Shown here: in pieces, positions 1 to 64,000 of the stretch
Numbering within the stretch: the first letter of the stretch is position 1
How the letters are laid out: each line of letters begins with the position of its first letter
Assembly: GCF_016056295.1 (NCBI RefSeq)
Contig: NZ_JAECZB010000023.1
Span: forward strand, 22,642-86,641
DNA: 64,000 bases
From: Atlanticothrix silvestris CENA357
GTDB taxonomy: Bacteria; Cyanobacteriota; Cyanobacteriia; Cyanobacteriales; Nostocaceae
Direction: 5' to 3'
Notes under the pieces: model-generated
Seen by the model: only the letters and a program-made list of their open reading frames with translations
Database searches by the model: none
Told to the model about the DNA's origin: nothing
Translations under genes and position numbers: made by a program

Positions 1-1
1 C

Positions 2-1237
2 ATCCAGCAAGCTTTGGCATTGAGTCTGTGGCTAGAACCCCAAAGTGGTTACTGCCAAGGAATTAGTCTATTTTACCAAGGTGAAATCCAATGGGTAAGG
101 GCTGGTGCTGTTGTATTAGCAACCGGCGGTGGAGGTCAAGTATTTGCCCAAACCACTAATCCTGATGTCAGTACAGGCGATGGGGTAGCGATCGCTTGGC
201 GCGCTGGGGCTGTCCTCCGTGACTTAGAATTTGTCCAATTTCACCCCACAGCCCTGACTAAACCCGGCGCTGATCGCTTTTTAATTAGTGAAGCTGTACG
301 TGGAGAAGGCGCACACCTTGTTGATAACGAAGGTCGGCGTTTTACTTTCGACTACCATCCGGCTGGCGAACTCGCGCCCAGAGATATAGTCAGTAGAGCA
401 ATTTTTAGCCATTTACAACATACTGCTGTTGATCCTGCGACTGCCCATGTGTGGCTGGATATGCGTCCTATTCCTGCTGACAAAATTCGTCACCGCTTTC
501 CCAATATCGTTAAAGTTTGTCAACATTGGGGCATTGATGTCTTTAATGAACCAATTCCCGTAGCCCCTGCTGCTCATTATTGGATGGGTGGTATTGTTAC
601 AGATTTAATGAATCGTACAAACATTCACGGTTTGTATGCGGTGGGAGAAACAGCCAGTACTGGGGTACATGGGGCAAATCGTTTGGCGAGTAATTCTTTG
701 CTAGAATGCATTGTCTTTGGGGCACAGATGGCTCATTTAAAGGATGAAGCCACAATCCTCAAGGATGAATTAAAAGAAGCTAAAGTCAGCTTTCATCCTG
801 TAACCTTTACCCTTACTAAAAATGATTGGCAAATCCAGCAATCACAACTTGAAGCATTAAGAGAGAAGTTGCCTCGCCTAGTATGGCAAAGCGCTGGTAT
901 TTGTCGAGAACAGTCAGTTTTAGCAGATGCGATCGCGACTATTGAATCTTGGCAGCAAGATTTTGCTACTTTGCCCCTGAGTCAATTTTTACTTGCTTTA
1001 CGTCCAAAAGAACCCGTTAAGTTCGACATAACAGACGCTGAAAGACAATTACGACTTTGGGCAGAAACCCGTAATTTACTGGATGTGGCCTATTTAATTC
1101 TCAAAAGTGCTGCTTTTAGAACCGAAAGTCGGGGAGGACACTATCGCTTAGATTATCCTCAACCAGACCCAGACTGGCAAGTTCACACGCTTGTACAAAA
1201 GCATCAATGGTGGAAGTCTGTAGTTCCCAACAAGTAG
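2..1237 (+). CDS. nadB: L-aspartate oxidase (partial, 5' end outside window)
   Basis: FAD enzyme that oxidises L-aspartate to iminoaspartate, the first step of de novo NAD synthesis (known of the family). About 411 C-terminal codons are visible. The frame is open to the window edge, so the TTG at 14 is an internal codon and not a start. Seen in order: the flavoprotein segment VLATGGGGQVF, the substrate-site region EFVQFHPTAL, the catalytic-type segment SEAVRGEGAHLVD, and the C-terminal FAD motif GLYAVGETASTGVHGANRLASN, split here as GLYAVGE and HGANRLASNSLLEC. A helical C-terminal domain follows. The succinate dehydrogenase flavoprotein is a relative, but the TGVHGANRLASNSLLE segment and the short C-terminal domain favour NadB. 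The next gene is on the other strand. Confidence 0.93.
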   Translation: MQQALALSLWLEPQSGYCQGISLFYQGEIQWVRAGAVVLATGGGGQVFAQTTNPDVSTGDGVAIAWRAGAVLRDLEFVQFHPTALTKPGADRFLISEAVRGEGAHLVDNEGRRFTFDYHPAGELAPRDIVSRAIFSHLQHTAVDPATAHVWLDMRPIPADKIRHRFPNIVKVCQHWGIDVFNEPIPVAPAAHYWMGGIVTDLMNRTNIHGLYAVGETASTGVHGANRLASNSLLECIVFGAQMAHLKDEATILKDELKEAKVSFHPVTFTLTKNDWQIQQSQLEALREKLPRLVWQSAGICREQSVLADAIATIESWQQDFATLPLSQFLLALRPKEPVKFDITDAERQLRLWAETRNLLDVAYLILKSAAFRTESRGGHYRLDYPQPDPDWQVHTLVQKHQWWKSVVPNK

Positions 1238-1325
1238 ATCTGGGAACCCACGCAAGCCACTTCTCTTGTTATCAATGAACTCACCGCCCACGTTACTGAC
1301 TCCTAAATTTATTTATAGGTATTTT

Positions 1326-1358
1326 AATTTTTAATTTTTAATTTTTAATTTTTAATTT
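1326..1358. repeat. Heptamer tandem repeat (AATTTTT)
   Basis: About 4.7 consecutive copies of the 7-base unit AATTTTT lie between nadB and the small secreted ORF. Seven-base tandem repeats (STRR-type) are typical of heterocystous cyanobacterial intergenic DNA. Confidence 0.75.
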
Positions 1359-1395
1359 CCCAAAGAAGATGACTCTTTAAGTAATGGGTAACTTC

Positions 1396-1632
1396 TCAGC
1401 GAGTACCGCTACCATGTAAACTATCAGGCCCTCCATGATTGGGTGGAATGAACGTATCACGTGAATCCTGAGAATCAATACTAGAACGAGTTGAGTGATC
1501 GCTGCTACTAATGCTTAAGATATCAGCAGTCAAAGTGCTAAAATTTACCGTAGCGCCAGCAATTTTTGGAATAGTTATGTAAGCACTGACACAAAATATC
1601 ATCGCGCTGGTGATTCTGAAGTGAGTTCTCAT
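1396..1632 (-). CDS. Small secreted protein with a GGPDSxxGSGTR tail
   Basis: Unrecognised 78-residue protein. The N-terminus has a basic start (MRTHFR), a hydrophobic core and a likely signal-peptidase site after PKIAGA, which would leave a mature peptide of about 50 residues. The mature part is Ser/Asp/Thr-rich and ends in PPNHGGPDSLHGSGTR. I recognise this kind of Gly-Pro...GSGTR C-terminal tail from small exported proteins of filamentous cyanobacteria, which argues for a real gene. No enzymatic motif is visible. GGAGG lies about 16 bases before the ATG, a loose ribosome-site spacing. Function unknown. Confidence 0.6.
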   Translation of the reverse strand: MRTHFRITSAMIFCVSAYITIPKIAGATVNFSTLTADILSISSSDHSTRSSIDSQDSRDTFIPPNHGGPDSLHGSGTR

Positions 1633-2277
1633 AAGTCTTTGTGAATTACCTCCATTCTGATTTCATCGAGTTTCTTTTGTGATCTACAGCAGATTGAGTT
1701 ATTTTTTCCGAAAAATTAAATTTTGATGAAAATTTTCTGGTGAATGGATAACTAATTAACCAAAAAGTAATTGATAACAGCTTGCACTTTAGCAAACAGG
1801 TACCTCTGAAAATACACTTGACATTCCAGAAATACTGCCAACAAACAAGCTTTGGCATCAGCCTTAAGTTAGAGGTATTTCTCAGTCCCATTAAAGAGGT
1901 TCATTAATTTCCACAGGATAATTGATGTTACCAAAAAATCTTAACAAATTATTAATATTTTTGCGTATAAATACTTTAATCACTAAGGAATAGAGATTGA
2001 CAAACCAACTGAGTTCAACTAGTTCTTATGATTTAACATCAACAAAAATAAGCAGTTTTACTACTAGACCTCTTGCACGAATATTTAAACACTGAAATGT
2101 AGAACTTGATTTAGCGTTCTCCTTTGCGTCTTTGCGTGCCAGTTGCTACAAGTCGGGGAACCCACCCAACGCACTGGCTTGCCTTTGCGCGAGCTTTTAA
2201 AGATATTTGCAGCAATACCAAAGTATTTATGCAAGATGTCTACTATAGTTGTCATTTCAGCCGCTTTTTATAAATTT
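1633..2277. other. Intergenic stretch with a dispersed palindromic repeat
   Basis: AT-rich DNA without a convincing gene. An open frame on the minus strand at 1646-1891 has no recognisable composition or motif and is not called. Around 2113-2190 the base composition changes to a GC-richer block (TTTGCGTCTTTGCGTGCC ... GGAACCCACCCAACGCACTGG), which looks like the interspersed repeats seen elsewhere in this window (36.8 kb). Confidence 0.5.
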
Positions 2278-4494
2278 TTAAGCAAACTCATAGCGGTTTT
2301 TGCCTAAGTGCTTAGCACGGTACATGGCAGTATCTGCTTGTTTAATCAATATCTCAGTGCTTTGACCATTGAGAGGATAAATACTGATACCAATACTGGC
2401 AGAAATTTTAGTGGTATATCCGTCCAAAACGATTGGCTCGGTAATGCATCCTAAAATTTTTTCAGCAACCTTAGCAGCTACTTGCTCGTTGGGAATGGCC
2501 CGTAATATCACGGTAAATTCATCGCCACCCAGCCGGGAAACAGTATCACTACCACGTAAAGAATTATTGAGCCGCTGAGCAATGGCTACTAAGAGGCGAT
2601 CGCCTATTTCATGTCCGAGGGTATCATTGATTTGCTTAAAGCCATCAAGATCAATAAATAGTAGTCCTAAAGATAAACTATTGTCTTGGGCCCAAACTAA
2701 AGACTCATAAAGTTGTTCTGCGAAAAATTTGCGATTAGATAAGCCAGTGAGAGGGTCGTGATAAGCCAGATAACGCAAATGGTCTTCTTTGCGTTTAGCA
2801 GTGCGTATGAGTTCATATTCTTTCTCTTTACGCTGAGTAATATCTCGAATTATCCCCACTAAAAAGAAATTACCCGCAGCGTCTTTGTGGAGTGATCGTT
2901 TAGTGGCAATTAAATGGATGTTTCCAGTTGCATCAGTAAATTCTTCTTCGTTTTCCCTGGGTTGTTGAGTCCTAAAAACTAATTCATCCTGTTGTCGAAA
3001 CACATTAGCTTCATGGGGAGGAAAAAAATCGTAGTCTGATTTTTCAATTAACACAGTATCTGGATAGCCAATTAATCGACAATATGCGTCGTTTAATACA
3101 ATCCATTGATGTTGTTTATTTTTGACGAAAATTGGGTCAGCGATCGTATTGATTACTTGCTGCAAAAAATCTTTGGAGCGTTTCAACTCTTCTTGAATAT
3201 GGGCGATATGAAAAATCATCCAAATAGCTGAAATACCAAAGGTAAGCAATGAAGGAATTATAGGTATCCACCAACCAGTTAAAAAAGCTAGATATGCACT
3301 TAAAATTAACGCTAAACAAGAAAGTAAAATACTAAAAATACTTTGACTTTGGGATCTTACTTGCCACGTCATTACGGCTCCTAAATAAGACCAAGTAAAA
3401 ATCCATAAATTTTCCCACGGTTCAGACCATATTTTTACTAAAGGTCGTCCTTCGATGGCAGATGAAATTAACTCACTAATAAAATAAGCTTGTAGTTCAA
3501 TGCCACTAATTGGCTCGGCTGTACCCATCACACGACTGGATTGGGGAATAAATACAAAATCTTGAAGGCTGGGAGCAGTGGAACCAATAATTACAATGCG
3601 ATCGCTAATCAAGTTTTTGTCCACTTTATTAGCTAGCACATCACTCATAGTTACCTGGCGATAACCACAAAATTTTCCAGATGAACTTTCTTTACAGCCT
3701 AGTTTAGGAAAATTAGACAAAATTTGGTAGCCTCTGTCATCAGCTCCTACATAATAACCATCATTCGCTTTAAAGCGAATAAATACAGCCTTACCCAACT
3801 GTAAATATTCAGGGTTACTGGTTGCTTTTTTTGGAGTAATTCCCTCTGACTTTAAATACAATAAAGCTAGCTTGAGTGCAAAACTTTCATGTAATTTGTT
3901 ATTAACATGCCAATACAATAAGCTACGGCGTATTTTGCCATCAGGGTCAAATAATACATTATTAAAACCGACTTGCTCTGGATTAAGCCCTTTTGGAGGT
4001 CGAACCCCAATTTTGCTATTTTTGTAATTATTATTTTTTTCATTTGCTAACAGTTCAATACCAATCAAGTTCGGCATCGACTGATAAGCGTCAAGCAATT
4101 GTTTTTTACCCGGTTTTATTTCTAAATCATTGCTAGGCACTTCCAAATCACGGTAAATATCTAAGCCAATAGCTCGCGGTTTATAAATGTTTAATTTTTG
4201 CAATAAATTAGCGATGATGGTATCTGGAATCGGCCAGCCAACTTTGCGTAAATAAGTCTCATCAATTACTACGATAGTAATGCGATTATCTGGTTGTTCG
4301 TTTGGACGTAAGCGAAAAAACTGATCTAAAACCCCTAATTCTAATGATTGCAATAATCCCACAGAGCGCAAAATTAGGATGCAGATTGCAACGATAGAAG
4401 CGGTAATCAATTCTCTGTGTCCTCGACCAAGCGATTGTTTCAGTCTCAACATTAACTTTACAAGACGCTTGCCTAACTGCTTACTCATTCCCAT
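2278..4494 (-). CDS. CHASE2-PAS-GGDEF diguanylate cyclase
   Basis: Membrane sensor predicted to make cyclic di-GMP from GTP. A first membrane helix lies at about residues 34-52, followed by a periplasmic CHASE2 domain (about 55-345) with ITIVVIDETYLRKVGWPIPD and the late RIVIIGSTAPSLQDF segment. Two or three membrane helices follow (about 370-445), then a PAS domain (about 455-565, HQWIVLNDAYCRLIGYP, ending NFFLVGIIRDITQRK) and a C-terminal GGDEF domain. The active-site GGDEF is intact at about 656-660 (SRLGGDEFTVIL). RGSD sits exactly five residues before it, the usual product-inhibition I-site. No EAL domain is present, so a synthase rather than a hydrolase is expected. It is monocistronic; the ligand of CHASE2 is unknown. 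Confidence 0.93.
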   Translation of the reverse strand: MGMSKQLGKRLVKLMLRLKQSLGRGHRELITASIVAICILILRSVGLLQSLELGVLDQFFRLRPNEQPDNRITIVVIDETYLRKVGWPIPDTIIANLLQKLNIYKPRAIGLDIYRDLEVPSNDLEIKPGKKQLLDAYQSMPNLIGIELLANEKNNNYKNSKIGVRPPKGLNPEQVGFNNVLFDPDGKIRRSLLYWHVNNKLHESFALKLALLYLKSEGITPKKATSNPEYLQLGKAVFIRFKANDGYYVGADDRGYQILSNFPKLGCKESSSGKFCGYRQVTMSDVLANKVDKNLISDRIVIIGSTAPSLQDFVFIPQSSRVMGTAEPISGIELQAYFISELISSAIEGRPLVKIWSEPWENLWIFTWSYLGAVMTWQVRSQSQSIFSILLSCLALILSAYLAFLTGWWIPIIPSLLTFGISAIWMIFHIAHIQEELKRSKDFLQQVINTIADPIFVKNKQHQWIVLNDAYCRLIGYPDTVLIEKSDYDFFPPHEANVFRQQDELVFRTQQPRENEEEFTDATGNIHLIATKRSLHKDAAGNFFLVGIIRDITQRKEKEYELIRTAKRKEDHLRYLAYHDPLTGLSNRKFFAEQLYESLVWAQDNSLSLGLLFIDLDGFKQINDTLGHEIGDRLLVAIAQRLNNSLRGSDTVSRLGGDEFTVILRAIPNEQVAAKVAEKILGCITEPIVLDGYTTKISASIGISIYPLNGQSTEILIKQADTAMYRAKHLGKNRYEFA

Positions 4495-4976
4495 AACCTA
4501 GTGGGGAAAATATTCTTTGTTTTTTATAGTTATTGGTTTATTGGCAAATATAACTTGTGCAAGAACTATAACAATTCTCAAATCAGTGAAATAAATTTGA
4601 ATCACAGGACTTAGAAGGAATAGTTTCTGCCAAATGCTTTAGGATAGCTCTAAATGAATGCTCATTCATGACGAATTATGTGTTACCAAAGGGCAACTGG
4701 AATTTTCGCGTCTATGATGACGAGTTCAGTATAAATATTATTCATTGATAACAAAAGTATATTTTTGGTAACTTTCAGTTGACAAATCTTTTCTTTCGGT
4801 AGTTATTAAATTCCTATAGCGAACTTCTTGGATGACCTCTAAATACATTTAGTAACAAAAATATTTTCTAAGTATAATCTCTGAGAAAATATCTATTGTT
4901 CCTGTGGTATTTGTAGATTATAGTCCTAGGCAAATTAAAAATTTGGAATTGGGTATTGGACTAAGAGTATTTCATC

Positions 4977-5022
4977 AAAAAAAAGTCAACTGGAAGAAAA
5001 CAGCTGCATTCAACCAGTTGAC
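4977..5022 (-). terminator. Intrinsic terminator (minus strand)
   Basis: A perfect 9-bp inverted repeat, GTCAACTGG (4985-4993) and CCAGTTGAC (5014-5022), is followed on the minus strand by eight T residues (A-run 4977-4984 on the plus strand). It lies downstream of the VKOR-fusion gene and would end that transcript. A 118-bp element now sits between the gene and this terminator. Confidence 0.75.
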
Positions 5023-5029
5023 TATGGAG

Positions 5030-5167
5030 AGTGAGAGCCCAATACGGTTCGGATAAGCACTATGAACTTTCCTTGTGGCCTGGGAAAAGGTTAAAGGGTA
5101 AGGGGTAAAGGATGTATTGAAAACCTTTCCCTTTTCCCCTTTTACCGAACCGTATTGAGTGAGAGCC
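5030..5167. mobile_element. 118-bp MITE with 10-bp target duplication
   Basis: The element spans 5040-5157. Its ends are perfect 13-bp terminal inverted repeats (CAATACGGTTCGG at the left, CCGAACCGTATTG at the right). It is flanked directly by a 10-bp direct repeat, AGTGAGAGCC, at 5030-5039 and 5158-5167. There is no coding capacity; the interior is purine-rich on one half and pyrimidine-rich on the other and can fold back on itself. The layout is that of a non-autonomous transposon. Target duplications of 9-12 bp are known for IS4-type transposases, so an IS4-like parent is possible (inference). Confidence 0.8.
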
Positions 5168-5199
5168 TAAGTTGTTTCAAAAAGGCTTGTTTAAGGAAA

Positions 5200-6183
5200 T
5201 TATTTGAAATATTTGAAGTTGCTAGGGCCTGTATAAGCAGAAGCTTTTGCCAGTTCTTCTAAGTTTTGCACCCCACTGTAGCTTTTGCCATTAATAATCC
5301 AAGTAGGAAAGCCTTCTATTTTCGCTGCTTTACATAATTCCGGTTTACCTACTGGGCTATCAGCAGCGCATTCCACCTTAATACTATCGTCGATGATCTG
5401 TGCAGCTTCTTTACCGAAAAGCAGTTTTTGTTCGTGGCAGTGAGGACACCAATAAGCACTGTATTCCTTAGCGCCTATTTTCGCTAGATGGCGTGCTAGG
5501 GCAATTTCTGCCTCACCAGAAGTAGTAGTGACTTCCCAACCGAATTCTGGGTTAGGTTGCGCTTGAGGAACAAAGTTAATTTTCTCTGGTTGTCCGGGAT
5601 TTCCAGCTGTACTGCCTGTTTGATTGACACCAGCATAAACACCTAAAGTACCAATCAGCGTTACCATCCCCACAATAATAGCGGTAAAGAAAATTTGCCC
5701 AACATCCTCCCACGTACGACCGATAATCGTTAGTACTAAAAGACTAAGAGAAAATAAAGCCGAACCAATACAGTAAGGGCAAGTAGCTTTAATTTGAAAT
5801 GCTAGCAAATACATTAAGTAGCCACTGAAAACTGACATGGTGATCGCTCCCACCAACAGCAGCCACCACGTCCAGTTTTCCAATTGTTTGTTGCTACTGT
5901 TTTCCCCTGATTTCAAGACCAAGGGTGCTAGGGCAAAGATCACCATACTGGTGTATGCCAAAAACCCAAATAAGGCTAATGGCTGACCCAAAACTGTTGC
6001 CCAAGGACTGGAAAGCACATCATTACAGCCTTTGGCACCAGCCTGTGCTACACAAGCGGCACTACCTCCTGTTAACTTTTCTATCGTGAGATAACCCGTT
6101 GTCAGCGCACCAAAACCAGCGATCGCGGCAATCAACGGACGCGACCATTTATGAATCCAAGGAGTAGAACGTCGGCGAATCAT
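5200..6183 (-). CDS. VKOR-DsbA-like thioredoxin fusion protein
   Basis: Membrane thiol-oxidation enzyme that forms disulphide bonds in lumenal or periplasmic proteins, passing electrons to quinone (known of cyanobacterial VKOR homologues). About 327 residues. The N-terminal VKOR domain has four to five membrane helices, the loop cysteines in SAACVAQAGAKGC, and the quinone-side CPYC at about 134-137. The C-terminal soluble thioredoxin-like domain (about 215-327) carries CPHC at about 244-247 (YSAYWCPHCHEQK) and the cis-proline region GFPTWIINGKSY. Full length for the cyanobacterial fusion type. It lies 143 bases after the btpA start codon on the same strand, with a heptamer repeat between them, and has a strong terminator downstream. 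Confidence 0.93.
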   Translation of the reverse strand: MIRRRSTPWIHKWSRPLIAAIAGFGALTTGYLTIEKLTGGSAACVAQAGAKGCNDVLSSPWATVLGQPLALFGFLAYTSMVIFALAPLVLKSGENSSNKQLENWTWWLLLVGAITMSVFSGYLMYLLAFQIKATCPYCIGSALFSLSLLVLTIIGRTWEDVGQIFFTAIIVGMVTLIGTLGVYAGVNQTGSTAGNPGQPEKINFVPQAQPNPEFGWEVTTTSGEAEIALARHLAKIGAKEYSAYWCPHCHEQKLLFGKEAAQIIDDSIKVECAADSPVGKPELCKAAKIEGFPTWIINGKSYSGVQNLEELAKASAYTGPSNFKYFK

Positions 6184-6195
6184 AAACTGCTAATT

Positions 6196-6265
6196 GGGAA
6201 TAGGGAATAGGGAATAGGGCATGGGGCATGGGGCATGGGGCATTGGGCATTGGGCATGGGGCATT
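6196..6265. repeat. STRR-type heptamer array
   Basis: Ten consecutive 7-base units: three GGGAATA followed by seven GGGCATG/GGGCATT units. It fills the gap between the VKOR-fusion gene and btpA. This is the short tandem heptamer class known from heterocystous cyanobacteria. Confidence 0.9.
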
Positions 6266-6326
6266 AGTTATTCTTTTCTTCATCTTCTCCTGCTTTCCTT
6301 AATCCCTAGCCCCTAGTCCCTAACCT

Positions 6327-7202
6327 CTAAGAACGTAACTTCACTTGCTCTGCTGATTTGCTTTCACTTTTGGAGTTCCAACTTCGATGTGCAGCCTCTA
6401 CAAATTGACTGACGCGAATCGGGTCAATTGGTTGCTCAATCCGACCTTGACGTTTGAGGGAACTGGAAACAATTACACCATCTGCTGCCTGCATCAGTGT
6501 AGCAATATTTTCCCAGTCGGCTCCACTACCAATGAATACTGGAGTACCGTTTGCTGCGCCACAAGCTAGCTCTAAATCTTCTAGGTCAGGGGGGCTACCT
6601 GTAGCCCAGCCAGATAAAATTACCGCGTCTGCCAAACCCCTTTCAATCGTATCTTTCACAGCAACTGTCAGATTTGGGGAACTCAAAGGACGGGCGTGCT
6701 TGACCAACACATCAGCCAGAATTTTGACATTACAACCCAATTCGCGACGATAACGCAATAATTGATGGGCTTCTCCCTCAATTAATCCCTGATCGGTTGC
6801 CATTACCCCTGTGAGTACATTGACGCGGATAAATTGTGCTTGCACACAGCTAGCGATCGCCATTGCACTTTTGGCATCGTTCCGCAAAACATTTAAGCCT
6901 ATAGGCAACGTCACCAAATTTTGTATCCTTTGCACCACAACAGTCATAGCACTTACAACTGCTGGATCTACCTGGTTTTTGGTAAACGGTGCATCGAAAA
7001 AATTCTCCACAATAATGCCATCAACCCCACCACTCGCTAGGGCTGCTGCTTCTTGTTCGGCGCGGTCAATCACCGCTTTCAAAGTACCTCCCCAACGGGG
7101 CGAGGTGGGTAGTGGGAGTAGGTGAACTACGCCAATAATCGGTGTTCGAGTTTTAAATATCTGATGTAAGTCCACGTCTTTAAATCCGCTTCGCGGAGTC
7201 AA
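6327..7202 (-). CDS. btpA: BtpA family protein (photosystem I biogenesis)
   Basis: 291-residue TIM-barrel-type protein. In Synechocystis, BtpA is a thylakoid-peripheral protein needed to stabilise photosystem I reaction-centre proteins (known of the family). Visible signatures are IIGVVHLLPLPTSPRWGG near the N-terminus, GGVDGIIVENFFDAPF, PIGLNVLRNDAKSAMAIA, ADVLVKHARPL and the late GTPVFIGSGADWENI, all expected for this family. The N-terminal extension MTPRSGFKDVDLHQIFKTR precedes the conserved core; an internal start nearer the core is possible. The C-terminal tail is Ser/Lys-rich. The VKOR-fusion gene follows on the same strand. Confidence 0.9.
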   Translation of the reverse strand: MTPRSGFKDVDLHQIFKTRTPIIGVVHLLPLPTSPRWGGTLKAVIDRAEQEAAALASGGVDGIIVENFFDAPFTKNQVDPAVVSAMTVVVQRIQNLVTLPIGLNVLRNDAKSAMAIASCVQAQFIRVNVLTGVMATDQGLIEGEAHQLLRYRRELGCNVKILADVLVKHARPLSSPNLTVAVKDTIERGLADAVILSGWATGSPPDLEDLELACGAANGTPVFIGSGADWENIATLMQAADGVIVSSSLKRQGRIEQPIDPIRVSQFVEAAHRSWNSKSESKSAEQVKLRS

Positions 7203-7864
7203 TAGTCCACCAGTCTAGAGTCTAAAATTTTTTGGCTATTGACTATTGACTCTTGACTTTTAACTAACTAGTCAAATGTGTTTTACACTGGTTGTCTCAC
7301 TGCCTCTCTCCGAAGATGGAATTTGGCGTTAAACCTCCCATAAGATATGTTAAGATAAAACCTGGCTACAAAAAGAGGAGTTTGCCACTCACAAGACGCA
7401 AGGCAGCTTCCCGTAGTTTAGGCATATAGTCCACGCATTGCCGTAGATAAAGCCAGAAGCTCCAGGGTAGCATTACTGCTTTATTAGGTGTAGTCGCAAG
7501 CGCGATTTCCCTGAGGGTAGCGACTTCTCACAACAAGCCCTTTGGGCGGCTTCCCGACGGGTAAATTAACAACGCAAACATTCTTGGTAATGTAAAATAC
7601 CAGCATGGCAATTTGTTAAAAAACATTACGAGTGTCAAATGTACCCAAAGACACTTCATCTTACCCTGGGAAACAGACTAAGTAGTAGAAATATCATATC
7701 ATGACCTCAAATCATCAAGGTCATAAGTCCGCAGGCAGTGGCTAGACGTGGAATGTTTCTATTTGATGAGATTTGAGCGCTGAAATTATAAGGGTACTAA
7801 TTATCAAGGGCAGAGTCATCGCGCTTTGTGTTTGACTACAAAAAACCGGAAAATTTTTCAAAAT
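7203..7864. other. Intergenic region with a structured, GC-richer block
   Basis: 662 bases between the divergent btpA and rimO genes, containing both promoters. Between about 7340 and 7565 the sequence is richer in G and C than its surroundings. It carries several inverted repeats: AGTCGC (about 7490) pairing with GCGACT (about 7520), and the overlapping hairpin AAGCCCTTTGGGCGGCTT at about 7534-7551, a common dispersed cyanobacterial palindrome. No open frame with protein character was seen. A small RNA or a decayed repeat are both possible. Confidence 0.4.
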
Positions 7865-9184
7865 ATGGGTGAAAAGCCAACAATTGCAATTTCCCACTTG
7901 GGCTGTGAAAAAAACCGAATTGATACAGAACACATGTTAGGACTGCTTGTAGAAGCAGGTTACGATGTAGATACAAACGAAGAGTTAGCAGATTACGTTA
8001 TTGTCAATACTTGTAGTTTTATTGAAGCGGCAAGAGAAGAATCTGTCAGAACTTTGGTAGAGTTGGCAGAGACAAATAAAAAAATTGTCATCACTGGCTG
8101 TATGGCCCAGCACTTCCAGGAACAATTATTGGAAGAGTTGCCTGAAGCAGTTGCTGTGGTGGGAACAGGTGATTATCACAAAATTGTAAATGTAATTGAG
8201 CGAGTAGAACAGGGAGAACGGGTCAAACAGGTTAGTGTAGAACCAACTTACATTGCTGATGAAACGACACCGCGCTACCGCACCACAACAGAGGGTGTTG
8301 CCTACCTGCGAGTTGCTGAAGGATGTGATTATCGTTGTGCATTTTGTATTATTCCTTATCTACGAGGAAATCAGCGATCGCGTACTATTGAATCTATAGT
8401 TGCTGAAGCCAAGCAACTAGCCTCCCAAGGGGTACAAGAGATTATTCTCATTTCCCAAATCACTACCAATTACGGTTTGGATATTTACGGTAAGCCAAAG
8501 TTAGCCGAATTACTCCGCGCCTTGGCAAACATAGATATACCCTGGATCAGAGTACACTACGCCTATCCCACCGGGTTAACCCCGGATGTGATTACAGCGT
8601 TCAAAGAAACACCTAACGTCTTACCATACCTGGATTTGCCCCTGCAACATTCTCATCCAGAGATTCTCCGCGCTATGAACCGTCCCTGGCAAGGACGCGT
8701 GAACAATGAGATTATTGATCGCATCAAAACAGCGCTACCAACGGCAGTATTGCGGACAACATTTATAGTTGGTTTCCCCGGAGAAACTCAAGAGCATTTT
8801 GAGCATCTACTAGAGTTTGTGCAGCGGCATGAATTTGACCATGTTGGCGTGTTCACCTTTTCACCAGAAGAGGAAACCCCTGCCTATAAGCTACCTAATC
8901 AGTTGCCACAACAAGTGATGGATGAGCGACGGCACAGAGTTATGGAACTCCAGCAGCCAATTTCGCAAAGAAAAAATCAACAGGAAATAGGCAAGATTGT
9001 TGATGTCCTGATTGAGCAAGAAAACCCTGAAAGTGGGAAATTAATTGGTCGTTCAGGTAGATTTTCCCCAGAAGTCGATGGTCAGATTTATATCGAAGGT
9101 ACGGCGAAGCTAGGAACCATTGTGCCAGTAGCGATCCACGGCGCTGATACATACGACCTATACGGTCAAGTTGTCAACAACTAA
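7865..9184 (+). CDS. rimO: Ribosomal protein S12 methylthiotransferase RimO
   Basis: Radical-SAM enzyme that adds a methylthio group to the conserved aspartate of ribosomal protein S12 (known). 439 residues from the ATG at 7865. The frame opens upstream at a TTG (7826), but the family start [20 protein letters not shown] fits the ATG. Domains: UPF0004 with Cys in GCEKNR, NTCSF and GCMAQ; a radical-SAM core with CDYRCAFC (Cys154, Cys158, Cys161); and a C-terminal TRAM domain. The segment [15 protein letters not shown] distinguishes it from MiaB-type enzymes. The helicase crhR follows after 82 bases on the same strand. The same rimO-crhR pairing is known from Synechocystis, where the two are co-transcribed. 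Confidence 0.95.
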
Positions 9185-9266
9185 ATCGTCATAAGTCTAT
9201 TGTCAAATTACATGACCAGTGACTAATGACTAATCCAAAAATAAAAACTAAACCTTAGGAGATTTG

Positions 9267-10805
9267 ATGAATCTTTCGTTTCAAGAATTAGGAATTTCAC
9301 AAGAACGTGTTGAGCTATTAGAAAAAATCGGCTTTACCGCACCTACTAACATTCAAGCTCAAGCTATTCCCCAACTGCTAGAAGGTCGGGATGTAGTCGG
9401 TCAATCCCAAACAGGAACAGGCAAAACAGCAGCATTTACACTGCCGATTTTAGAACGGTTGGATGTTAACCAAAGAGCTGTGCAAGCCCTGGTATTAACC
9501 CCCACCCGTGAGTTAGCAATTCAAGTTCACGATGCCGTTGCTCAATTCATGGGTAACGATGGATTGCGAGTGTTAGCAATCTATGGTGGACAATCAATTG
9601 ACCGCCAAATGTTACAACTCAAACGTGGTGTCCACATGGTTGTGGGTACTCCAGGACGGATGATAGATTTACTGGATCGGGGCTGTTTGAAACTCGATCA
9701 GGTGAAGTGGTTTGTGTTGGATGAAGCCGATGAAATGTTGAGCATGGGCTTTATCGACGATGTAGTGAAAATTCTTTCTCAAGCACCTACAGATCGGCAA
9801 ACAGCTTTGTTCTCAGCAACTATGCCGCCATCGATTCGCATGCTGGTGAACAAATTTTTGCGATCGCCTGCGACAGTCACCGTCGAACAACCAAAAGCTG
9901 CTCCTAATAAAATTAATCAAGTAGCTTATCTCATACCTCGCCACTGGACAAAAGCCAAAGCTTTACAGCCGATTCTGGAAATGGAAGATCCAGAGACAGC
10001 TTTAATCTTTGTGCGTACCAGACGTACAGCCGCAGAACTCACCAATCAACTACAAGCTGCTGGTCATAGCGTCGATGAATATCACGGCGACTTATCGCAA
10101 CAAGCACGGGAACGATTATTAAGCAGATTCCGTAATCGTCAGGTGCGCTGGGTGGTAGCAACTGATATTGCGGCACGAGGATTAGATGTCGATCAACTAT
10201 CCCATGTGATCAACTACGACTTGCCTGATAGTGTGGAAACCTACGTCCATCGGATTGGTCGTACTGGTCGAGCTGGTAAAGAAGGAACGGCTATTTCTTT
10301 AGTTCAGCCTTTTGAGCGACGTAAACAACAGGCATTTGAGCGCCATAACCGTCAAAGTTGGCAATTGCTAACAATTCCCACACGGGCACAAATTGAGGCT
10401 AGACACATCAATAAGTTGCAAGAACAAGTTGGAGAAGCCTTAACTGGCGAACGCCTAGCTTCATTCTTGCCAATAGTTAGCGAACTGATTGAAAAATATG
10501 ATGCTCATGCGATCGCCGCAGCTGCGTTGCAAATCGCTTACGATGAAACCCGTCCCGCTTGGTTGCAATCAGGAGTGGATCCCCAAGAAGACAACAGTCC
10601 CCTTCCTAAACCCAAGCTGAGCAAGCGTCGTGAGTCTTCTGGTGAACGTAGCCGTTCCTCTTGGGTCAAATCAGACTCCAACGGTGGCGAAGAAGAAAGA
10701 CGAGGAACTCCTAAGCCCAAACTGCGGGCAACACATCGTGAACCTTCTGTATCACCTAATAGCAAAAAACTCGGTTCACATACAGCTAGAGAATCAGCTT
10801 CTTAG
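9267..10805 (+). CDS. crhR: DEAD-box RNA helicase, CrhR type
   Basis: ATP-dependent RNA helicase, in cyanobacteria linked to cold and redox response (known of CrhR). 512 residues. ATG at 9267 with AGGAG six bases upstream; the in-frame TTG just before it is not needed. Motifs in order: Q-motif region at the N-terminus, SQTGTGKT (about 46-53), PTRELAIQV, TPGRMID, DEAD at 152-155, SAT, then helicase domain 2 with ARGLDV and HRIGRTGRAGKEG. The C-terminal extension (about 360-512) ends in a basic Ser/Arg/Pro-rich tail (SKRRESSGERSRSS), probably RNA-binding. It is second in the rimO-crhR unit and is followed by an intrinsic terminator. Confidence 0.93.
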   Translation: MNLSFQELGISQERVELLEKIGFTAPTNIQAQAIPQLLEGRDVVGQSQTGTGKTAAFTLPILERLDVNQRAVQALVLTPTRELAIQVHDAVAQFMGNDGLRVLAIYGGQSIDRQMLQLKRGVHMVVGTPGRMIDLLDRGCLKLDQVKWFVLDEADEMLSMGFIDDVVKILSQAPTDRQTALFSATMPPSIRMLVNKFLRSPATVTVEQPKAAPNKINQVAYLIPRHWTKAKALQPILEMEDPETALIFVRTRRTAAELTNQLQAAGHSVDEYHGDLSQQARERLLSRFRNRQVRWVVATDIAARGLDVDQLSHVINYDLPDSVETYVHRIGRTGRAGKEGTAISLVQPFERRKQQAFERHNRQSWQLLTIPTRAQIEARHINKLQEQVGEALTGERLASFLPIVSELIEKYDAHAIAAAALQIAYDETRPAWLQSGVDPQEDNSPLPKPKLSKRRESSGERSRSSWVKSDSNGGEEERRGTPKPKLRATHREPSVSPNSKKLGSHTARESAS

Positions 10806-10924
10806 TCAAAAATCAAAAGTTGATGGCGAGTTAGTACACTTTTTTCCCAAAAGGAAGAGACTAGCGCCAAGGGGATGGTTTCCTAGGCCACTTACTAAAA
10901 GTAGGCTTGGGCTATTGCCTGCTT

Positions 10925-10967
10925 AAAGCAGTGGCTCACCATGAGCAACTGCTTTCAATTCTTATTT
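10925..10967 (+). terminator. Intrinsic terminator of rimO-crhR
   Basis: Inverted repeat AAAGCAGT ... ACTGCTTT (10925-10932 and 10948-10955) with a second inner stem GCTC/GAGC, followed by a T-rich stretch (CAATTCTTATTTT). It is placed 120 bases after the crhR stop codon. Confidence 0.7.
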
Positions 10968-11173
10968 TGACAGTAACCGTGGGTACGCCGGATGCTTGAA
11001 AGACCTATGGAGAATCTTTAAATCCTGTAGTTATTAAGGCAAGACTCGTTGAAGTAGGACTCGCGTGATTCTTAGCTAGGCGATGAAAAAGCGAGTTACA
11101 GAAAGCTTTGCTCAGGAGTACACAGATAGAATTGCGATCGCCTTGAGAAAGCATCTTCGTCCTGTGGATGACA

Positions 11174-11355
11174 CTATCCCTGTTCTGTCACTCTCGGAAA
11201 ACAATAATCGAAGCAATATTCTGAAACTTTGATTGAGCCAAGCTTTGAGGCTTTATTTTCTAACAGTAACTAAAATTTATAGCCAAAACTTAGAAATTAA
11301 AGCCTCGAAAGGCTTTCAGCGATTGGGTTCTCCCAAAGTGATAAAAGAGGGCTAT
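11174..11355. mobile_element. 174-bp MITE, copy A
   Basis: The element at 11178-11351 is identical over all 174 bases, in reverse orientation, to 34880-35053. Its ends form imperfect terminal inverted repeats (CCCTGTTCTGTCACTCTCGG against CCCTCTTTTATCACTTTGGG, 15 of 20 matching). A 4-bp direct repeat CTAT flanks it at 11174-11177 and 11352-11355. There is no meaningful coding capacity, so it is a non-autonomous element. Perfect identity of the two copies points to recent mobility. Confidence 0.88.
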
Positions 11356-11797
11356 ATACATGTTGAGTGTGCTCAATGTAACTTTTTATGTTGCATCAAG
11401 CAAAAATTACCAAAAAATTAAAACCACTACCAGGTCAATACAAAAATTGTGTTTGACCTAGTCTTGATTTTGGTAGTGCATATATTCCCCAAAGGTGGGC
11501 GCAATCCACGTTGATTGCATTCGTGAACACGTCACATAATGCACAACCAATTCCTATTTTTTCAAATAAAACTATTTTTGGTTATTTTATATGAGTCAGC
11601 AGACTCCTGCCCAAGTTTATTTGATAACTGGGTAGCATTGACAAGCTTGGTCATCAACTGGCTGCATCGGGGATCACAACAGAATTGCTTACCCCTCCCC
11701 TATTCCTAGCGAAAGCCTAGAGATAGCAGATTTTATACAGTACTCAGCCAAACAAGAGACTGCAAATTTCATCTAAAAACTTCAAATTCCAAATCAA

Positions 11798-13096
11798 TTA
11801 ATTCCGTGGTGGTGTACGCCGATTACGAAGAAAATCCGGAATATCTAATCCAGTTTTTTCTTTGGGCTCTGCAACTGGTGTTGGGGGATTAACTGTTGGG
11901 GTTTGTGGTGTTTGTGTTGGTGTTGATCGCTTGGCCGGAGTTACTACTCTGGCGTTAGCCACGTTTTGTTGTGGCGCTGCTTGCACTTCACCTGTAAATC
12001 CAGTAGCAATTACTGTAATTCTCACCTCACCCTGTAGCCTGTCATCAATCACTGCCCCAAAAATAATATTGGCATTGGGATCAACTACTTCATATATTGC
12101 TTCTGCGGCAGCATTCACTTCATGTAGGGTGAGGTCGCTACCACCAGTAATATTAAAGACAACTCCTCTAGCTCCTTCAATAGAACATTCCAATAATGGT
12201 GAAGAAATAGCGGCAATTGCTGCTTCTCTAGCTCTTGATTTGCCTGAACTGACACCTATACCCATCAATGCTGATCCCGCATCGGCCATCACAGCTCGGA
12301 CATCGGCAAAGTCAACGTTTACTAAACCAGGAATCGTGATGATATCTGAAATTCCTTGTACACCTTGACGCAGCACATCATCTGCATAGCGAAAAGCTTC
12401 TTGTACGGGGGTTTGCTCAGGTATCACCTCCAGTAACTTGTTGTTGGGAATGATAATTAATGTATCTACCCTACTTTTTAGCCCCTCAATACCTTGTTCT
12501 GCCTGACTGGTGCGGCGACGACCTTCAAAAACAAATGGACGAGTCACTACGCCAACAGTGAGAGCGCCCATCTCTTTTGCTACTTCTGCAACAATGGGGG
12601 CAGCACCTGTGCCAGTACCACCTCCCATGCCAGCCGTGATAAATACTAAATCAGCTCCTTCTAAAGCTGTGGCAATTTCGTCTCGTGATTCCTCCGCTGC
12701 CTTTTGACCAATGGCAGGATTACCACCTGCTCCTAAACCCCGCGTTAGCTTTTGTCCAATCTGCAACCGACTGGGGGCCCCTGCCAAAGTTAAAGCTTGG
12801 GCATCAGTATTAATTGACCAAAACTCTACTCCAGAAACATCAGACTCAATCATCCGGTTAACCGCATTTCCGCCACCACCACCGACACCAATCACTTTTA
12901 TGTTGGCAACTCGGCCTGGAACAATTTCGCCAATTCTGCTATTTTCCGTAGTAATCCTTTTACTATCGTTGTTTTGTCCAAAGTTCAGCCCAGAATGATT
13001 AAAGGGATTAGTCGAATTAGCTGCCAGTGAAAATCCTGGCTGCCCCACAGATTGGGAGTTTTTATAGGTAAGCTCTTGGTTATTATCAAGTGTCAT
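11798..13096 (-). CDS. ftsZ: Cell division protein FtsZ
   Basis: Tubulin-like GTPase that forms the division ring (known). 432 residues, longer than the E. coli protein because of an N-terminal extension of about 60 residues ([21 protein letters not shown]...) usual in filamentous cyanobacteria. Seen: [15 protein letters not shown], the tubulin signature GGGTGTG at about 158-164, the T7 loop region [11 protein letters not shown], and a Pro/Thr-rich linker ([17 protein letters not shown]) ending in the conserved tail [12 protein letters not shown], which binds partner proteins. ftsQ lies upstream on the same strand, separated by 1.2 kb that includes one hypothetical ORF. Confidence 0.97.
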
Positions 13097-13330
13097 TGGA
13101 TTTGTGAAAGGGTAGATAAACGACTTTTTCAGGTGTTCTTCACCTAAGAGTCAACTATAGTTGGACACTGCCTCATGGCACTGTTCTTTATTGTGATCAC
13201 TACTTCCAACCTTAACAAGATTGAAAATGCGAAAATTTGCTACGGCATAAGCTATGAAAGCAGTTGCTTGCACAGCTAATTCTAGAGAAGTATACATAAT
13301 AACTTCCACACGATATGAATATTTTCACTA

Positions 13331-13765
13331 CTATTGTGCCAATTTGGCATGGCAATACCTTTGATATACCCAAGGCTCTCCTAATAATCCTGTTAATGAT
13401 TGAGATTGGCTATTACTTTGGCAACTAGCAGTACTTGTTTTTTTTACATTAACAGCCACATTCATTGCATTTAAGTTGTATATTTTATTCATGATTAAAA
13501 GAATAAGATACTGAGAACACGGGTTCTTTTTTCCCAAATGATTAATACTATCGGCCAATTTTAGGCAATCAAACATACATCTAATAGTAGTATAAGTAAC
13601 ATCATGTTTAGCTTGCTCAGCAGATAGTATGTCTTGCAAAGATGTGCTGTAATCGTCCATCTCAATTGCCTTAATCATATAGTCGATAGATTTAACCGTT
13701 AGAAATGATTGCAACTTAAGACACAAATGTTGCCTTCTTTTACTTAACTGTAAAGTTAAAGACAA
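13331..13765 (-). CDS. Hypothetical protein between ftsQ and ftsZ
   Basis: 144 residues, not recognised. The middle part (KAIEMDDYSTSLQDILSAEQAKHDVTYTTIRCMFDCLKLADSINHLG) looks helical and protein-like. The rest (Lys/Ser/Cys-rich, ending LTGLLGEPWVYQRYCHAKLAQ) is less so. There is no signal peptide or membrane segment, and no clear ribosome site before the ATG. Its place between two division genes on the same strand is the only context. It could be a lineage-specific gene or a chance frame. Confidence 0.35.
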   Translation of the reverse strand: MSLTLQLSKRRQHLCLKLQSFLTVKSIDYMIKAIEMDDYSTSLQDILSAEQAKHDVTYTTIRCMFDCLKLADSINHLGKKNPCSQYLILLIMNKIYNLNAMNVAVNVKKTSTASCQSNSQSQSLTGLLGEPWVYQRYCHAKLAQ

Positions 13766-14339
13766 GGAAGACTATGCTTATCAGTTATATAACATCCTGA
13801 TTGATTTGCTATTTGGTGTGCCTGAATAGAGGTTTTTTTAGTATAAAATTCTATGGTGTCAGAACTTTCGCCAGGGCAATTAACAAACCAGGAAAACCAA
13901 ACATCCTTTAGGTAGTTGTGACAAAAATTTTCCTACTCGTGTCCCTACGGAGAAGCAAGCTACGCCTGGCATCTTCGTCAGGAGAAGAGTAGTTGTCCTC
14001 AAAGCGTCTACACCAGTGTTTTGCAATGAAAAACTCACGCATTTTCTCTTTTATAAGCTGGGTTCAGTCAAAGATTGGGTAGGTACAAGGCATTTTTCAC
14101 ACCAGATACCATCATCCGATTGTCTAACATATTGCACTCCTCGACCAGATCTTAGGGTAACAATTGTAGGCCTTTTAATCTTGAATGAGGACTGACGATT
14201 GCTCTTCCTCGTCTAAATTAATTAAAAATTGACGCTAATTTTTTGGCTTGATTAGAAAAGTGAAAATAATCAATATATTTAGCAAACATAAAATTTCTTA
14301 ATTGACTAGAATTTACTCAATTGAACATACTGGATATTT
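13766..14339. other. Intergenic region upstream of the hypothetical ORF
   Basis: 574 bases without a gene. It contains a GC-richer block at about 13935-13990 (GTCCCTACGGAGAAGCAAGC ... GCATCTTCGTCAGGAGAA) of the dispersed palindromic type common in this genome. The rest is AT-rich. Confidence 0.4.
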
Positions 14340-15185
14340 CTAGGGAATTTGAGAGTCAATCTTTGGATTTTTTTGGTTCATACGTACTAATGGAGATTCG
14401 GGATTTTTCAGATCAATATACTCTATTTGGCTGGGATTGAGCTTTGCAGATAAATGGCGCATTTGAGCAAGTAACTTAATTTGTTCAGGTAATTGAGGAC
14501 TTGGGGCACCAAGATGCACATTTCCTAATTCTGTTTTCAAAATTAAATTCGTTGGATCTTGGCAATCAATTTCCATAATTTTCACAGAACTTTGGTTCAA
14601 AGATGGATAAAGCTGACTCCAGTAGGATCTGTATTGTGCTGGCAACCCAATAACTTTGAGACTCGGCAATTTGACGGCAGGATTCACTAATTTGTATTTT
14701 TCTAAAGGTATCCAAACCCCACTTGCGTCTAGTAAGCCCGTAGATACTTGTTTATTGTTAATATCAGCATTTGGTAATTTTGGCTGTTGAGCGATCGCTA
14801 CAGGTACTCGTTCTTGGATTTCAATGATTAATCCAGGAGGAAAAAGACGACGAGTGACGGTTGCTTGGGCAATAGCTGGTTGTTGCTTCAAAGAATCGGC
14901 GATCGCAGATGGTTCAATCCGCCATAAAGACTGAGGATAGGAAAGCGTCAAAAATGACTGCATTGCCTCTTCCGACAGCACTTGATTCCCTGATTTCATC
15001 ACAATTTGCTTGGAAGCATTGAGTACCCATGTTGGTTGGATTGCCACCCATAGTGAACCACCAGCCAGACCACTAATGGCCAAGGTACGCCAAATAGCCT
15101 GAAGAATTTTCATCTGCCGCCGCCGACGTAATTTCTGACGGCGCTGGGCTAAATCTGTATGGGAAACTGAGATTATGCCAGCCAT
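14340..15185 (-). CDS. ftsQ: FtsQ-type cell division protein (POTRA domain)
   Basis: Bitopic membrane protein of the divisome that links early and late division proteins (known of FtsQ/DivIB). 281 residues: a basic cytoplasmic N-terminus (QRRQKLRRRRQMK), one membrane helix at about 33-52 (TLAISGLAGGSLWVAI), then a POTRA domain with the conserved QPAIAQATVTRRLFPPGLIIEIQER pattern and VPVAIAQ, and the FtsQ domain (GVWIPLEKY, LPSLKVIG, MRHLSAKLNPSQIEYIDL). Start chosen at the ATG of MAGIISVSHTD. Order ftsQ then ftsZ is standard for cyanobacteria. Confidence 0.92.
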   Translation of the reverse strand: MAGIISVSHTDLAQRRQKLRRRRQMKILQAIWRTLAISGLAGGSLWVAIQPTWVLNASKQIVMKSGNQVLSEEAMQSFLTLSYPQSLWRIEPSAIADSLKQQPAIAQATVTRRLFPPGLIIEIQERVPVAIAQQPKLPNADINNKQVSTGLLDASGVWIPLEKYKLVNPAVKLPSLKVIGLPAQYRSYWSQLYPSLNQSSVKIMEIDCQDPTNLILKTELGNVHLGAPSPQLPEQIKLLAQMRHLSAKLNPSQIEYIDLKNPESPLVRMNQKNPKIDSQIP

Positions 15186-15340
15186 TTAAACCCCTTTTTG
15201 GTTTCGGTTCTATTCTTCGGTTTGAGAGTAACTGATTAACTACAGTAAACCCTGTCAGCATCTCTTTGCTATATCTTGCTAGATTTAGTACATATAACTG
15301 CTCCATCAATGGCTACACAAATCAAGAACAGTAATACATA

Positions 15341-15354
15341 GTAGCTTTTTCTAC
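15341..15354 (+). promoter_or_regulatory. NtcA-type site upstream of the P-loop ATPase gene
   Basis: GTAGCTTTTTCTAC is a match to the NtcA consensus GTA-N8-TAC. On the plus strand, 23 bases further on, lies TAATTT, a TAN3T -10 hexamer at the spacing seen in NtcA-activated promoters (20-24). The ATPase gene starts about 260 bases downstream. About 16 GTA-N8-TAC matches are expected by chance in 64 kb, so this is a candidate only. Confidence 0.35.
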
Positions 15355-15612
15355 CCAATTAACTAATGCACATAAGTTAATTTTTAGTCAAGTAAAAGCT
15401 TAAAGATTATCAAAAGCTCAATAGCATCTCTAAAAAAGACGGATATACTGTACCCATCAGGGTAAATTAAATCTCTATCATGGTACTGACTGTTGCTTGT
15501 CGCAATTCTGCATCGAGCGCTGTACTCTGCAATATTATCAATTGCGAGCTAATTAAGTACTCATACAAATGGTGGAGATAAAAGTATATAAAAAGACAAA
15601 AAACGCATTTAC

Positions 15613-16953
15613 ATGAGAAATACACTGAATCTGTCACGCTTTTACAAAGCATGTAACCCTAGCTACACGTTAAATATGGGTAATGTGTTGGATCAGCAGT
15701 ACTACATCGATTTTGCCGATGTACGGGGTTGTAAGATTGTTGAGGAATTACAACGTACTATCAGTCGTATTTCTCCCGATGAGCCAACCTGCCAGTTATT
15801 TACGGGGCATATTGGCTGCGGTAAATCAACGGAGTTGCAGCGCCTTAAAGCAGAACTAGAAGTAGCAGGATTTCATGTAGTTTATTTTGAGTCCAGTCAA
15901 GACTTAGACATGGCGGACATTGATGTCAGTGATATTTTGTTGAGTGTAGCCCGCCAAGTTAGTGTCAGTTTAGAAGCAATTGGCATCAAATTAAAACCCG
16001 GTTACTTTATCAATCTGTTTAAAGAAATTGGGGATTTTTTACAAAGTCCCATCGAACTTTCTGGACAAGCAGAATTGTCTTTAGGTATTGCCAAAATTAC
16101 AGCTAAAACTAAAGGTAGCGCCCAGTTACGAAATCAGTTAAGGCAATATCTGGAACCACGTACCAATAGTATTTTGCAAGCTATTAATGAAGAGGTATTA
16201 GACAAGGCTGTTGAACAACTCAAGTTAAGAGGTCAAAAAGGACTGGTTGTTATAGTAGATAACCTGGATAGAGTTGATATGCGCCCTGTTGCATCTGGGC
16301 GGACACAACCAGAATATCTCTTCATTGACCGAGGTGAACAATTACGCCGACTTAAATGCCACTTAGTTTACACAATTCCCCTAGCATTAATTTTTTCCAA
16401 TGAGTATGAAACACTCAAAAACCGATTGGGTGGAGGCATTGCACCTAAAGTTTTGCCAATGGTACGAGTGCGACAAAGAGATAGTAGTGACTACGAACCA
16501 GGAATGTCACTATTACGCCAATTAGTGTTAGCAAGAGCTTTTCCAGAAGTTTCTTATAATCAAAGACTGTCATTAATTACAGAATTATTCGATTATCCAG
16601 AAACCCTTGATCGTTTATGTCGCGTCAGTGGCGGTCACATCCGTAATTTATTGGGTTTGCTTTATAGTTGTCTTCAGCGGCAAGATCCACCTTTTTCTAG
16701 AGATTGTTTAGAAGCTGTAATTAAGGATTACCGTGATGATTTGCTATTAGCTATTGATGAATATCAGTGGGAATTACTGTTTGAAGTGGTGCAGCAGCAG
16801 AGCGTTAAAGGCGAGTCTGATTACCAAAGTTTACTGCGAAGTATGTATTTATTTGAATACCGCGATCCTCTGGGGCGCTGGTTTGGTATTAGCCCAGCAT
16901 TAGCAGAAACAGAAAAAGTTATAAATTGGCAGCAAAAAAAAGTCACGAAATAA
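15613..16953 (+). CDS. P-loop ATPase partnered with a STAND-WD40 protein
   Basis: 446-residue ATPase of unknown role. The N-terminal segment LSRFYKACNPSYTL...YYIDFADVRGCKI is, as I recognise it, conserved in a cyanobacterial family of such ATPases and supports the start at 15613. Walker A GHIGCGKST is at about 65-73 and Walker B LVVIVDNLDRV at about 213-222. Sensor-like and arginine-rich segments follow (LVYTIPLALIF, SGGHIRNLLGLLYSCLQR), with a winged-helix-like C-terminal part ending PLGRWFGISPAL. No membrane segment. It is followed after 185 bases by the TPR-STAND-WD40 gene on the same strand; pairs of this kind recur in cyanobacteria. A regulatory or defence role is inference. Confidence 0.8.
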   Translation: MRNTLNLSRFYKACNPSYTLNMGNVLDQQYYIDFADVRGCKIVEELQRTISRISPDEPTCQLFTGHIGCGKSTELQRLKAELEVAGFHVVYFESSQDLDMADIDVSDILLSVARQVSVSLEAIGIKLKPGYFINLFKEIGDFLQSPIELSGQAELSLGIAKITAKTKGSAQLRNQLRQYLEPRTNSILQAINEEVLDKAVEQLKLRGQKGLVVIVDNLDRVDMRPVASGRTQPEYLFIDRGEQLRRLKCHLVYTIPLALIFSNEYETLKNRLGGGIAPKVLPMVRVRQRDSSDYEPGMSLLRQLVLARAFPEVSYNQRLSLITELFDYPETLDRLCRVSGGHIRNLLGLLYSCLQRQDPPFSRDCLEAVIKDYRDDLLLAIDEYQWELLFEVVQQQSVKGESDYQSLLRSMYLFEYRDPLGRWFGISPALAETEKVINWQQKKVTK

Positions 16954-17138
16954 GAATATAAAAAATTAAGAATTCAATAAAAGTTGAATTAAAAATAGAT
17001 GTCTGGATGGCATCATCTGGAGTTCTTCGTAATCTGCATGTTTACGGCAAGCTACTACACAGTTGGAAAGGTTATTTATGCCTTTTCAATTTTTAATATG
17101 CAATTTTTTATTATTCCTTTATAGATCGGTTTTTAGTT

Positions 17139-20100
17139 ATGACACAGTGGCAACTCATAGCAGCGATCGCCGAAAATAATCAGCAATCTCTGCAAAGGTT
17201 AGTTCGATCAATTCATCTCTCCCAAGGTCAATTTTCGCTGATATTAGTCCGATGTAATTATGGACAATTGCGTGAACAAATGTTGGATGCTCTCCACTCT
17301 TTTACTAAAGATATAAATTTAAAAGAGATATTTATCCAACCATCAACTACTGTTTTACACAACAAAATAGTTACAGAATTATTTCTAGATCATTCTGCTG
17401 TTGTGACGGATTCTTTACCATCAGCTTTAATGGTGTTTGGTCTAGAGTCAGTTATTTATCTCGAAGACTTACTGACTGGTATCAACCAGGCACGAGATAT
17501 TTATGCAGCTACATTTTCTTTTCCATTAGTTTTGTGGTTGCAAGATGAAGTGGCATCATTGTTAGCTAGATTAGCACCTGATTTCAAAAGCTGGGCCGCA
17601 ACCACCATCAAATTTGAAATGACTAAAGAAGATTTAATTGCCTTAATACGGCAAGAAACAGAATCTCTCTTTGGCAAAGTCTTAGAAGCTGGTGCTGCAA
17701 GATTTTTATCTAATGCTGCCCTTGATTTAGCACCAAAGTCTCAGCATCGTCTCGAAATTGAATCAGCTCGTAATGATCTTCTACGGCTATATAGTGTTCA
17801 ATTAGAACCAGGATTAGAAGCTAGTTTAGAATTTGTGTTAGGGCGAGACAAATATGCCAACGATCAGATTAACGGTGCTTTAGCCCATTATCAAAAAAGT
17901 CTAGCTCTATGGCAACAAGAAGGGAAAAAAGAAAAAGAAGAATTTCAAGAAAGAGAAAATTCCCCTTATCGACTCTGGCAGGCAATAGTATTGTTTCATT
18001 TAGGGCTATGTTACCGTCGGATGGCAGACTTACATCAGGGTGCTAATAGTAGCTACTGGCAACATGCTTTCGTTTGGTTTAAACAATGTCTAGAGGTATT
18101 AGAACAGGAACAAAGGCAAGATTTGGTTGCCAAATTTATCTTGCCTGCTTGTGAAATGCTGCAACGTTTACAAGCCTGGAAAGAATTAAAAGAATTAGCT
18201 CAAAAATCTTTATTGATGCATAAAATCTATGGCAATTCAACGCAAGTTGCTCAAGATTATGGCTTTTTGGCAGCTGTGGCAGTTTCTGAATCTAAATGGA
18301 TATTAGCTCATGAATTAGTGAATACAGCACTTTCGATTACAGAACTGGCAACAGACATTGCGCGACAACAGGAAAGTTGGTATCTTTTGCTGCTGGCACG
18401 GACACAACGGCATTTAGGTGAATGTGATGAAGCTATTAGTAACTTAGAATGGGCGCGGGTAGTTTGCGAACTACAGTATGAGCCGTTGCTGTATTTAGAG
18501 ATTTTAGAAGAATTGCGATCGCTTTACTTTTTTGAACGTCATGACTACACAGAAGCTTTTAACCTCAAGCAAGAAAAAATTCAAATAGAACATCAGTACG
18601 GTTTTCGTGCATTCATTGGTGCTAGTCAACTACAGCCGCAACGCTGCAAAATTAACCCAGTCGTGGAACCGCAAAAAATACCATTTATTCCAGAGGAAGT
18701 TGCCCAGGAAATAGCTGCTTCTGGACGACAGCAGGATGTTAATCGTTTAATTGAAAGAATTACTCGTGCTGACTATAAGCTTACGGTAATTCATGGGCTA
18801 TCGGGGGTTGGTAAAAGTTCAATTATCAAGGCTGGTTTAGTACCGGCTTTAAAAGGAAAAGCCATCGGTGAACGTATACCTTTGCCTATTATTTTATCTA
18901 GTTATACCGATTGGGTTACAGCTTTGGGACGCAATATCAACCAATTACTAGCACAAATAGAAATCCCAATTGCTATAGATTTTTCTCCTACTATACTTTT
19001 AGAAAAACTCCGGTTAGTTGCTGAATGCAATCACACAGTAGTTATTATTTTTGATCAATTTGAAGAATTTTTCTTTATTAACAACAATTCTAAAAGGATA
19101 ATTTTTTATAATTTTTTCAGTGAATGTTTAAACATTCCTTTCATTAAAATAATTCTATCTTTAAGGGAAGATTATTTACATTATTTACTAGATTTTGAAC
19201 GTTTAAGCAAGGATAATAGTGATTTAAGTGTAATCAATAAAAATATCCTTGATAAGGATATTCGTTACTATCTAGGGAAGTTTTCTACTGAAGATACAAT
19301 AGGTATTATTAAAAGTTTTACTCAACGCTCCCACTACGAACTGAGCGATGAATTAATTCAAAAATTAGTACAAGATTTAGCAGGGGAAATTGGAGAGGTA
19401 CATCCCATTGAGCTACAAATAGTTGGCGCTCAACTACAAACAGAAAATATTACAACGCTAGAACAATACAAGCTTTGCGGCGGCTCTAAAAAATTAGTTG
19501 AACGCTGGCTTGAAGAAGTTATTAAAGATTGTGGACAAGAAAATGAAGAACTGAGTTGGAAGTTATTATTTGAATTAACTGAAGAAAAAGGCACACGTCC
19601 ACTTAGGACAAAGGGTGATTTGGCGATCGCTCTGAAAAAAAACATTGATCAAACATCAGATTTTAAATCTGTTTGGGAATTAACTTTAGAGATTTTAGTC
19701 GGTTCAGGATTAGTATTACGACTGCGAGAAGAATTAGGCGATCGCTACCAATTAGTTCATGATTATTTAGTAGAACCAATTCGCCAAAAGAACAACTATG
19801 GTGTAGTTGCTGAACTAGAAAAAGTAAGAGTTGAAAAAACCAAAGCTGAAGTAGCTCAAAAACTTTCTCAAGAGCATCTCAATTTGCTTTTGCAACGGCG
19901 ACTGCGAGAAGCACGGATAGCGGGCATAGTATTGGCCATGATGGGCGGAACAATAGCAGCATTATGGTGGCAAGCCGACCTACAAAAAAGAGCAGCTATT
20001 CGCCAAACTATTAGAGCAGAACGCAGTGAAACCAACTGGAAAATTAGTACGATCGCGGCATCAAGTGAAGCTTTGTTTGCTTCTAATAAAGAATTTGATG

Positions 20101-22100
20101 CTTTGTTAGAAGGTTTGCGGGCTTGGAGAAAACTCAAACAAGCACAAGGAGTCCAGCCAGAAACCAGAATGCGGGTGGTGACAGCCCTACAACAGGCAGT
20201 TTACGGGGTAACGGAATTAAACCGCTTGGAAGGTCACTCTGATATTGTCTGGGGTGTAATTTTCAGCCCTGATGGTCAATTATTAGCATCAGCCAGTCGA
20301 GATCAAACTATCAAAATCTGGCATCCTGACGGCACATTGCTTCAAACTCTCAAGGGTCACACTGATGCTGTTACTAGCATCACTTTTAGTCCAGACGGTC
20401 AAAAATTAGCATCAGCCAGTCTCGATAAAACAGTAAAAATATGGCAAAAAAATTCCATTACAGGAGAATTTGACTCGCAGCCATCTCAAACTATTGCCGG
20501 ACAAGGTGATTCGGTTTATAGCGTCAGTTTCAGCCCTGATGGAGAGTTGCTAGCTACTGGCAATCAAAATAAAACCATCAAACTCTGGCACCAGGACGGT
20601 AGTTTAGTCAAAACACTTAAGGGACATCAAGAAGAAGTTAACTGGGTAAGCTTCAGTCCAGATGGTCAACTCATAGCTTCAGCAAGTGACGACAAAACAG
20701 TAAAAATCTGGCGAAGAGACGGAAGCTTAGTTAAAACTTTGTACGGGCATCAGGATGGTGTGACTGTTGTAACTTTCAGCCCTGACGGTAAGCTACTAGC
20801 CTCAGCAGGTCGAGACAAAATAGTGAAACTGTGGCAGCAAGATGGGTTAGATTTTCGTCTTTACAAAAATTTACAACAGCATACTAGTATAATTTGGAGC
20901 CTCAAGTTTAGTTCTGATGGTCAAAAGTTAGCTTCAGGAAGTGATGACAACACAATCAATCTTTGGAGTGTGACTGGCACGTTACTCAAAACTTTCAAAG
21001 GGCACAGCGATGCTGTTGCTGCCGTAGCTTTCAGTCCAGATGATAAATTGTTGACATCAGGAAGTTATGACAAAACAGTGAAAATGTGGAGTTTGGATGC
21101 TCCCACACTACCCATTCTGCAAGGGCATCAAGATCGAGTTTTGAGCGTTGCTTGGAGTCCTGATGGTCAAATGTTGGCTTCTAGTAGCCGCGATCGCACC
21201 GTGAAGCTTTGGCAACGAGACGAGATTATTGATGATGGAGTTAAACCCCGACTTTATAAAACTTTAGTGGGACATACAGATAATGTTCCCAGTGTTAGTT
21301 TTGATCCCAAAGGTAAAATCCTAGCGTCAGGAAGTTATGACAAAACAGTGAAACTTTGGCGACTTGACGGTACTTTGCTGAAGACTCTCCAGGGACATAG
21401 CGATAGTGTGATGAGTGTTAGCTTTAGCCCTGATGGTAATTTGTTGGCATCAGCTAGTAAAGATAAGACGGTGAAACTTTGGAGCCGTGATGGTCGCTTG
21501 CTGAAAACTTTAGTAGGGCATCAGGGTTGGGTAAATAGCGTTAACTTTAGCCCTGACGGTCAGGTACTGGCCTCAGCTAGCGATGACCAAACAGTCAGAC
21601 TTTGGCGACGGGATGGTACTTTGTTAAAAACTTTTTCGCCTCATGATAGCTGGGTTTTAGGTGTGAGTTTCAGTCCCACTGACCAGTTGTTAGCTTCTGC
21701 GAGTTGGGATAACACAGTTAGACTTTGGCGACGGGATGGGACTTTGTTGAAAACACTGTTAAAAGGATACAGTGATAGCGTCAATGCCGTTACTTTCAGT
21801 CCCAATGGTGAATTACTTGCCGCAGCTAGTTGGGATAGTACAGTCAAACTTTGGAGCCGTGAGGGCAAATTGATTAAAACCCTCAACGGGCATCGCGCTC
21901 CAGTATTAAGTGTTAGCTTTAGCCCTGATGGTCAAACCCTGGCATCAGCTAGTAGTGATAACACCATAATTTTATGGAATTTGCATCTTGATGACCTACT
22001 CCTGCGTGGTTGCAACTGGGTAGATAACTATCTCAAGCACAACCCCAATATTGAAGGGCGCGATCGCTTTCTTTGTGATGGTGTTAGTTATCGGCGCTAA
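17139..22100 (+). CDS. TPR-nSTAND NTPase-WD40 repeat giant protein
   Basis: 1653 residues. The N-terminal region (1-190) lacks a P-loop but resembles degenerate ATPase domains (FSLILVRCNYGQLREQML, FPLVLWLQDEVASLLARLAPDFKSW). A TPR-like helical region follows (about 220-500). The STAND NTPase domain has Walker A GLSGVGKSS at about 553-561 and Walker B VVIIFDQFEEFF at about 635-646. A coiled coil and one hydrophobic helix (IAGIVLAMMGGTIAALWW, about 925-943) precede 14 WD40 repeats (about 1030-1618), enough for two seven-bladed propellers; each repeat has FSPDGQxLASxSxDxTVKLW. STAND proteins switch on when the sensor repeats bind a ligand. No nuclease or protease effector domain is visible, so the output may go through the partner ATPase (inference). 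Confidence 0.9.
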   Translation: MTQWQLIAAIAENNQQSLQRLVRSIHLSQGQFSLILVRCNYGQLREQMLDALHSFTKDINLKEIFIQPSTTVLHNKIVTELFLDHSAVVTDSLPSALMVFGLESVIYLEDLLTGINQARDIYAATFSFPLVLWLQDEVASLLARLAPDFKSWAATTIKFEMTKEDLIALIRQETESLFGKVLEAGAARFLSNAALDLAPKSQHRLEIESARNDLLRLYSVQLEPGLEASLEFVLGRDKYANDQINGALAHYQKSLALWQQEGKKEKEEFQERENSPYRLWQAIVLFHLGLCYRRMADLHQGANSSYWQHAFVWFKQCLEVLEQEQRQDLVAKFILPACEMLQRLQAWKELKELAQKSLLMHKIYGNSTQVAQDYGFLAAVAVSESKWILAHELVNTALSITELATDIARQQESWYLLLLARTQRHLGECDEAISNLEWARVVCELQYEPLLYLEILEELRSLYFFERHDYTEAFNLKQEKIQIEHQYGFRAFIGASQLQPQRCKINPVVEPQKIPFIPEEVAQEIAASGRQQDVNRLIERITRADYKLTVIHGLSGVGKSSIIKAGLVPALKGKAIGERIPLPIILSSYTDWVTALGRNINQLLAQIEIPIAIDFSPTILLEKLRLVAECNHTVVIIFDQFEEFFFINNNSKRIIFYNFFSECLNIPFIKIILSLREDYLHYLLDFERLSKDNSDLSVINKNILDKDIRYYLGKFSTEDTIGIIKSFTQRSHYELSDELIQKLVQDLAGEIGEVHPIELQIVGAQLQTENITTLEQYKLCGGSKKLVERWLEEVIKDCGQENEELSWKLLFELTEEKGTRPLRTKGDLAIALKKNIDQTSDFKSVWELTLEILVGSGLVLRLREELGDRYQLVHDYLVEPIRQKNNYGVVAELEKVRVEKTKAEVAQKLSQEHLNLLLQRRLREARIAGIVLAMMGGTIAALWWQADLQKRAAIRQTIRAERSETNWKISTIAASSEALFASNKEFDALLEGLRAWRKLKQAQGVQPETRMRVVTALQQAVYGVTELNRLEGHSDIVWGVIFSPDGQLLASASRDQTIKIWHPDGTLLQTLKGHTDAVTSITFSPDGQKLASASLDKTVKIWQKNSITGEFDSQPSQTIAGQGDSVYSVSFSPDGELLATGNQNKTIKLWHQDGSLVKTLKGHQEEVNWVSFSPDGQLIASASDDKTVKIWRRDGSLVKTLYGHQDGVTVVTFSPDGKLLASAGRDKIVKLWQQDGLDFRLYKNLQQHTSIIWSLKFSSDGQKLASGSDDNTINLWSVTGTLLKTFKGHSDAVAAVAFSPDDKLLTSGSYDKTVKMWSLDAPTLPILQGHQDRVLSVAWSPDGQMLASSSRDRTVKLWQRDEIIDDGVKPRLYKTLVGHTDNVPSVSFDPKGKILASGSYDKTVKLWRLDGTLLKTLQGHSDSVMSVSFSPDGNLLASASKDKTVKLWSRDGRLLKTLVGHQGWVNSVNFSPDGQVLASASDDQTVRLWRRDGTLLKTFSPHDSWVLGVSFSPTDQLLASASWDNTVRLWRRDGTLLKTLLKGYSDSVNAVTFSPNGELLAAASWDSTVKLWSREGKLIKTLNGHRAPVLSVSFSPDGQTLASASSDNTIILWNLHLDDLLLRGCNWVDNYLKHNPNIEGRDRFLCDGVSYRR

Positions 22101-22101
22101 A

Positions 22102-22500
22102 TTAACATTTAGAGGAGCGATCGCTATCCAACACTTCATCACTATTTGTCTGTTTGCTGTCTTCCCCCGTAGCTTCATGGGGCAAATTCGCTAAAAAAGC
22201 TTGGAGCCTCATCCGCCCAATATAAGGCCAGCCACCCTCAGACTCAATATCTTTTAGGAGCGAGTAGAGGTGCTGGCGATTATCAGGCAAACTTTCTTGA
22301 AAAGCACCATCCCGGATGTCTCGATGTAATTGCTCCAATTGCCGTAGCAAGTTCAAAAGAGCTATGGCATCCCCTTGATAACCTTGAGCTACATCATGCA
22401 CTGCGGTGGCGATCGTTTGCAGTTGCTCAGATAATTTTCCCAATTCCAGACTGTTATTTTTGCTCACACTACCCAATCCGTGTAAATGAGGTCTACTCAA
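22102..22500 (-). CDS. Conserved hypothetical protein
   Basis: About 132 residues from a TTG at 22500. A GTG about 36 bases further in (SKNNSLELGKL...) is an alternative start, and the frame is open about 110 bases upstream without an ATG, so the N-terminus is uncertain. The core is helical (LGKLSEQLQTIATAVHDVAQGYQGDAIALLNLLRQLEQLHRDIRDG...), followed by LYSLLKDIESEGGWPYIGRMRLQAFLANL and an acidic tail. The GGWPYIGRMRL segment looks like a conserved feature. It converges on the WD40 gene with a one-base gap. I know no function; it is soluble and probably cytoplasmic. Confidence 0.65.
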   Translation of the reverse strand: MSRPHLHGLGSVSKNNSLELGKLSEQLQTIATAVHDVAQGYQGDAIALLNLLRQLEQLHRDIRDGAFQESLPDNRQHLYSLLKDIESEGGWPYIGRMRLQAFLANLPHEATGEDSKQTNSDEVLDSDRSSKC

Positions 22501-22924
22501 ATTTACCGGAGATTTTTGGTTTTCATCTGCTGTAACAAGTTTTAGACCGCAATCTGAGAATGTGGAGGAGATTATGTTCCCCGAAACTTCTAGAAGCTTA
22601 ACGATCCCCTATTGCTCAATGGCTTTTACTTGTAAAACAGCGCAGTGACGCTCAATACAGCCTCTACACAAGCTAGATACAATTAAAACTTCTGAATTTA
22701 AAGCTAGAGTGCTTTGATTTTGAGTTAAAAAAAATCGTATGATCTGGCTGATTTCCCCATAAAGCATTGGGTTGTATGTAGTGGCAACACATACATAATA
22801 CAAAACGACGACTTGGGCGATGCCGCAGATGTATCTAGCATTTGTTAGGCACAAAGTAAACCTAACTCTTCGTGTTCCTCGAAGTACGCACTTTAGATAT
22901 TAATTTTTGACATTGAGGTTGACC
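22501..22924. other. Upstream region of psbO
   Basis: About 420 bases between the hypothetical gene and psbO, expected to hold the psbO promoter. A minus-strand open frame (22609-22854) has no protein character that I trust. No clear regulator site was identified. Confidence 0.35.
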
Positions 22925-23761
22925 ATGAGGTATCGCGCTTTAATTGTTACATTCTTGGCTTTATGCCTAGGGCTAATCACTGCTTGTAGTGACGGCCCTT
23001 CTTCTAGTGGTGGTAGGGATTTACTCTCTTACGATCAAATTAGAGGCACTGGCTTGGCTAACAAATGCCCCCAACTGGCAGAAACTAGCCGTGGCTCCAT
23101 TCCCCTCGACTCTAGCCAGTCCTATGCCATCAAAGAACTCTGCTTAGAGCCAACCAATTTCTTTGTGAAAGAAGAACCTGCTAATAAACGGCAGGAAGCA
23201 GAATTTGTGGCTGGCAAGTTATTGACCAGATACACTTCTACGATTGATCAGGTACAAGGCAACTTGAAAATTAACCCAGATAATAGCCTGACCTTTAAAG
23301 AAGCTGACGGTCTTGACTTTCAAGCCATAACTGTAAAACTCCCTGGTGGTGAATTAGTACCTTTCCTTTTCACCATCAAAGATTTGGTTGCTCAAACACA
23401 ACCTGGTTTGACCAGTATTAACACCTCCACGGACTTTGAAGGTGCTTTCAAGGTTCCTTCCTATCGTGGTGCTGCTTTCTTAGATCCTAAAGGTCGTGGT
23501 GTCGTCAGTGGCTATGATAATGCCGTGGCTCTCCCCGCCCAAGCAGATGATGAAGAACTTACCCGCGCTAACGTTAAGCGTGCTGAAAGTCTCAGTGGCA
23601 AAATTTCTTTGCAAGTAGCTAAAGTAGATAATTCTACTGGTGAAATTGCTGGTACTTTTGTGAGTGAACAACCATCTGATACAGATTTAGGTGCTGGCGA
23701 ACCTAAAGAAGTTAAGATTCGTGGTCTGTTTTACGCACGAGTTGAACCAACTCGTGCATAA
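22925..23761 (+). CDS. psbO: Photosystem II manganese-stabilising protein PsbO
   Basis: Extrinsic 33-kDa lumenal subunit that protects the oxygen-evolving manganese cluster (known). 278 residues from the ATG at 22925; an in-frame upstream start at 22907 is less likely because the family begins MRYRALIV. Seen: a signal sequence ending in a lipobox-like LITACSD, then LSYDQIRGTGLANKCPQL, the second disulphide cysteine in IKELCLEPTNFFVKEE, GLDFQAITVKLPGGE, FLFTIKDLVA, FEGAFKVPSYRGAAFLDPKGRG, and the C-terminal GLFYARVEP. All PsbO hallmarks are present. Whether the Cys after LITA is lipidated is unknown. Monocistronic. Confidence 0.97.
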   Translation: MRYRALIVTFLALCLGLITACSDGPSSSGGRDLLSYDQIRGTGLANKCPQLAETSRGSIPLDSSQSYAIKELCLEPTNFFVKEEPANKRQEAEFVAGKLLTRYTSTIDQVQGNLKINPDNSLTFKEADGLDFQAITVKLPGGELVPFLFTIKDLVAQTQPGLTSINTSTDFEGAFKVPSYRGAAFLDPKGRGVVSGYDNAVALPAQADDEELTRANVKRAESLSGKISLQVAKVDNSTGEIAGTFVSEQPSDTDLGAGEPKEVKIRGLFYARVEPTRA

Positions 23762-23766
23762 ACTAT

Positions 23767-23796
23767 CTTGAGTATGGCAATTTGCTAACACTCAAG
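23767..23796 (+). terminator. Hairpin after psbO
   Basis: CTTGAGT (23767-23773) pairs with ACTCAAG (23790-23796), six bases after the psbO stop codon. There is no clear T-run after it, so it may stabilise the mRNA end rather than act as a complete intrinsic terminator. Confidence 0.4.
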
Positions 23797-23974
23797 ACTA
23801 AAAGAGGAAGGGGGGCAGGGCGTGAGGTGCAGATGAAAAAAACAAAGATATCACAAGCCTAAAGTATTCTCTTTACTACCCTCTGCCCCTTGCCTCTTCT
23901 TTGATATAGACTACTAAATTCCGACAATTTTTGTTGATAAGCTGTCACGCATCTAAGTTACACATCTTTTCGTA

Positions 23975-24062
23975 TGGACTGTTGACCCTTCTCTGCGAGA
24001 CGCTACGCGAACGACTGCGCTCAGGGTCAAGGCTGAGCGAAGCCGAAGCCTTGACTGTTGAC
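23975..24062. repeat. Dispersed palindromic repeat
   Basis: A GC-rich block in AT-rich DNA made of nested inverted repeats: TGACCCT pairs with AGGGTCA, and AAGGCT with AGCCTT, with the segment GAGACGCTACGCGAACG between. A related CACGCTACGCGAACG segment occurs at 36.84 kb. This is the interspersed repeat class common in Nostoc-type genomes. The remainder of 23.8-24.35 kb holds no gene I can support. Confidence 0.6.
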
Positions 24063-24348
24063 GCTAGCAATCAACAAACTTAGGAAGTGATTGTGTAATT
24101 TAAAAGCGTAATAGCTTAGTCCTATTAAGTGACCAGATTGGATTTTGTCAATAATATAAACATCAATACTGATATTTTCTACACGATAAACTTGAACATC
24201 ACTAAGGTTCTTTTTGAGCGTCTCTACAAACGACTGAAACTTTCTACCAGTTTTTTCTGCTGTTCATCTTGCCAATCTTTATTCTTGGGCACGATTGCGA
24301 AAGAAATAATCTAGAGCAACTGTCTCGATCCCTTAGCAATTAGCACTT

Positions 24349-25347
24349 TTAGATATGCCGCTGTTGATGCCACTGCCATGCATGAGTCACAATATCTTTG
24401 ATGGATGGGTACTGGGGTTGCCAGTTTAAGACTTTTCTAGCTTTCTCACCACTGCCAATTAAAGATGGAGGATCTCCAGGACGGCGATCGCATTCTTGTA
24501 CAGCTATCGGTAGTCCAGTTACCTGTTCGGCAGCTGCAATTACTTCTTTGACAGAAAAGCCACTACCATTGCCTAAGTTGAAAACTTCACTGTCGCCACC
24601 TTTTAAGAGATATTCCAAGCCCAAAACATGAGCATCCGCCAAGTCGCTCACATGAATATAATCGCGAATACAAGTACCATCAGGCGTGGGGTAATCAGTA
24701 CCAAAAATTGAGATAAAGTCCCGTTTGCCTAAAGCTGTCAGCAGCACCAAAGGAATTAAATGGGTTTCTGGGTTGTGATCTTCGCCTAGCAAACCCTTGG
24801 GGTCAGCACCAGCAGCGTTAAAGTAGCGAAAACGCACTGACTTTAATCCATAAGCAACATCAAAATCAGAAAGAATCCTCTCCACCATTAACTTAGTAGC
24901 GCCATAAGGATTGATGGGATTTTGGGGATGATTTTCCGGAATGGGTACAATTTCCGGCACTCCATAAGTAGCACAAGTAGAAGAAAAGACAAATTTATTG
25001 ATGGACGCGGCCAGCATTGCTTCTAGCAGTGTCAGGGTTCCCAACACGTTGTTACGGTAATATTTAGCTGGGTCTGTAACCGATTCTCCTACGTAGGCAT
25101 AAGCAGAGAAGTGCATAACTGCGGCAATATTACGGGTTTTAAATAAGTCATCCAGTAGGGCGCGATCGCCTGTGTCACCCACTACCAGTTCAACTTTTAA
25201 AACCTTTTCTACTAAGTCTCGATGCCCATAAACGAGATTATCGAGTATTATCACGTCATAATCGGCTTGTTTAAGAGCAAGTACAGTGTGAGAGCCAATA
25301 TACCCTGCTCCCCCTGTTACTAGAATGCTGGGCTTTGCAGACGACAT
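24349..25347 (-). CDS. galE: UDP-glucose 4-epimerase
   Basis: Interconverts UDP-glucose and UDP-galactose for polysaccharide and lipid sugars (known). 332 residues from the ATG of MSSAKPSILVTGG at 25347; the frame extends to a TTG at 25371, but AAGGA just before the ATG favours the shorter form. Seen: NAD-binding GGAGYIGSH near the N-terminus, FSSTCATYG, the catalytic YGATK (Tyr-x-x-x-Lys), RYFNAAGADP, TRDYIHV-type CIRDYIHVSDLADAH, and FNLGNGSGFSV. Full length for GalE. It stands alone, convergent with nothing nearby. Confidence 0.95.
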   Translation of the reverse strand: MSSAKPSILVTGGAGYIGSHTVLALKQADYDVIILDNLVYGHRDLVEKVLKVELVVGDTGDRALLDDLFKTRNIAAVMHFSAYAYVGESVTDPAKYYRNNVLGTLTLLEAMLAASINKFVFSSTCATYGVPEIVPIPENHPQNPINPYGATKLMVERILSDFDVAYGLKSVRFRYFNAAGADPKGLLGEDHNPETHLIPLVLLTALGKRDFISIFGTDYPTPDGTCIRDYIHVSDLADAHVLGLEYLLKGGDSEVFNLGNGSGFSVKEVIAAAEQVTGLPIAVQECDRRPGDPPSLIGSGEKARKVLNWQPQYPSIKDIVTHAWQWHQQRHI

Positions 25348-25678
25348 AAGTTTTTCCTTTATAGTTGACAACTACTCAATTAATTTAGTTTACTGGTGCC
25401 ACATTACTCCTCTATAAAAATTAAAAATAATAGACTCAGTATGAAAAAATTGCACTAAAATCACTACGACGGTAGTCTTTGGTTACAGGCTTGAGGTATT
25501 TGCAGTCAGGTAACAGTGCGATTACAATTTGACGATAAAATAAACCCACTGCTTAAACCCTCTAGGCTGACCCTTACGGGTTGTTCAGTTGCTTTATACC
25601 GAAAAACCCTTGCGGAACTTTCTCCTAGGGGAAAACGCGCCACTGGCTCACCGCACCAGAAAATTTGAGAGTTTATCT
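25348..25678. other. Intergenic region between galE and a membrane protein gene
   Basis: About 330 bases. At about 25560-25640 lies a block (CTGACCCTTACGGGTTGTTC ... AACCCTTGCGGAACTTTC) that reads like a dispersed cyanobacterial repeat reaching close to the start of the next gene. The remainder is AT-rich with no feature recognised. Confidence 0.4.
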
Positions 25679-26422
25679 ATGTTTCTACTGCTAAGCCGGG
25701 TACTATTGTGGCTACTAATTGGCACTATCGTATATTCCCTGTTCCAGAGATTTTATCCCAGCGGCACTTTTGCAGGGCGATTAGTCTTAGTCATTGTGTT
25801 GATCGTCATAGCGCTGTCGTTTGTTAATCCTAATGAACCAGCTGTCGCGTCTTTGTGGAGATTGATATCGTTTCCCCTTAAGCCTCTGGGAGCTTCGGTC
25901 TTGTTAATGATGTTTGCAGCTCAAAGAATCAAGGGAGGCGGGATAGATAAACCAGGAGGATACTTGCTGGGTTGGGCGCTGACAATTTTACTATTGTCCA
26001 GTACACCAGCGATCGCTTACTTCTTGGTAAGGACACCGATAGCAATGGTTGATAATACCAACCTAGCAACTAAAGAAATTGTCCAGAATTATCGCGTAGC
26101 TTCGTCTACAGCACTCAATGCTTCTCCTGTTGAAACCCTTGTAGCATTAAGACAAGACACCACAGTCAACTATATCTCAGACGTAGTGGGGGATACTATT
26201 CTACCTGCTAGAGATCTGAGTCAGGCAACTGTAGCATTCAACTCAGTGGATATAAAAATTCCACCTTATTTGTTACAAAATCCTCAAGATATCAGGACAA
26301 GAGGATTGCGGATTGAAGATTTTGTACCCAGTGCAGCCACCCTGCAATTAACAACCCAAGTCTGGGAAAGTTATCTTAGCCAAGTTTACATTTTCTTACG
26401 TGGAAACCAGATACAAGGTTAA
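25679..26422 (+). CDS. Cyanobacterial membrane protein of unknown function
   Basis: 247 residues from the ATG at 25679 (MFLLLSRVLLWLLIG). The frame is open further upstream, but that part lies in repeat-like DNA. Four hydrophobic segments are visible in the first 125 residues: LLLSRVLLWLLIGTIVYSLF, RLVLVIVLIVIALSFV, LGASVLLMMFAA and YLLGWALTILLLSSTPAIAYFLV. A soluble C-terminal part of about 120 residues follows (LVALRQDTTVNYISDVVGDTIL, DIRTRGLRIEDFVPSAATL). I do not recognise the family. It is followed by a hairpin terminator, so it is probably a single-gene transcript. Confidence 0.7.
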   Translation: MFLLLSRVLLWLLIGTIVYSLFQRFYPSGTFAGRLVLVIVLIVIALSFVNPNEPAVASLWRLISFPLKPLGASVLLMMFAAQRIKGGGIDKPGGYLLGWALTILLLSSTPAIAYFLVRTPIAMVDNTNLATKEIVQNYRVASSTALNASPVETLVALRQDTTVNYISDVVGDTILPARDLSQATVAFNSVDIKIPPYLLQNPQDIRTRGLRIEDFVPSAATLQLTTQVWESYLSQVYIFLRGNQIQG

Positions 26423-26436
26423 AAAATTACTTTAAA

Positions 26437-26485
26437 AAGGCCGTAATGCTACGTTCTTGTGGCTGGCCTTATTTAAATTTTTATT
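26437..26485 (+). terminator. Intrinsic terminator
   Basis: AAGGCC (26437-26442) and GGCCTT (26465-26470) form a stem followed by ATTTAAATTTTTATT. It lies 14 bases after the stop of the membrane protein gene. Confidence 0.6.
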
Positions 26486-26616
26486 AGACCTGCTGATGGT
26501 GATTCTACAATTTCCTAGAAGTTACACTTTTTATGTAAGGTAGACGACTAAACTTCAAATAAACAACAGATTGATGATCTGTTGGTTTAGGATGATAAAG
26601 TTGCAAAATTGCTTGA

Positions 26617-28368
26617 ATGGCCAACTCTCGACGACTTGCTAAACTCGGTGCTTATCTGCGTCCCCATTGGCGAGAGGCTACATTAGGCATTCTCGCGCTG
26701 TTGTCTGTAAACGCCCTGGGTGTTTATATCCCTTGGTTAATTCGTGCCTGCGTTGATAAACTGGCGACAAACTTCAGCTTGAACCAAGTACTCTATTACG
26801 TAGTACCGATCATTTTGCTGAGTTCAGCGATGTGGCTAATACGTATGGCATCGCGCATCTGGCTGTTTGGGGTAGGCCGTCAGGTAGAATTTGACCTCAA
26901 ACAACAGATTTTTGAACATTTACTCAAGCTGGAGCCGTCTTATTTTGCCACTAATACCGCTGGCGATTTGATTAGCAGGGCTACTAGTGATGTAGATAAC
27001 ATTAGGCGGTTGTTAGGTTTTGCAGTATTAAGTTTGGCGAATACATTTTTTGCCTATCTCCTAACATTGCCCGTTATGCTGGCAATTAGTGTGGATCTCA
27101 CATTAGCTTCTCTAGCAGTGTATCCCTTGATGTTTTTGTTAGTGCATTTGTTTAGCAATCACTTACGCCAACAACAAGCAGCAGTACAAGAGCAACTCTC
27201 TGATATCAGTGAACTTATTCAAGAAGATATTAGCGGCATTGCTCTAATTAAAATTTATGCCCAAGAAGAAAACGAGCGTCGAGCTTTCGGCCAAAGGAAT
27301 CAACAGCTATTAGCGGCTAACATGCAATTAGCAAAAAGCCGAAATATTTTGTTTCCGTTGATTGGCGGTCTAGCTAGTCTCAGTTCGCTGATTATAATTT
27401 GGCTAGGGACGGCGCGGATATCTTCTGGAACGCTGGCAGTTGGGGACTTTTTAGCGCTGCTGATTTATGTAGAGCGTTTGGTTTTCCCCACTACGCTTTT
27501 GGGATTCACGATTACTGCCTACCAACGAGGTGAAGTCAGTATTGATCGCTTAGAATCTATTCTCACTGTCACACCAAAAATTCAAGATACTGCTGATGTC
27601 ATCCATCTATCTAGAACTGAGGTGAACGGGGAATTAAAAGCTAAAAATCTCAGCTACACCTACCCTGGTTCCACTATCCCAGCTTTAGAAAATCTCAATT
27701 TTACGATCGCACCTGGGGAACTAGTGGCTATTGTTGGAGCAATTGGTTCTGGGAAATCAACTTTAGCAAATGCCTTACCACGCTTGTTAGATATTGAATC
27801 AGGACAGTTGTTTTTAGATGGGTTAGATATTACTAAGATAGCGTTGGCAGATTTACGGAGTGCGATCGCCTATGTACCGCAAGATAGCTTTTTGTTTAGC
27901 ACTACAATCAAAAATAATATCCGCTACGGTGATCCAGTTAGAGAACAAGAAGATGTAGAATTGATGGCCCAGATGGCTCAAATTCACCCAGAAATTACTA
28001 ATTTTCCTCAACAATACGAAACTATAGTTGGTGAACGCGGTATTACTCTTTCAGGCGGGCAACGGCAACGTACTGCTTTAGCTAGGGCAATGTTAGTCGA
28101 TGCTCCAGTATTAATTTTAGATGACGCTCTATCTAGTGTAGATAATCAAACTGCTACAAAAATTCTTAATAATCTATCGAGTGGTACAGATAAAAAAACT
28201 GTAATATTTATTACGCATCAATTGTCGGCAGCAGCAGCGGCTGACCGGATTTTTGTCATGGATAAGGGAAGAATTGTCCAGACAGGAAATCACTTAGAAC
28301 TATTGCAAAAGCAAGGTTTATATAGAACTTTGTGGAGCCAACATCAAGTAGAAGAATTACTTCATTAA
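26617..28368 (+). CDS. ABC transporter, fused permease and ATPase (multidrug/lipid type)
   Basis: 583-residue half-transporter of the MsbA/LmrA exporter class. An N-terminal six-helix transmembrane domain (about 15-315) is followed by the ATPase domain (about 335-575) with Walker A GAIGSGKST (about 374-382), Q-loop YVPQDS, signature LSGGQRQR, Walker B VLILDDALSSVD and the switch His in FITHQLS. The residue after the Walker B Asp is Asp instead of the usual catalytic Glu, as in the degenerate site of some heterodimeric exporters. No second half-transporter lies beside it. The stop codon overlaps the start of the next gene, a histidine kinase (TAATG), so the two are translationally coupled. Substrate unknown. 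Confidence 0.92.
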   Translation: MANSRRLAKLGAYLRPHWREATLGILALLSVNALGVYIPWLIRACVDKLATNFSLNQVLYYVVPIILLSSAMWLIRMASRIWLFGVGRQVEFDLKQQIFEHLLKLEPSYFATNTAGDLISRATSDVDNIRRLLGFAVLSLANTFFAYLLTLPVMLAISVDLTLASLAVYPLMFLLVHLFSNHLRQQQAAVQEQLSDISELIQEDISGIALIKIYAQEENERRAFGQRNQQLLAANMQLAKSRNILFPLIGGLASLSSLIIIWLGTARISSGTLAVGDFLALLIYVERLVFPTTLLGFTITAYQRGEVSIDRLESILTVTPKIQDTADVIHLSRTEVNGELKAKNLSYTYPGSTIPALENLNFTIAPGELVAIVGAIGSGKSTLANALPRLLDIESGQLFLDGLDITKIALADLRSAIAYVPQDSFLFSTTIKNNIRYGDPVREQEDVELMAQMAQIHPEITNFPQQYETIVGERGITLSGGQRQRTALARAMLVDAPVLILDDALSSVDNQTATKILNNLSSGTDKKTVIFITHQLSAAAAADRIFVMDKGRIVQTGNHLELLQKQGLYRTLWSQHQVEELLH

Positions 28369-29513
28369 TGTTTTGTGTTGTCAGCATTTTTTATTTGCTC
28401 AAAGCTCTGACAGCTTTTGTCTCTGTTTATACAGCTATTTTATTAGTACCGATCATTCCTCAAGCACTGGCTTTACCTAGTCCAGCACAACTAGAGGCAA
28501 CTAACAACCAATTAAAAGCCGAAATTGTTGAGCGTACAGCAGCAGAAGAAGCACTTTTAACAATTAAAGCAGAATTAGAAATTAGAGTTGAAGAGCGTAC
28601 AGCTCAATTAAGGCAAACCATGACAGAGTCTCTGGCTATTGCTAACCAGGCCAAAAAACAAGCTGCAAAACTAGAAATTGCTTTGAAGGAACTGGCAAAT
28701 ACACAAGCTCAATTAATTCAAACTGAGAAGATGTCATCTTTAGGGCAATTAGTTGCAGGTGTTGCCCATGAAATTAATAATCCTGTTAACTTCATTTATG
28801 GCAATAGCATCATTGCCAATGAATATACCCAAGATGTATTAGAATTAATTTCACTTTACCAAACACATCATCCTCACCCTGCTCCAGAAATCCAAGTATT
28901 TGCCAAAGAAATTGAGATTGATTTTGTGCAAAAAGACTTAAAAAATATTTTATCTTCTATCAAAATGGGAGCTGAGCGTATCCGCGATATTGTCTTATCG
29001 TTACGAAATTTTTCACGACTTGATGAAGCAGAAATTAAACAAGTAGATATTCACGAAGGTATTAATAGTACTCTGTTTATTTTGCAAAATCGCTTGCAAG
29101 GTCAAGGTAAACATCCAGATATTCAAATCATTAAAGAATACGGCAATTTGCCTAACATTGATTGCTATCCCAAACAACTCAATCAAGTATTCATGAATAT
29201 TCTGACTAATGCCATTGATGCAGTGAAAGAGTCAGTTCACAATCCCCAAATTCGTATATGCACAGAGGTCTTAGATCACAATCAAGTGATGATTAGGATT
29301 GCTGACAATGGCTGTGGGATGACAGAAGAGGTAAAGCAAAAGATTTTTGACCCGTTTTTTACTACTAAACCTGTTGGTTCCGGTACAGGTCTTGGTATGT
29401 CAGTTAGCTACCAGATCGTAGATAAGCATGGTGGTATCCTCAAATTTATTTCAGTACCACTTCAAGGTACAGAGTTCCTAATCCAGATTCCCATCCAAAT
29501 GAAATCTGCTTGA
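28368..29513 (+). CDS. Sensor histidine kinase coupled to the ABC exporter
   Basis: 381 residues from the ATG at 28368, which overlaps the exporter stop codon. A longer frame starting inside the exporter gene is less likely. An N-terminal hydrophobic segment ([27 protein letters not shown]) is followed directly by a long coiled coil ([17 protein letters not shown]...[10 protein letters not shown]), so no classic sensor domain is present. The phospho-accepting His134 is in GVAHEINNP. The ATPase domain has N-box [11 protein letters not shown]1 IADNGCGM, F-box FDPFFTT and G2 [15 protein letters not shown]. No receiver domain, and no response regulator gene nearby. The core closely resembles that of the multi-GAF kinase at 45-48 kb. 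Coupling suggests it responds to, or controls, the exporter (inference). Confidence 0.9.
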
Positions 29514-29642
29514 TGTTATGGATAGGCTATTAAACCTTCACATAACTTGATGAAATCGGGATGATCCAGAGCAATTATGGCGTTAGTTTTTTTGGATACT
29601 TGGGCAGTATAAAGTACCGAAAAAATTAGTCTGGCATCAGCA

Positions 29643-30317
29643 ATGTTTAAAATTAGATTATCAAAATCTTCTGCTCTAAAAGATTTTTCTTTGTCCAATT
29701 TACAGCACCGCCATCTAGGAGCGATCGCTGCTTTAATTCTAATTAGCTTATTAACTTCATGGAGTGGATTACCATCTCACCATGCCATAGCTAATTGCTG
29801 GGAAGGCTTGTTGTGGGGAATAGCTGACCCAGTAATTGGCTTGGATCGTTTAACCAGCTTCGTTGCTGTTGGCTTACTCTCGGCTAGCATCATTCATGGT
29901 ACTTTGATTGCTAGCTTGTTTGTCTTAGCAACAGTCTTAGGAACATTCCTGCACTTATACCAGCTAAATTTACAAGGTGCAGAAATAGCGATCGCTGTTT
30001 CCAGCATTACCTTTGGCGCTATGTTGGTGATGCCAAACCAATTTCATTGGTTGATTATCGCGCTTTTAGGAGTGATGGCTGGTTTGTTTCAAGGTTACAG
30101 CAATGGTCAATCTATTATTGAGGCAAATGTGATACCATTGCTTGCCTATATTTTGGGTAATACTTTGACTCAGTATGCAGTTGTGATGAGTGCCAGAATA
30201 GTTGGCAATTTAATCAGCCAAAGGAAAATAAATGACTTTTTACCAAGGATAATTAACTATGTAGGCTTCGCTTTCTGCGCGATCGCAATTGTGTTTCTGA
30301 AAATTTCAATCAACTAA
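29643..30317 (+). CDS. HupE/UreJ-like membrane protein with altered metal motif
   Basis: 224 residues with about six hydrophobic helices after a basic N-terminus. The layout and the segments GIADPVIGLDRLTSFVAVGLLSA and LALFALxHG-like IIALLGVMAGLFQGYSNG match the HupE/UreJ family, which moves nickel or cobalt into cells in other bacteria (known). In the usual family motif HPxxGxDHxxxMxxVG the metal-binding His residues are prominent; here they read DP...DR, so the transport ligands seem lost or changed. No urease or hydrogenase genes lie nearby. Start at the ATG of MFKIRLSKSSAL. Function therefore uncertain. Confidence 0.7.
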   Translation: MFKIRLSKSSALKDFSLSNLQHRHLGAIAALILISLLTSWSGLPSHHAIANCWEGLLWGIADPVIGLDRLTSFVAVGLLSASIIHGTLIASLFVLATVLGTFLHLYQLNLQGAEIAIAVSSITFGAMLVMPNQFHWLIIALLGVMAGLFQGYSNGQSIIEANVIPLLAYILGNTLTQYAVVMSARIVGNLISQRKINDFLPRIINYVGFAFCAIAIVFLKISIN

Positions 30318-30337
30318 ATTAAGTATTTTTATTGTGT

Positions 30338-30375
30338 CACTGTCAATGGTTTAGTTATTTATACCATTAACAGTG
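30338..30375. terminator. Inverted repeat between convergent genes
   Basis: CACTGT-C-AATGGT and ACCATT-A-ACAGTG form a bulged stem at 30338-30350 and 30363-30375, between the HupE-like gene and the sugar transferase gene that end toward each other. There is no strong T-run on either side, so it is a weak terminator candidate. Confidence 0.4.
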
Positions 30376-30381
30376 AAATAA

Positions 30382-31059
30382 TTAGAAAGCTCCGATACGT
30401 CCAAAAATGATGTAGAAAGTTTTTCCAATCAATAACAAGTCGTACAATCGATGCCAGTTACTTTGATACTGCAAGTCTAAATCAACTATTTGTTCAAAAT
30501 CTTTCACTTGAGAACGACCGTTTACTTGCCATTCACCAGTTAATCCGGGTTTGACATTTAAACGTTGCCAGTGACGTTTTGTATATTTTATTACTTCATC
30601 TCCAGTAGGTGGGCGTGTTCCTACTAAACTCATTTCACCTACAAGGACATTCCAAAACTGAGGTAATTCGTCTAAACTTGTACTTCGCAGAAAGCGACCT
30701 ACTTTTGTGACTCGAAAGTCATTTTTGTTTTTAAATATCAGCCCATTAGCTTCGTTATCCACTAAGGATTTTAACTTTTCTGCATCATTAACCATTGAAC
30801 GGAACTTCCGAATCACAAAAGGCCGTCCTTGGAGTCCATAGCGTTCTTGAGTAAAGAAAATGGGGCCTGGACTATCTATTTTGATAGCGATCGCTATGGG
30901 TACAAACACGATGGCTAGAATTACTAGCCCCACCAAGCTTCCTAATATATCTAAACTACGTTTGAACTTAGAGTTTACCGAGGAATGAGGTGTAAATTCT
31001 AATTCCCAAGCTTTGTAAGTAGCACCTTGAAAGACGCTTTGTAATGATGTTTGATACAT
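30382..31059 (-). CDS. Undecaprenyl-phosphate sugar-1-phosphate transferase
   Basis: Initiating glycosyl transferase that places the first sugar phosphate on a lipid carrier for exopolysaccharide or envelope polysaccharide (known of the family). 225 residues, so it is the short form lacking the multi-helix N-terminus of WbaP. One membrane segment at about 38-60 (GSLVGLVILAIVFVPIAIAI) is followed by the catalytic domain: PIFFTQERYGLQGRPFVIRKFRSM, SLDELPQFWNVLVGEMSLVGTRPP, KPGLTGEWQVNGRS. A good NtcA-type promoter site lies upstream (31137), suggesting nitrogen control. In heterocystous cyanobacteria such enzymes take part in the heterocyst polysaccharide layer; that link is inference. Confidence 0.9.
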   Translation of the reverse strand: MYQTSLQSVFQGATYKAWELEFTPHSSVNSKFKRSLDILGSLVGLVILAIVFVPIAIAIKIDSPGPIFFTQERYGLQGRPFVIRKFRSMVNDAEKLKSLVDNEANGLIFKNKNDFRVTKVGRFLRSTSLDELPQFWNVLVGEMSLVGTRPPTGDEVIKYTKRHWQRLNVKPGLTGEWQVNGRSQVKDFEQIVDLDLQYQSNWHRLYDLLLIGKTFYIIFGRIGAF

Positions 31060-31111
31060 TTTCTAGCCGAATATTGAGCAACAAGGGTAGAACTACGTAA
31101 GCTTCACCTAG

Positions 31112-31150
31112 ACTATATACTTAAGTTTTATTAATGGTATTAGGTTTTAC
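31112..31150 (-). promoter_or_regulatory. NtcA-type promoter upstream of the sugar transferase
   Basis: On the plus strand GTATTAGGTTTTAC (31137-31150) matches GTA-N8-TAC exactly, and the motif is palindromic. Read on the minus strand, TAN3T -10 hexamers follow at spacings of 19 (TATAGT) and 21 (TAGTCT) bases; the latter is within the 20-24 range of NtcA class II promoters. The start codon lies about 50 bases beyond. Position and geometry make this the better of the two NtcA candidates in the window. Confidence 0.5.
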
Positions 31151-31573
31151 AGTATATTCACTTGATCTTCATCAACGTCGGGGGGATCATAACATTTTGT
31201 AAAATATATATAAAGATAAGATAAAGTTAAGACGAATCTATCGTATGGAGGATGGTTAAAAGTAACTTTTATGTATAAAAGTATGCCTGCGTTTAAAAAT
31301 TTGTTACCAACTGAATACGTAAAAGAGAAAAATTAACTGAATATCTGGTATGAATGCAAGTAGAAAGCGAAAACATCTCCCAAAGAGGGATTTTTCAGAA
31401 AAAAGCATAAGATAGCATGTCTTGCATAATTGAGGCAGCAGATAGTAGCTGAGGAAAAATACTTCTACATCACAATTTGGCAAGATCACCAAAAAAATAA
31501 TCATTATTTGGTGAAAAGTTTATTTAACTATTTAAGGATAATTGGCGACGTTAAATTTAGGGGTGATAAAGAT
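31151..31573. other. Intergenic region upstream of the coiled-coil protein gene
   Basis: About 420 AT-rich bases between two divergent genes. The plus-strand frame of the next gene is open back to 31430, but that part lacks protein character. No repeats or RNA genes were recognised. Confidence 0.35.
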
Positions 31574-31870
31574 ATGGTTTTAGCAGGAATTGAAGTTAAA
31601 ATTAGTCGCTTAGAGTCCATTGTTGAGCAAATCGGAGAAGCCGTAATCTCTACAACTGAAACAATTGAACGTCTTGGTGAAAGGCTAGAAAATTTGAGTA
31701 TGCAAGTCGAAGCACAGGGAAAGCAGGTACAGCAGCAAGGTTATCAAATTTTTGCATTGTGTGATGCTGTCCAAAGCCTGGCTGAATCTCAAGATGACTC
31801 ACTACAAAAACTAGCTAAACTTACACAAACACTAGACAGGCTGACATCTTTGATTCAAGGAACTGATTAA
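31574..31870 (+). CDS. Small coiled-coil protein
   Basis: 98 residues from the ATG at 31574, preceded by AGGGG at a fair distance. Almost entirely helical with heptad spacing (RLESIVEQIGEAVISTTETIERLGERLENLSMQVEAQGKQVQQQGYQIFALCDAVQSLAE...), so it is probably a dimeric or trimeric coiled coil. No membrane segment, no signal peptide. Function unknown. Convergent with surE. Confidence 0.6.
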   Translation: MVLAGIEVKISRLESIVEQIGEAVISTTETIERLGERLENLSMQVEAQGKQVQQQGYQIFALCDAVQSLAESQDDSLQKLAKLTQTLDRLTSLIQGTD

Positions 31871-31896
31871 GTATGGAAGTTTTGTATCTTAAATAG

Positions 31897-32577
31897 TCAT
31901 ACCTTCAGCTGGGTTACAGCGATATCACCAGAAAAACAGACATCGACATCGCTGCCAGGAGTGCGATCGCGTTTACCATATTCTCCTACATAATAAAAAT
32001 TATCACCATCAATGCGATAGTTGACTGGCAAAGGTTTGGTACATGGTTGACAAAACACCAGTTGCGGATTTGGTTCTCCCGGCTGTAGATGCGGCAGATT
32101 GACATTCCAGAAGCTTCCTGGTTCGAGAGGGCGCTGGAGTAACTCCGTTAAAACCTTAGCAGTAAACTTGGCAGCTAAATCCCAATCAAAATTCTGCTTA
32201 GCTTTGCGGTAATGAGAAATAGCAATTCCTGGAATACCATGCATCGCGGCTTCTCGCACAGCAGCAACAGTGCCTGAAATATAGGCATCGACTCCTAAAT
32301 TACCTCCAGCGTTGATACCAGACAAAACAAATTTGGGATCTGGGCAAATTTGCGTTATGGCAATTCTCACACAATCAGCAGGAGTACCTGCGATCGCATA
32401 TTCAATTTCAGAACGCCGCTGGAGATGAATTGGCTGCGTGGTAGTGACTTGATGCCCACAGCCCGATTGATGGTGCTTGGGTGCAGCAATAATAGCCTTC
32501 TTGCCATTGACAGCTGTAATTAAGGCTTGGATACCAGGAGCGTCAATCCCATCGTCATTAGTTAAGATAATAGTCAT
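31897..32577 (-). CDS. surE: 5'/3'-nucleotidase SurE
   Basis: Metal-dependent phosphatase that acts on nucleoside monophosphates and, in some bacteria, short polyphosphates (known). 226 residues. Signatures: ILTNDDGIDAPGIQAL at the very N-terminus (metal-binding Asp-Asp), HHQSGCGHQVTTTQPI, ISGINAGGNLGVDAYISGTVAAVREAAMHG, and a conserved C-terminal part. Slightly shorter than the E. coli enzyme but complete for the cyanobacterial type. It is divergent from psb32, about 100 bases apart. Confidence 0.94.
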   Translation of the reverse strand: MTIILTNDDGIDAPGIQALITAVNGKKAIIAAPKHHQSGCGHQVTTTQPIHLQRRSEIEYAIAGTPADCVRIAITQICPDPKFVLSGINAGGNLGVDAYISGTVAAVREAAMHGIPGIAISHYRKAKQNFDWDLAAKFTAKVLTELLQRPLEPGSFWNVNLPHLQPGEPNPQLVFCQPCTKPLPVNYRIDGDNFYYVGEYGKRDRTPGSDVDVCFSGDIAVTQLKV

Positions 32578-32678
32578 ATTAATTATGGGATTTCCCTATT
32601 CTCTATTCCTTGTTCCCTATTTCCTTTTAAATTGGTTGTGTAGTATTTTTGGTGCAAGTCTGTCTTAAGAGATTTCCA

Positions 32679-33416
32679 ATGAAACAGCTCCTCAACCAAT
32701 TACTTAGCATAAAAAAACACTTTATCCGGCTTATTTTATCGCTATTAGCGATCATTTTAGGTTCTTCGCTGTTTGTTACGCCTGCATTAGCTACGGGTGT
32801 GTACCAAATGCCAAGCCTAACAGCAAGCGATGCCAACTGGGTGCTAGATAAAGGTGATGTCATCAGCCGCATCAATGAAGGCAAGGTTAGTAGTTCTTTT
32901 GAAGACTTAGCTCAGAAAACTGGCAATGAAGTCAGATTTGTAACTGTGCGCCGCCTTGACTATGGAGAAACAGCCGAAAGTTTTGCTAAAGCACTGTTTG
33001 AAAAATGGTTTCCTACAAAAGAAGCGCAAGCGAATCAAACGCTGTTAGTGCTAGTTACAGTTGCCAACAACAGCGCTATGATTACCGGGGATAAAGTCAA
33101 GTCTGTGCTGACAGACTCTATTGCCGAAAGTGTAGTTGATGAAACATTGGGTGTGCCATTACGGGATGGTAACAAATATAATCAAGCATTTTTAGATGCA
33201 AGCGATCGCTTAGTTGCTGTTCTCTCTGGCCAACCCGATCCTGGCCCACCCGAAGTTACCGACAATGTACAAGTAGAAGGCACATTTACCAAAGCAGAAG
33301 AAACTGACCAAGGTAACGCCACTGCTTGGGTAATAGGATTATTAATCGCCGCCACCATCATCCCGATGGCGACTTACTACATTTATCAGGTAAATCAACC
33401 ATCATCTGATGGATAA
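32679..33416 (+). CDS. psb32: Psb32 (TPM domain protein, photosystem II protection)
   Basis: 245 residues from the ATG at 32679 (MKQLLNQLLS); the frame opens slightly upstream at a weaker start. Signal or anchor helix at about 19-40 (LILSLLAIILGSSLFVTPALA) with a probable cleavage after ALA. The TPM domain (about 45-195) carries DKGDVISRINEGKVSSSFEDLAQKTGNEVRFVTVRRLDYGE, and a C-terminal membrane helix (WVIGLLIAATIIPMATYYIYQ) ends the protein. In Synechocystis, Psb32 helps photosystem II repair and protection (known). The same C-terminal helix occurs again as an isolated fragment at 35370-35432. Confidence 0.9.
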   Translation: MKQLLNQLLSIKKHFIRLILSLLAIILGSSLFVTPALATGVYQMPSLTASDANWVLDKGDVISRINEGKVSSSFEDLAQKTGNEVRFVTVRRLDYGETAESFAKALFEKWFPTKEAQANQTLLVLVTVANNSAMITGDKVKSVLTDSIAESVVDETLGVPLRDGNKYNQAFLDASDRLVAVLSGQPDPGPPEVTDNVQVEGTFTKAEETDQGNATAWVIGLLIAATIIPMATYYIYQVNQPSSDG

Positions 33417-33427
33417 TGACCAAGGCT

Positions 33428-33470
33428 GAAGGATGAAGGTTAAAGATTAAAATTTTATACTTCATCCTTC
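33428..33470. terminator. Bidirectional hairpin between psb32 and the DUF4346 gene
   Basis: GAAGGATGAAG (33428-33438) and CTTCATCCTTC (33460-33470) form a perfect 11-bp stem, with TTTCT on its plus-strand side. The flanking genes converge here, so it can end both transcripts. Confidence 0.65.
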
Positions 33471-33473
33471 TTT

Positions 33474-33935
33474 CTAATCCTGAACATACTCTTGTCCTGT
33501 AACTAAAGCCATCTCAGCTTTGGCAAATTCTCGGCCTAAATAGGCTGCATGGTCTAATTTACTGACTGTACAAGGCTGAGTTTCTTCAAAAATTTTCACG
33601 CAAAGTTCCTTTGCTGTCCTCCCACTAAAAATTGTCGTGTTAGTTCGTTCGACCTTTCCCCGCGCCGGAATTACCTTTCCTGTTTCTGGATCGACGGCTA
33701 AACCGCGATCGTCAATCACATTTGTAAAATGTTTTGCATAAATTAACCCCCCTTCTCTATCCAAGTAGATGATGAAATATCCACTAGGGTCAAGGTCAAT
33801 ATGACGCTGAGAAAGTTTGTTATCAATTGCTGCCAAATCTTCAACTATTAAATCCATAAGCATTCTCAAAAGCAAATTTCTTTCTTCAGGGTTTTTACAC
33901 TCCATATCAAGTGTAATTCCTATCTTCCATAGCAT
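33474..33935 (-). CDS. DUF4346-type protein
   Basis: 153 residues. The order of conserved segments fits the DUF4346 family as I know it: DPSGYFIIYLDREGGLIYAKHFTN, a central GRTAKELCVKIFEE, and the C-terminal LDHAAYLGREFAKAEMALVTGQEYVQD. It is cytoplasmic, with no membrane segment. In some organisms the domain is fused to a dihydropteroate-synthase-like protein; here it stands alone. Biochemical role unknown. The ATG of MLWKIGITLDMECKN has a second possible start at MECKN. Confidence 0.8.
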   Translation of the reverse strand: MLWKIGITLDMECKNPEERNLLLRMLMDLIVEDLAAIDNKLSQRHIDLDPSGYFIIYLDREGGLIYAKHFTNVIDDRGLAVDPETGKVIPARGKVERTNTTIFSGRTAKELCVKIFEETQPCTVSKLDHAAYLGREFAKAEMALVTGQEYVQD

Positions 33936-34143
33936 TGTTTATATTTTTAATATATTTTTTTACGCATTATTACTTAATAACATATTAAAACTTTGCTATA
34001 AATTATACTTTTACTCTAGAATCACTACAACTATGTTAGACAGGAAATTTACTGAAGTCATAGTTATAAAAAAAAATTATATACTGACCGATAAATAAAA
34101 TTTTAAAGCCTTACTAAAGGCTTACTCACTTTAATTTCTAATC

Positions 34144-34845
34144 ATGAATTACATACGTAAAACAGCACTATTCATCGGGGTAGGAGCTACTGCTATGACT
34201 CCGTTTGCTGTTCAAGCTCAAACCTGCGCTAATTCCAGCCAAACCAAACACCATTGACTAAAAGCAGACTCGATCAAATTGCCATTAATCAAGGCATTTC
34301 ATTACCTGAAGTGGGAGTAAAATTTGAAAGGTTCGCGGTTGATACTATAAAACCGGGTAATCCGATTACTCCAAACAGAAGAAAGCTTGAATCACGATTA
34401 AGGTATAGCAAAGTACGCATACTTAATGTACAACCAGATGGGATAGTTCCGCTTCCAGTTGTTACGACATTTCCTCCATTTTTTAGAGAATTGGCAGATG
34501 CAATTTTTTATGAAGCAAAAGCAGTGAAAGGCACTTTATTGCCTCCAAGCTATCAAGATTATCAAATTCTTGGTTTCCTAGACGTTCTTGGTAAAAATCC
34601 TGCACGTGCTGCTGGTGAAAACCCAGCAATTGTTTTCATGACTACATCTGATGTACGTAAAATTAGTAGAAAGACAATTGTTGAAGCTACTAGCAGAGAT
34701 ACAGGAGTTTGGCATTCCATAGCCATCGTCGATACGAATCCATTTGACAGAAGAAGATGCTAGGAATCTTTCAGAATCTCTGAGTACTTCTGTTATTTAC
34801 TATGCTGGCAGTGATACATGCGGCACTATTGAATACCATTGTTGA
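34144..34845 (+). pseudogene. Frameshifted secreted protein with nuclease-like segment
   Basis: Three frames read together as one gene. Frame 1 at 34144 encodes a signal peptide (MNYIRKTALFIG...PFAVQAQT) and stops at 34257. A second frame (open from about 34254 to 34763) carries the main domain. From about 34741 the first frame resumes with HLTEEDARNLSESLSTSVIYYAGSDTCGTIEYHC and stops at 34845. Two compensating frameshifts would restore one protein of about 230 residues. The domain has an Asp in LNVQPDGIVPLP followed by FYEAKAVKG and YQILGFLD, the spacing of a PD-(D/E)xK nuclease core as in some toxin nucleases (inference). Sequencing error is the alternative, but the next gene is also broken. 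Confidence 0.6.
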
Positions 34846-35237
34846 ATACACGCAAGCAATTGAGTTTGATCCTAATTATCCCTCTTTTATCACTTTGGGA
34901 GAACCCAATCGCTGAAAGCCTTTCGAGGCTTTAATTTCTAAGTTTTGGCTATAAATTTTAGTTACTGTTAGAAAATAAAGCCTCAAAGCTTGGCTCAATC
35001 AAAGTTTCAGAATATTGCTTCGATTATTGTTTTCCGAGAGTGACAGAACAGGGTTATGTTGAAGCTTATTTTTATCGGGGTAATGCGTTAGCTTTAGAAG
35101 GGCAACCACAAAAGGGGATTGAGGATTTACAGAAAGCTGCTACGATTTTACAATCTAGAGGACAATTAGAATGGGCGGCAGCAATGGGGCAACAAGAAGA
35201 AATTATTCGGGAAGGCATTCAAAACGGTGAATTTTGA
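34840..35237 (+). pseudogene. TPR protein remnant split by MITE copy B
   Basis: 5' piece: codons for IVEYTQAIEFDPNY up to the MITE. 3' piece after the MITE: VEAYFYRGNALALEGQPQKGIEDLQKAATILQSRGQLEWAAAMGQQEEIIREGIQNGEF and a stop at 35237. Removing the 174-bp element and one copy of its 4-bp target duplication rejoins the frame as DPNYVEAYFYRGNALAL, a perfect TPR junction. The 5' part before the first piece is missing or overlaps the preceding broken gene, so the locus was probably truncated as well as interrupted. Confidence 0.8.
34876..35057. mobile_element. 174-bp MITE, copy B
   Basis: The element at 34880-35053 is the exact reverse complement of 11178-11351. A 4-bp direct repeat TTAT flanks it at 34876-34879 and 35054-35057. 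It lies inside a TPR coding sequence whose frame is restored by its removal, which fixes the element ends precisely. Confidence 0.9.
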
Positions 35238-35369
35238 CGAATGCTGGCAGAAATGCTGTTCTAATCGCTAACAGTTGAATTTAACAATTTAAAAATAAGG
35301 AAAGTAAGCATCTGTTTGCCGAAGAAATTTTGATTAGTCGGCAAATTTTGTTATGAAAATAGTTCCTTT

Positions 35370-35432
35370 TGGGTAGTAGGACTGTTAATTGCTGCCACTG
35401 TTATCCCAATAGCGACTTACTATATCTACTAA
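35370..35432 (+). pseudogene. C-terminal fragment of a second psb32
   Basis: Twenty codons and a stop encode WVVGLLIAATVIPIATYYIY, 17 of 20 identical to the C-terminal helix of the intact psb32 2 kb upstream (33327-33386). No psb32-like sequence precedes it; upstream DNA is unrelated. The codons differ at many third positions from the intact copy, so this is an old paralogue remnant and not a recent duplication. Confidence 0.75.
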
Positions 35433-35547
35433 ATAAAAATTAAATCAAAAACAAAGCATCTTTCACTAGTATTTGGCATACACTTGGCGTTACAAATCTT
35501 CCCTGAAGGCACACCAAATACCTCAGGCATCACCTTAATATTAAAAA

Positions 35548-35695
35548 TAACGTGAGTTCGATGAACCTCTCACTCACTCCCTCCCTCTCCGAAACGGAAA
35601 GAGAGGAGCAACGAAAAATTCAGCTTTTTGCTCCCCTCTCCGACACGGAGAGGGGTTGGGGGAGAGGTCAAATAAGACTTGTCGAACTCACGTTA
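35548..35695. repeat. 148-bp palindromic repeat, copy 1
   Basis: The ends are 14-bp inverted repeats, TAACGTGAGTTCGA (35548) and TCGAACTCACGTTA (to 35695). The interior has two hairpins, the larger being CCCCTCTCCG ... CGGAGAGGGG. A full-length copy in opposite orientation lies at 52396-52539 and a right-half copy at 55144-55232. There is no coding function; it is a dispersed, MITE-like repeat family. Confidence 0.85.
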
Positions 35696-35750
35696 AAAAT
35701 AGCAGCAACAATATATTTCCCAACCCCTAAATAAAAATACTGAATTTGTT

Positions 35751-36308
35751 ATGACCATCGAACGAGTTCCCCAAAAACACTATCCCAAGGCTGAGATTGG
35801 GCGACGAGGTATGGCATTAGGGCTTGATTTTGTCGGTGTATGGTTGATCAGCTCTTTATTAGGCAGCAATAATTTTGGTATTCAATTTGTTCAAATCCTA
35901 GTATTTATTGTCTGTTGGCTGATTTTGCGTGTAGTGGTGGTATACAACAATCAAGGGCAAAGTTTAGGGCGTTGGGCTTTCGATTTGAAGGTGCTAGAAG
36001 TCGAAGATGGACAAGTAGTGGGCAGGATTCCAGAATTGCAGGCACTGCTGAAGCGAGAAGCTATAATTGGCTTTGGTGCTATTTTGGTATCAATTGCCCT
36101 CAGCAACATCAGGGCCAATCCCACTGCTATACTGCTATTACTTCCTCTGGCAATTGACTGTGGTGCTGCCTTGTCTGATACCCAGTTGCGGCAAGCTTTG
36201 CATGACCGCTATGCTGGAACTTTCTTAGTTTCGTCGCGTCGGGGCTACTCGCTAGATATAAAAGTTAAGCGATTAGTTGAAAATTTGCGTCGTAATGTGA
36301 GAAGATAG
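35751..36308 (+). CDS. RDD family membrane protein
   Basis: 185 residues, ATG at 35751. The RDD hallmark is present in the [19 protein letters not shown] start (Arg ... Asp-Phe in place of the usual Arg-Asp-Asp pattern), followed by a second helix ([19 protein letters not shown]), the typical [15 protein letters not shown] loop, and further helices, ending in [14 protein letters not shown]. The role of RDD proteins is mostly unknown; some are ion transporters. It is followed after 44 bases by rpmG and is probably first in the RDD-rpmG-rpsR group. Confidence 0.85.
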
Positions 36309-36352
36309 TCATTTGTGTTAATTCTCCTCAGGCTTTACTGTTTGTAAAATCT

Positions 36353-36547
36353 ATGGCTAAGAGTAAAGGTGCCCGCATAATAGTGACACTAGAATGCACC
36401 GAGTGTCGTACTAATCCAGACAAGCGATCTGCTGGTGTTTCACGGTACACCAGTACTAAAAACCGTCGTAACACAACTAACCGCCTAGAACTGAAAAAGT
36501 TCTGCACCCACTGCAATAAACATACCGTTCACAAGGAAATTAAGTAA
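36353..36547 (+). CDS. rpmG: 50S ribosomal protein L33
   Basis: 64 residues, zinc-ribbon (C+) form with the two cysteine pairs in LECTECRTN and KFCTHCNKH. It starts [18 protein letters not shown] and ends KHTVHKEIK. The typical cyanobacterial order, L33 directly before S18, is present with two bases between the genes. Confidence 0.97.
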
Positions 36548-36549
36548 AG

Positions 36550-36765
36550 ATGAGCTATTATCGTCGTCGCCTATCTCCAATTAAGCCAGGAGATCCAATT
36601 GATTATAAGGATGTTGATTTGTTGCGTAAGTTTGTCACCGAGCGGGGTAAGATACTACCGCGTCGGATTACAGGACTTACATGCAAGCAACAGCGAGACT
36701 TGACATTAGCGATTAAACGTGCGCGGATTGTGGCTTTATTGCCCTTTATCAATGCCGAAGGCTAA
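36550..36765 (+). CDS. rpsR: 30S ribosomal protein S18
   Basis: 71 residues. The S18 signature [32 protein letters not shown] is split across the centre, followed by [16 protein letters not shown]. It starts two bases after the rpmG stop, so the genes are co-translated. The RNase gene follows after about 370 bases that hold repeats. Confidence 0.97.
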
Positions 36766-37137
36766 ATCAATTTTGGATTTTAGATTTTGCGGAAAGTTGT
36801 AATAGCGAAGCTTTAGCGAGTCTTGTCTACGACACGCTACGCGAACGAGGGTCGGAGGGTTTCCAACGCCACTTGACGACAGTTGCCTCAAGTCGGGAGA
36901 GCTGCCCAACACAGTGGCTCCTCCGTAGCCAACTTTCCAATATAGATTATTGGATTAACAAGAAAAGCTGTATTCAAATCACAATTAGCTTGGTCTTTTT
37001 GAGCCTAAAATCTTAAATCTGAGTAATAAAATCTAAAATTGGTATTACATAAAAATCGTTGGATTCAGGATTTAATATCGATTTATTAAATCCAAAATCC
37101 CCAACATAAAATTTAAAATTACTAGAGTGCGAGAGTT
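36766..37137. other. Repeat-bearing gap between rpsR and the RNase gene
   Basis: 372 bases. At about 36790-36930 lies a GC-rich dispersed repeat with CACGCTACGCGAACGAGGG and CAAGTCGGGAGAGCTGCCC, similar to blocks at 2.15 kb and 24.0 kb. The rest consists of short AT-rich direct repeats built on words such as AAAATCTAAAAT and AAATCCAAAA. Confidence 0.6.
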
Positions 37138-39198
37138 GTGGAAAAGGGGACGCTAGTTGAATTTCGGGTTCAAGGCGATCGCCGTCTAGGCGTGGTAGAA
37201 CGTCCAGACGGAAAAACCCGCTGGTTTGTGGTAGATGAACGCGGTCAATCCCACAGCCTCGCGCCTAGACAAATTACCTATACAGTTAACGGACAAGCCT
37301 ACAAGACCTCTGAAATTGTCAGCTTTTTACAGCAGGTCAAGCCTTATTTAGATCCATCAAGCTTAGAGGTAGCCTGGGAATTACTAGTGGAAGATGGGGA
37401 AACAGTAACACCTGCCCAAATGGCAAATCTACTATTTTCTCAATCAGATGCAGCTCCTTGTTATGCAGCACATTGCTTGTTATCAGACGATAAATTTTAT
37501 TTCAAGCAAAAAGGAGATGCTTACGAACCAAGAACTGCGGCTCAGGTAGCAGAACGCAAACACCAAATAGAAATAGAAGCTCTCAAGGCCAAAGGACAGC
37601 AAGAATTTTTGGCTCGCGTGGAGCAAGCCCTTCAAGGTGAAGCAGTAGCATGGCAGCGCCACGACCGCCAGCGCATAGAAGGACTGGAAAAATATGCAGC
37701 ACTGCTAGCGGATGTTGTGAAAATGGGAGTAAATTTTGACTCTCTAGGTCGTGCCTATCCTCCGTCAGCCTCAGTCTTAGAGACTATGACCATGCTAGGC
37801 CGTCCCGCAACTCCCCAAGGAGCCTTGCAATTATTGATAGACCTGGGTTGGTGGAATGTTCATGAGAACTTGTTCTTGCGTCGTTCGTCAATTCCGGTTC
37901 AGTTTCCTCACAAGGTATTAGAAGTGGCGCAACAGCGTTTGGATTTTCCACCAGCTGACTTAGATGCAAATCGCCTAGATTTGAATCATCTGAAGGTTTA
38001 CACAATTGATGATGAAAGCACCACTGAAATAGATGATGGTCTAAGTTGGGAATTACTCCCAGATGGAAAGCAACGCCTGTGGGTACACATCGCCGATCCC
38101 ACCCGGTGGTTAATACCAGAAGATGATTTAGATCTAGAAGCGAGGAAGCGCGGAAGTACAGTTTATTTGCCTACAGGGATGATTCCCATGTTCCCGGAAG
38201 TTTTGGCGACTGGGCCTATGAGCTTAGTTCAAGGGCAAGTTTGTTGTGCCCTTAGCTTTGGGATTGTCTTAGATCCGAATGGGGCAGTAGAAGATTATTG
38301 CATTCATCCCAGTTTTATTAAGCCAACTTATCGCCTCACCTACGAAGACGTAGACGAGATGTTGCAATTAGGAGTACAAGCAGAACCAGAAATAGAAGCG
38401 ATCGCCAATTGGGCACGGCAACGCAAATCCTGGCGCTACAATCAAGGAGCCATCAGCATTAATATGCCGGAGGCGATGATCAAAGTCAAAGATGACAATA
38501 TTGACATTGATATTTTAGACGATTCCTCTTCGCGGCAACTGGTGGCGGAAATGATGATTTTGGCTGGTGAAGTGGCAGCTCGCTACGGTCAAACTCATAA
38601 TATACCTCTACCGTTTCGGGGTCAGCCGCAGCCAGAATTACCCCCAGATGAAGAATTGCTTCAGTTACCGGCAGGGTTTGTGCGTGCCTGTGCCATGCGT
38701 CGCTGTATGCCCAAGAGTGAAATGAGTATCACTCCTTTGCGTCATGCTGGTTTGGGTTTGGATACATACACACAGGCTACTTCTCCCATTCGCCGCTATA
38801 GTGACTTACTCACCCACTTTCAACTTAAAGCCCACCTACGAGGCGAAGTTCTGCCATTTTCAGCAGAACAACTCAAAGAAGTCATGATGAGCGTCAGCAG
38901 TACCACCCAAGAATTGGTAATGGTGGAACGGCAAACTAATAGATATTGGGCTTTAGAGTATTTGCGTCGCCATCCAGAGCAAGTTTGGCATGTGACAGTT
39001 TTAATGTGGCTGCGAGAAGACAGCAATTTAGCATTAATTTTGTTAGAAGACTTAGGCTTGCAGTTACCAATGACATTCAAACGTTCAGTGAAATTGGGTG
39101 AACAGATATTAGTCAAAGTTAGCTTCGCCGACCCGCAAAAAGATTTTATTCAATTCCAAGAAATAATTTATCAAGAAGCTCAAACGGCTACGAATTAG
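37138..39198 (+). CDS. rnb: RNB-domain exoribonuclease (RNase R/II family)
   Basis: 3'-5' exoribonuclease (known of the family). 686 residues with a GTG start at 37138, which fits the N-terminus MEKGTLVEFRVQGDRRLGVVERPDGK. The N-terminal part is an OB-like or SH3-like region typical of the cyanobacterial and chloroplast type. The RNB domain begins at about 275 with YTIDDESTTEIDDGLSWE, which holds the metal-binding Asp residues, then WVHIADPTRW, GSTVYLPTGMIPMFPE, QATSPIRRYSDLLTHFQL and a C-terminal S1-like end. RNase follows rpsR in many cyanobacteria. Whether it acts as RNase R or RNase II cannot be decided from sequence alone. Confidence 0.93.
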   Translation: MEKGTLVEFRVQGDRRLGVVERPDGKTRWFVVDERGQSHSLAPRQITYTVNGQAYKTSEIVSFLQQVKPYLDPSSLEVAWELLVEDGETVTPAQMANLLFSQSDAAPCYAAHCLLSDDKFYFKQKGDAYEPRTAAQVAERKHQIEIEALKAKGQQEFLARVEQALQGEAVAWQRHDRQRIEGLEKYAALLADVVKMGVNFDSLGRAYPPSASVLETMTMLGRPATPQGALQLLIDLGWWNVHENLFLRRSSIPVQFPHKVLEVAQQRLDFPPADLDANRLDLNHLKVYTIDDESTTEIDDGLSWELLPDGKQRLWVHIADPTRWLIPEDDLDLEARKRGSTVYLPTGMIPMFPEVLATGPMSLVQGQVCCALSFGIVLDPNGAVEDYCIHPSFIKPTYRLTYEDVDEMLQLGVQAEPEIEAIANWARQRKSWRYNQGAISINMPEAMIKVKDDNIDIDILDDSSSRQLVAEMMILAGEVAARYGQTHNIPLPFRGQPQPELPPDEELLQLPAGFVRACAMRRCMPKSEMSITPLRHAGLGLDTYTQATSPIRRYSDLLTHFQLKAHLRGEVLPFSAEQLKEVMMSVSSTTQELVMVERQTNRYWALEYLRRHPEQVWHVTVLMWLREDSNLALILLEDLGLQLPMTFKRSVKLGEQILVKVSFADPQKDFIQFQEIIYQEAQTATN

Positions 39199-39217
39199 AT
39201 ATGAGTTCCTAATATAA

Positions 39218-40087
39218 CTACCTAAATAATTCTTGCAGTTCCTTTTGTAAGGATAGAGGTTGATAACCTAAAGCAAAAGCTCTAGAACTATCTAAAGAAA
39301 CATCTGCTGGTCTCGGTGCTGCCATTTTTACATCTTCTTGTCGGCAGGATTTAAGCCCAGTAGTGGGGAATTGAAATACTTCGATTAATAACTTCCCAAA
39401 ATCATAGCGAGAAATTCGCTCTTTTCCTCCCAAGTGAATGTAACCTTTAACTTTTGCTAATGCTAACAACAAGCCTTTTGCCGCAGTCATCGCACTAACT
39501 GGCGTGCGAAATTCATCTATAAATAAACTTAGTTCTTTTCCTGCTTTTAAAGTTTGGATAAATGGCTGAATAAAGCTATTAGCTGTAGGGGTTTTTGCTC
39601 CAAACATCAACGGCATCCGGCACACTGCTGTTTGAGGATATCGCTCTAGCATACCTATTTCAGCCATGACTTTTTGCTCACCATAAATATTAACAGGACA
39701 TACAGAGTCTGTTTCTTGATAGGGAGCATTTAAACCATCAAAAACTAAGTCAGTTGATGTAAAAACGCAAGGAATTGCATAATCTGCACAAAGTCCTGCA
39801 ATATTGCTGGATGTTACCACATTAATTGTGTGTGATTCTTGGGGGTGGGTTTGACAAAAATTTGGTTGTGATTGCGCCGCAGTATGAATAACTGCTGCTG
39901 GTTCGATATCACTAAATGTGTGCTTGAGTTCTTGATAATTTGTCAAGTCAACTTTTAGTAATTTAATGCCATCAATCTCTAATTCATGGGAGCAATAAGT
40001 GCCATAAACTTCCCATTCTTGTTTTGCTAGTTGGCAAATATGCCATCCTAAAAAACCACTGGCTCCAGTGATTAACAGTTTTTTCAT
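39218..40087 (-). CDS. NAD(P)-dependent sugar-nucleotide reductase (RfbD-like SDR)
   Basis: 289 residues from the ATG of MKKLLITGASGFLGWHICQ at 40087; the frame continues upstream but the Rossmann start fixes this choice. Seen: nucleotide-binding GASGFLGWH, DLTNYQELKHTFSDIEPAAVIHTAAQS, TSTDLVFDG, the catalytic YGEQK (Tyr-x-x-x-Lys) and CRMPLMFG. This is the dTDP-4-dehydrorhamnose reductase family, which also includes the regulatory subunit of methionine adenosyltransferase. No other rhamnose genes are nearby, so the substrate is open. Converges with the RNase gene, 19 bases apart. Confidence 0.85.
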   Translation of the reverse strand: MKKLLITGASGFLGWHICQLAKQEWEVYGTYCSHELEIDGIKLLKVDLTNYQELKHTFSDIEPAAVIHTAAQSQPNFCQTHPQESHTINVVTSSNIAGLCADYAIPCVFTSTDLVFDGLNAPYQETDSVCPVNIYGEQKVMAEIGMLERYPQTAVCRMPLMFGAKTPTANSFIQPFIQTLKAGKELSLFIDEFRTPVSAMTAAKGLLLALAKVKGYIHLGGKERISRYDFGKLLIEVFQFPTTGLKSCRQEDVKMAAPRPADVSLDSSRAFALGYQPLSLQKELQELFR

Positions 40088-40158
40088 GTTCAATTGAGCA
40101 ATGCAGAGAATGAATTGCACAAAATTATAATAACCTGCAACTAGACCTGGAGAAAAAA

Positions 40159-40902
40159 CTATTTAATTAATTCCTGAAACCGCTTGTCGCTACGCACTTT
40201 ATTAAAATCTGGATCAGTTTTTGCTAACTTCTGGTATTTACCAGGAACCATGTGGATAGCCTTGTGCAGGTTTTCAAGTGCTAACTCTATATTGCTCTGC
40301 AAAGCATAAGTGCAAGCTTTATTGTAATAGGCTTCATCTTTATTTGGCTTGATGGCGATCGCTCTGTCGTATGAAATCAGCGCTTCTTTGTATCTTTGCA
40401 ATTTTGTCAGAGCAATGCCTCGATTAATCCAAGCTGCATACTTGTCTGGTTTAATGGCGATCGCTTTGTTGTAAGATTCTAAGGCTTCGTTGTATTTTTG
40501 CAATGATGCTAGAGCATTGCCTTGGTTATACCAAGCTTCATCTTTGTCTGGTTGGATGGCGATCGCTTTGTTGTAAGATTCTAAGGCTTCGTTGTTTTTT
40601 TGCAATGATGCCAGGGCGTTGCCTCGGTTAATCCAAGCTGCTGCACTCTCAGGTTGAATCGCAATCACCTTGTCGTATGCGTTGATAGCATCTTGGTAGC
40701 GTTGTTTATCTAATAATTGATCAGCTTGATGAAATAAATCTTGGGCTTTTTGGCTAGCCTTTGCTTCTGTCAGTAGTTGAGTAACATTGATTTTTTGCAC
40801 TACTTGCTTAGTATTTTCTGTTGATGAGTTCACCTCATAATTACAGCCAAATGTAAGGAAAGCAATGAAGCTAGAGGCAACGAAGCAACGCCAAGATACC
40901 AT
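40159..40902 (-). CDS. TPR-repeat lipoprotein
   Basis: 247 residues from the ATG of MVSWRCFVASSFIAFLTFGCN at 40902; the frame opens earlier at 40929. The signal ends in a lipobox-like FLTFGC, so lipid anchoring is likely. Five or six TPR units fill residues 60-215, each with the pattern AAWINRGNALASLQKxxEALESYNKAIAIQPDK. The units are highly alike at DNA level, and several carry a HIP1 octamer at the same place, so recent internal duplication is probable. A C-terminal part, KLAKTDPDFNKVRSDKRFQELIK, closes the protein. Presumably a scaffold for protein interactions. Confidence 0.85.
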   Translation of the reverse strand: MVSWRCFVASSFIAFLTFGCNYEVNSSTENTKQVVQKINVTQLLTEAKASQKAQDLFHQADQLLDKQRYQDAINAYDKVIAIQPESAAAWINRGNALASLQKNNEALESYNKAIAIQPDKDEAWYNQGNALASLQKYNEALESYNKAIAIKPDKYAAWINRGIALTKLQRYKEALISYDRAIAIKPNKDEAYYNKACTYALQSNIELALENLHKAIHMVPGKYQKLAKTDPDFNKVRSDKRFQELIK

Positions 40903-41283
40903 GCTGTACCTACGAAAATCACAATACAATGTTACAACTTGTTTATATTTTATAATTTTATCAAAAAACTTTGATTTTTTTTAATTTTGGTCACATTTTC
41001 ATATTCGGCTTTGCTAGGATATAGGTTTTTTAGCAAACAATATATGATTTTTTAGTATATGTAGGGATAGAAAAGCACATTTATCCTGCAATTGCAATGA
41101 CGATTTTATAGCAGTGACTTGACAAATACACCCAAGTCATGAAAGTGTAATGTGCTGGAATTAGTATTAATCAACTTCTTTCAAAAATGAATTTCTCGTA
41201 AGAAGATAAGACAGAATCGAGAATTTAAAAGATTGAATATTTTAACTTCTCAATATCCTCTTACACAGGCAAAATATTAAAGC
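40903..41283. other. Intergenic region upstream of two divergent genes
   Basis: About 380 AT-rich bases expected to hold divergent promoters for the TPR lipoprotein and the first pentapeptide-repeat gene. No operator, repeat or RNA gene was recognised. Confidence 0.35.
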
Positions 41284-42618
41284 ATGACGATTGAACCTAA
41301 CTCACACAATCTACAAACCCCAGAATCCAGCGGCAAAAAAGAATTGCAACCAGATGATTTTGACGGTGGTACAAGTGAAAATAACTTAACCCTCAAAGCA
41401 CAGACAGCACAACAATCCTTTTTGCAATCTCCACAAAATACAAATGCGCTTGAAAAAGACCGTTCTGACCTTGAGCTATATCCTACCAATCAAGTCACAA
41501 TTAAACCGAGGGCATTATTAATTACTTTAATAGCGATCGCCTTGACTGTCATCGGAGTTGCTCTAAATAACTGGGTTATCGGCATTTTCGGAACGCTAAT
41601 AACTTTGGTGTTATCACTGGCAATTTTATGGCCTTGGTTGCAATATGTAGTATTTGAGTGGTTTTCAAGCGAAAACAGAACGCTATTTGTTGCTTTTTTG
41701 GGTCTACTAGTAGCTATGATCGGCTTGCTCAAGTTTAGTGGTTTGGGCGATCGCCTCCTCACTTGGGAAAATAAAATTAACTGGGATGCTTCTGGAGCAA
41801 TAGCAGGATGGTTTGGTGCTGTGGGACAAATTCTTGTTGCAATTATTGCAGTTTTTGTTGCTTGGCGACAGTACGTTATTTCCAAAGATTTGACAATTCA
41901 GCAAAACTTACTTACTGTCCAGCAAAATATTATTACCCAACAACAAACTATAGATTCATATTTCCAAAACATCTGTGACATAGTATTAGACGATCAAGGA
42001 TTATTAGAAGATTCACCCCAGGAGCGAATAATCGCTCAAGGACGCACCGCTGCAATTTTCAGCAGTATTGATGGCTATGGCAAAGCAAAAATTCTCCGCT
42101 TTCTCTCCCGTTGTCAATTACTAACACCTTTAAAACGCGATAAATTTGACCGAGTGATGGTTGGACAAAATGACGATTACGACCAAGACCGTTTTAAAGG
42201 TGTACGTGTGATCGAGCTAGGTATTATGCTTGCTGGTGCAGACCTTTCTGGTACAGATTTACGTCAGGTCGATCTCAGCGAAGCTAATCTTATCCGCGCT
42301 AATCTCAGTGGCTGTGATTTGGTAAAAGCTAACCTCTCCCGTACCATCTTGTATGATGCTAACCTCAGTAATACTGACCTGAATGGAGTTCGTCTATTCT
42401 ATGGTTCTGTGGAAAAGGCATCACCCCGTAGTCGCACCGAACCACCTAACTACGAAACTGGCGAATCTACCGGCGCTGTTGTGGAAAATGCTGATTTTAA
42501 TTATGTGCAACGAATGTCTGAGGCTAATCGGTACTATTGCTGCGCTTGGGGTGGTGAAAAAACTAGAGCCACTATTCCTGATGGTTGTAAAGATATTCCC
42601 AATCAGTTGGGAAGATAG
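41284..42618 (+). CDS. Membrane pentapeptide-repeat protein, paralogue 1
   Basis: 444 residues. An N-terminal hydrophilic tail (about 75) is followed by three to four membrane helices (ALLITLIAIALTVIGVALNNWVIGIFGTLITLVLSLAILWPWL, LFVAFLGLLVAMIGLL, WFGAVGQILVAIIAVFVAWRQYVI), then a helical segment rich in Gln (TIQQNLLTVQQNIITQQQTIDSYFQ) and a GRTAAIFSSIDGYGKAKILRFLSR module. Pentapeptide repeats follow (AGADLSGTDLRQVDLSEANLIRANLSGCDLVKANLS). The C-terminus has a conserved Cys/Gly tail (YYCCAWGGEKTRATIPDGC). The second paralogue follows after 136 bases. Function unknown; pentapeptide parts often act as interaction surfaces. Confidence 0.85.
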   Translation: MTIEPNSHNLQTPESSGKKELQPDDFDGGTSENNLTLKAQTAQQSFLQSPQNTNALEKDRSDLELYPTNQVTIKPRALLITLIAIALTVIGVALNNWVIGIFGTLITLVLSLAILWPWLQYVVFEWFSSENRTLFVAFLGLLVAMIGLLKFSGLGDRLLTWENKINWDASGAIAGWFGAVGQILVAIIAVFVAWRQYVISKDLTIQQNLLTVQQNIITQQQTIDSYFQNICDIVLDDQGLLEDSPQERIIAQGRTAAIFSSIDGYGKAKILRFLSRCQLLTPLKRDKFDRVMVGQNDDYDQDRFKGVRVIELGIMLAGADLSGTDLRQVDLSEANLIRANLSGCDLVKANLSRTILYDANLSNTDLNGVRLFYGSVEKASPRSRTEPPNYETGESTGAVVENADFNYVQRMSEANRYYCCAWGGEKTRATIPDGCKDIPNQLGR

Positions 42619-42754
42619 TTTTTTATAACTCTACACTTTTTTTGTGTTAAAAATAAAACCTAACTATGAATTAAGTATATTACTTGTTCTTACCCTGTGG
42701 TAAATACGATCAAACCACTGTTGAACTCAAAGCAGCTGGTATCACAATATAATT

Positions 42755-44026
42755 ATGTCGATTGAAGAATCTAACTCTAACTCATCCGAAACCCAAAATT
42801 TAGAACTTACTACCGACGAAACCCAAAATCTAGAACTTACTACCGACAACAACTTACAACCAGCTAATAGTTATGGTGCAATAGTTACACAAAAAGCTCT
42901 ACCAGTTGTTCTCATAGCGGTTGCTATTATTTTTGTTGGAGTTGTTACAAATAATTGGATATTAGGAATTTTAGGAACGCTAGTAGCTTTGCTACTTTCC
43001 TTATTAATACTTGTACCTTGGTGGCAACAATTTATAAATAGATGGCTGTCTGTGCAACAAAAAATGCTCCTTGTTGCTTTTTTGGGAGTCATAGGGGCAA
43101 TTATTGGCATTATCAAGTTCAGTGGTTTAGGCGATCGCTTGCTGATTTGGGGACGCAAAATTAACTGGGAAGCTTCTGGTACTCTGGCGGAATGGTTTGG
43201 CGCTTTGGGACAAATTGCCATTGCCATTCTTGCAGTTTCCGTTGCTTGGCAACAATACGTCATTTCCAAAGACCTTACAGAAAAGCAAAATCAGTTGACT
43301 GAAGAGCAAAATCGACTTACTATCCAACAAAACGTTATTACCCAACAGCAGACAATTGATTCCTATTTCCAAGGCATATCAGATTTGGTACTCGATGAAG
43401 AAGGATTATTGGAAGATTGGCCTCAAGAGCGAATGCTGGCTGAAGGACGCACTGCGGCAATTCTCAGTAGTATAGATGGTGAAGGAAAAGCTAAAGTTTT
43501 GCGCTTTCTTTCCCGTTCTAGATTGCTCACACCCTTAAAACGAGATAGTCGTCTTGGTCGAGCTATTTTTGATGGGCATGGGGGCTATGCCGAAGACCGT
43601 CTCTACGGTGTACGTGTTATTGATTTAGGTGGGATGCTAGCAAGAGCTAATCTCTCTGGCACAGACCTACGTTGGACTGACCTCAGTGAAGCCAATCTTG
43701 TCCACGCTAACTTTAGTGATTGTGATTTGTTTAAAGCTGACTTATCTCGTGCCATCTTGTATGAGGCTAACCTCAGTGGTGCTGACCTGAGCGAGATTTG
43801 TTTATTCTATGGGTCAGTAGACAAAGCATCACCCCGCAGTCGCAAAAAACCGCCAGACTACGAAACTGGCGAACACACCGGTGCTGTTGTCGAAAAAGCC
43901 GATTTCAGCAATGTGCAAAGAATGTCTGATGCTACCCGCTGCTATTGCTGCACTTGGGGTGGTGAAAAAACTAGAGCCACTATTCCCGGTGGCTGTGAAG
44001 GTATTGATAACAAATTAGGAAGATGA
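42755..44026 (+). CDS. Membrane pentapeptide-repeat protein, paralogue 2
   Basis: 423 residues, same architecture as the gene before it: N-terminal hydrophilic tail, three to four helices, Gln-rich helix, GRTAAILSSIDGEGKAKVLRFLSR module, pentapeptide repeats (ARANLSGTDLRWTDLSEANLVHANFSDCDLFKADLS) and the Cys/Gly tail CYCCTWGGEKTRATIPGGC. The N-terminal tail holds a perfect-frame tandem repeat of 30 bases (42788-42817 and 42818-42847) encoding ETQNLELTTD twice, absent from paralogue 1. The two genes arose by tandem duplication and then diverged mostly in the tail and helices. Confidence 0.85.
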   Translation: MSIEESNSNSSETQNLELTTDETQNLELTTDNNLQPANSYGAIVTQKALPVVLIAVAIIFVGVVTNNWILGILGTLVALLLSLLILVPWWQQFINRWLSVQQKMLLVAFLGVIGAIIGIIKFSGLGDRLLIWGRKINWEASGTLAEWFGALGQIAIAILAVSVAWQQYVISKDLTEKQNQLTEEQNRLTIQQNVITQQQTIDSYFQGISDLVLDEEGLLEDWPQERMLAEGRTAAILSSIDGEGKAKVLRFLSRSRLLTPLKRDSRLGRAIFDGHGGYAEDRLYGVRVIDLGGMLARANLSGTDLRWTDLSEANLVHANFSDCDLFKADLSRAILYEANLSGADLSEICLFYGSVDKASPRSRKKPPDYETGEHTGAVVEKADFSNVQRMSDATRCYCCTWGGEKTRATIPGGCEGIDNKLGR

Positions 44027-44040
44027 ATAAGCAGCACTTC

Positions 44041-44073
44041 AACAACTGACAACTGACTATTAACAACTGACAC
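44041..44073. repeat. STRR3-like short repeats
   Basis: Interspersed copies of CAACTGA and ACAACTGAC just after paralogue 2, of the short heptamer class known from heterocystous cyanobacteria. They are imperfect and few. Confidence 0.5.
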
Positions 44074-44085
44074 GCGTAGCGTAAA

Positions 44086-44856
44086 TCAAAAAAACAGTTT
44101 AAATCTTGCTAATTGAGTTTCAATTGCCGTCGTGAGAATTTTATTCAGTTCATCATTGTCTTGAAACTGCAAAATTTGTTGTGTAGGTAAATCAAAGGAA
44201 AATTGTCCCTCAAAGTCTGGGCGTTGCATGTGCGCTAACAAAATTTGTTCGGAACGCTTACTTTGAATTGCATAGCCAATTTCCACACAGACATGTGGAC
44301 TCGGAATCAATTGGTTGGTTTCTTTACCTGCAATGTTAGCAATAGGTGTAGTGTCTGCAATAAACAATAAGCTCTTACGAATCTTTCGCATAATAGCGCG
44401 ACTGAGCCGTAAAGGAGCATCACTAGGTCGATAAGCTTCTGCTAATGCTAAAGGAAGACGCGATCGCAAATTTAAAGATGCCAAACTTTTTTGCAATTCC
44501 TCTTTCAGGGCTTCACTCGCTGCGGCATATTCAGTTTGATAGCATAAAAAAATTGTTGGTTCTAACTGAGCTAACAAAGCCTGCTTAGTAAAATAAATTT
44601 CATGACTAATCAAGTCAATGTTAGCTACACAATAGCCACCACTACCTTCAATATAAAATTCAATATTTTCCCCTTCTAGATAGCGCCCAAACCAAGTTGA
44701 TTGTTTAACTTCATCGCTATCTTCTAAAAAGTCCGCCCGCATTGCCGATCTCAGCAAGCTTTTTTTACTGAGGCGAATGTCTGGCGGACGTTTTTCCAGC
44801 TCTGCGATCGGCTCATAATTTTCTAAATACCATGCTCTGAGCGCAATAATTGACAT
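44086..44856 (-). CDS. Protein with TIR-like / nucleotide-binding C-terminal domain
   Basis: 256 residues, not firmly recognised. The N-terminal half (about 1-95) has no clear motif. The C-terminal half (about 96-256) reads as an alpha/beta domain: PTIFLCYQTEYAAASEALKEELQKSL, then LLFIADTTPIANIAG, then PSPHVCVEIGYAIQSKRSEQILLAHM, then FDLPTQQILQF. This order (strand, helix, Asp-Thr-Thr-Pro, then an S-P-x-V-x-x-E-x-G-Y-A segment) is that of TIR-like and deoxyribosyltransferase-like folds; the Glu in VEIGYA would be the catalytic candidate. NAD- or nucleotide-directed activity is inference. It converges with the pentapeptide genes. Confidence 0.65.
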   Translation of the reverse strand: MSIIALRAWYLENYEPIAELEKRPPDIRLSKKSLLRSAMRADFLEDSDEVKQSTWFGRYLEGENIEFYIEGSGGYCVANIDLISHEIYFTKQALLAQLEPTIFLCYQTEYAAASEALKEELQKSLASLNLRSRLPLALAEAYRPSDAPLRLSRAIMRKIRKSLLFIADTTPIANIAGKETNQLIPSPHVCVEIGYAIQSKRSEQILLAHMQRPDFEGQFSFDLPTQQILQFQDNDELNKILTTAIETQLARFKLFF

Positions 44857-45344
44857 AAGGGGCTATTTCAAATGTCTGTTGCTATTCGACTTTTTACAAG
44901 CTTACACTGAAGGATACCCCTTAATACAACAACACCCAAGCATCTACTAGCTTTAATTATTTCCTCCCCTTGGTGATTATAGCCAGGGATGTAATCAGGT
45001 TTATCACTTTAAACAAGCAATAAAAACCAGTTACAGCGCCCCCTGATTTTCAATCATTCGAGGAAATATCAGCGTTCGCGTTGGGTGTTGTTGGGGTTGG
45101 ACGAGACAGACATAAATTAAACAGCGTTTTTTACCTCTTTTGTCTATTACAAACCTGCTGTTGGATCTGTCAGGGAAGCTTTTTATTTAGCTTCAATTAT
45201 TAGATTAGCACTTGTAGATTGGCATGGTTACTTTTGCAAATAAACTTTACTTTAGTCAAGAGTCAGTTGTCAGTGGTCAGTTGTCAGTGGCAAATGGCAA
45301 CTAACAAACGGTTTTAACACCAACCTATAGAACTGAGACATGCA
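44857..45344. other. Intergenic region with STRR2-like repeats
   Basis: About 490 bases. At 45261-45290 the sequence GTCAGTTGTCAGTG occurs twice in a row, made of TTGTCAG heptamers (STRR2 class of heterocystous cyanobacteria). No gene or RNA was recognised in the rest. Confidence 0.55.
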
Positions 45345-48095
45345 TTAACTTAATTCTTGAGTATTTACTTTACTTAGCATTTTGATAGGAATCTCAATCC
45401 AAAATTCTGTACCTTTGCCTGGTTCTGAAACACACTCCATTACTCCATGATGGTTTTCAACAACGATCTGATAGCTGATTGCCAGTCCTAATCCTGTACC
45501 TTTTCCCACTGATTTAGTGGTGAAAAATGGATCAAAAATGCGTTTTTTTACATCTTCAGTCATTCCTGGCCCATTGTCAGCAATGCAAATTAACAAATAT
45601 GAATTATTGGTTGATATTTGAGTAGAAATCCGAATTATCGGTGAAGGAAGAAGGCTTTGTCCTTGTTCTCTGGTTCTTTGCTCTTCTAGGGCATCAATGG
45701 CATTGCTGAGAACATTCATAAACACTTGATTCATTTGTCCGGCGTAGCATTCTATCCGTGGCAATTGACCATAGTCTTTAATAACTTCAATGCCAGTGAA
45801 ATGGCCATTTGAATTCAATCGATGCTGCAAGATTAATAAAGTGTTGTCTATACCTTCATGGAGATCAACGGGCTTGTTATCAGCTTCATCTAAGCGAGAA
45901 AAATTGCGTAACGACAAAACTATTGAACGGATGCGATCGGCTCCTATTTGCATTGAATCCATGATTTTTGGTAAGTCTTCTGCCAAAAAGTCTAAATCGA
46001 TCGCTTTGGTTGCTAAGTTAATTTCATTTTGAGGATGGGGATAATGGGATTGGTAGAGTTTAAGAAGTTCTAGCAGTTGTTGGGTATATTTATTGGCATG
46101 GTAAAGGTTGCCATAGATAAAGTTAACAGGGTTGTTGATTTCGTGTGCTACGCCTGCGACTAACTGTCCTAAGCTGGACATTTTTTCAGTGTGAATCAAT
46201 TTTGTTTGGGTTTCTTGGAGTTCATGTAGGGTATGCTTTAGTTGGACAGCTTGAGATCTTGCTTCTGTTTCGGCAATACAGCTTTGCTCATAAAGTTGTG
46301 CTTGTTGAATAGCGATCGCAGCTTGATCTGCTAACTGTTGCAATAATTCAATTTCTCCATCCTGCCAATTTCTGGGACTGTCACATTGATGGGCAATAAG
46401 TAACCCCCACAGTTGTGTACCCATATTGATTGGAACAATTAAGTCGGCTTGTACTTGCAGACTTTGCAGAAACTCTCGATGACAATCACTCAAAGCAGCC
46501 GTTGAGACATTATTCATCACCCGTATTCTGCCCCGAAAATACATCAGCGCATACTCGTTGGGAAAACATCCTGGTGGCGCTTTCATCCCCATAGATGATA
46601 GCCAAGTGCCGTTAATTTCTTCCACAATTACTTCACCATCAAATTCACCTCCTATGCGATAAATCAGTACTCGGTCTGAATTGATTAAAGGACGAACTTC
46701 CCGCACAATGGTTTGCAAGGTGGTTTTCAAGTCTAATGTACTGCGGATTTGCTCTGCAACTTGCTTGACAGCTTTAGTCAGCAGTAAGGATTTTTCTAGT
46801 TCGGCAGTTTTGTCTTGCACTTTCAATTCGAGATTGGCATTCAGTGTTTGTACTTGTTGATACATTTGCTGCTGCTGAATAGCCATTGAGAAGTGATAAC
46901 ACAAAGCTTCTCCCAGTGAAATTTCTTCAGGCTGCCATTGTTGTGCTTGACCTTTTTTTTGTTCTCTCCAAACCTCAAAGGACAGTCTGGGTAGCCGTTG
47001 CTGCTGATTCGGGTCGTTTTGTCCCGCCCACAAGATTTCGCTATCAAATCCGGGACGAAAAATGCTGATCACACCGATAAAATTTTGCCGATAATGTAGA
47101 GGAATTACCAAAAGTCCCCGAATCTGAGTTGACTGGAATGCGGGAGCCAAAACTCGCAAACGTGGTTCTTTATAGAGGTCAGTAATCGCCCAAACATCAC
47201 CTGGTTTAAACTCACCTATCCAGTTTTGCCAAACAGGATGCTGTTCAATAATGCTGTGTTCTAATTCGTAGGGCAATTGCGGTTGTTCGCCCCAAGTGTA
47301 GATTTCTGCACTGTAATCAATGTAAAGTCTCCCGCCGACTCCACAAAAAGTTGCAATAGCTTCTTCTAGCGCCCCTTGCAATTGGATGGTGGGTAATTTA
47401 TGTAACAGGGTAGTAACTCGATTAATAGTTGCTTCTCGCTCTTGTTTAGCACGAGTTTGAGAAAGTAAGTTACTTTGAGCGATCGCAATTGCCACCTGAT
47501 CTGCAACTTGTTGTAATATCTTCAACTCCCGCTGTACAATCGTTCGTGATTGACTGTGATGTGATACCAACAATCCCCATAATTCTGGCTTTGCTGATTG
47601 CCGATTAGGGTCTTGATGTAAAATTGGTACTACCAACGAAGACTGTACGCCCATTGCTGTTAGATATTGAACATGACAAGGATCTACTTGACGATAATTG
47701 ACGCTCTCCGTTTGTAGGAGCTTGCCAGTTTCTAGGGAATATAGTGGCGATAGTCCAATTTTTCCACCAGCTACATCCACAATTGAACGCTGTCGCGCAG
47801 ACAAAAACATCTCTCTGGCTTCTGGTGGAATATCATCGGCTGGAAAGTGCAAACCCAATAATGATGGTAAAACTTGCTCATGAATAGATTCGGCAACTAC
47901 CTCACCACTACCATCAGCATCAAACCGATACACCATTACTCGGTCTGTAGCTAAAAATAAACGAACTTCGGCAACAGTAGCTGTTAATATTTCTTGTAAT
48001 TCGAGCGATCGCCTAATCTGATTTGTGATGCGATGCAATAAACCTTCTTGTTGGAAGGCTGACGGCGAACCGTTGGGGTTATTGAGAAATGCCAT
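45345..48095 (-). CDS. Multi-GAF sensor histidine kinase (probable bilin photoreceptor)
   Basis: 916 residues from the ATG of MAFLNNPNGSPSAF at 48095; the frame extends to a GTG at 48107. Three GAF-type regions precede the kinase. The first (about 25-205) has the phytochrome-type FPADDIPPEAREMF and DPCHVQYLTAMGVQSSLVV, with Cys140-His141 in the bilin-attachment position. The second (about 225-405) lacks this. The third (about 445-600) again has Cys538-His539 in LSDCHREFLQSLQVQADLIVPI. A coiled coil links to the kinase: His651 in [10 protein letters not shown]-box NVLSNAIDALEEQ, G1 IADNGPGM, G2 GKGTGLGLAISYQIV. No receiver domain. Bilin binding is inference from the Cys-His pairs. Confidence 0.9.
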   Translation of the reverse strand: MAFLNNPNGSPSAFQQEGLLHRITNQIRRSLELQEILTATVAEVRLFLATDRVMVYRFDADGSGEVVAESIHEQVLPSLLGLHFPADDIPPEAREMFLSARQRSIVDVAGGKIGLSPLYSLETGKLLQTESVNYRQVDPCHVQYLTAMGVQSSLVVPILHQDPNRQSAKPELWGLLVSHHSQSRTIVQRELKILQQVADQVAIAIAQSNLLSQTRAKQEREATINRVTTLLHKLPTIQLQGALEEAIATFCGVGGRLYIDYSAEIYTWGEQPQLPYELEHSIIEQHPVWQNWIGEFKPGDVWAITDLYKEPRLRVLAPAFQSTQIRGLLVIPLHYRQNFIGVISIFRPGFDSEILWAGQNDPNQQQRLPRLSFEVWREQKKGQAQQWQPEEISLGEALCYHFSMAIQQQQMYQQVQTLNANLELKVQDKTAELEKSLLLTKAVKQVAEQIRSTLDLKTTLQTIVREVRPLINSDRVLIYRIGGEFDGEVIVEEINGTWLSSMGMKAPPGCFPNEYALMYFRGRIRVMNNVSTAALSDCHREFLQSLQVQADLIVPINMGTQLWGLLIAHQCDSPRNWQDGEIELLQQLADQAAIAIQQAQLYEQSCIAETEARSQAVQLKHTLHELQETQTKLIHTEKMSSLGQLVAGVAHEINNPVNFIYGNLYHANKYTQQLLELLKLYQSHYPHPQNEINLATKAIDLDFLAEDLPKIMDSMQIGADRIRSIVLSLRNFSRLDEADNKPVDLHEGIDNTLLILQHRLNSNGHFTGIEVIKDYGQLPRIECYAGQMNQVFMNVLSNAIDALEEQRTREQGQSLLPSPIIRISTQISTNNSYLLICIADNGPGMTEDVKKRIFDPFFTTKSVGKGTGLGLAISYQIVVENHHGVMECVSEPGKGTEFWIEIPIKMLSKVNTQELS

Positions 48096-48401
48096 TACCA
48101 GGTACACCTAAAATAAAGGTATAAAAATGTTTAGACAGCTATTGCTTGATGCCAATACCCATTTAGAACCCTAATTTTTAAGGGTCAAAAATTAAAAAAA
48201 GATTATTTATAAAAACTCAATTTTACAACTTCAACATTGAGATGTATTCGGTAAAATTATGTAAATTAAAAAATTACTAATTTTTTTCTAGATTTGTGAT
48301 GTTTTTTCACAATTTTTTGATTTTTAATCACAAAGTAAAAATGGTTTTTTTGGGGGAATGCTAACATCCCCCTCACAGAGCAAATTCATAATTAAAATTA
48401 G
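48096..48401. other. AT-rich gap with a GC hairpin
   Basis: About 300 bases, very AT-rich with short direct repeats. At about 48351-48372 a GGGGG ... CCCCC hairpin (GGGGGAATGCTAACATCCCC) stands 30 bases after the NADAR gene's stop. The homopolymer beside it is A on the gene's strand, so it is not a standard intrinsic terminator for that gene. Confidence 0.4.
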
Positions 48402-48887
48402 CTATTCTGAGGCACAATCGGCAGTAATTACCGAAAGAAGTAGTGACTGACGAATTTCTTCACGTACACTCATCAGGATTTTGCCAAGATGGTTTTGACC
48501 AGTAATCTTTGCGCCACAACCCCAAAAATAATCGGTTGGTGAATTTTCTACTAAAATCTCGTTGCCTGTGTTTAGTAAAATTTCTCTAATATCGGCATGA
48601 GTAAGAAACTTTTTGAGTACAGCTTCTCGCATAACTTGAGTTTTGGCCACCTGCCAATCTGGGCGGAGTTGGCGAGTGCTACAGCGTCCTAAAGCCGCAG
48701 CTTCTTCTGGGGTTGGGGCAGCATGGATAGCGGGTATAATCACTGCATCTACACTGCCTACAAATTTTTGTGCTTGATAATAATGTTCTACTGTTGACCA
48801 GTAAGTACCTTGAATTTGGATTCCGTGGGGAGAAAAATTAGAAAAACAGCCGTAAGGCTGCCAAACCTTGTAAAAGTAAATAGTCAT
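48402..48887 (-). CDS. NADAR family protein (YbiA-like)
   Basis: 161 residues. Family signatures: YGCFSNFSPHGIQIQGTYWSTVEHYYQAQKF near the N-terminus, ALGRCSTRQLRPDWQ, VLKKFLTHADIREILLNTGNEILVE, then DYFWGCGAKITGQNHLGKILMSVREEIR. NADAR proteins cleave N-glycosidic bonds: YbiA-type enzymes act on early riboflavin intermediates, and others remove ADP-ribose from nucleobases (known). Which activity applies here cannot be told from sequence. It is complete and monocistronic; the neighbouring kinase gene lies 306 bases away on the same strand. Confidence 0.92.
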   Translation of the reverse strand: MTIYFYKVWQPYGCFSNFSPHGIQIQGTYWSTVEHYYQAQKFVGSVDAVIIPAIHAAPTPEEAAALGRCSTRQLRPDWQVAKTQVMREAVLKKFLTHADIREILLNTGNEILVENSPTDYFWGCGAKITGQNHLGKILMSVREEIRQSLLLSVITADCASE

Positions 48888-49046
48888 TTCAAAATTTCTC
48901 TTTTATATATCATTTTCTATAATGCCTGTAGATGCTAGCAGGTAGTTGTCAACTTTAGATTGAAAGCTAGGACTTGCCTCCAGACAGAAGATATTGCTTA
49001 GGGAATAATTCTATTGTGAGAGAAAAGTCTGTATGCGAGGTTGACA

Positions 49047-49559
49047 ATGCAGCCAAATGGTAAAAAGCCCTATCAGCGTATGCCGTTGATAGTTGCTGGG
49101 GTTTTCCTGGGTCTGGGTCTGGGAGGGTTTATTGATGGCATCTTACTGCATCAGATTTTGCAATGGCATCACATGTTAAGCAGCGTTCGACCTCTGAAAA
49201 GCGTCTCAAACATAGATTTAAATATGTTATGGGATGGGTTATTTCACGCCTTAGACTGGGTTTTTACCGTAGTGGGAATAGTATTGCTATGGCGGGCGGG
49301 AGGTCGAAATGATGTTCCTTGGTCATCACAAACATTTGTGGGTTCTTTGCTGATTGGTGTAGGGTTATTCGATTTCGTAGAAGGATTGATTGACCACCAA
49401 ATTCTCGGTATCCATCATGTGAAACCAGGCCCAAATCAATTAGCTTGGGATTTAGGATTTTTAGTTTTGGGTGCGTTGCTTGTTTTAGTTGGCTGGATGA
49501 TGCTACAAAATAGCAAAAGTGAACAAGAGTTAAAACTCAGAGGAAGCAGAGGAGAATAA
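49047..49559 (+). CDS. DUF2243 membrane protein
   Basis: 170 residues from the ATG at 49047, preceded by GCGAGG; a TTG two codons upstream is less likely. Four membrane helices: MPLIVAGVFLGLGLGGFIDGILL, ALDWVFTVVGIVLLW, TFVGSLLIGVGLFDFVEGLI, LGFLVLGALLVLVGWMML. His-rich segments HQILQWHHML and HQILGIHHVKP occupy equivalent places in the two halves, as usual for DUF2243, and could bind a metal. Function unknown. It lies just upstream of the DUF4129/DUF4350/MoxR group, 35 bases before it. Confidence 0.88.
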   Translation: MQPNGKKPYQRMPLIVAGVFLGLGLGGFIDGILLHQILQWHHMLSSVRPLKSVSNIDLNMLWDGLFHALDWVFTVVGIVLLWRAGGRNDVPWSSQTFVGSLLIGVGLFDFVEGLIDHQILGIHHVKPGPNQLAWDLGFLVLGALLVLVGWMMLQNSKSEQELKLRGSRGE

Positions 49560-49594
49560 CAATCCCCCATTCCTCATTCCCCATTCTTCAATTT

Positions 49595-50188
49595 ATGCTT
49601 ACAGATACTTTTGAAAAAACTAGCTTGGGTTGGCAACTTTCTCAGTTACAACAACAATTGGGAGAATGGTGGGAATACCAGTTTTATCAAAATCTACCGG
49701 AATTGCCAACTGAACCAATTAGTCCTTGGCTAGTTAATTTATTAAAATTGCTGTTCTGGCTTATATTAGGCTTGCTCTTGGCTTGGGTGGCTTGGCGTTT
49801 GTGGCGAGAATTTAATCCCTACATTTATTCTTGGCTATCTGGCAGCAATTCCTCTAATTTTCAAGCAACAAGCCGTTTTGATGATGCATCTGTAACACTT
49901 TTGTTAGAGCGATCGCAACAACTTTATCGTCAAGGAAACTACCGCGAAGCTTGCCGTTGTCTTTATTTGGCAATATTGCAGCATTTGCATGATACTAAGG
50001 TAATTATTCACAAAATCAGCCGCACAGATGGCGAATATCTGCAATTGCTTAGCTCATCTGTGACTTCGATGCAGCCTTATGAAACTTTGATTACTACCCA
50101 CGAGCAACTATGTTTTGGCGATACTGAGATTTTGCCAGAAAATTATGAACAGTGTCGGCAAGCATATCGAGAGATTTCCCCAGAATGA
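49595..50188 (+). CDS. DUF4129 domain protein
   Basis: 197 residues: a hydrophilic N-terminus (QLSQLQQQLGEWWEYQFYQN), one membrane helix (WLVNLLKLLFWLILGLLLAWVAWRLW, about 47-72), and a C-terminal DUF4129-type domain (SQQLYRQGNYREACRCLYLAILQHLHDTKVIIHKISRTDGEYLQLL...). It is the first gene of the MoxR-type cluster. Its stop overlaps the start of the DUF4350 gene (ATGA), so they are translationally coupled. In other bacteria such genes accompany MoxR/DUF58 systems of membrane protein assembly or stress (known in outline only). Confidence 0.85.
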   Translation: MLTDTFEKTSLGWQLSQLQQQLGEWWEYQFYQNLPELPTEPISPWLVNLLKLLFWLILGLLLAWVAWRLWREFNPYIYSWLSGSNSSNFQATSRFDDASVTLLLERSQQLYRQGNYREACRCLYLAILQHLHDTKVIIHKISRTDGEYLQLLSSSVTSMQPYETLITTHEQLCFGDTEILPENYEQCRQAYREISPE

Positions 50189-51273
50189 AACGCTCAAACC
50201 GCATTGCTTGGCTAGGGGCGATCGCTTTAGGTGTGATAATTTTACTTACCTTGATAGCGGCTCCTAATAGCAGCAAAATCAATAATGGCTCTACTTATAA
50301 TCGCGCTCCCGATGGCTATGGTGCTTGGTATGCTTTCATGCAACAACAAGGAACTACCATCCAACGTTGGCAAAAACCTTTTAGCGAACTGAAAGAAGAA
50401 AATAGCCCTGTCACCCTTCTACAGGTATATAGCATTCTCAGACCACAAATGTTAGCTCGTGAAGAACAAGAATGGGTCGAGAAAGGTAATACTTTAATAA
50501 TTTTAGGAGTGACTAATCAAGTCACAGCAGCAGAATTTAACACCATGCAACAATCGTCCTTTGGTGATGTGAAAATTGCCACCAGACGACGTTATATCAA
50601 AGCTAAACCCCAGGAAGTTGCTTTAGGCGATCGCTTTGGAGCTGTTGTCTGGGAAAAAAAATACAATCAAGGAAAAGTAATTTTTTCTACTACCCGCTAT
50701 CTGGCTGCCAATGCGTACCAAGATAATTTAAGTAATTTCCACTACTTGGCAAGTTTAGCTACTAATAAAAAGCAACCTGTATTTGTAGATGAGTACATTC
50801 ACGGTTATAAAGATGCCGATGTTAGGCAAACTGAAGGCCAAGGAAACTTATTTAATTATTTTATTCAAACTCCTGTTTTACCGATATTTCTACAGGTAGG
50901 CGTTTTGCTATTAGTCTTAATTTGGGCACAAAATCGCCGCTTTGGTAAATCAGTAGCTTTAGATATACAAGTTGTAGATAATAGCAAAGCATATATCCAA
51001 GCTTTAGCAGGAGTCTTACAGAAAGCTGAATCTAGCGATTTTGTTGTAGAGATGGTAGGTAAAGAAGAACAACTACAACTGCAAAAAGCTTTAGGATTGG
51101 GGCAAATTCCATTAGAACACCAAACGTTGATTAACCATTGGGTAGAAAAGACAGGCGCAAGTGCGGCAGAACTGGATGCGGTATTAAAATTACAATCTCG
51201 AAAACACCGCATGAGTGAACGAGACCTGTTAAGCTGGTTGGGGAAATGGCAAATTGTGCGTCGGCACTTGTAG
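50185..51273 (+). CDS. DUF4350 domain membrane protein
   Basis: 362 residues from the ATG of MKRSNRIAWLG at 50185, which overlaps the preceding stop codon. One N-terminal membrane helix (IAWLGAIALGVIILLTLIAAP), then a DUF4350 domain (YNRAPDGYGAWYAFMQQQGTTIQRWQKPF, LIILGVTNQVTAAEF, GKVIFSTTRYLAANAYQ), a second helix at about 235-255 (PIFLQVGVLLLVLIWAQNRRFG) and a helical C-terminal part. Middle gene between DUF4129 and MoxR. Probably an inner-membrane partner of the MoxR ATPase (inference from gene order). Confidence 0.85.
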   Translation: MKRSNRIAWLGAIALGVIILLTLIAAPNSSKINNGSTYNRAPDGYGAWYAFMQQQGTTIQRWQKPFSELKEENSPVTLLQVYSILRPQMLAREEQEWVEKGNTLIILGVTNQVTAAEFNTMQQSSFGDVKIATRRRYIKAKPQEVALGDRFGAVVWEKKYNQGKVIFSTTRYLAANAYQDNLSNFHYLASLATNKKQPVFVDEYIHGYKDADVRQTEGQGNLFNYFIQTPVLPIFLQVGVLLLVLIWAQNRRFGKSVALDIQVVDNSKAYIQALAGVLQKAESSDFVVEMVGKEEQLQLQKALGLGQIPLEHQTLINHWVEKTGASAAELDAVLKLQSRKHRMSERDLLSWLGKWQIVRRHL

Positions 51274-51348
51274 TTTCACGCAAAGAAGCTAAAGAAAAAG
51301 TATCTTTTAGCATCTAGGCGGTTCTGCGTGAGATGATGAGCAAAAAAT

Positions 51349-52299
51349 ATGAGCGAAACCCATTCAGTCTTCATTCGCCTCGGTCAAGGTCTTAACAAAA
51401 TAGTAGTCGGACAATCCCACTTGATACAGCAGTTTTTGGTGGCGCTGTTAGCAGGTGGACACGTCATTTTAGAAGGAGTACCAGGAACTGGTAAAACACT
51501 TTTAGTAAAAGTATTGGCACAGTTAATCCAAGCAGATTTTCGCCGGATTCAACTAACGCCAGATGTCTTACCGTCAGATATTACTGGTACAAATATTTTT
51601 GATTTAAATAGCCGTAGTTTTACGTTAAAAAAAGGGCCAGTATTTACCGAAGTCTTACTAGCAGACGAAATTAACCGCACTCCTCCCAAAACACAAGCGG
51701 CGTTGCTAGAAGCAATGGAAGAGATGCAAGTAACACTGGATGGTGAAAGTTTACCTTTGCCAGATTTATTTTGGGTAATTGCGACCCAAAACCCCCTGGA
51801 ATTTGAAGGTACTTATCCCTTACCAGAAGCACAATTAGATAGATTTTTATTCAAACTGGTGGTAGATTATCCTGATCAAGCTGCTGAAAAGCAAATGTTA
51901 CTCAATCGTCAAGCAGGTTTTGCCGCGCGCCGTTTGGATATTAGCAGTTTGCAACCAGTAGCAACAGTAGCCGAAATTTTGCAGGCACGACAAGCAGTTA
52001 AAAAAGTGAAAGTATCTGAAGCGATCGTTGATTATCTTTTAGCGTTGGTAAGAACATCACGTCAATATCCCGATTTAACTTTGGGTGCATCACCCCGTGC
52101 GGCTGGTGCTTGGTTGCAGACATCTCAAGCAATGGCATGGTTGGCTAGTAGAGATTTTGTAACCCCAGATGATATTAAAGCTGTGGCATCTCCATTATTC
52201 CGTCATCGCCTAATTTTGAAACCAGAAGCAATGATGGATGGTTTACAAATGGATGCGGTAATTGCCTCACTAATTAATCAAGTCCCAGTTCCAAGATGA
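51349..52299 (+). CDS. MoxR-type AAA+ ATPase
   Basis: 316 residues. Walker A GVPGTGKTLL at about 41-50; Walker B region VLLADEINRTPPKTQAALLEAMEE; sensor segment FWVIATQNPLEFEGTYPLPEAQLDRFLFKL, a hallmark of MoxR; and the lid domain with SPRAAGAWLQTSQAMAWL. MoxR ATPases act as chaperones that help insert cofactors or assemble protein complexes, usually with a DUF58 protein encoded next to them (known). Here the DUF58 gene is 1.1 kb further on, separated by a repeat and a toxin-antitoxin pair. Confidence 0.95.
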   Translation: MSETHSVFIRLGQGLNKIVVGQSHLIQQFLVALLAGGHVILEGVPGTGKTLLVKVLAQLIQADFRRIQLTPDVLPSDITGTNIFDLNSRSFTLKKGPVFTEVLLADEINRTPPKTQAALLEAMEEMQVTLDGESLPLPDLFWVIATQNPLEFEGTYPLPEAQLDRFLFKLVVDYPDQAAEKQMLLNRQAGFAARRLDISSLQPVATVAEILQARQAVKKVKVSEAIVDYLLALVRTSRQYPDLTLGASPRAAGAWLQTSQAMAWLASRDFVTPDDIKAVASPLFRHRLILKPEAMMDGLQMDAVIASLINQVPVPR

Positions 52300-52395
52300 T
52301 TGCTTAGTAAAGCTTTATCTCCAAGCTAACTTTATAAATAAACATGGAAAATCGTTTTTGCTGGATGAAGTATGAAATTGAAAAATGGAGTATAT

Positions 52396-52539
52396 TAACG
52401 TGAGTTCGACAAGTCTTATTTGACCTTTCCCCCAACCCCTCTCCGTGTCGGAGAGGGGAGCAAAAAGTTGAATTTTTCGTTGCTCCTCCCTTTCTGTTTC
52501 GGAGAGGGAGGGAGTGAGAGGTTCATCGAACTCACTTTA
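52396..52539. repeat. Palindromic repeat, copy 2 (inverted)
   Basis: Full-length copy of the element at 35548-35695 in reverse orientation, starting TAACGTGAGTTCGA and ending in the slightly changed TCGAACTCACTTTA. It lies directly after moxR and before the toxin-antitoxin pair. Differences from copy 1 are few, mostly point changes. Confidence 0.85.
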
Positions 52540-52671
52540 TATTAAAACTCTTACTCTTTGGGTAACTCTGTAATGCGTTATACTTCTGTCTAAAGTACCA
52601 TGACAGATAATATAAATATGAAGTATTACCTTTCGCGACAACATTAATAACCACAAACAAAAACTAAGAGT

Positions 52672-52902
52672 ATGAGAACGGTTGACAAGAATCAATTAAA
52701 AGACAAATTACTAGAATTTCTCCAACTTGTAGAATTAGAAGGTGAAGAAATTTTAGTTACTGATGGAAATAAACCTGTTGTGAAGATCTCTCAGTATGAA
52801 AGTTCTCCTTCAACTCCAGAATTATTTAAGAATATGCGAGGTAAAGTTAAGTATTTTGAAGATTTAACTACCCCAACTACTGAAGAATGGCAGGAAGTAT
52901 AA
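52672..52902 (+). CDS. Phd/YefM-type antitoxin
   Basis: 76 residues. The N-terminal part (MRTVDKNQLKDKLLEFLQLVELEGEEILVTDGNKPVVKISQY) has the usual Phd-fold pattern of helix, helix, then a strand with VTDGNKPVVKI. The short C-terminal tail (about 45-76) should neutralise the toxin. Its last 16 bases overlap the toxin gene start. Genes of this family repress their own promoter (known). Confidence 0.85.
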   Translation: MRTVDKNQLKDKLLEFLQLVELEGEEILVTDGNKPVVKISQYESSPSTPELFKNMRGKVKYFEDLTTPTTEEWQEV

Positions 52903-53291
52903 AAATAGTCCTTGACACTTGCGCTCTCATCTGGTGGAGTTTAGATCCGGACAAACTTTCTGCTCCTGCAAAAGAAGCTTGTGATCAAATGGAACAAGAC
53001 AAGAATGGTCTAGTTCCATCAACAGCAGTCTGGGAAATAGCTATCAAGGTCAAAAATCATAAGTTAGATTTAGGAGTAGATATTGATGATTACATCACAA
53101 CTCTAAAAAAGTCTGATGTTATTCGGATTGTTCCAATTGATGAGGAAATTTGGCTAGAGAGTGTCAAATTGAAATGGGAACATCGAGACCCAGTAGATAG
53201 AGTAGTGGTGGCTGTTGCCAAAATAAACAAAGCTTCTATTATTACAGCTGATCGAAAAATAGCTAATTTTTATTCTCTAGTAATTTGGTAA
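52887..53291 (+). CDS. PIN-domain toxin (VapC type)
   Basis: 134 residues, RNase toxin of the PIN family. The first catalytic Asp is in IVLDTCALIWW. A central AVWEIAIK holds the conserved Glu. HRDPVDRVVVAVA, matching the usual HRDPFDRLLIAQA, holds the next acidic residue, and ASIITADRKIANF ends the domain with the last Asp. The reading frame overlaps the antitoxin by 16 bases. The pair is complete and looks active. It separates moxR from the DUF58 gene. Confidence 0.9.
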   Translation: MAGSIKIVLDTCALIWWSLDPDKLSAPAKEACDQMEQDKNGLVPSTAVWEIAIKVKNHKLDLGVDIDDYITTLKKSDVIRIVPIDEEIWLESVKLKWEHRDPVDRVVVAVAKINKASIITADRKIANFYSLVIW

Positions 53292-53421
53292 CTTCAAAGG
53301 TCAACTCGCTCCAAAAATTGAAGCGTGAATTATAGTGATCGCTTGACTCTTCAATTCATGCGATTAGTGACCGAATTTAAAATTTTGGACAAATATATCC
53401 ACGTTGGGAATAGGATCAAAA

Positions 53422-54747
53422 ATGGTTCCAGCAAGACGGGTTTATTGGTTATTAACATTTGGCATTGCGATCGCCCTTATAATATCCCTATTTTTTAGCA
53501 TTTTGGTAAGCATTGCCATCACCTTACTATTTGATATTACCGTTTTGGGATTGATGGTTGTAGATGGTTGGCGATCGCAGTCTGTGCGCGTGCAAATTAC
53601 CCGTGAATTACCGCCACGATTGTCTATTGGCAGAGATAATCCAGTTGTGTTAACGGTAAAGTCGGCAAATGCTAATGCTGTAATTCAACTTCGAGATGAC
53701 TATCCTACAGAATTTGGCGTATCTGCATCCACACTCAACGCTACCATTCCGATGAATAGCACCCAGGAATTGGGGTATACAGTTCAACCAAAACAACGGG
53801 GAGAGTTTTCTTGGGGGAATATTCAGGTACGACAGTTAGGAGCTTGGAGGTTAGCTTGGGATAATTGGCAGATTCCCCAAAGTCTGCAAATCAAAGTTTA
53901 TCCAGATTTATTGGGGTTGCGATCGCTTTCAATTCGCCTAGCACTGCAATCATCTGGATCAATTCGCAAAGTTCGCCAAATGGGGATTGGGACAGAGTTT
54001 GCGGAACTACGAAACTATCGCACTGGTGATGATTTACGGTTTATTGATTGGAAAGCCACAGCCCGAAGAGTAGGTGCTTACAGCAATACACCACCATTGG
54101 TAAGGGTTCTAGAGCCAGAACAAGAGCAAACATTACTAATTTTGCTTGATCGTGGACGGTTAATGACTGCTAGAGTGCAAGGTTTGCAGCGCTTTGACTG
54201 GGGATTGAATGCAACCTTATCTTTAGCTTTGGCAGGATTGCATCGAGGCGATCGCGTCGGGGTAGGCGTATTTGATCGCCAAATGCATACATGGATTCCA
54301 CCAGAACGAGGTCAATCTCAATTGAGTCAGCTAATTGATCGCCTGACTCCTATTCAACCTGTGCTGCTGGAATCTGATTACTTGGGAGCTGTAACCAGTG
54401 TGGTACAACGGCAAACTCGCCGAGCGCTTGTGGTAGTAATTACAGATTTAGTTGATGTCACCGCTTCCACAGAACTCCTGGCTGCACTTTCTCGGTTAGC
54501 ACCCCGCTATCTGCCGTTTTGCGTGACTCTCAGAGATCCTCAAGTTGATCATCTAGCGCACCAGTTCACCGAAAATGTTACAGATGCCTACGGACGCGCC
54601 GTAGCTTTAGATTTATTAGCACAGCGGCAAGTTGCCTTTGCTCAGTTGAAGCAAAAAGGTGTTTTAGTACTCGATGCACCAGCAAATCAAATTACAGAGC
54701 AGTTGGTGGAGCGGTATTTACAACTCAAAGCCCGAAATCAACTTTAA
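53422..54747 (+). CDS. DUF58 domain protein
   Basis: 441 residues from the ATG at 53422 with AGGA about nine bases upstream; a TTG at 53404 is an alternative. Two membrane helices at the N-terminus (VYWLLTFGIAIALIISLFF, SIAITLLFDITVLGLMVV), a beta-rich middle part, then the DUF58 signature GTEFAELRNYRTGDDLRFIDWKATARRVGAY, and a von Willebrand-A-like end (LLILLDRGRLMTA, ALVVVITDLVDVTAS). It partners MoxR in other bacteria. Its distance from moxR here is unusual and due to inserted DNA. Confidence 0.92.
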   Translation: MVPARRVYWLLTFGIAIALIISLFFSILVSIAITLLFDITVLGLMVVDGWRSQSVRVQITRELPPRLSIGRDNPVVLTVKSANANAVIQLRDDYPTEFGVSASTLNATIPMNSTQELGYTVQPKQRGEFSWGNIQVRQLGAWRLAWDNWQIPQSLQIKVYPDLLGLRSLSIRLALQSSGSIRKVRQMGIGTEFAELRNYRTGDDLRFIDWKATARRVGAYSNTPPLVRVLEPEQEQTLLILLDRGRLMTARVQGLQRFDWGLNATLSLALAGLHRGDRVGVGVFDRQMHTWIPPERGQSQLSQLIDRLTPIQPVLLESDYLGAVTSVVQRQTRRALVVVITDLVDVTASTELLAALSRLAPRYLPFCVTLRDPQVDHLAHQFTENVTDAYGRAVALDLLAQRQVAFAQLKQKGVLVLDAPANQITEQLVERYLQLKARNQL

Positions 54748-54795
54748 TAAATCAGAAGGCAATGGTTCGGCTGCGCTCACCAACCAGGCCTACCA

Positions 54796-55135
54796 TGTAC
54801 ACACAAGTCTTTTAGAGTTGCTGCATAACTTAGGGTTGATTTTTGCAGGTCAATACAATCACATTGTTAGTCGATGCATTGGCATTGTCAGTCAATACAA
54901 TCACATTGTTAGTCGATGCATTGGCATTGTTAGTCAATACAATCGCATTGTTAGTCGATGCATTGGCATTGTCAGTCGATGCAATCGCATTGTCAGTCGA
55001 TACAATCACATTGTTAGTCAATACAATCACATTGTCAGTCAATACAATCACATTGTCAGTCGATACAATCACATTGTCAGTCGATGCATTGGCATTGCAA
55101 GTCAATGGGGCAGTTTTAGAAGACTTCTGTGTACA
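54796..55135. repeat. 21-bp minisatellite flanked by inverted repeats
   Basis: Twelve full units of 21 bases fill 54849-55100. Each has the form GTCRATRCAWTSRCATTGTYA, with two main variants (GTCAATACAATCACATTG- and GTCGATGCATTGGCATTG-) mixed. The array is flanked by near-perfect inverted repeats of 16 bases (54796-54811 and 55120-55135, 15 of 16 pairing). Because 21 is a multiple of three and the unit lacks stops in several frames, long open frames arise on both strands with seven-residue periodicity (for example VNTITLLVDALALS). None has a convincing start or ribosome site, so I do not call a gene. Confidence 0.85.
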
Positions 55136-55143
55136 CCGCAGCC

Positions 55144-55232
55144 AGCAACGGAAAATTGAGCTTTTTGCTCCCCTCTCCAACACGGAGAGGGGTTGGGGGA
55201 GAGGTCAAATAAGACTCGTCGAACTCACGTTA
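55144..55232. repeat. Palindromic repeat, copy 3 (right half only)
   Basis: 89 bases matching the right half of the element at 35548-35695, from AGCAACG to the terminal TCGAACTCACGTTA. The left half is missing. It ends three bases before the stop of the phosphoesterase gene on the minus strand, and its hairpin (CCCCTCTCC ... GGAGAGGGG) might act as that gene's terminator. Confidence 0.8.
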
Positions 55233-55234
55233 AT

Positions 55235-58200
55235 TTATGATTTTGCTTGAGCTGCAAGTAGTTGTGTGCGATTCTCGCGGAGATCAGCATGACTGCGTTC
55301 TGTAGGATAAGGTACATTGTCACCTTTAACCCCAGACCAAAGCACACGGTTGAACTTCTCCGGATCAAGCTTATCTTCAACTTCAAAGTAGAAATCTTTG
55401 GTAGCTTGTGCCCACCACTGTTTGTTACGCAGTGAGGGAAGAGCAGCAGTTTTTTCTACATTGGGGTTTTTGCAAGCTGGTACAAGGTTGGGATCTACAG
55501 GGTCAGCACACAAGTTACCAGGTACAACAGCTGTGTAAGGAGTAAAATCAGGCTCTCTCATGAATGCATCTGACATTGGCTTGGCATTGGCATCATTCAC
55601 TCCCAAGTAGCCAACTCCTAATAAATCCTCCATTGTCCGCAGCACACTAACAGTGTTGTAGTTAGTGCTGATTAGGACATTGCGCTTGGTGTAAGGTGAA
55701 ATGATGTAAGCGACTGAACGATGGCTATCTACGTGATCAGGGCCATTTTGGCAATCATCTTCTAGAATAACGATCGCTGTCTCTTTCCACACAGGAGATT
55801 TAGAAATTTTCTCTACCAACAAACCGACAGCATAATCGTTATCAGCCATTTGCAAATCGGCGGTATTCAAACCAGCTACAGCATTACTAAAATTACCGAA
55901 GTGGTCGTGAGGTAGACGTAACAATGTCAAGTTAGGCAGGGTATTCTTGGACAAATAGCTATCAATATCACGCTCAAACTCGTTATAAAGATAGATATCT
56001 GCATTTTTCATGTCGTAACCCCGGAAATAATTGTCCGTTTTATCCAACAAGACAGTTTTGGCTGCTACAGCTTGCTGAATGTTGTCAGCCGCAGGAGTTG
56101 GGGAAATGGGGATGTAAAGTGGATTGTTGGGATCGGGTTGTGTGGGATCTTCTTGGGAAGTACCGTAGTTACCATCCACAAAGAAACCGTAATTACGTAC
56201 AGTCTTACCAGACCGCAATACGGCATCCCAAAGATAGCCGCCGATCGCATTTGATTCTAATTCACCATCGCCTACAGGAGCATTTACATCTTTATCTCCA
56301 GGCAAAATTGCAGATTGACCAGAGGGATCTAAAACTCCTGTTACCCGTGTATTGAATTGAGAAGGGTTAGAAGATGTTTGTGGTAAGGCAATGTTGATGT
56401 TACGGTTAGTACCTTCGTAGTCATAAGTCAAACCGTTAAACCCAGCGTTGCCATAAAGTACAGACTGAGTTTTTTCAGTATAATCAGTAGTTCGTCCGTA
56501 AGTAGACCAGTTCCAGCCCACACCGCTGGACTCACCAGAATCGTAGAAGTTATCAAAAGTTACAAAGTCAAGGGCTAGCTTGTGATGGTTGGGTGAAACG
56601 GGTTGTGGGAACAAAGTTAGTGCTGGATCACCGTTACCAATAGGTAAATCACCAAGTACTTGGTCATAAGTACGATTTTCTTTCAACACGTAAATCACGT
56701 GTTTAATCTTACCTTGTAAGAATCTCATTGTTCGATCAGGACGGCGGTTAGCAAAACCATTGTTTTTATCTACCAGTGCCGAAAGGCTAGTTAAAGTACC
56801 ACCCTTGGGAATTGGAATAATAGCAATTCCAGCTTTTTCTAAAGCCCAGTTGTACTCGTTTCTAAAAGTGGTGTTGCGTGCTTGTCCTGCCTCTGTTGTC
56901 CGGCTCTGTGAAGGGTTGGGGCCTGAGTTGCTCTTAGCATTGACAACGTAGAGTTTTTGACCATCTTGACTAACACTGACAGAATTGGGATACCAGCCAG
57001 TGGGGATACGTCCAGCCACCCGACCAGAACGCAAATCTACTACAGCAACGGCATTTTCACCGCCCAAAGTAACGTAAAGTGTGCGTGCATCTCGATTAAG
57101 CGCTAAGGAGTTAGGATTTGCTCCTTTATATTTGTCATTCGATCGAGATAAAGAAATGGTTTGGACAACAGTATTGCTATTGGCATCAATGACGGAAACC
57201 GAGTCACTATTACCATTAGCTACATAAAGACGATTTTGGTCAGGTGAGAGCAATATCTTGTTTGGCTGGCTCTCTACAGGTATGCGAGTAATTTCCCCAG
57301 AAGTAATGCCAACAGCTAGCACCTCGTTATCGCGCTGGCTGCTAATGAATACTTTCGCGGCTGCACCGTTTTCTGTGTTTTTGAGGGCTACATCAAAAGG
57401 AAATTCTCCGGTTGCTACTTTATCGCCCGGCTTAAAGAATTTAATTTCTTGTAGTATCTTGCGATTGGCAGTATTTACAATTGATATTGAGTCATTCTCA
57501 AAATTTGCTGCTACTAAGGTCTTACCATCTTTACTAACTGCAAGACCAGCGACTACTGCTCCTGTGGCGGCAGGTTCAGCTGGTGTACCTTTTAGCAAAC
57601 CACCGTCGTAACTAGGAAAGGGCGCAGTTTGGTTAGAATTGTGACCTAGCAGAATAAAGGGAGCATCTGGTAAGTACTGGCTACCATTAGAAGCGTAGAG
57701 ATAAACGCGATCGTCAATCCCTCCTGAGACATAGAAACGTGTCCCATCTTTTGCCCAAGCCAAGCCATTGTAGGTGTTGGGAATATTAATCTGCTGTCTT
57801 TTAGTCAACTTACCATTGCTGACATCATAGACAAAAACCCATTCTGCTTTTGAGGTTGTTGTATCAGTGGGTTTACCTGTTAAAGGATCTAGTACAGGAT
57901 AGGTAAAAAGATTACCTGTATTTTCATCTCTGAAGTTCTGGTTATAGCCACTGGTAAGTACTAGTAGAGTTTTACCATCAGGGCTAAGGGCTGTAGTTAC
58001 AGCTTCAGCTGCATCAGCATTATTATCTGTGCGTAAATTAGTTGCTAAAGGTGCAAACGTCGAGCCTGGTGCTGCTGCGGGTGTGATTATCTGACCTGTG
58101 GGTAGCAATGCCCCACCTTCAGGAAGTTCACCAACAGGATTAGTAGCAAGCACGGCGCTGGCTAACTGGATACCACTCACTACTATTACCACTGCTACCA

Positions 58201-58243
58201 GCAGACTGAGTAGGGGATATAGCTTACGCTTGAAATTTCGCAT
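55235..58243 (-). CDS. Beta-propeller (YncE-like) phosphoesterase fusion
   Basis: 1002 residues, exported. Signal peptide at 1-31 (LLSLLVAVVIVVSGIQLASA). Residues about 60-440 form a YncE-like beta-propeller (GKTLLVLTSGYNQN, KDGTRFYVSGGIDDRVYLYAS, GRVAGRIPTGWYPNSVSVSQDGQKLYVVN). Residues about 500-960 form a phosphoesterase domain (IKHVIYVLKENRTYDQVLGDLP, LPNLTLLRLPHDHFGNF, DNDYAVGLLVEKISKSPVWKETAIVILEDDCQNGPDHVDSHRSVAYIISPYTKR), with the Asp/His set of the acid phosphatase / phospholipase C superfamily. A three-unit Pho-box-like site stands 48 bases before the start codon, so phosphate-starvation control is likely. Substrate unknown; probably an outer-space phosphatase. Confidence 0.9.
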   Translation of the reverse strand: MRNFKRKLYPLLSLLVAVVIVVSGIQLASAVLATNPVGELPEGGALLPTGQIITPAAAPGSTFAPLATNLRTDNNADAAEAVTTALSPDGKTLLVLTSGYNQNFRDENTGNLFTYPVLDPLTGKPTDTTTSKAEWVFVYDVSNGKLTKRQQINIPNTYNGLAWAKDGTRFYVSGGIDDRVYLYASNGSQYLPDAPFILLGHNSNQTAPFPSYDGGLLKGTPAEPAATGAVVAGLAVSKDGKTLVAANFENDSISIVNTANRKILQEIKFFKPGDKVATGEFPFDVALKNTENGAAAKVFISSQRDNEVLAVGITSGEITRIPVESQPNKILLSPDQNRLYVANGNSDSVSVIDANSNTVVQTISLSRSNDKYKGANPNSLALNRDARTLYVTLGGENAVAVVDLRSGRVAGRIPTGWYPNSVSVSQDGQKLYVVNAKSNSGPNPSQSRTTEAGQARNTTFRNEYNWALEKAGIAIIPIPKGGTLTSLSALVDKNNGFANRRPDRTMRFLQGKIKHVIYVLKENRTYDQVLGDLPIGNGDPALTLFPQPVSPNHHKLALDFVTFDNFYDSGESSGVGWNWSTYGRTTDYTEKTQSVLYGNAGFNGLTYDYEGTNRNINIALPQTSSNPSQFNTRVTGVLDPSGQSAILPGDKDVNAPVGDGELESNAIGGYLWDAVLRSGKTVRNYGFFVDGNYGTSQEDPTQPDPNNPLYIPISPTPAADNIQQAVAAKTVLLDKTDNYFRGYDMKNADIYLYNEFERDIDSYLSKNTLPNLTLLRLPHDHFGNFSNAVAGLNTADLQMADNDYAVGLLVEKISKSPVWKETAIVILEDDCQNGPDHVDSHRSVAYIISPYTKRNVLISTNYNTVSVLRTMEDLLGVGYLGVNDANAKPMSDAFMREPDFTPYTAVVPGNLCADPVDPNLVPACKNPNVEKTAALPSLRNKQWWAQATKDFYFEVEDKLDPEKFNRVLWSGVKGDNVPYPTERSHADLRENRTQLLAAQAKS

Positions 58244-58290
58244 TTGCTGTTCTTAAACTTTTTGCCTACATGGCTGATATTCCTATTTTT

Positions 58291-58320
58291 TAGTTAAGAA
58301 CAAGCTAAGACAAGGTTACT
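58291..58320 (-). promoter_or_regulatory. Pho-box-like tandem operator
   Basis: Read on the minus strand: AGTAACCT-TGT-CTTAGCTT-GTT-CTTAACTA, three 8-base units with 3-base spacers. The cyanobacterial Pho box is PyTTAAPyPy(T/A) repeated with 3-base spacing (known). The units match at 6, 7 and 8 of 8 positions. It lies 48 bases upstream of the phosphoesterase start codon, in the right orientation. Confidence 0.65.
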
Positions 58321-58389
58321 TAAAAATTCACATCGGAAGTTGTTTTACTTGTGGTTTTAGAATCAGCAGGCGATCGCTCTATAAGTGTA

Positions 58390-58797
58390 TTAGGGCAAAC
58401 GCATCTTATGCGCGATCGCTTCAGGTGTAGGAGGGATACGTACTAATAGATGCGATCGCAATTTTCCAGGTAGTTTCGGCGGTAAAACATATCCGTCTTT
58501 GCTTTCTTGATAAAGCAGGCTGAATTCCAACAACTCAGTGATATTTTCCTCTGTCAAATCCACAAAATGGTATGTATATTTTTGCGGACAAATAAAAGAG
58601 ACAACACAAGAGCGTTTTTCTACACAAGTCCACAAACACCCCACAGATTCAATATTGAGGCTACTGTAAGCAGAATTATTTTTTTGAGTCTCTAGCAGCT
58701 TCAGTAAGAGTTGATTTCCTTCGGCGCGATCGTCTGCTTCTTCGTGATCGAGAACAGCACTACATGATTTACAAACAAATAAGGTATGAAGTGTCAT
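58390..58797 (-). CDS. DUF1636 metal-binding protein
   Basis: 135 residues. N-terminal Cys pair in TLFVCKSCSAV, a second set in VGCLWTCVEKRSCVVSF, and YTYHFVDLTEE; this is the thioredoxin-like ferredoxin arrangement of DUF1636. Such proteins are often found next to metal-uptake genes in cyanobacteria, as here: the two siderophore-binding proteins and the TonB receptor follow upstream on the same strand. Probably a metal-handling or redox protein. Start at the ATG of MTLHTLFVCK. Confidence 0.85.
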   Translation of the reverse strand: MTLHTLFVCKSCSAVLDHEEADDRAEGNQLLLKLLETQKNNSAYSSLNIESVGCLWTCVEKRSCVVSFICPQKYTYHFVDLTEENITELLEFSLLYQESKDGYVLPPKLPGKLRSHLLVRIPPTPEAIAHKMRLP

Positions 58798-58874
58798 AAT
58801 TAGTTATTTTATAAAAAGCAGTTAAACAATGTTCTAGCACTAAATCGGCGACTTTTTAACTATCTCTGAAGAAA

Positions 58875-59876
58875 TCAAGGTGTGTTAACTAAATATTTAA
58901 ATAAATCATCAATAATCGCGTTTGCGGCTAATATACCACTTCCAATCCAGTAATTTGGAACAAAAAAAACTTTGTTTTCTTTTACAGCTTTTAAGTTTTT
59001 CCACAGAGGACTTAATTTAAGTTGCTCTAATTTTTTTTGCGCTGTTTGATTGCCTTTGGCATCATTTTCACCCGTCCATATAAATATAACATCACCATCT
59101 GCTTTTTCGATTAATTCATTACCGATGGACATTTGAATCTGATTACCAAATAATTTCTTTGCCTCTGATGCCGTGAAATTTTGAGATTCTGGACGAGATA
59201 ATCCAGCATCTTGTAAAACTGTCCCGCAGAAAGAATCAAGTAAATATAGGTTAATATTATTAGGATAAACTCGAACTACAGAAACTTTGAGCTTTGACAA
59301 CTTATTGCCCATTTTCTGCTTAAATTCTGCGAGACGGCGGTAATAATCTTCCATTACTTTTTGACCAACTTCTTTCTTACCCAATACCACACTAATATTC
59401 TTAAATACTTCTTTCCATTGACCACTGTGTTCAAATTTCCACAAAACGGTTGGAGCAATTTTTGAAGTAATAGGATAAATATCTTGTTGATATTCAGAAC
59501 CAGCAATTAAATCTGGTTTGAGTGCAAGAATACTTTCTAGGTTAGGTTCACCAATTGTCCCGATATTTTTTACTCCTGTTAGCTTATCTTGCCAATATGA
59601 TGAAAAATCCGAAATCACAGCACCAATAGGTTTAATACCTAGTGCGATCGCATTTTCAGCATCATCTAAAGTCACAAGTCGCTCAAATTTTTCTGGAATA
59701 CAGGTGACTCCCGCAGCGTGTTCGACCTGACGACAAGCTGTGTTTATAATGCGATCGTTAACAGGTATAGAATCACCACGATGACAAGCTACAGCAAGCA
59801 GTAAAGTACAAAATATTACAATGCCAAATCGCAACCAGCGAGTAAAGCGTTTTATTTTGATATAACTGTCATTCAT
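58875..59876 (-). CDS. Iron-siderophore substrate-binding lipoprotein 1
   Basis: 333 residues, periplasmic binding protein of the FecB/FhuD class (cluster A-II). Signal with lipobox LAVAC, Cys31. The first domain starts RLVTLDDAENAIALGIKPIGAV, with KPDLIAGSEYQQDIYPITSKIAPTV typical of ferric-siderophore binding; a long helix links to the second domain (KVSVVRVYPNNINLYLLDS, VIFIWTGENDAKGN, NKVFFVPNYWIGSGI). Paralogue of the next gene. No permease or ATPase gene lies in the window, so these must be elsewhere. Confidence 0.9.
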   Translation of the reverse strand: MNDSYIKIKRFTRWLRFGIVIFCTLLLAVACHRGDSIPVNDRIINTACRQVEHAAGVTCIPEKFERLVTLDDAENAIALGIKPIGAVISDFSSYWQDKLTGVKNIGTIGEPNLESILALKPDLIAGSEYQQDIYPITSKIAPTVLWKFEHSGQWKEVFKNISVVLGKKEVGQKVMEDYYRRLAEFKQKMGNKLSKLKVSVVRVYPNNINLYLLDSFCGTVLQDAGLSRPESQNFTASEAKKLFGNQIQMSIGNELIEKADGDVIFIWTGENDAKGNQTAQKKLEQLKLSPLWKNLKAVKENKVFFVPNYWIGSGILAANAIIDDLFKYLVNTP

Positions 59877-59950
59877 ATCAGTGGTAATATCTCGGATAGG
59901 GTTTATCTCCGGCCTTTAACCAGATTCTGGGTGGTGAATTTTCATGAAGA

Positions 59951-60931
59951 CTATGGCTGATTCAGATATTTAAAAAGATCATCAAGCAGCTTATTAACTC
60001 CAAAAAAACCGAATGTCCACCATCTATTTACTTGGACTTCATACACTTGATTATTTTGTGCTGCTTTGAGCGTAGTTAAAAGAGGATTTTTAAAAAAAGT
60101 TTGTGCCAATTCCTGAGTATCATTCATTACAAATAAAATATCAGCATCGTACTTTTTTAATACCTCAATACTCGATACTAAAGTATCTTCCTTTTGGTTT
60201 ACTAGTGTAGGTATGAGTCTGATCCCAATGTCTTGGAAAACTTGATTATAAGTTTCATTATCTGAATATGTAGCGATGAGACTTTCTCCAAAAAGATTAA
60301 TCACTGATACTTCTATCTCTTTTAGACGCTCACCCATTAAATTTTGCAACTTCTTAACTCGTTCATAGTATTGGGCAATGACTTGTTCTGCCTTTTCACT
60401 CTCGCCTAGTACTTGAGCAATAAAGCGGAGATTTTCTTTAAAAGAGTAATTTAGACCCGGCAAATCTACGACAACTGTAGGTGCGATCGCTGATAATTGC
60501 TTGTAGGTGCTTTTCTGGTATTCGCGCATCAAAATCAAATCGGGTTTGAGCAAAAGAACCTTTTCCAAATTAGGCTGATTTCCCACACCAACTATCTCAA
60601 TACCAGCCGCTTCATCATTGGTTACACCACGAAATAAAAAGTCGTACTCTGGAAAATAACTGACTGTACCAATTGGTTTGATACCCAGAGATAATACCGG
60701 GTCTAAAAGACCAACATCATTTAATACAATTATTCGCTGTGGATTGACAGGAATTCTTGTTTCACCTAAGGCGTGTTTGACTACGCGTGTAGATACTGGT
60801 AATTGAGAATTAGCTGAGTTCCTATCACCTTGAAAATGCTGATTTTGGAATAGATATCTATGACTTACCCAAAGTAAAACAATAGTAACTATTCCTAGCA
60901 GAAACAGTTTGATAAAATGCCTGATTTTCAT
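59951..60931 (-). CDS. Iron-siderophore substrate-binding protein 2
   Basis: 326 residues from the ATG of MKIRHFIKLFLLG at 60931, preceded by GGAGG; the upstream frame to 60967 is not needed. N-terminal anchor helix (FLLGIVTIVLLWVSHRYLF) without a lipobox, so probably a membrane-tethered protein. Same fold as the previous gene: RIIVLNDVGLLDPVLSLGIKPIGTV, KPDLILMREYQKSTYKQLSAIAPTVVVD, ADILFVMNDTQ, NNQVYEVQVNRWWTFGFFG. Residues at the ligand side differ from those in paralogue 1, suggesting another siderophore. It is 74 bases from its neighbour. Confidence 0.88.
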   Translation of the reverse strand: MKIRHFIKLFLLGIVTIVLLWVSHRYLFQNQHFQGDRNSANSQLPVSTRVVKHALGETRIPVNPQRIIVLNDVGLLDPVLSLGIKPIGTVSYFPEYDFLFRGVTNDEAAGIEIVGVGNQPNLEKVLLLKPDLILMREYQKSTYKQLSAIAPTVVVDLPGLNYSFKENLRFIAQVLGESEKAEQVIAQYYERVKKLQNLMGERLKEIEVSVINLFGESLIATYSDNETYNQVFQDIGIRLIPTLVNQKEDTLVSSIEVLKKYDADILFVMNDTQELAQTFFKNPLLTTLKAAQNNQVYEVQVNRWWTFGFFGVNKLLDDLFKYLNQP

Positions 60932-61027
60932 ACTTTGGCCTCCACCGTCACGCCACTTACTAAGCAATAGAAAGCCTCTACGCGTCTATAAGTATGGCGA
61001 CAAACGTAGTGGCTCCCATGGTGTTGA

Positions 61028-63667
61028 CTAAAATTCAAACGAAATTGTCCCTATCACCGTAAACGGAGCGCCTGGAATCACTGTATTTCTGCCAAAGTTG
61101 AATGACTCAAAATACCTCGTGCCAAACAGGTTTTCGATATTGATGGCGGCTCTCCAGTTATCACGCTTGTAATAAATTGCGGCATCAGTTCGCAGATAGC
61201 TAGGTAATGTAAAAGTATTGTCAGCTTCATTAGTAGGAATATCACCACCTATTCTATCTGAAAGGTAAAATAGCCCTAAACCGAAACCTAAACCTTGCAA
61301 ATTACCTTGGAGAAATTGATAAGTTGTCCATAAACTAGCTTTGTGTTCCGGTACTTTAGGAACTCTAGAACCAACTCTTAAAGCACCAGGTAAATCACTA
61401 CTTTGTGTGACTTCAGCATCGGTATAACCGTAAGCAGCAATAATATTCCATCCAGGTAGGATTTCACCAGTAACATCTAGTTCAATCCCTCGGCTTCTCT
61501 GCTCTCCAATTGGAATGCTAAAGTTATCAGGGTCATTTGGATCTGGTGCAGCAATATTAGTTTTGGTAATTTCGTAAGCTGCTAAAGTTGCTGAAACTTT
61601 ATCATTGAAATCTGCTTTGATTCCCACTTCATATTGAGTACCGCGTTCAGGCTCCAAAAATGTGTTATCAGCACTTCGAGCAAAATTTGGTGCAAACGAG
61701 CGACTATAACTAGCATAGAGTGAAATCGGTTGAATTGGCTGATATACAATACCAATTCGGGGAGTGAAGGCTTCATCATACTGACTAGTAGGGGTATTTG
61801 AGAGCCTATCAAACTGGTTTTGATCTACAGTATCAAAACGCCCACCTATCAGCAGCTTAAAATTATTTGAAAATGCTATCTGGTCTTGCAAATAAATACC
61901 TAGCGTCTCAACCTTATCCTTACCATCTCGAACTGCATTGGTCAGTTCAGAAAGCGCAGGTCTAGGAATAACGTTGTAAACTGGGTTAAAGATGTCTATA
62001 GATGGAGTTAATCCATTTGGTAACCGCCTCTGTGAGCCATCGCTCTTTTGTCGAGCGAGATCAAGTCCAACTAAAAGTGTGTGTTGGATTGAACCCGTCG
62101 TAAATTTACTAACAACATCTGTTTGTAAAGAGTACCTTTCAGTGTAGTCATCGTTGGATCGAAAGTTACGCGATAATTCACCAGTCCCCTCATCGACATC
62201 TAAAGGTTGAGCGCGGTAATCAAAGCTATCATTTGAAGTGTATCGAAATGCATTGCGGAGTGTTAAATTTTCATTGAAACGATGCTCCAGCCGATAGCCA
62301 ACATTTACCTCTTCTACTTCGCGTTTATCTCCTGGTTCACCTAAAAATCTACTAGTCGGAATATCAGCAATTCCTCGACCAAAAGCAACCAAGCCCTGAT
62401 CAAATGTCCGTTCATCGTTGACATAGCTTACATCAAATAGTAAGTTAGTGCGATCGCTAATTTTCCAATCAAATGTGGGGCCAAAGAAAAATCGCTCACT
62501 ATTGCCAAAATCTCGAAAACTACCAGCATTTTCATAAGCAATATTCAGTCGATACAATAATGTTTTGTCTGGATCAAGAGGGCCAGATAAATCAATAGTG
62601 GGACGATAGTAATTAAAGCTACCTACAGAGAAATCAGCTGAATAATAGGGCGTACTTAAAGGTCTTTTCGTGACTAAATTAATGATTCCTCCTGGTTCAG
62701 CATTTCCATACAACACAGAAGCTGGCCCTTTGATGACTTCTATTTGTTCGATATTGGCAAGTTCTCGCAATGTACCGCCAGCTTCTCTAAAACCATCTCG
62801 AAAAGTAGAAGTAAAATCAAAACCCCTAATATTAAAATTGTCAATTGTCCCTGCAAAACTGTCGCCTTCTACAGCACCACTAACGTTACGAATTGCGTCT
62901 GTCAGCCTAATAACTTGTTGGTCTTTTAAAACCTGTCTAGGGATTACCTGAATCGACTGGGGAATATCACGAATTGGGGTATCGGTTCTAGTGGCCCCTA
63001 ATACTTCTGGTACACGATATGTATCTTGTTCACCTGTCACAACCAATTCAATTGGTTCTTCATTCTCAGGTGTCTGATCTGTGGGTTGTTCTAAAGGCGT
63101 TTCAGTTGTTGGTGTCTGTGGTGTTTGTGGTGTCTCAGTAGGAGGTTGTTGTGCTGGCGGAGCCTGGCTAGTAGTGGATGCTGTTGTTGTCACCCCAAAA
63201 ATTAAGCCCTCATCACCATCAAACAACTCGACTGTTGGCGCACCAGTTTCACCTGTTACCGTCACCCGAATAGTGTTCGTATCCAAGTTGGTAACTGTAA
63301 CTTCAGCAATTCCCGCAGTTGGTTTTTCCTGACGGAATGTATCACCACTAAGTAGGCGTAATTGGGCATTGGGAATGTCAACAATATAGCTATTCCCCTC
63401 ACTCTTATTTACGAGTTGCAGTTGATCTGATTGATTGGTTTCTAAAATTACCTCTATCCCTGTGTCTGTGGCTTGGGACTTGACACCTGTTATTTGAATT
63501 AGCGACTGAGCCAGCCATTGCTTAATACTGGTAGCAGGTTGTTTTATATCACTCAATTGAGAAATTTTAGAGATTGGTTTTTGGGTATCTTCAGCTAGTA
63601 CAGGGAGGTTAACCAGTACCAAAGCCACACTGATTATCCAAGCTAGTTTTTGTAACTGATTTGACAT
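61028..63667 (-). CDS. TonB-dependent siderophore receptor with AMIN domain
   Basis: 879 residues from the ATG at 63667; an ATG seven codons upstream (63688) is equally possible. Signal peptide to about residue 26 (AWIISVALVLVNLPVLA). An AMIN domain follows (about 65-155: GVKSQATDTGIEVILETNQSD, GIAEVTVTNLDTNTIRVTVTG), then a Pro/Thr linker and plug domain (IRDIPQSIQVIPRQVLKDQQ, IRNVSGAVEGDSFAG, IEQIEVIKGPASVLYGNAEPGGIINLVTK), and a beta-barrel ending in the C-terminal Phe (TVIGTISFEF). Receptors with an N-terminal AMIN domain are a cyanobacterial type. Imports ferric siderophores, probably of the ferrichrome/hydroxamate class (inference). Confidence 0.95.
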   Translation of the reverse strand: MSNQLQKLAWIISVALVLVNLPVLAEDTQKPISKISQLSDIKQPATSIKQWLAQSLIQITGVKSQATDTGIEVILETNQSDQLQLVNKSEGNSYIVDIPNAQLRLLSGDTFRQEKPTAGIAEVTVTNLDTNTIRVTVTGETGAPTVELFDGDEGLIFGVTTTASTTSQAPPAQQPPTETPQTPQTPTTETPLEQPTDQTPENEEPIELVVTGEQDTYRVPEVLGATRTDTPIRDIPQSIQVIPRQVLKDQQVIRLTDAIRNVSGAVEGDSFAGTIDNFNIRGFDFTSTFRDGFREAGGTLRELANIEQIEVIKGPASVLYGNAEPGGIINLVTKRPLSTPYYSADFSVGSFNYYRPTIDLSGPLDPDKTLLYRLNIAYENAGSFRDFGNSERFFFGPTFDWKISDRTNLLFDVSYVNDERTFDQGLVAFGRGIADIPTSRFLGEPGDKREVEEVNVGYRLEHRFNENLTLRNAFRYTSNDSFDYRAQPLDVDEGTGELSRNFRSNDDYTERYSLQTDVVSKFTTGSIQHTLLVGLDLARQKSDGSQRRLPNGLTPSIDIFNPVYNVIPRPALSELTNAVRDGKDKVETLGIYLQDQIAFSNNFKLLIGGRFDTVDQNQFDRLSNTPTSQYDEAFTPRIGIVYQPIQPISLYASYSRSFAPNFARSADNTFLEPERGTQYEVGIKADFNDKVSATLAAYEITKTNIAAPDPNDPDNFSIPIGEQRSRGIELDVTGEILPGWNIIAAYGYTDAEVTQSSDLPGALRVGSRVPKVPEHKASLWTTYQFLQGNLQGLGFGLGLFYLSDRIGGDIPTNEADNTFTLPSYLRTDAAIYYKRDNWRAAINIENLFGTRYFESFNFGRNTVIPGAPFTVIGTISFEF

Positions 63668-63726
63668 TACTCTACTCACCACACACATTAATAAGTAACA
63701 GGGGGTTGAGGGCTGGCAACGATGAC

Positions 63727-64000
63727 TAATACCAATTCACTAAAAAAATGATAGAAATAGTTAAGTCAGAAATATGAGCAGAAGTTCATGGCTGGAGTCA
63801 CCAAAGTAAAAATAGAAGAATCGGCAGAGGAATTACGTGAACTGCTGAAAAAACAGAAAACAGCATTAGGAAAAGAACGTATTCAAGCATTGTATTTACT
63901 AAAGATAGGTCAGGTAAGGACAATACAAGATTTAGCGGTAGTGTTGGGAAGAGGAAGTGCCACAGTACAAAGGTGGTTCAAGGCTTATACAGAATTGGGA
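63727..64000 (+). mobile_element. IS630-type insertion sequence (left end, partial)
   Basis: Left end of an insertion sequence running off the window. The coding start at 63788 and the AT-rich leader from about 63727 (TAATACCAATTCAC...) suggest the element begins at or near a TA dinucleotide, the usual IS630 target. The exact terminal inverted repeat cannot be confirmed because the right end is outside the window. It sits about 40-60 bases from the receptor start codon. Confidence 0.7.
63788..64000 (+). CDS. IS630-type transposase (N-terminal part)
   Basis: 71 codons are visible and the frame is open to the window edge. The segment ALGKERIQALYLLKIGQVRTIQDLAVVLGRGSATVQRWFKAYTELG is the N-terminal winged or homeodomain-like helix-turn-helix of IS630-family transposases (DNA-binding). 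The DDE catalytic part would lie beyond the end. Start at the ATG of MAGVTKVKIEESAEELREL. Confidence 0.85.
   Translation, partial: MAGVTKVKIEESAEELRELLKKQKTALGKERIQALYLLKIGQVRTIQDLAVVLGRGSATVQRWFKAYTELG

Follow-up and report, generated by a model that had tools for sequence, protein, structure and literature searches.

A widespread 174-bp MITE in a TPR gene remnant of Atlanticothrix silvestris and its likely IS701 partner

The window analysed here is a stretch of 64,000 nucleotides from Atlanticothrix silvestris CENA357 (contig NZ_JAECZB010000023.1, positions 22,642 to 86,641 of the forward strand). At 34880-35053, on the plus strand, it carries a non-autonomous element of 174 bp, of which the genome has 21 full-length copies in all. 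The element is flanked by a TTAT target duplication on the left (34876-34879) and on the right (35054-35057), both read from the sequence, and its imperfect terminal inverted repeats of 15 bp are CCCTCTTTTATCACT (34880-34894, plus strand) and CCCTGTTCTGTCACT (35039-35053, minus strand), in agreement with a first reading made from the sequence only. That reading had also pointed to an identical copy at 11178-11351, which turns out to be the exact reverse complement of the element, in minus orientation and flanked by CTAT on both sides (11174-11177 and 11352-11355). The window was scanned with the consensus CCCTSTTYTRTCACT, derived from the element's own two ends. With up to 2 mismatches, matches were found at the four expected places only; 0.77 matches are expected by chance, and four were reached in 0 of 100 shuffles. 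The G+C content of the element is 37%, against 41% for the window, and neither a transposase nor a coding frame was found in its six frames, the longest open stretch being 39 codons. The element is thus short, bounded by terminal inverted repeats, devoid of transposase and surrounded by target duplications at many sites, and its ends are similar, though not identical, to those of a resident autonomous insertion sequence (IS). It is a miniature inverted-repeat transposable element (MITE), a known kind of mobile DNA.

The insertion lies in a gene encoding a TPR protein. The upstream remainder of this gene occupies 34839-34879 (plus strand) and joins, at about 34839, sequence found 540 bp farther upstream in L225, an orthologous locus from another genome. 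The 3' part runs from 35058 to a TGA stop at 35237 on the same strand and matches TPR_1 with 24.6 bits, below the Pfam cutoff of 27.8. When the flanks are joined over one TTAT, an in-frame DPNY-VEAYFYRGNALAL junction is obtained, just as the sequence-only reading had proposed. Two orthologues were examined, and both run through the site without the element, neither of them holding the 174 bases as an in-frame domain: the frame of L225 is open for 158 codons and uninterrupted through the insertion site, while L226, from another genome, is contiguous at the site and element-free but carries a stop of its own. The further proposal that the MITE splits a TPR gene whose frame is restored by its removal holds for the junction but not for the gene as a whole. 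In a comparison made with the single locus L225, the window aligns up to about 34839 with positions 1574-1684 and resumes at 2225, and the roughly 540 bp missing from the window comprise the start codon of the TPR gene and the coding sequence for about half of its protein. Removal of the element consequently restores only the frame of a remnant. Farther upstream, the same comparison shows another gap, of about 400 bp. Judged from its sequence, the TPR gene at the insertion is therefore a remnant, whatever the role of the element. A 169-aa open reading frame upstream of this remnant (34254-34763), inside the stretch where L225 has about 400 bp more, had no match in Pfam or NCBIfam.

The insertion of the MITE may have broken the TPR gene first, the loss of the 5' half being later decay, and this order of events is given somewhat less than an even chance. 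The element does sit inside the TPR reading frame, which is continuous across the empty site, but the same locus is also short of both upstream stretches relative to L225, and the L226 gene is stopped without any element, which indicates that the TPR gene decays elsewhere without a MITE; moreover, the order of insertion and 5' loss is not readable from one genome. Empty sites were also sought in another genome, G075, with 20 usable insertion sites submitted. The site of the copy at L001 is empty there, in an alignment spanning 300 bp on each side. At the L004 site, the alignment extends only a few bases past the junction. L002 and L008 also had matches spanning the junction, with 18 bases on one side for the former and numerous repeat-like hits for the latter. 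For the other 16 sites, no listed match in G075 crosses the junction.

A search of the host genome (113 contigs, 6.5 Mb) with the 174-bp element returned the 21 full-length copies, of which 16 are identical to the query and five have one difference each, as well as four partial matches. Perfect 4-bp NTAN duplications flank all 21 full-length copies, always with TA in the middle (TTAA, ATAA, CTAA, TTAT, ATAG, TTAG). The idea of a non-autonomous family with both ends defined is supported by these counts. That the family was recently active, as had also been claimed, agrees with the many identical copies, recency itself being deduced from the 16 identical ones, which would result from recent transposition or a burst. 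At one further locus (L022, C49:1148-1203), the element is reduced to its first 56 bases; two open reading frames resembling another kind of transposase lie close to this piece.

Within the host family, the 174-bp query has matches in 166 of 217 genomes and 45 of 56 genera (E <= 0.001), a count that includes weak matches and matches to ends only. Among 89 copies from relatives, taken from the upper part of the match list, 77 measure 174 bp, nine 175 bp, two 173 bp and one 176 bp, and 70 have perfect duplications. A second length scan was run on all loci collected by then, with paired ends and duplication as the sole criteria, and gave 103 elements: 82 of 174 bp, eight of 173, 175 or 176 bp, ten of 184-186 bp, and three single elements of 44, 302 and 511 bp. 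A further 37 end pairs had no matching duplication. Across the order, matches were obtained in 24 of 195 genomes, of which seven belong to the host family. Four genomes of other families hold copies of 172-174 bp with 68-76% identity, one of which (in G263) has a perfect duplication that is absent from the other three. An exact interior pattern was found in four stretches of named genome contigs, all labelled Nostoc, and a search of a phage collection with the element gave no match.

Matches were also found in 22 named plasmid records, nine of them typed as conjugative, which suggests a route of spread: plasmids would carry the 174-bp element between strains. A copy in G075 is 98% identical to the host-genome element, against 15 changes and 3 gaps in the 69 aligned columns of one intergenic stretch compared between the two genomes; with this one short control, the difference hints at a possible transfer between lineages. 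The Nostoc plasmid pNLP2 harbors a copy of the element with a 128-bp insert (L224:1499-1800), located between genes for an NRPS and an MFS transporter; the insert has inverted-looking ends, TAAGTAGGTGGG / CCAACCTACTTA, and is perhaps another small mobile repeat. Four genomes (L081, L082, L083 and L099) have copies with the common flanks GGTATTAG...TTAGGATT, which are likely to represent one old insertion inherited by all.

A very improbable explanation of this distribution takes the element for a conserved structured RNA or a regulatory sequence, incidentally repeated, the spread of which is driven by that function. Its interior is alike across genera, and its RNA fold is far better than that of shuffled sequences on both strands (z -5.7 and -5.0), the DNA fold being weaker (z -2.9, equalled by 2 of 200 shuffles). 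Pairing at the named positions survives in 82% of cells, and in 42-56% once the pairs are slid, a difference to be expected when the structure is derived from a single member of the alignment. However, target duplications and empty sites denote insertion, and over 85 sequences the pairing is 82.0%, against 81.9% in column shuffles (118 of 500 as high), with both partners changed in 19 pairs, against 16.1 after shuffling (44 of 500 as high). The open stretches of at most 39 codons also count against this explanation, and no promoter or terminator was found in the element by simple consensus. With little or no covariation in the 85 relatives, a consensus fold energy of -0.24 kcal/mol and a best Rfam match of 27.2 bits against a gathering score of 63, a conserved RNA is not supported. 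A good fold of the single sequence is what an element with inverted ends would give.

The element is most probably, at about 0.9, a non-autonomous MITE moved in trans by a transposase of the IS701 type. The end pattern, searched in the host genome with up to 2 mismatches, has 157 matches, against 72 for the reversed pattern used as a control. An intact IS of 1389 bp in the same genome (C28:77168-78556) is flanked by TTAT on both sides and has the ends CCCTCATTTGTCACT / CCCTGTTTTGTCACT; its protein is an IS701 transposase according to NCBIfam NF033540 (261.4 bits, cutoff 150) and carries the Pfam domain DDE_5. A shortened 511-bp form of this IS is found at C10, with TTAA on both sides, and further IS701 pieces with the same end motif lie at contig edges of the host genome. 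The best fit of the element to host-genome IS701 ends is 16 of 20 bases on the left and 17 of 20 on the right. No IS701 end among those compared in the host genome is an exact copy of an end of the element, and at the right end three IS701 groups give the same fit, so that the partner copy is not fixed. The expectation of an autonomous IS with the same ends and 4-bp duplications is thus borne out for the duplication, the ends being similar but not identical.

With the 174-bp query, no likeness to the interior of an IS was seen beyond the ends in the host genome, and the comparison with IS701 copies of other genomes covered their ends. Internal deletion of an IS701 copy was considered as an origin and rejected for the host genome, where the query hit nothing but full copies and four fragments of the element or of its ends; given this lack of interior similarity, the element is not a plain internal deletion of a copy found in the host genome. 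An end-pair scan covered 31 loci with IS701 matches, two in the host genome and 29 in relatives, with ends 900-2200 bp apart. An end pair was obtained at 20 of these loci, two of the pairs (L172 and L183) looking spurious by length, and a matching duplication was present in ten; the remaining 11 loci gave no pair. An IS701 match adjoins a 173-bp element at L183:1313-1485, which is flanked by ATAA on either side and has IS701-like ends but a seemingly different interior. In the proposed mechanism, an IS701 transposase would bind and cut the ends of the 174-bp element, which would insert at NTAN and leave a 4-bp duplication, as for the insertion at 34876 in the TPR gene that is now a remnant.

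The distribution of the two kinds of element was compared in 99 genomes, 72 with an IS701 match and 27 without, from tables sorted by hand. Strong element matches (E <= 1e-40, a limit set after the tables were known) occur in 25 of the 72 genomes with IS701, the host genome included, and in 0 of the 27 without (Fisher p 1.4e-4, uncorrected for relatedness or genome size). Any element match is found in 55 of 72 and 10 of 27, respectively (Fisher p 6.4e-4, likewise uncorrected), and the weaker matches in the ten genomes without IS701 count against the partnership. Two of the 25 strong cases, G096 and G125, have only a weak IS701 match. IS5-group elements also make 4-bp TA-centred duplications, and a slightly more remote explanation than a functional RNA is that such another transposase family (IS5-like) moves the element and that its likeness to IS701 ends is convergent: no compared IS701 end is identical to its own, and open reading frames resembling transposases of other types occur near some end matches (e.g. 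L034 318-800 and L033 3-449), but these frames lie outside the end pairs, the IS701 likeness spans both ends and recurs in other genomes (20 of 31 loci with an end pair, ten of these with a matching duplication), and a 184-bp cousin described below has ends identical to those of an IS701 group.

A MITE mobilized by an IS701-type transposase can be set beside several known systems. The IS701 family itself resembles the element in its ends and in the type of 4-bp duplication, whereas its complete copy in the host genome is 1389 bp long with a transposase and the 174-bp element has none. An IS701 insertion of 1,393 bases in Tolypothrix PCC 7712 was reported from a comparison of two Tolypothrix strains (PMC9679502); this is 1389 + 4, the size of the IS plus its duplication. 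In the accessible sections of PMC6382973, MITEAba12 of the Moraxellaceae (111-114 bp, 90% at 113) is described as short, non-coding, family-wide and tight in length, with IS likeness restricted to its ends, all of which it has in common with the element, and movement in trans is inferred by its authors, as is proposed here. By contrast, its proposed partner is ISAba12, with 9-bp duplications, whereas the present case concerns IS701, 4-bp NTAN duplications, cyanobacteria and at least two length classes (PMC6382973). Nezha (Zhou 2008), active according to the title of its description, is also a cyanobacterial MITE and may be the same family. The genome of Anabaena sp. 90 was found to contain 147 MITEs, whole or partial, with lengths of 77-541 bp, and 15 of these lie in genes that are disrupted; its authors saw no evident likeness to the IS ends of that genome and suggested an autonomous mechanism (PMC3542288). 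Here, unlike in that report, IS701 elements with like ends were found. No IS701-linked MITE of cyanobacteria was found in the literature searched, as far as its accessible text goes. Overall, the element is an ordinary kind of mobile DNA with IS701 as its likely partner and a wide spread. A mini-element spread through a cyanobacterial family would thereby be linked to IS701, a group reported to insert in laboratory strains there (PMC9679502).

Elements of other lengths are related to the 174-bp one. A cousin of 184 bp, with TTAT on both sides, lies at C75:147560-147743; its ends are those of one IS701 group (20 of 20 bases at both sides), and its interior aligns with the 174-bp element at a score of 149, whereas 200 shuffles of its core averaged 96 (sd 7, maximum 115). 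A second 184-bp cousin, at C27, scores 134 (against 96, sd 8) and has no matching duplication. The 184-bp cousins are also located as L029:1061-1244 (the C75 copy) and L030:1424-1607. A query of 184 bp matches 61 of 99 family genomes (E <= 0.001), and the full-length copies among the matches listed are mostly of 184-185 bp, others measuring about 205-213 bp. Much smaller is a 44-bp palindrome (L024, C52:1223-1266) which consists of bases 1-29 of the element folded back and has TTAG on both sides; a near-identical palindrome (L025, C70:33117-33160) is without duplication. With one strict pattern, the palindrome was found at these two places of the host genome and in none of the other 207 of 208 genomes. 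This miniature may have arisen by fold-back copying and then moved.

In an alignment of 85 rows (3570 pairs), 32.6 substitutions and 0.30 indel events were counted per pair, i.e. 108 to 1. With the same aligner as for the control, the element has 20.5 substitutions to 1 indel (600 random pairs), against 55 to 11, or 5 to 1, in the sum of three short noncoding alignments, two of which share window sequence. In like terms, length is thus held about four times more tightly than in this small noncoding control, for copies chosen by match quality, which favours a tight-length result. Changes per site on the tree amount to 3.5 for bases 64-99, 3.3 and 2.7 for the ends, and 5.5 and 5.1 for two variable parts. 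A specially conserved core at bases 64-99 was rejected, the best 36-base stretch being no better than permuted sites (p 0.49). The length classes seen, 173-176, 184-186 and 204-213 bp, are too few to judge helical phasing.

A speculative and rather doubtful extension is that the interior, and not the ends alone, could be a working part, a module that sets spacing or folding within the transposition complex. The element would then represent a satellite lineage of IS701, kept at 174 bp across the host family and nearly so beyond. The elements of 184-186 bp, about one helical turn longer, would form a sister lineage with a related interior and the exact ends of a different IS701 group, and the 44-bp TTAG palindrome, a fold-back of one end that would still have been transposed, would be the smallest natural substrate. 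The tight length makes this a testable claim about the interior, and the natural series of 44, 174, 184 and 1389 bp lets one ask what the transposase needs besides the ends. Together, the fold-back miniature and the tight length are two unusual features of the element. In G075 (C2:135359-136481), a 184-bp cousin is present in two pieces about 930 bp apart, as if it had been entered by another element.
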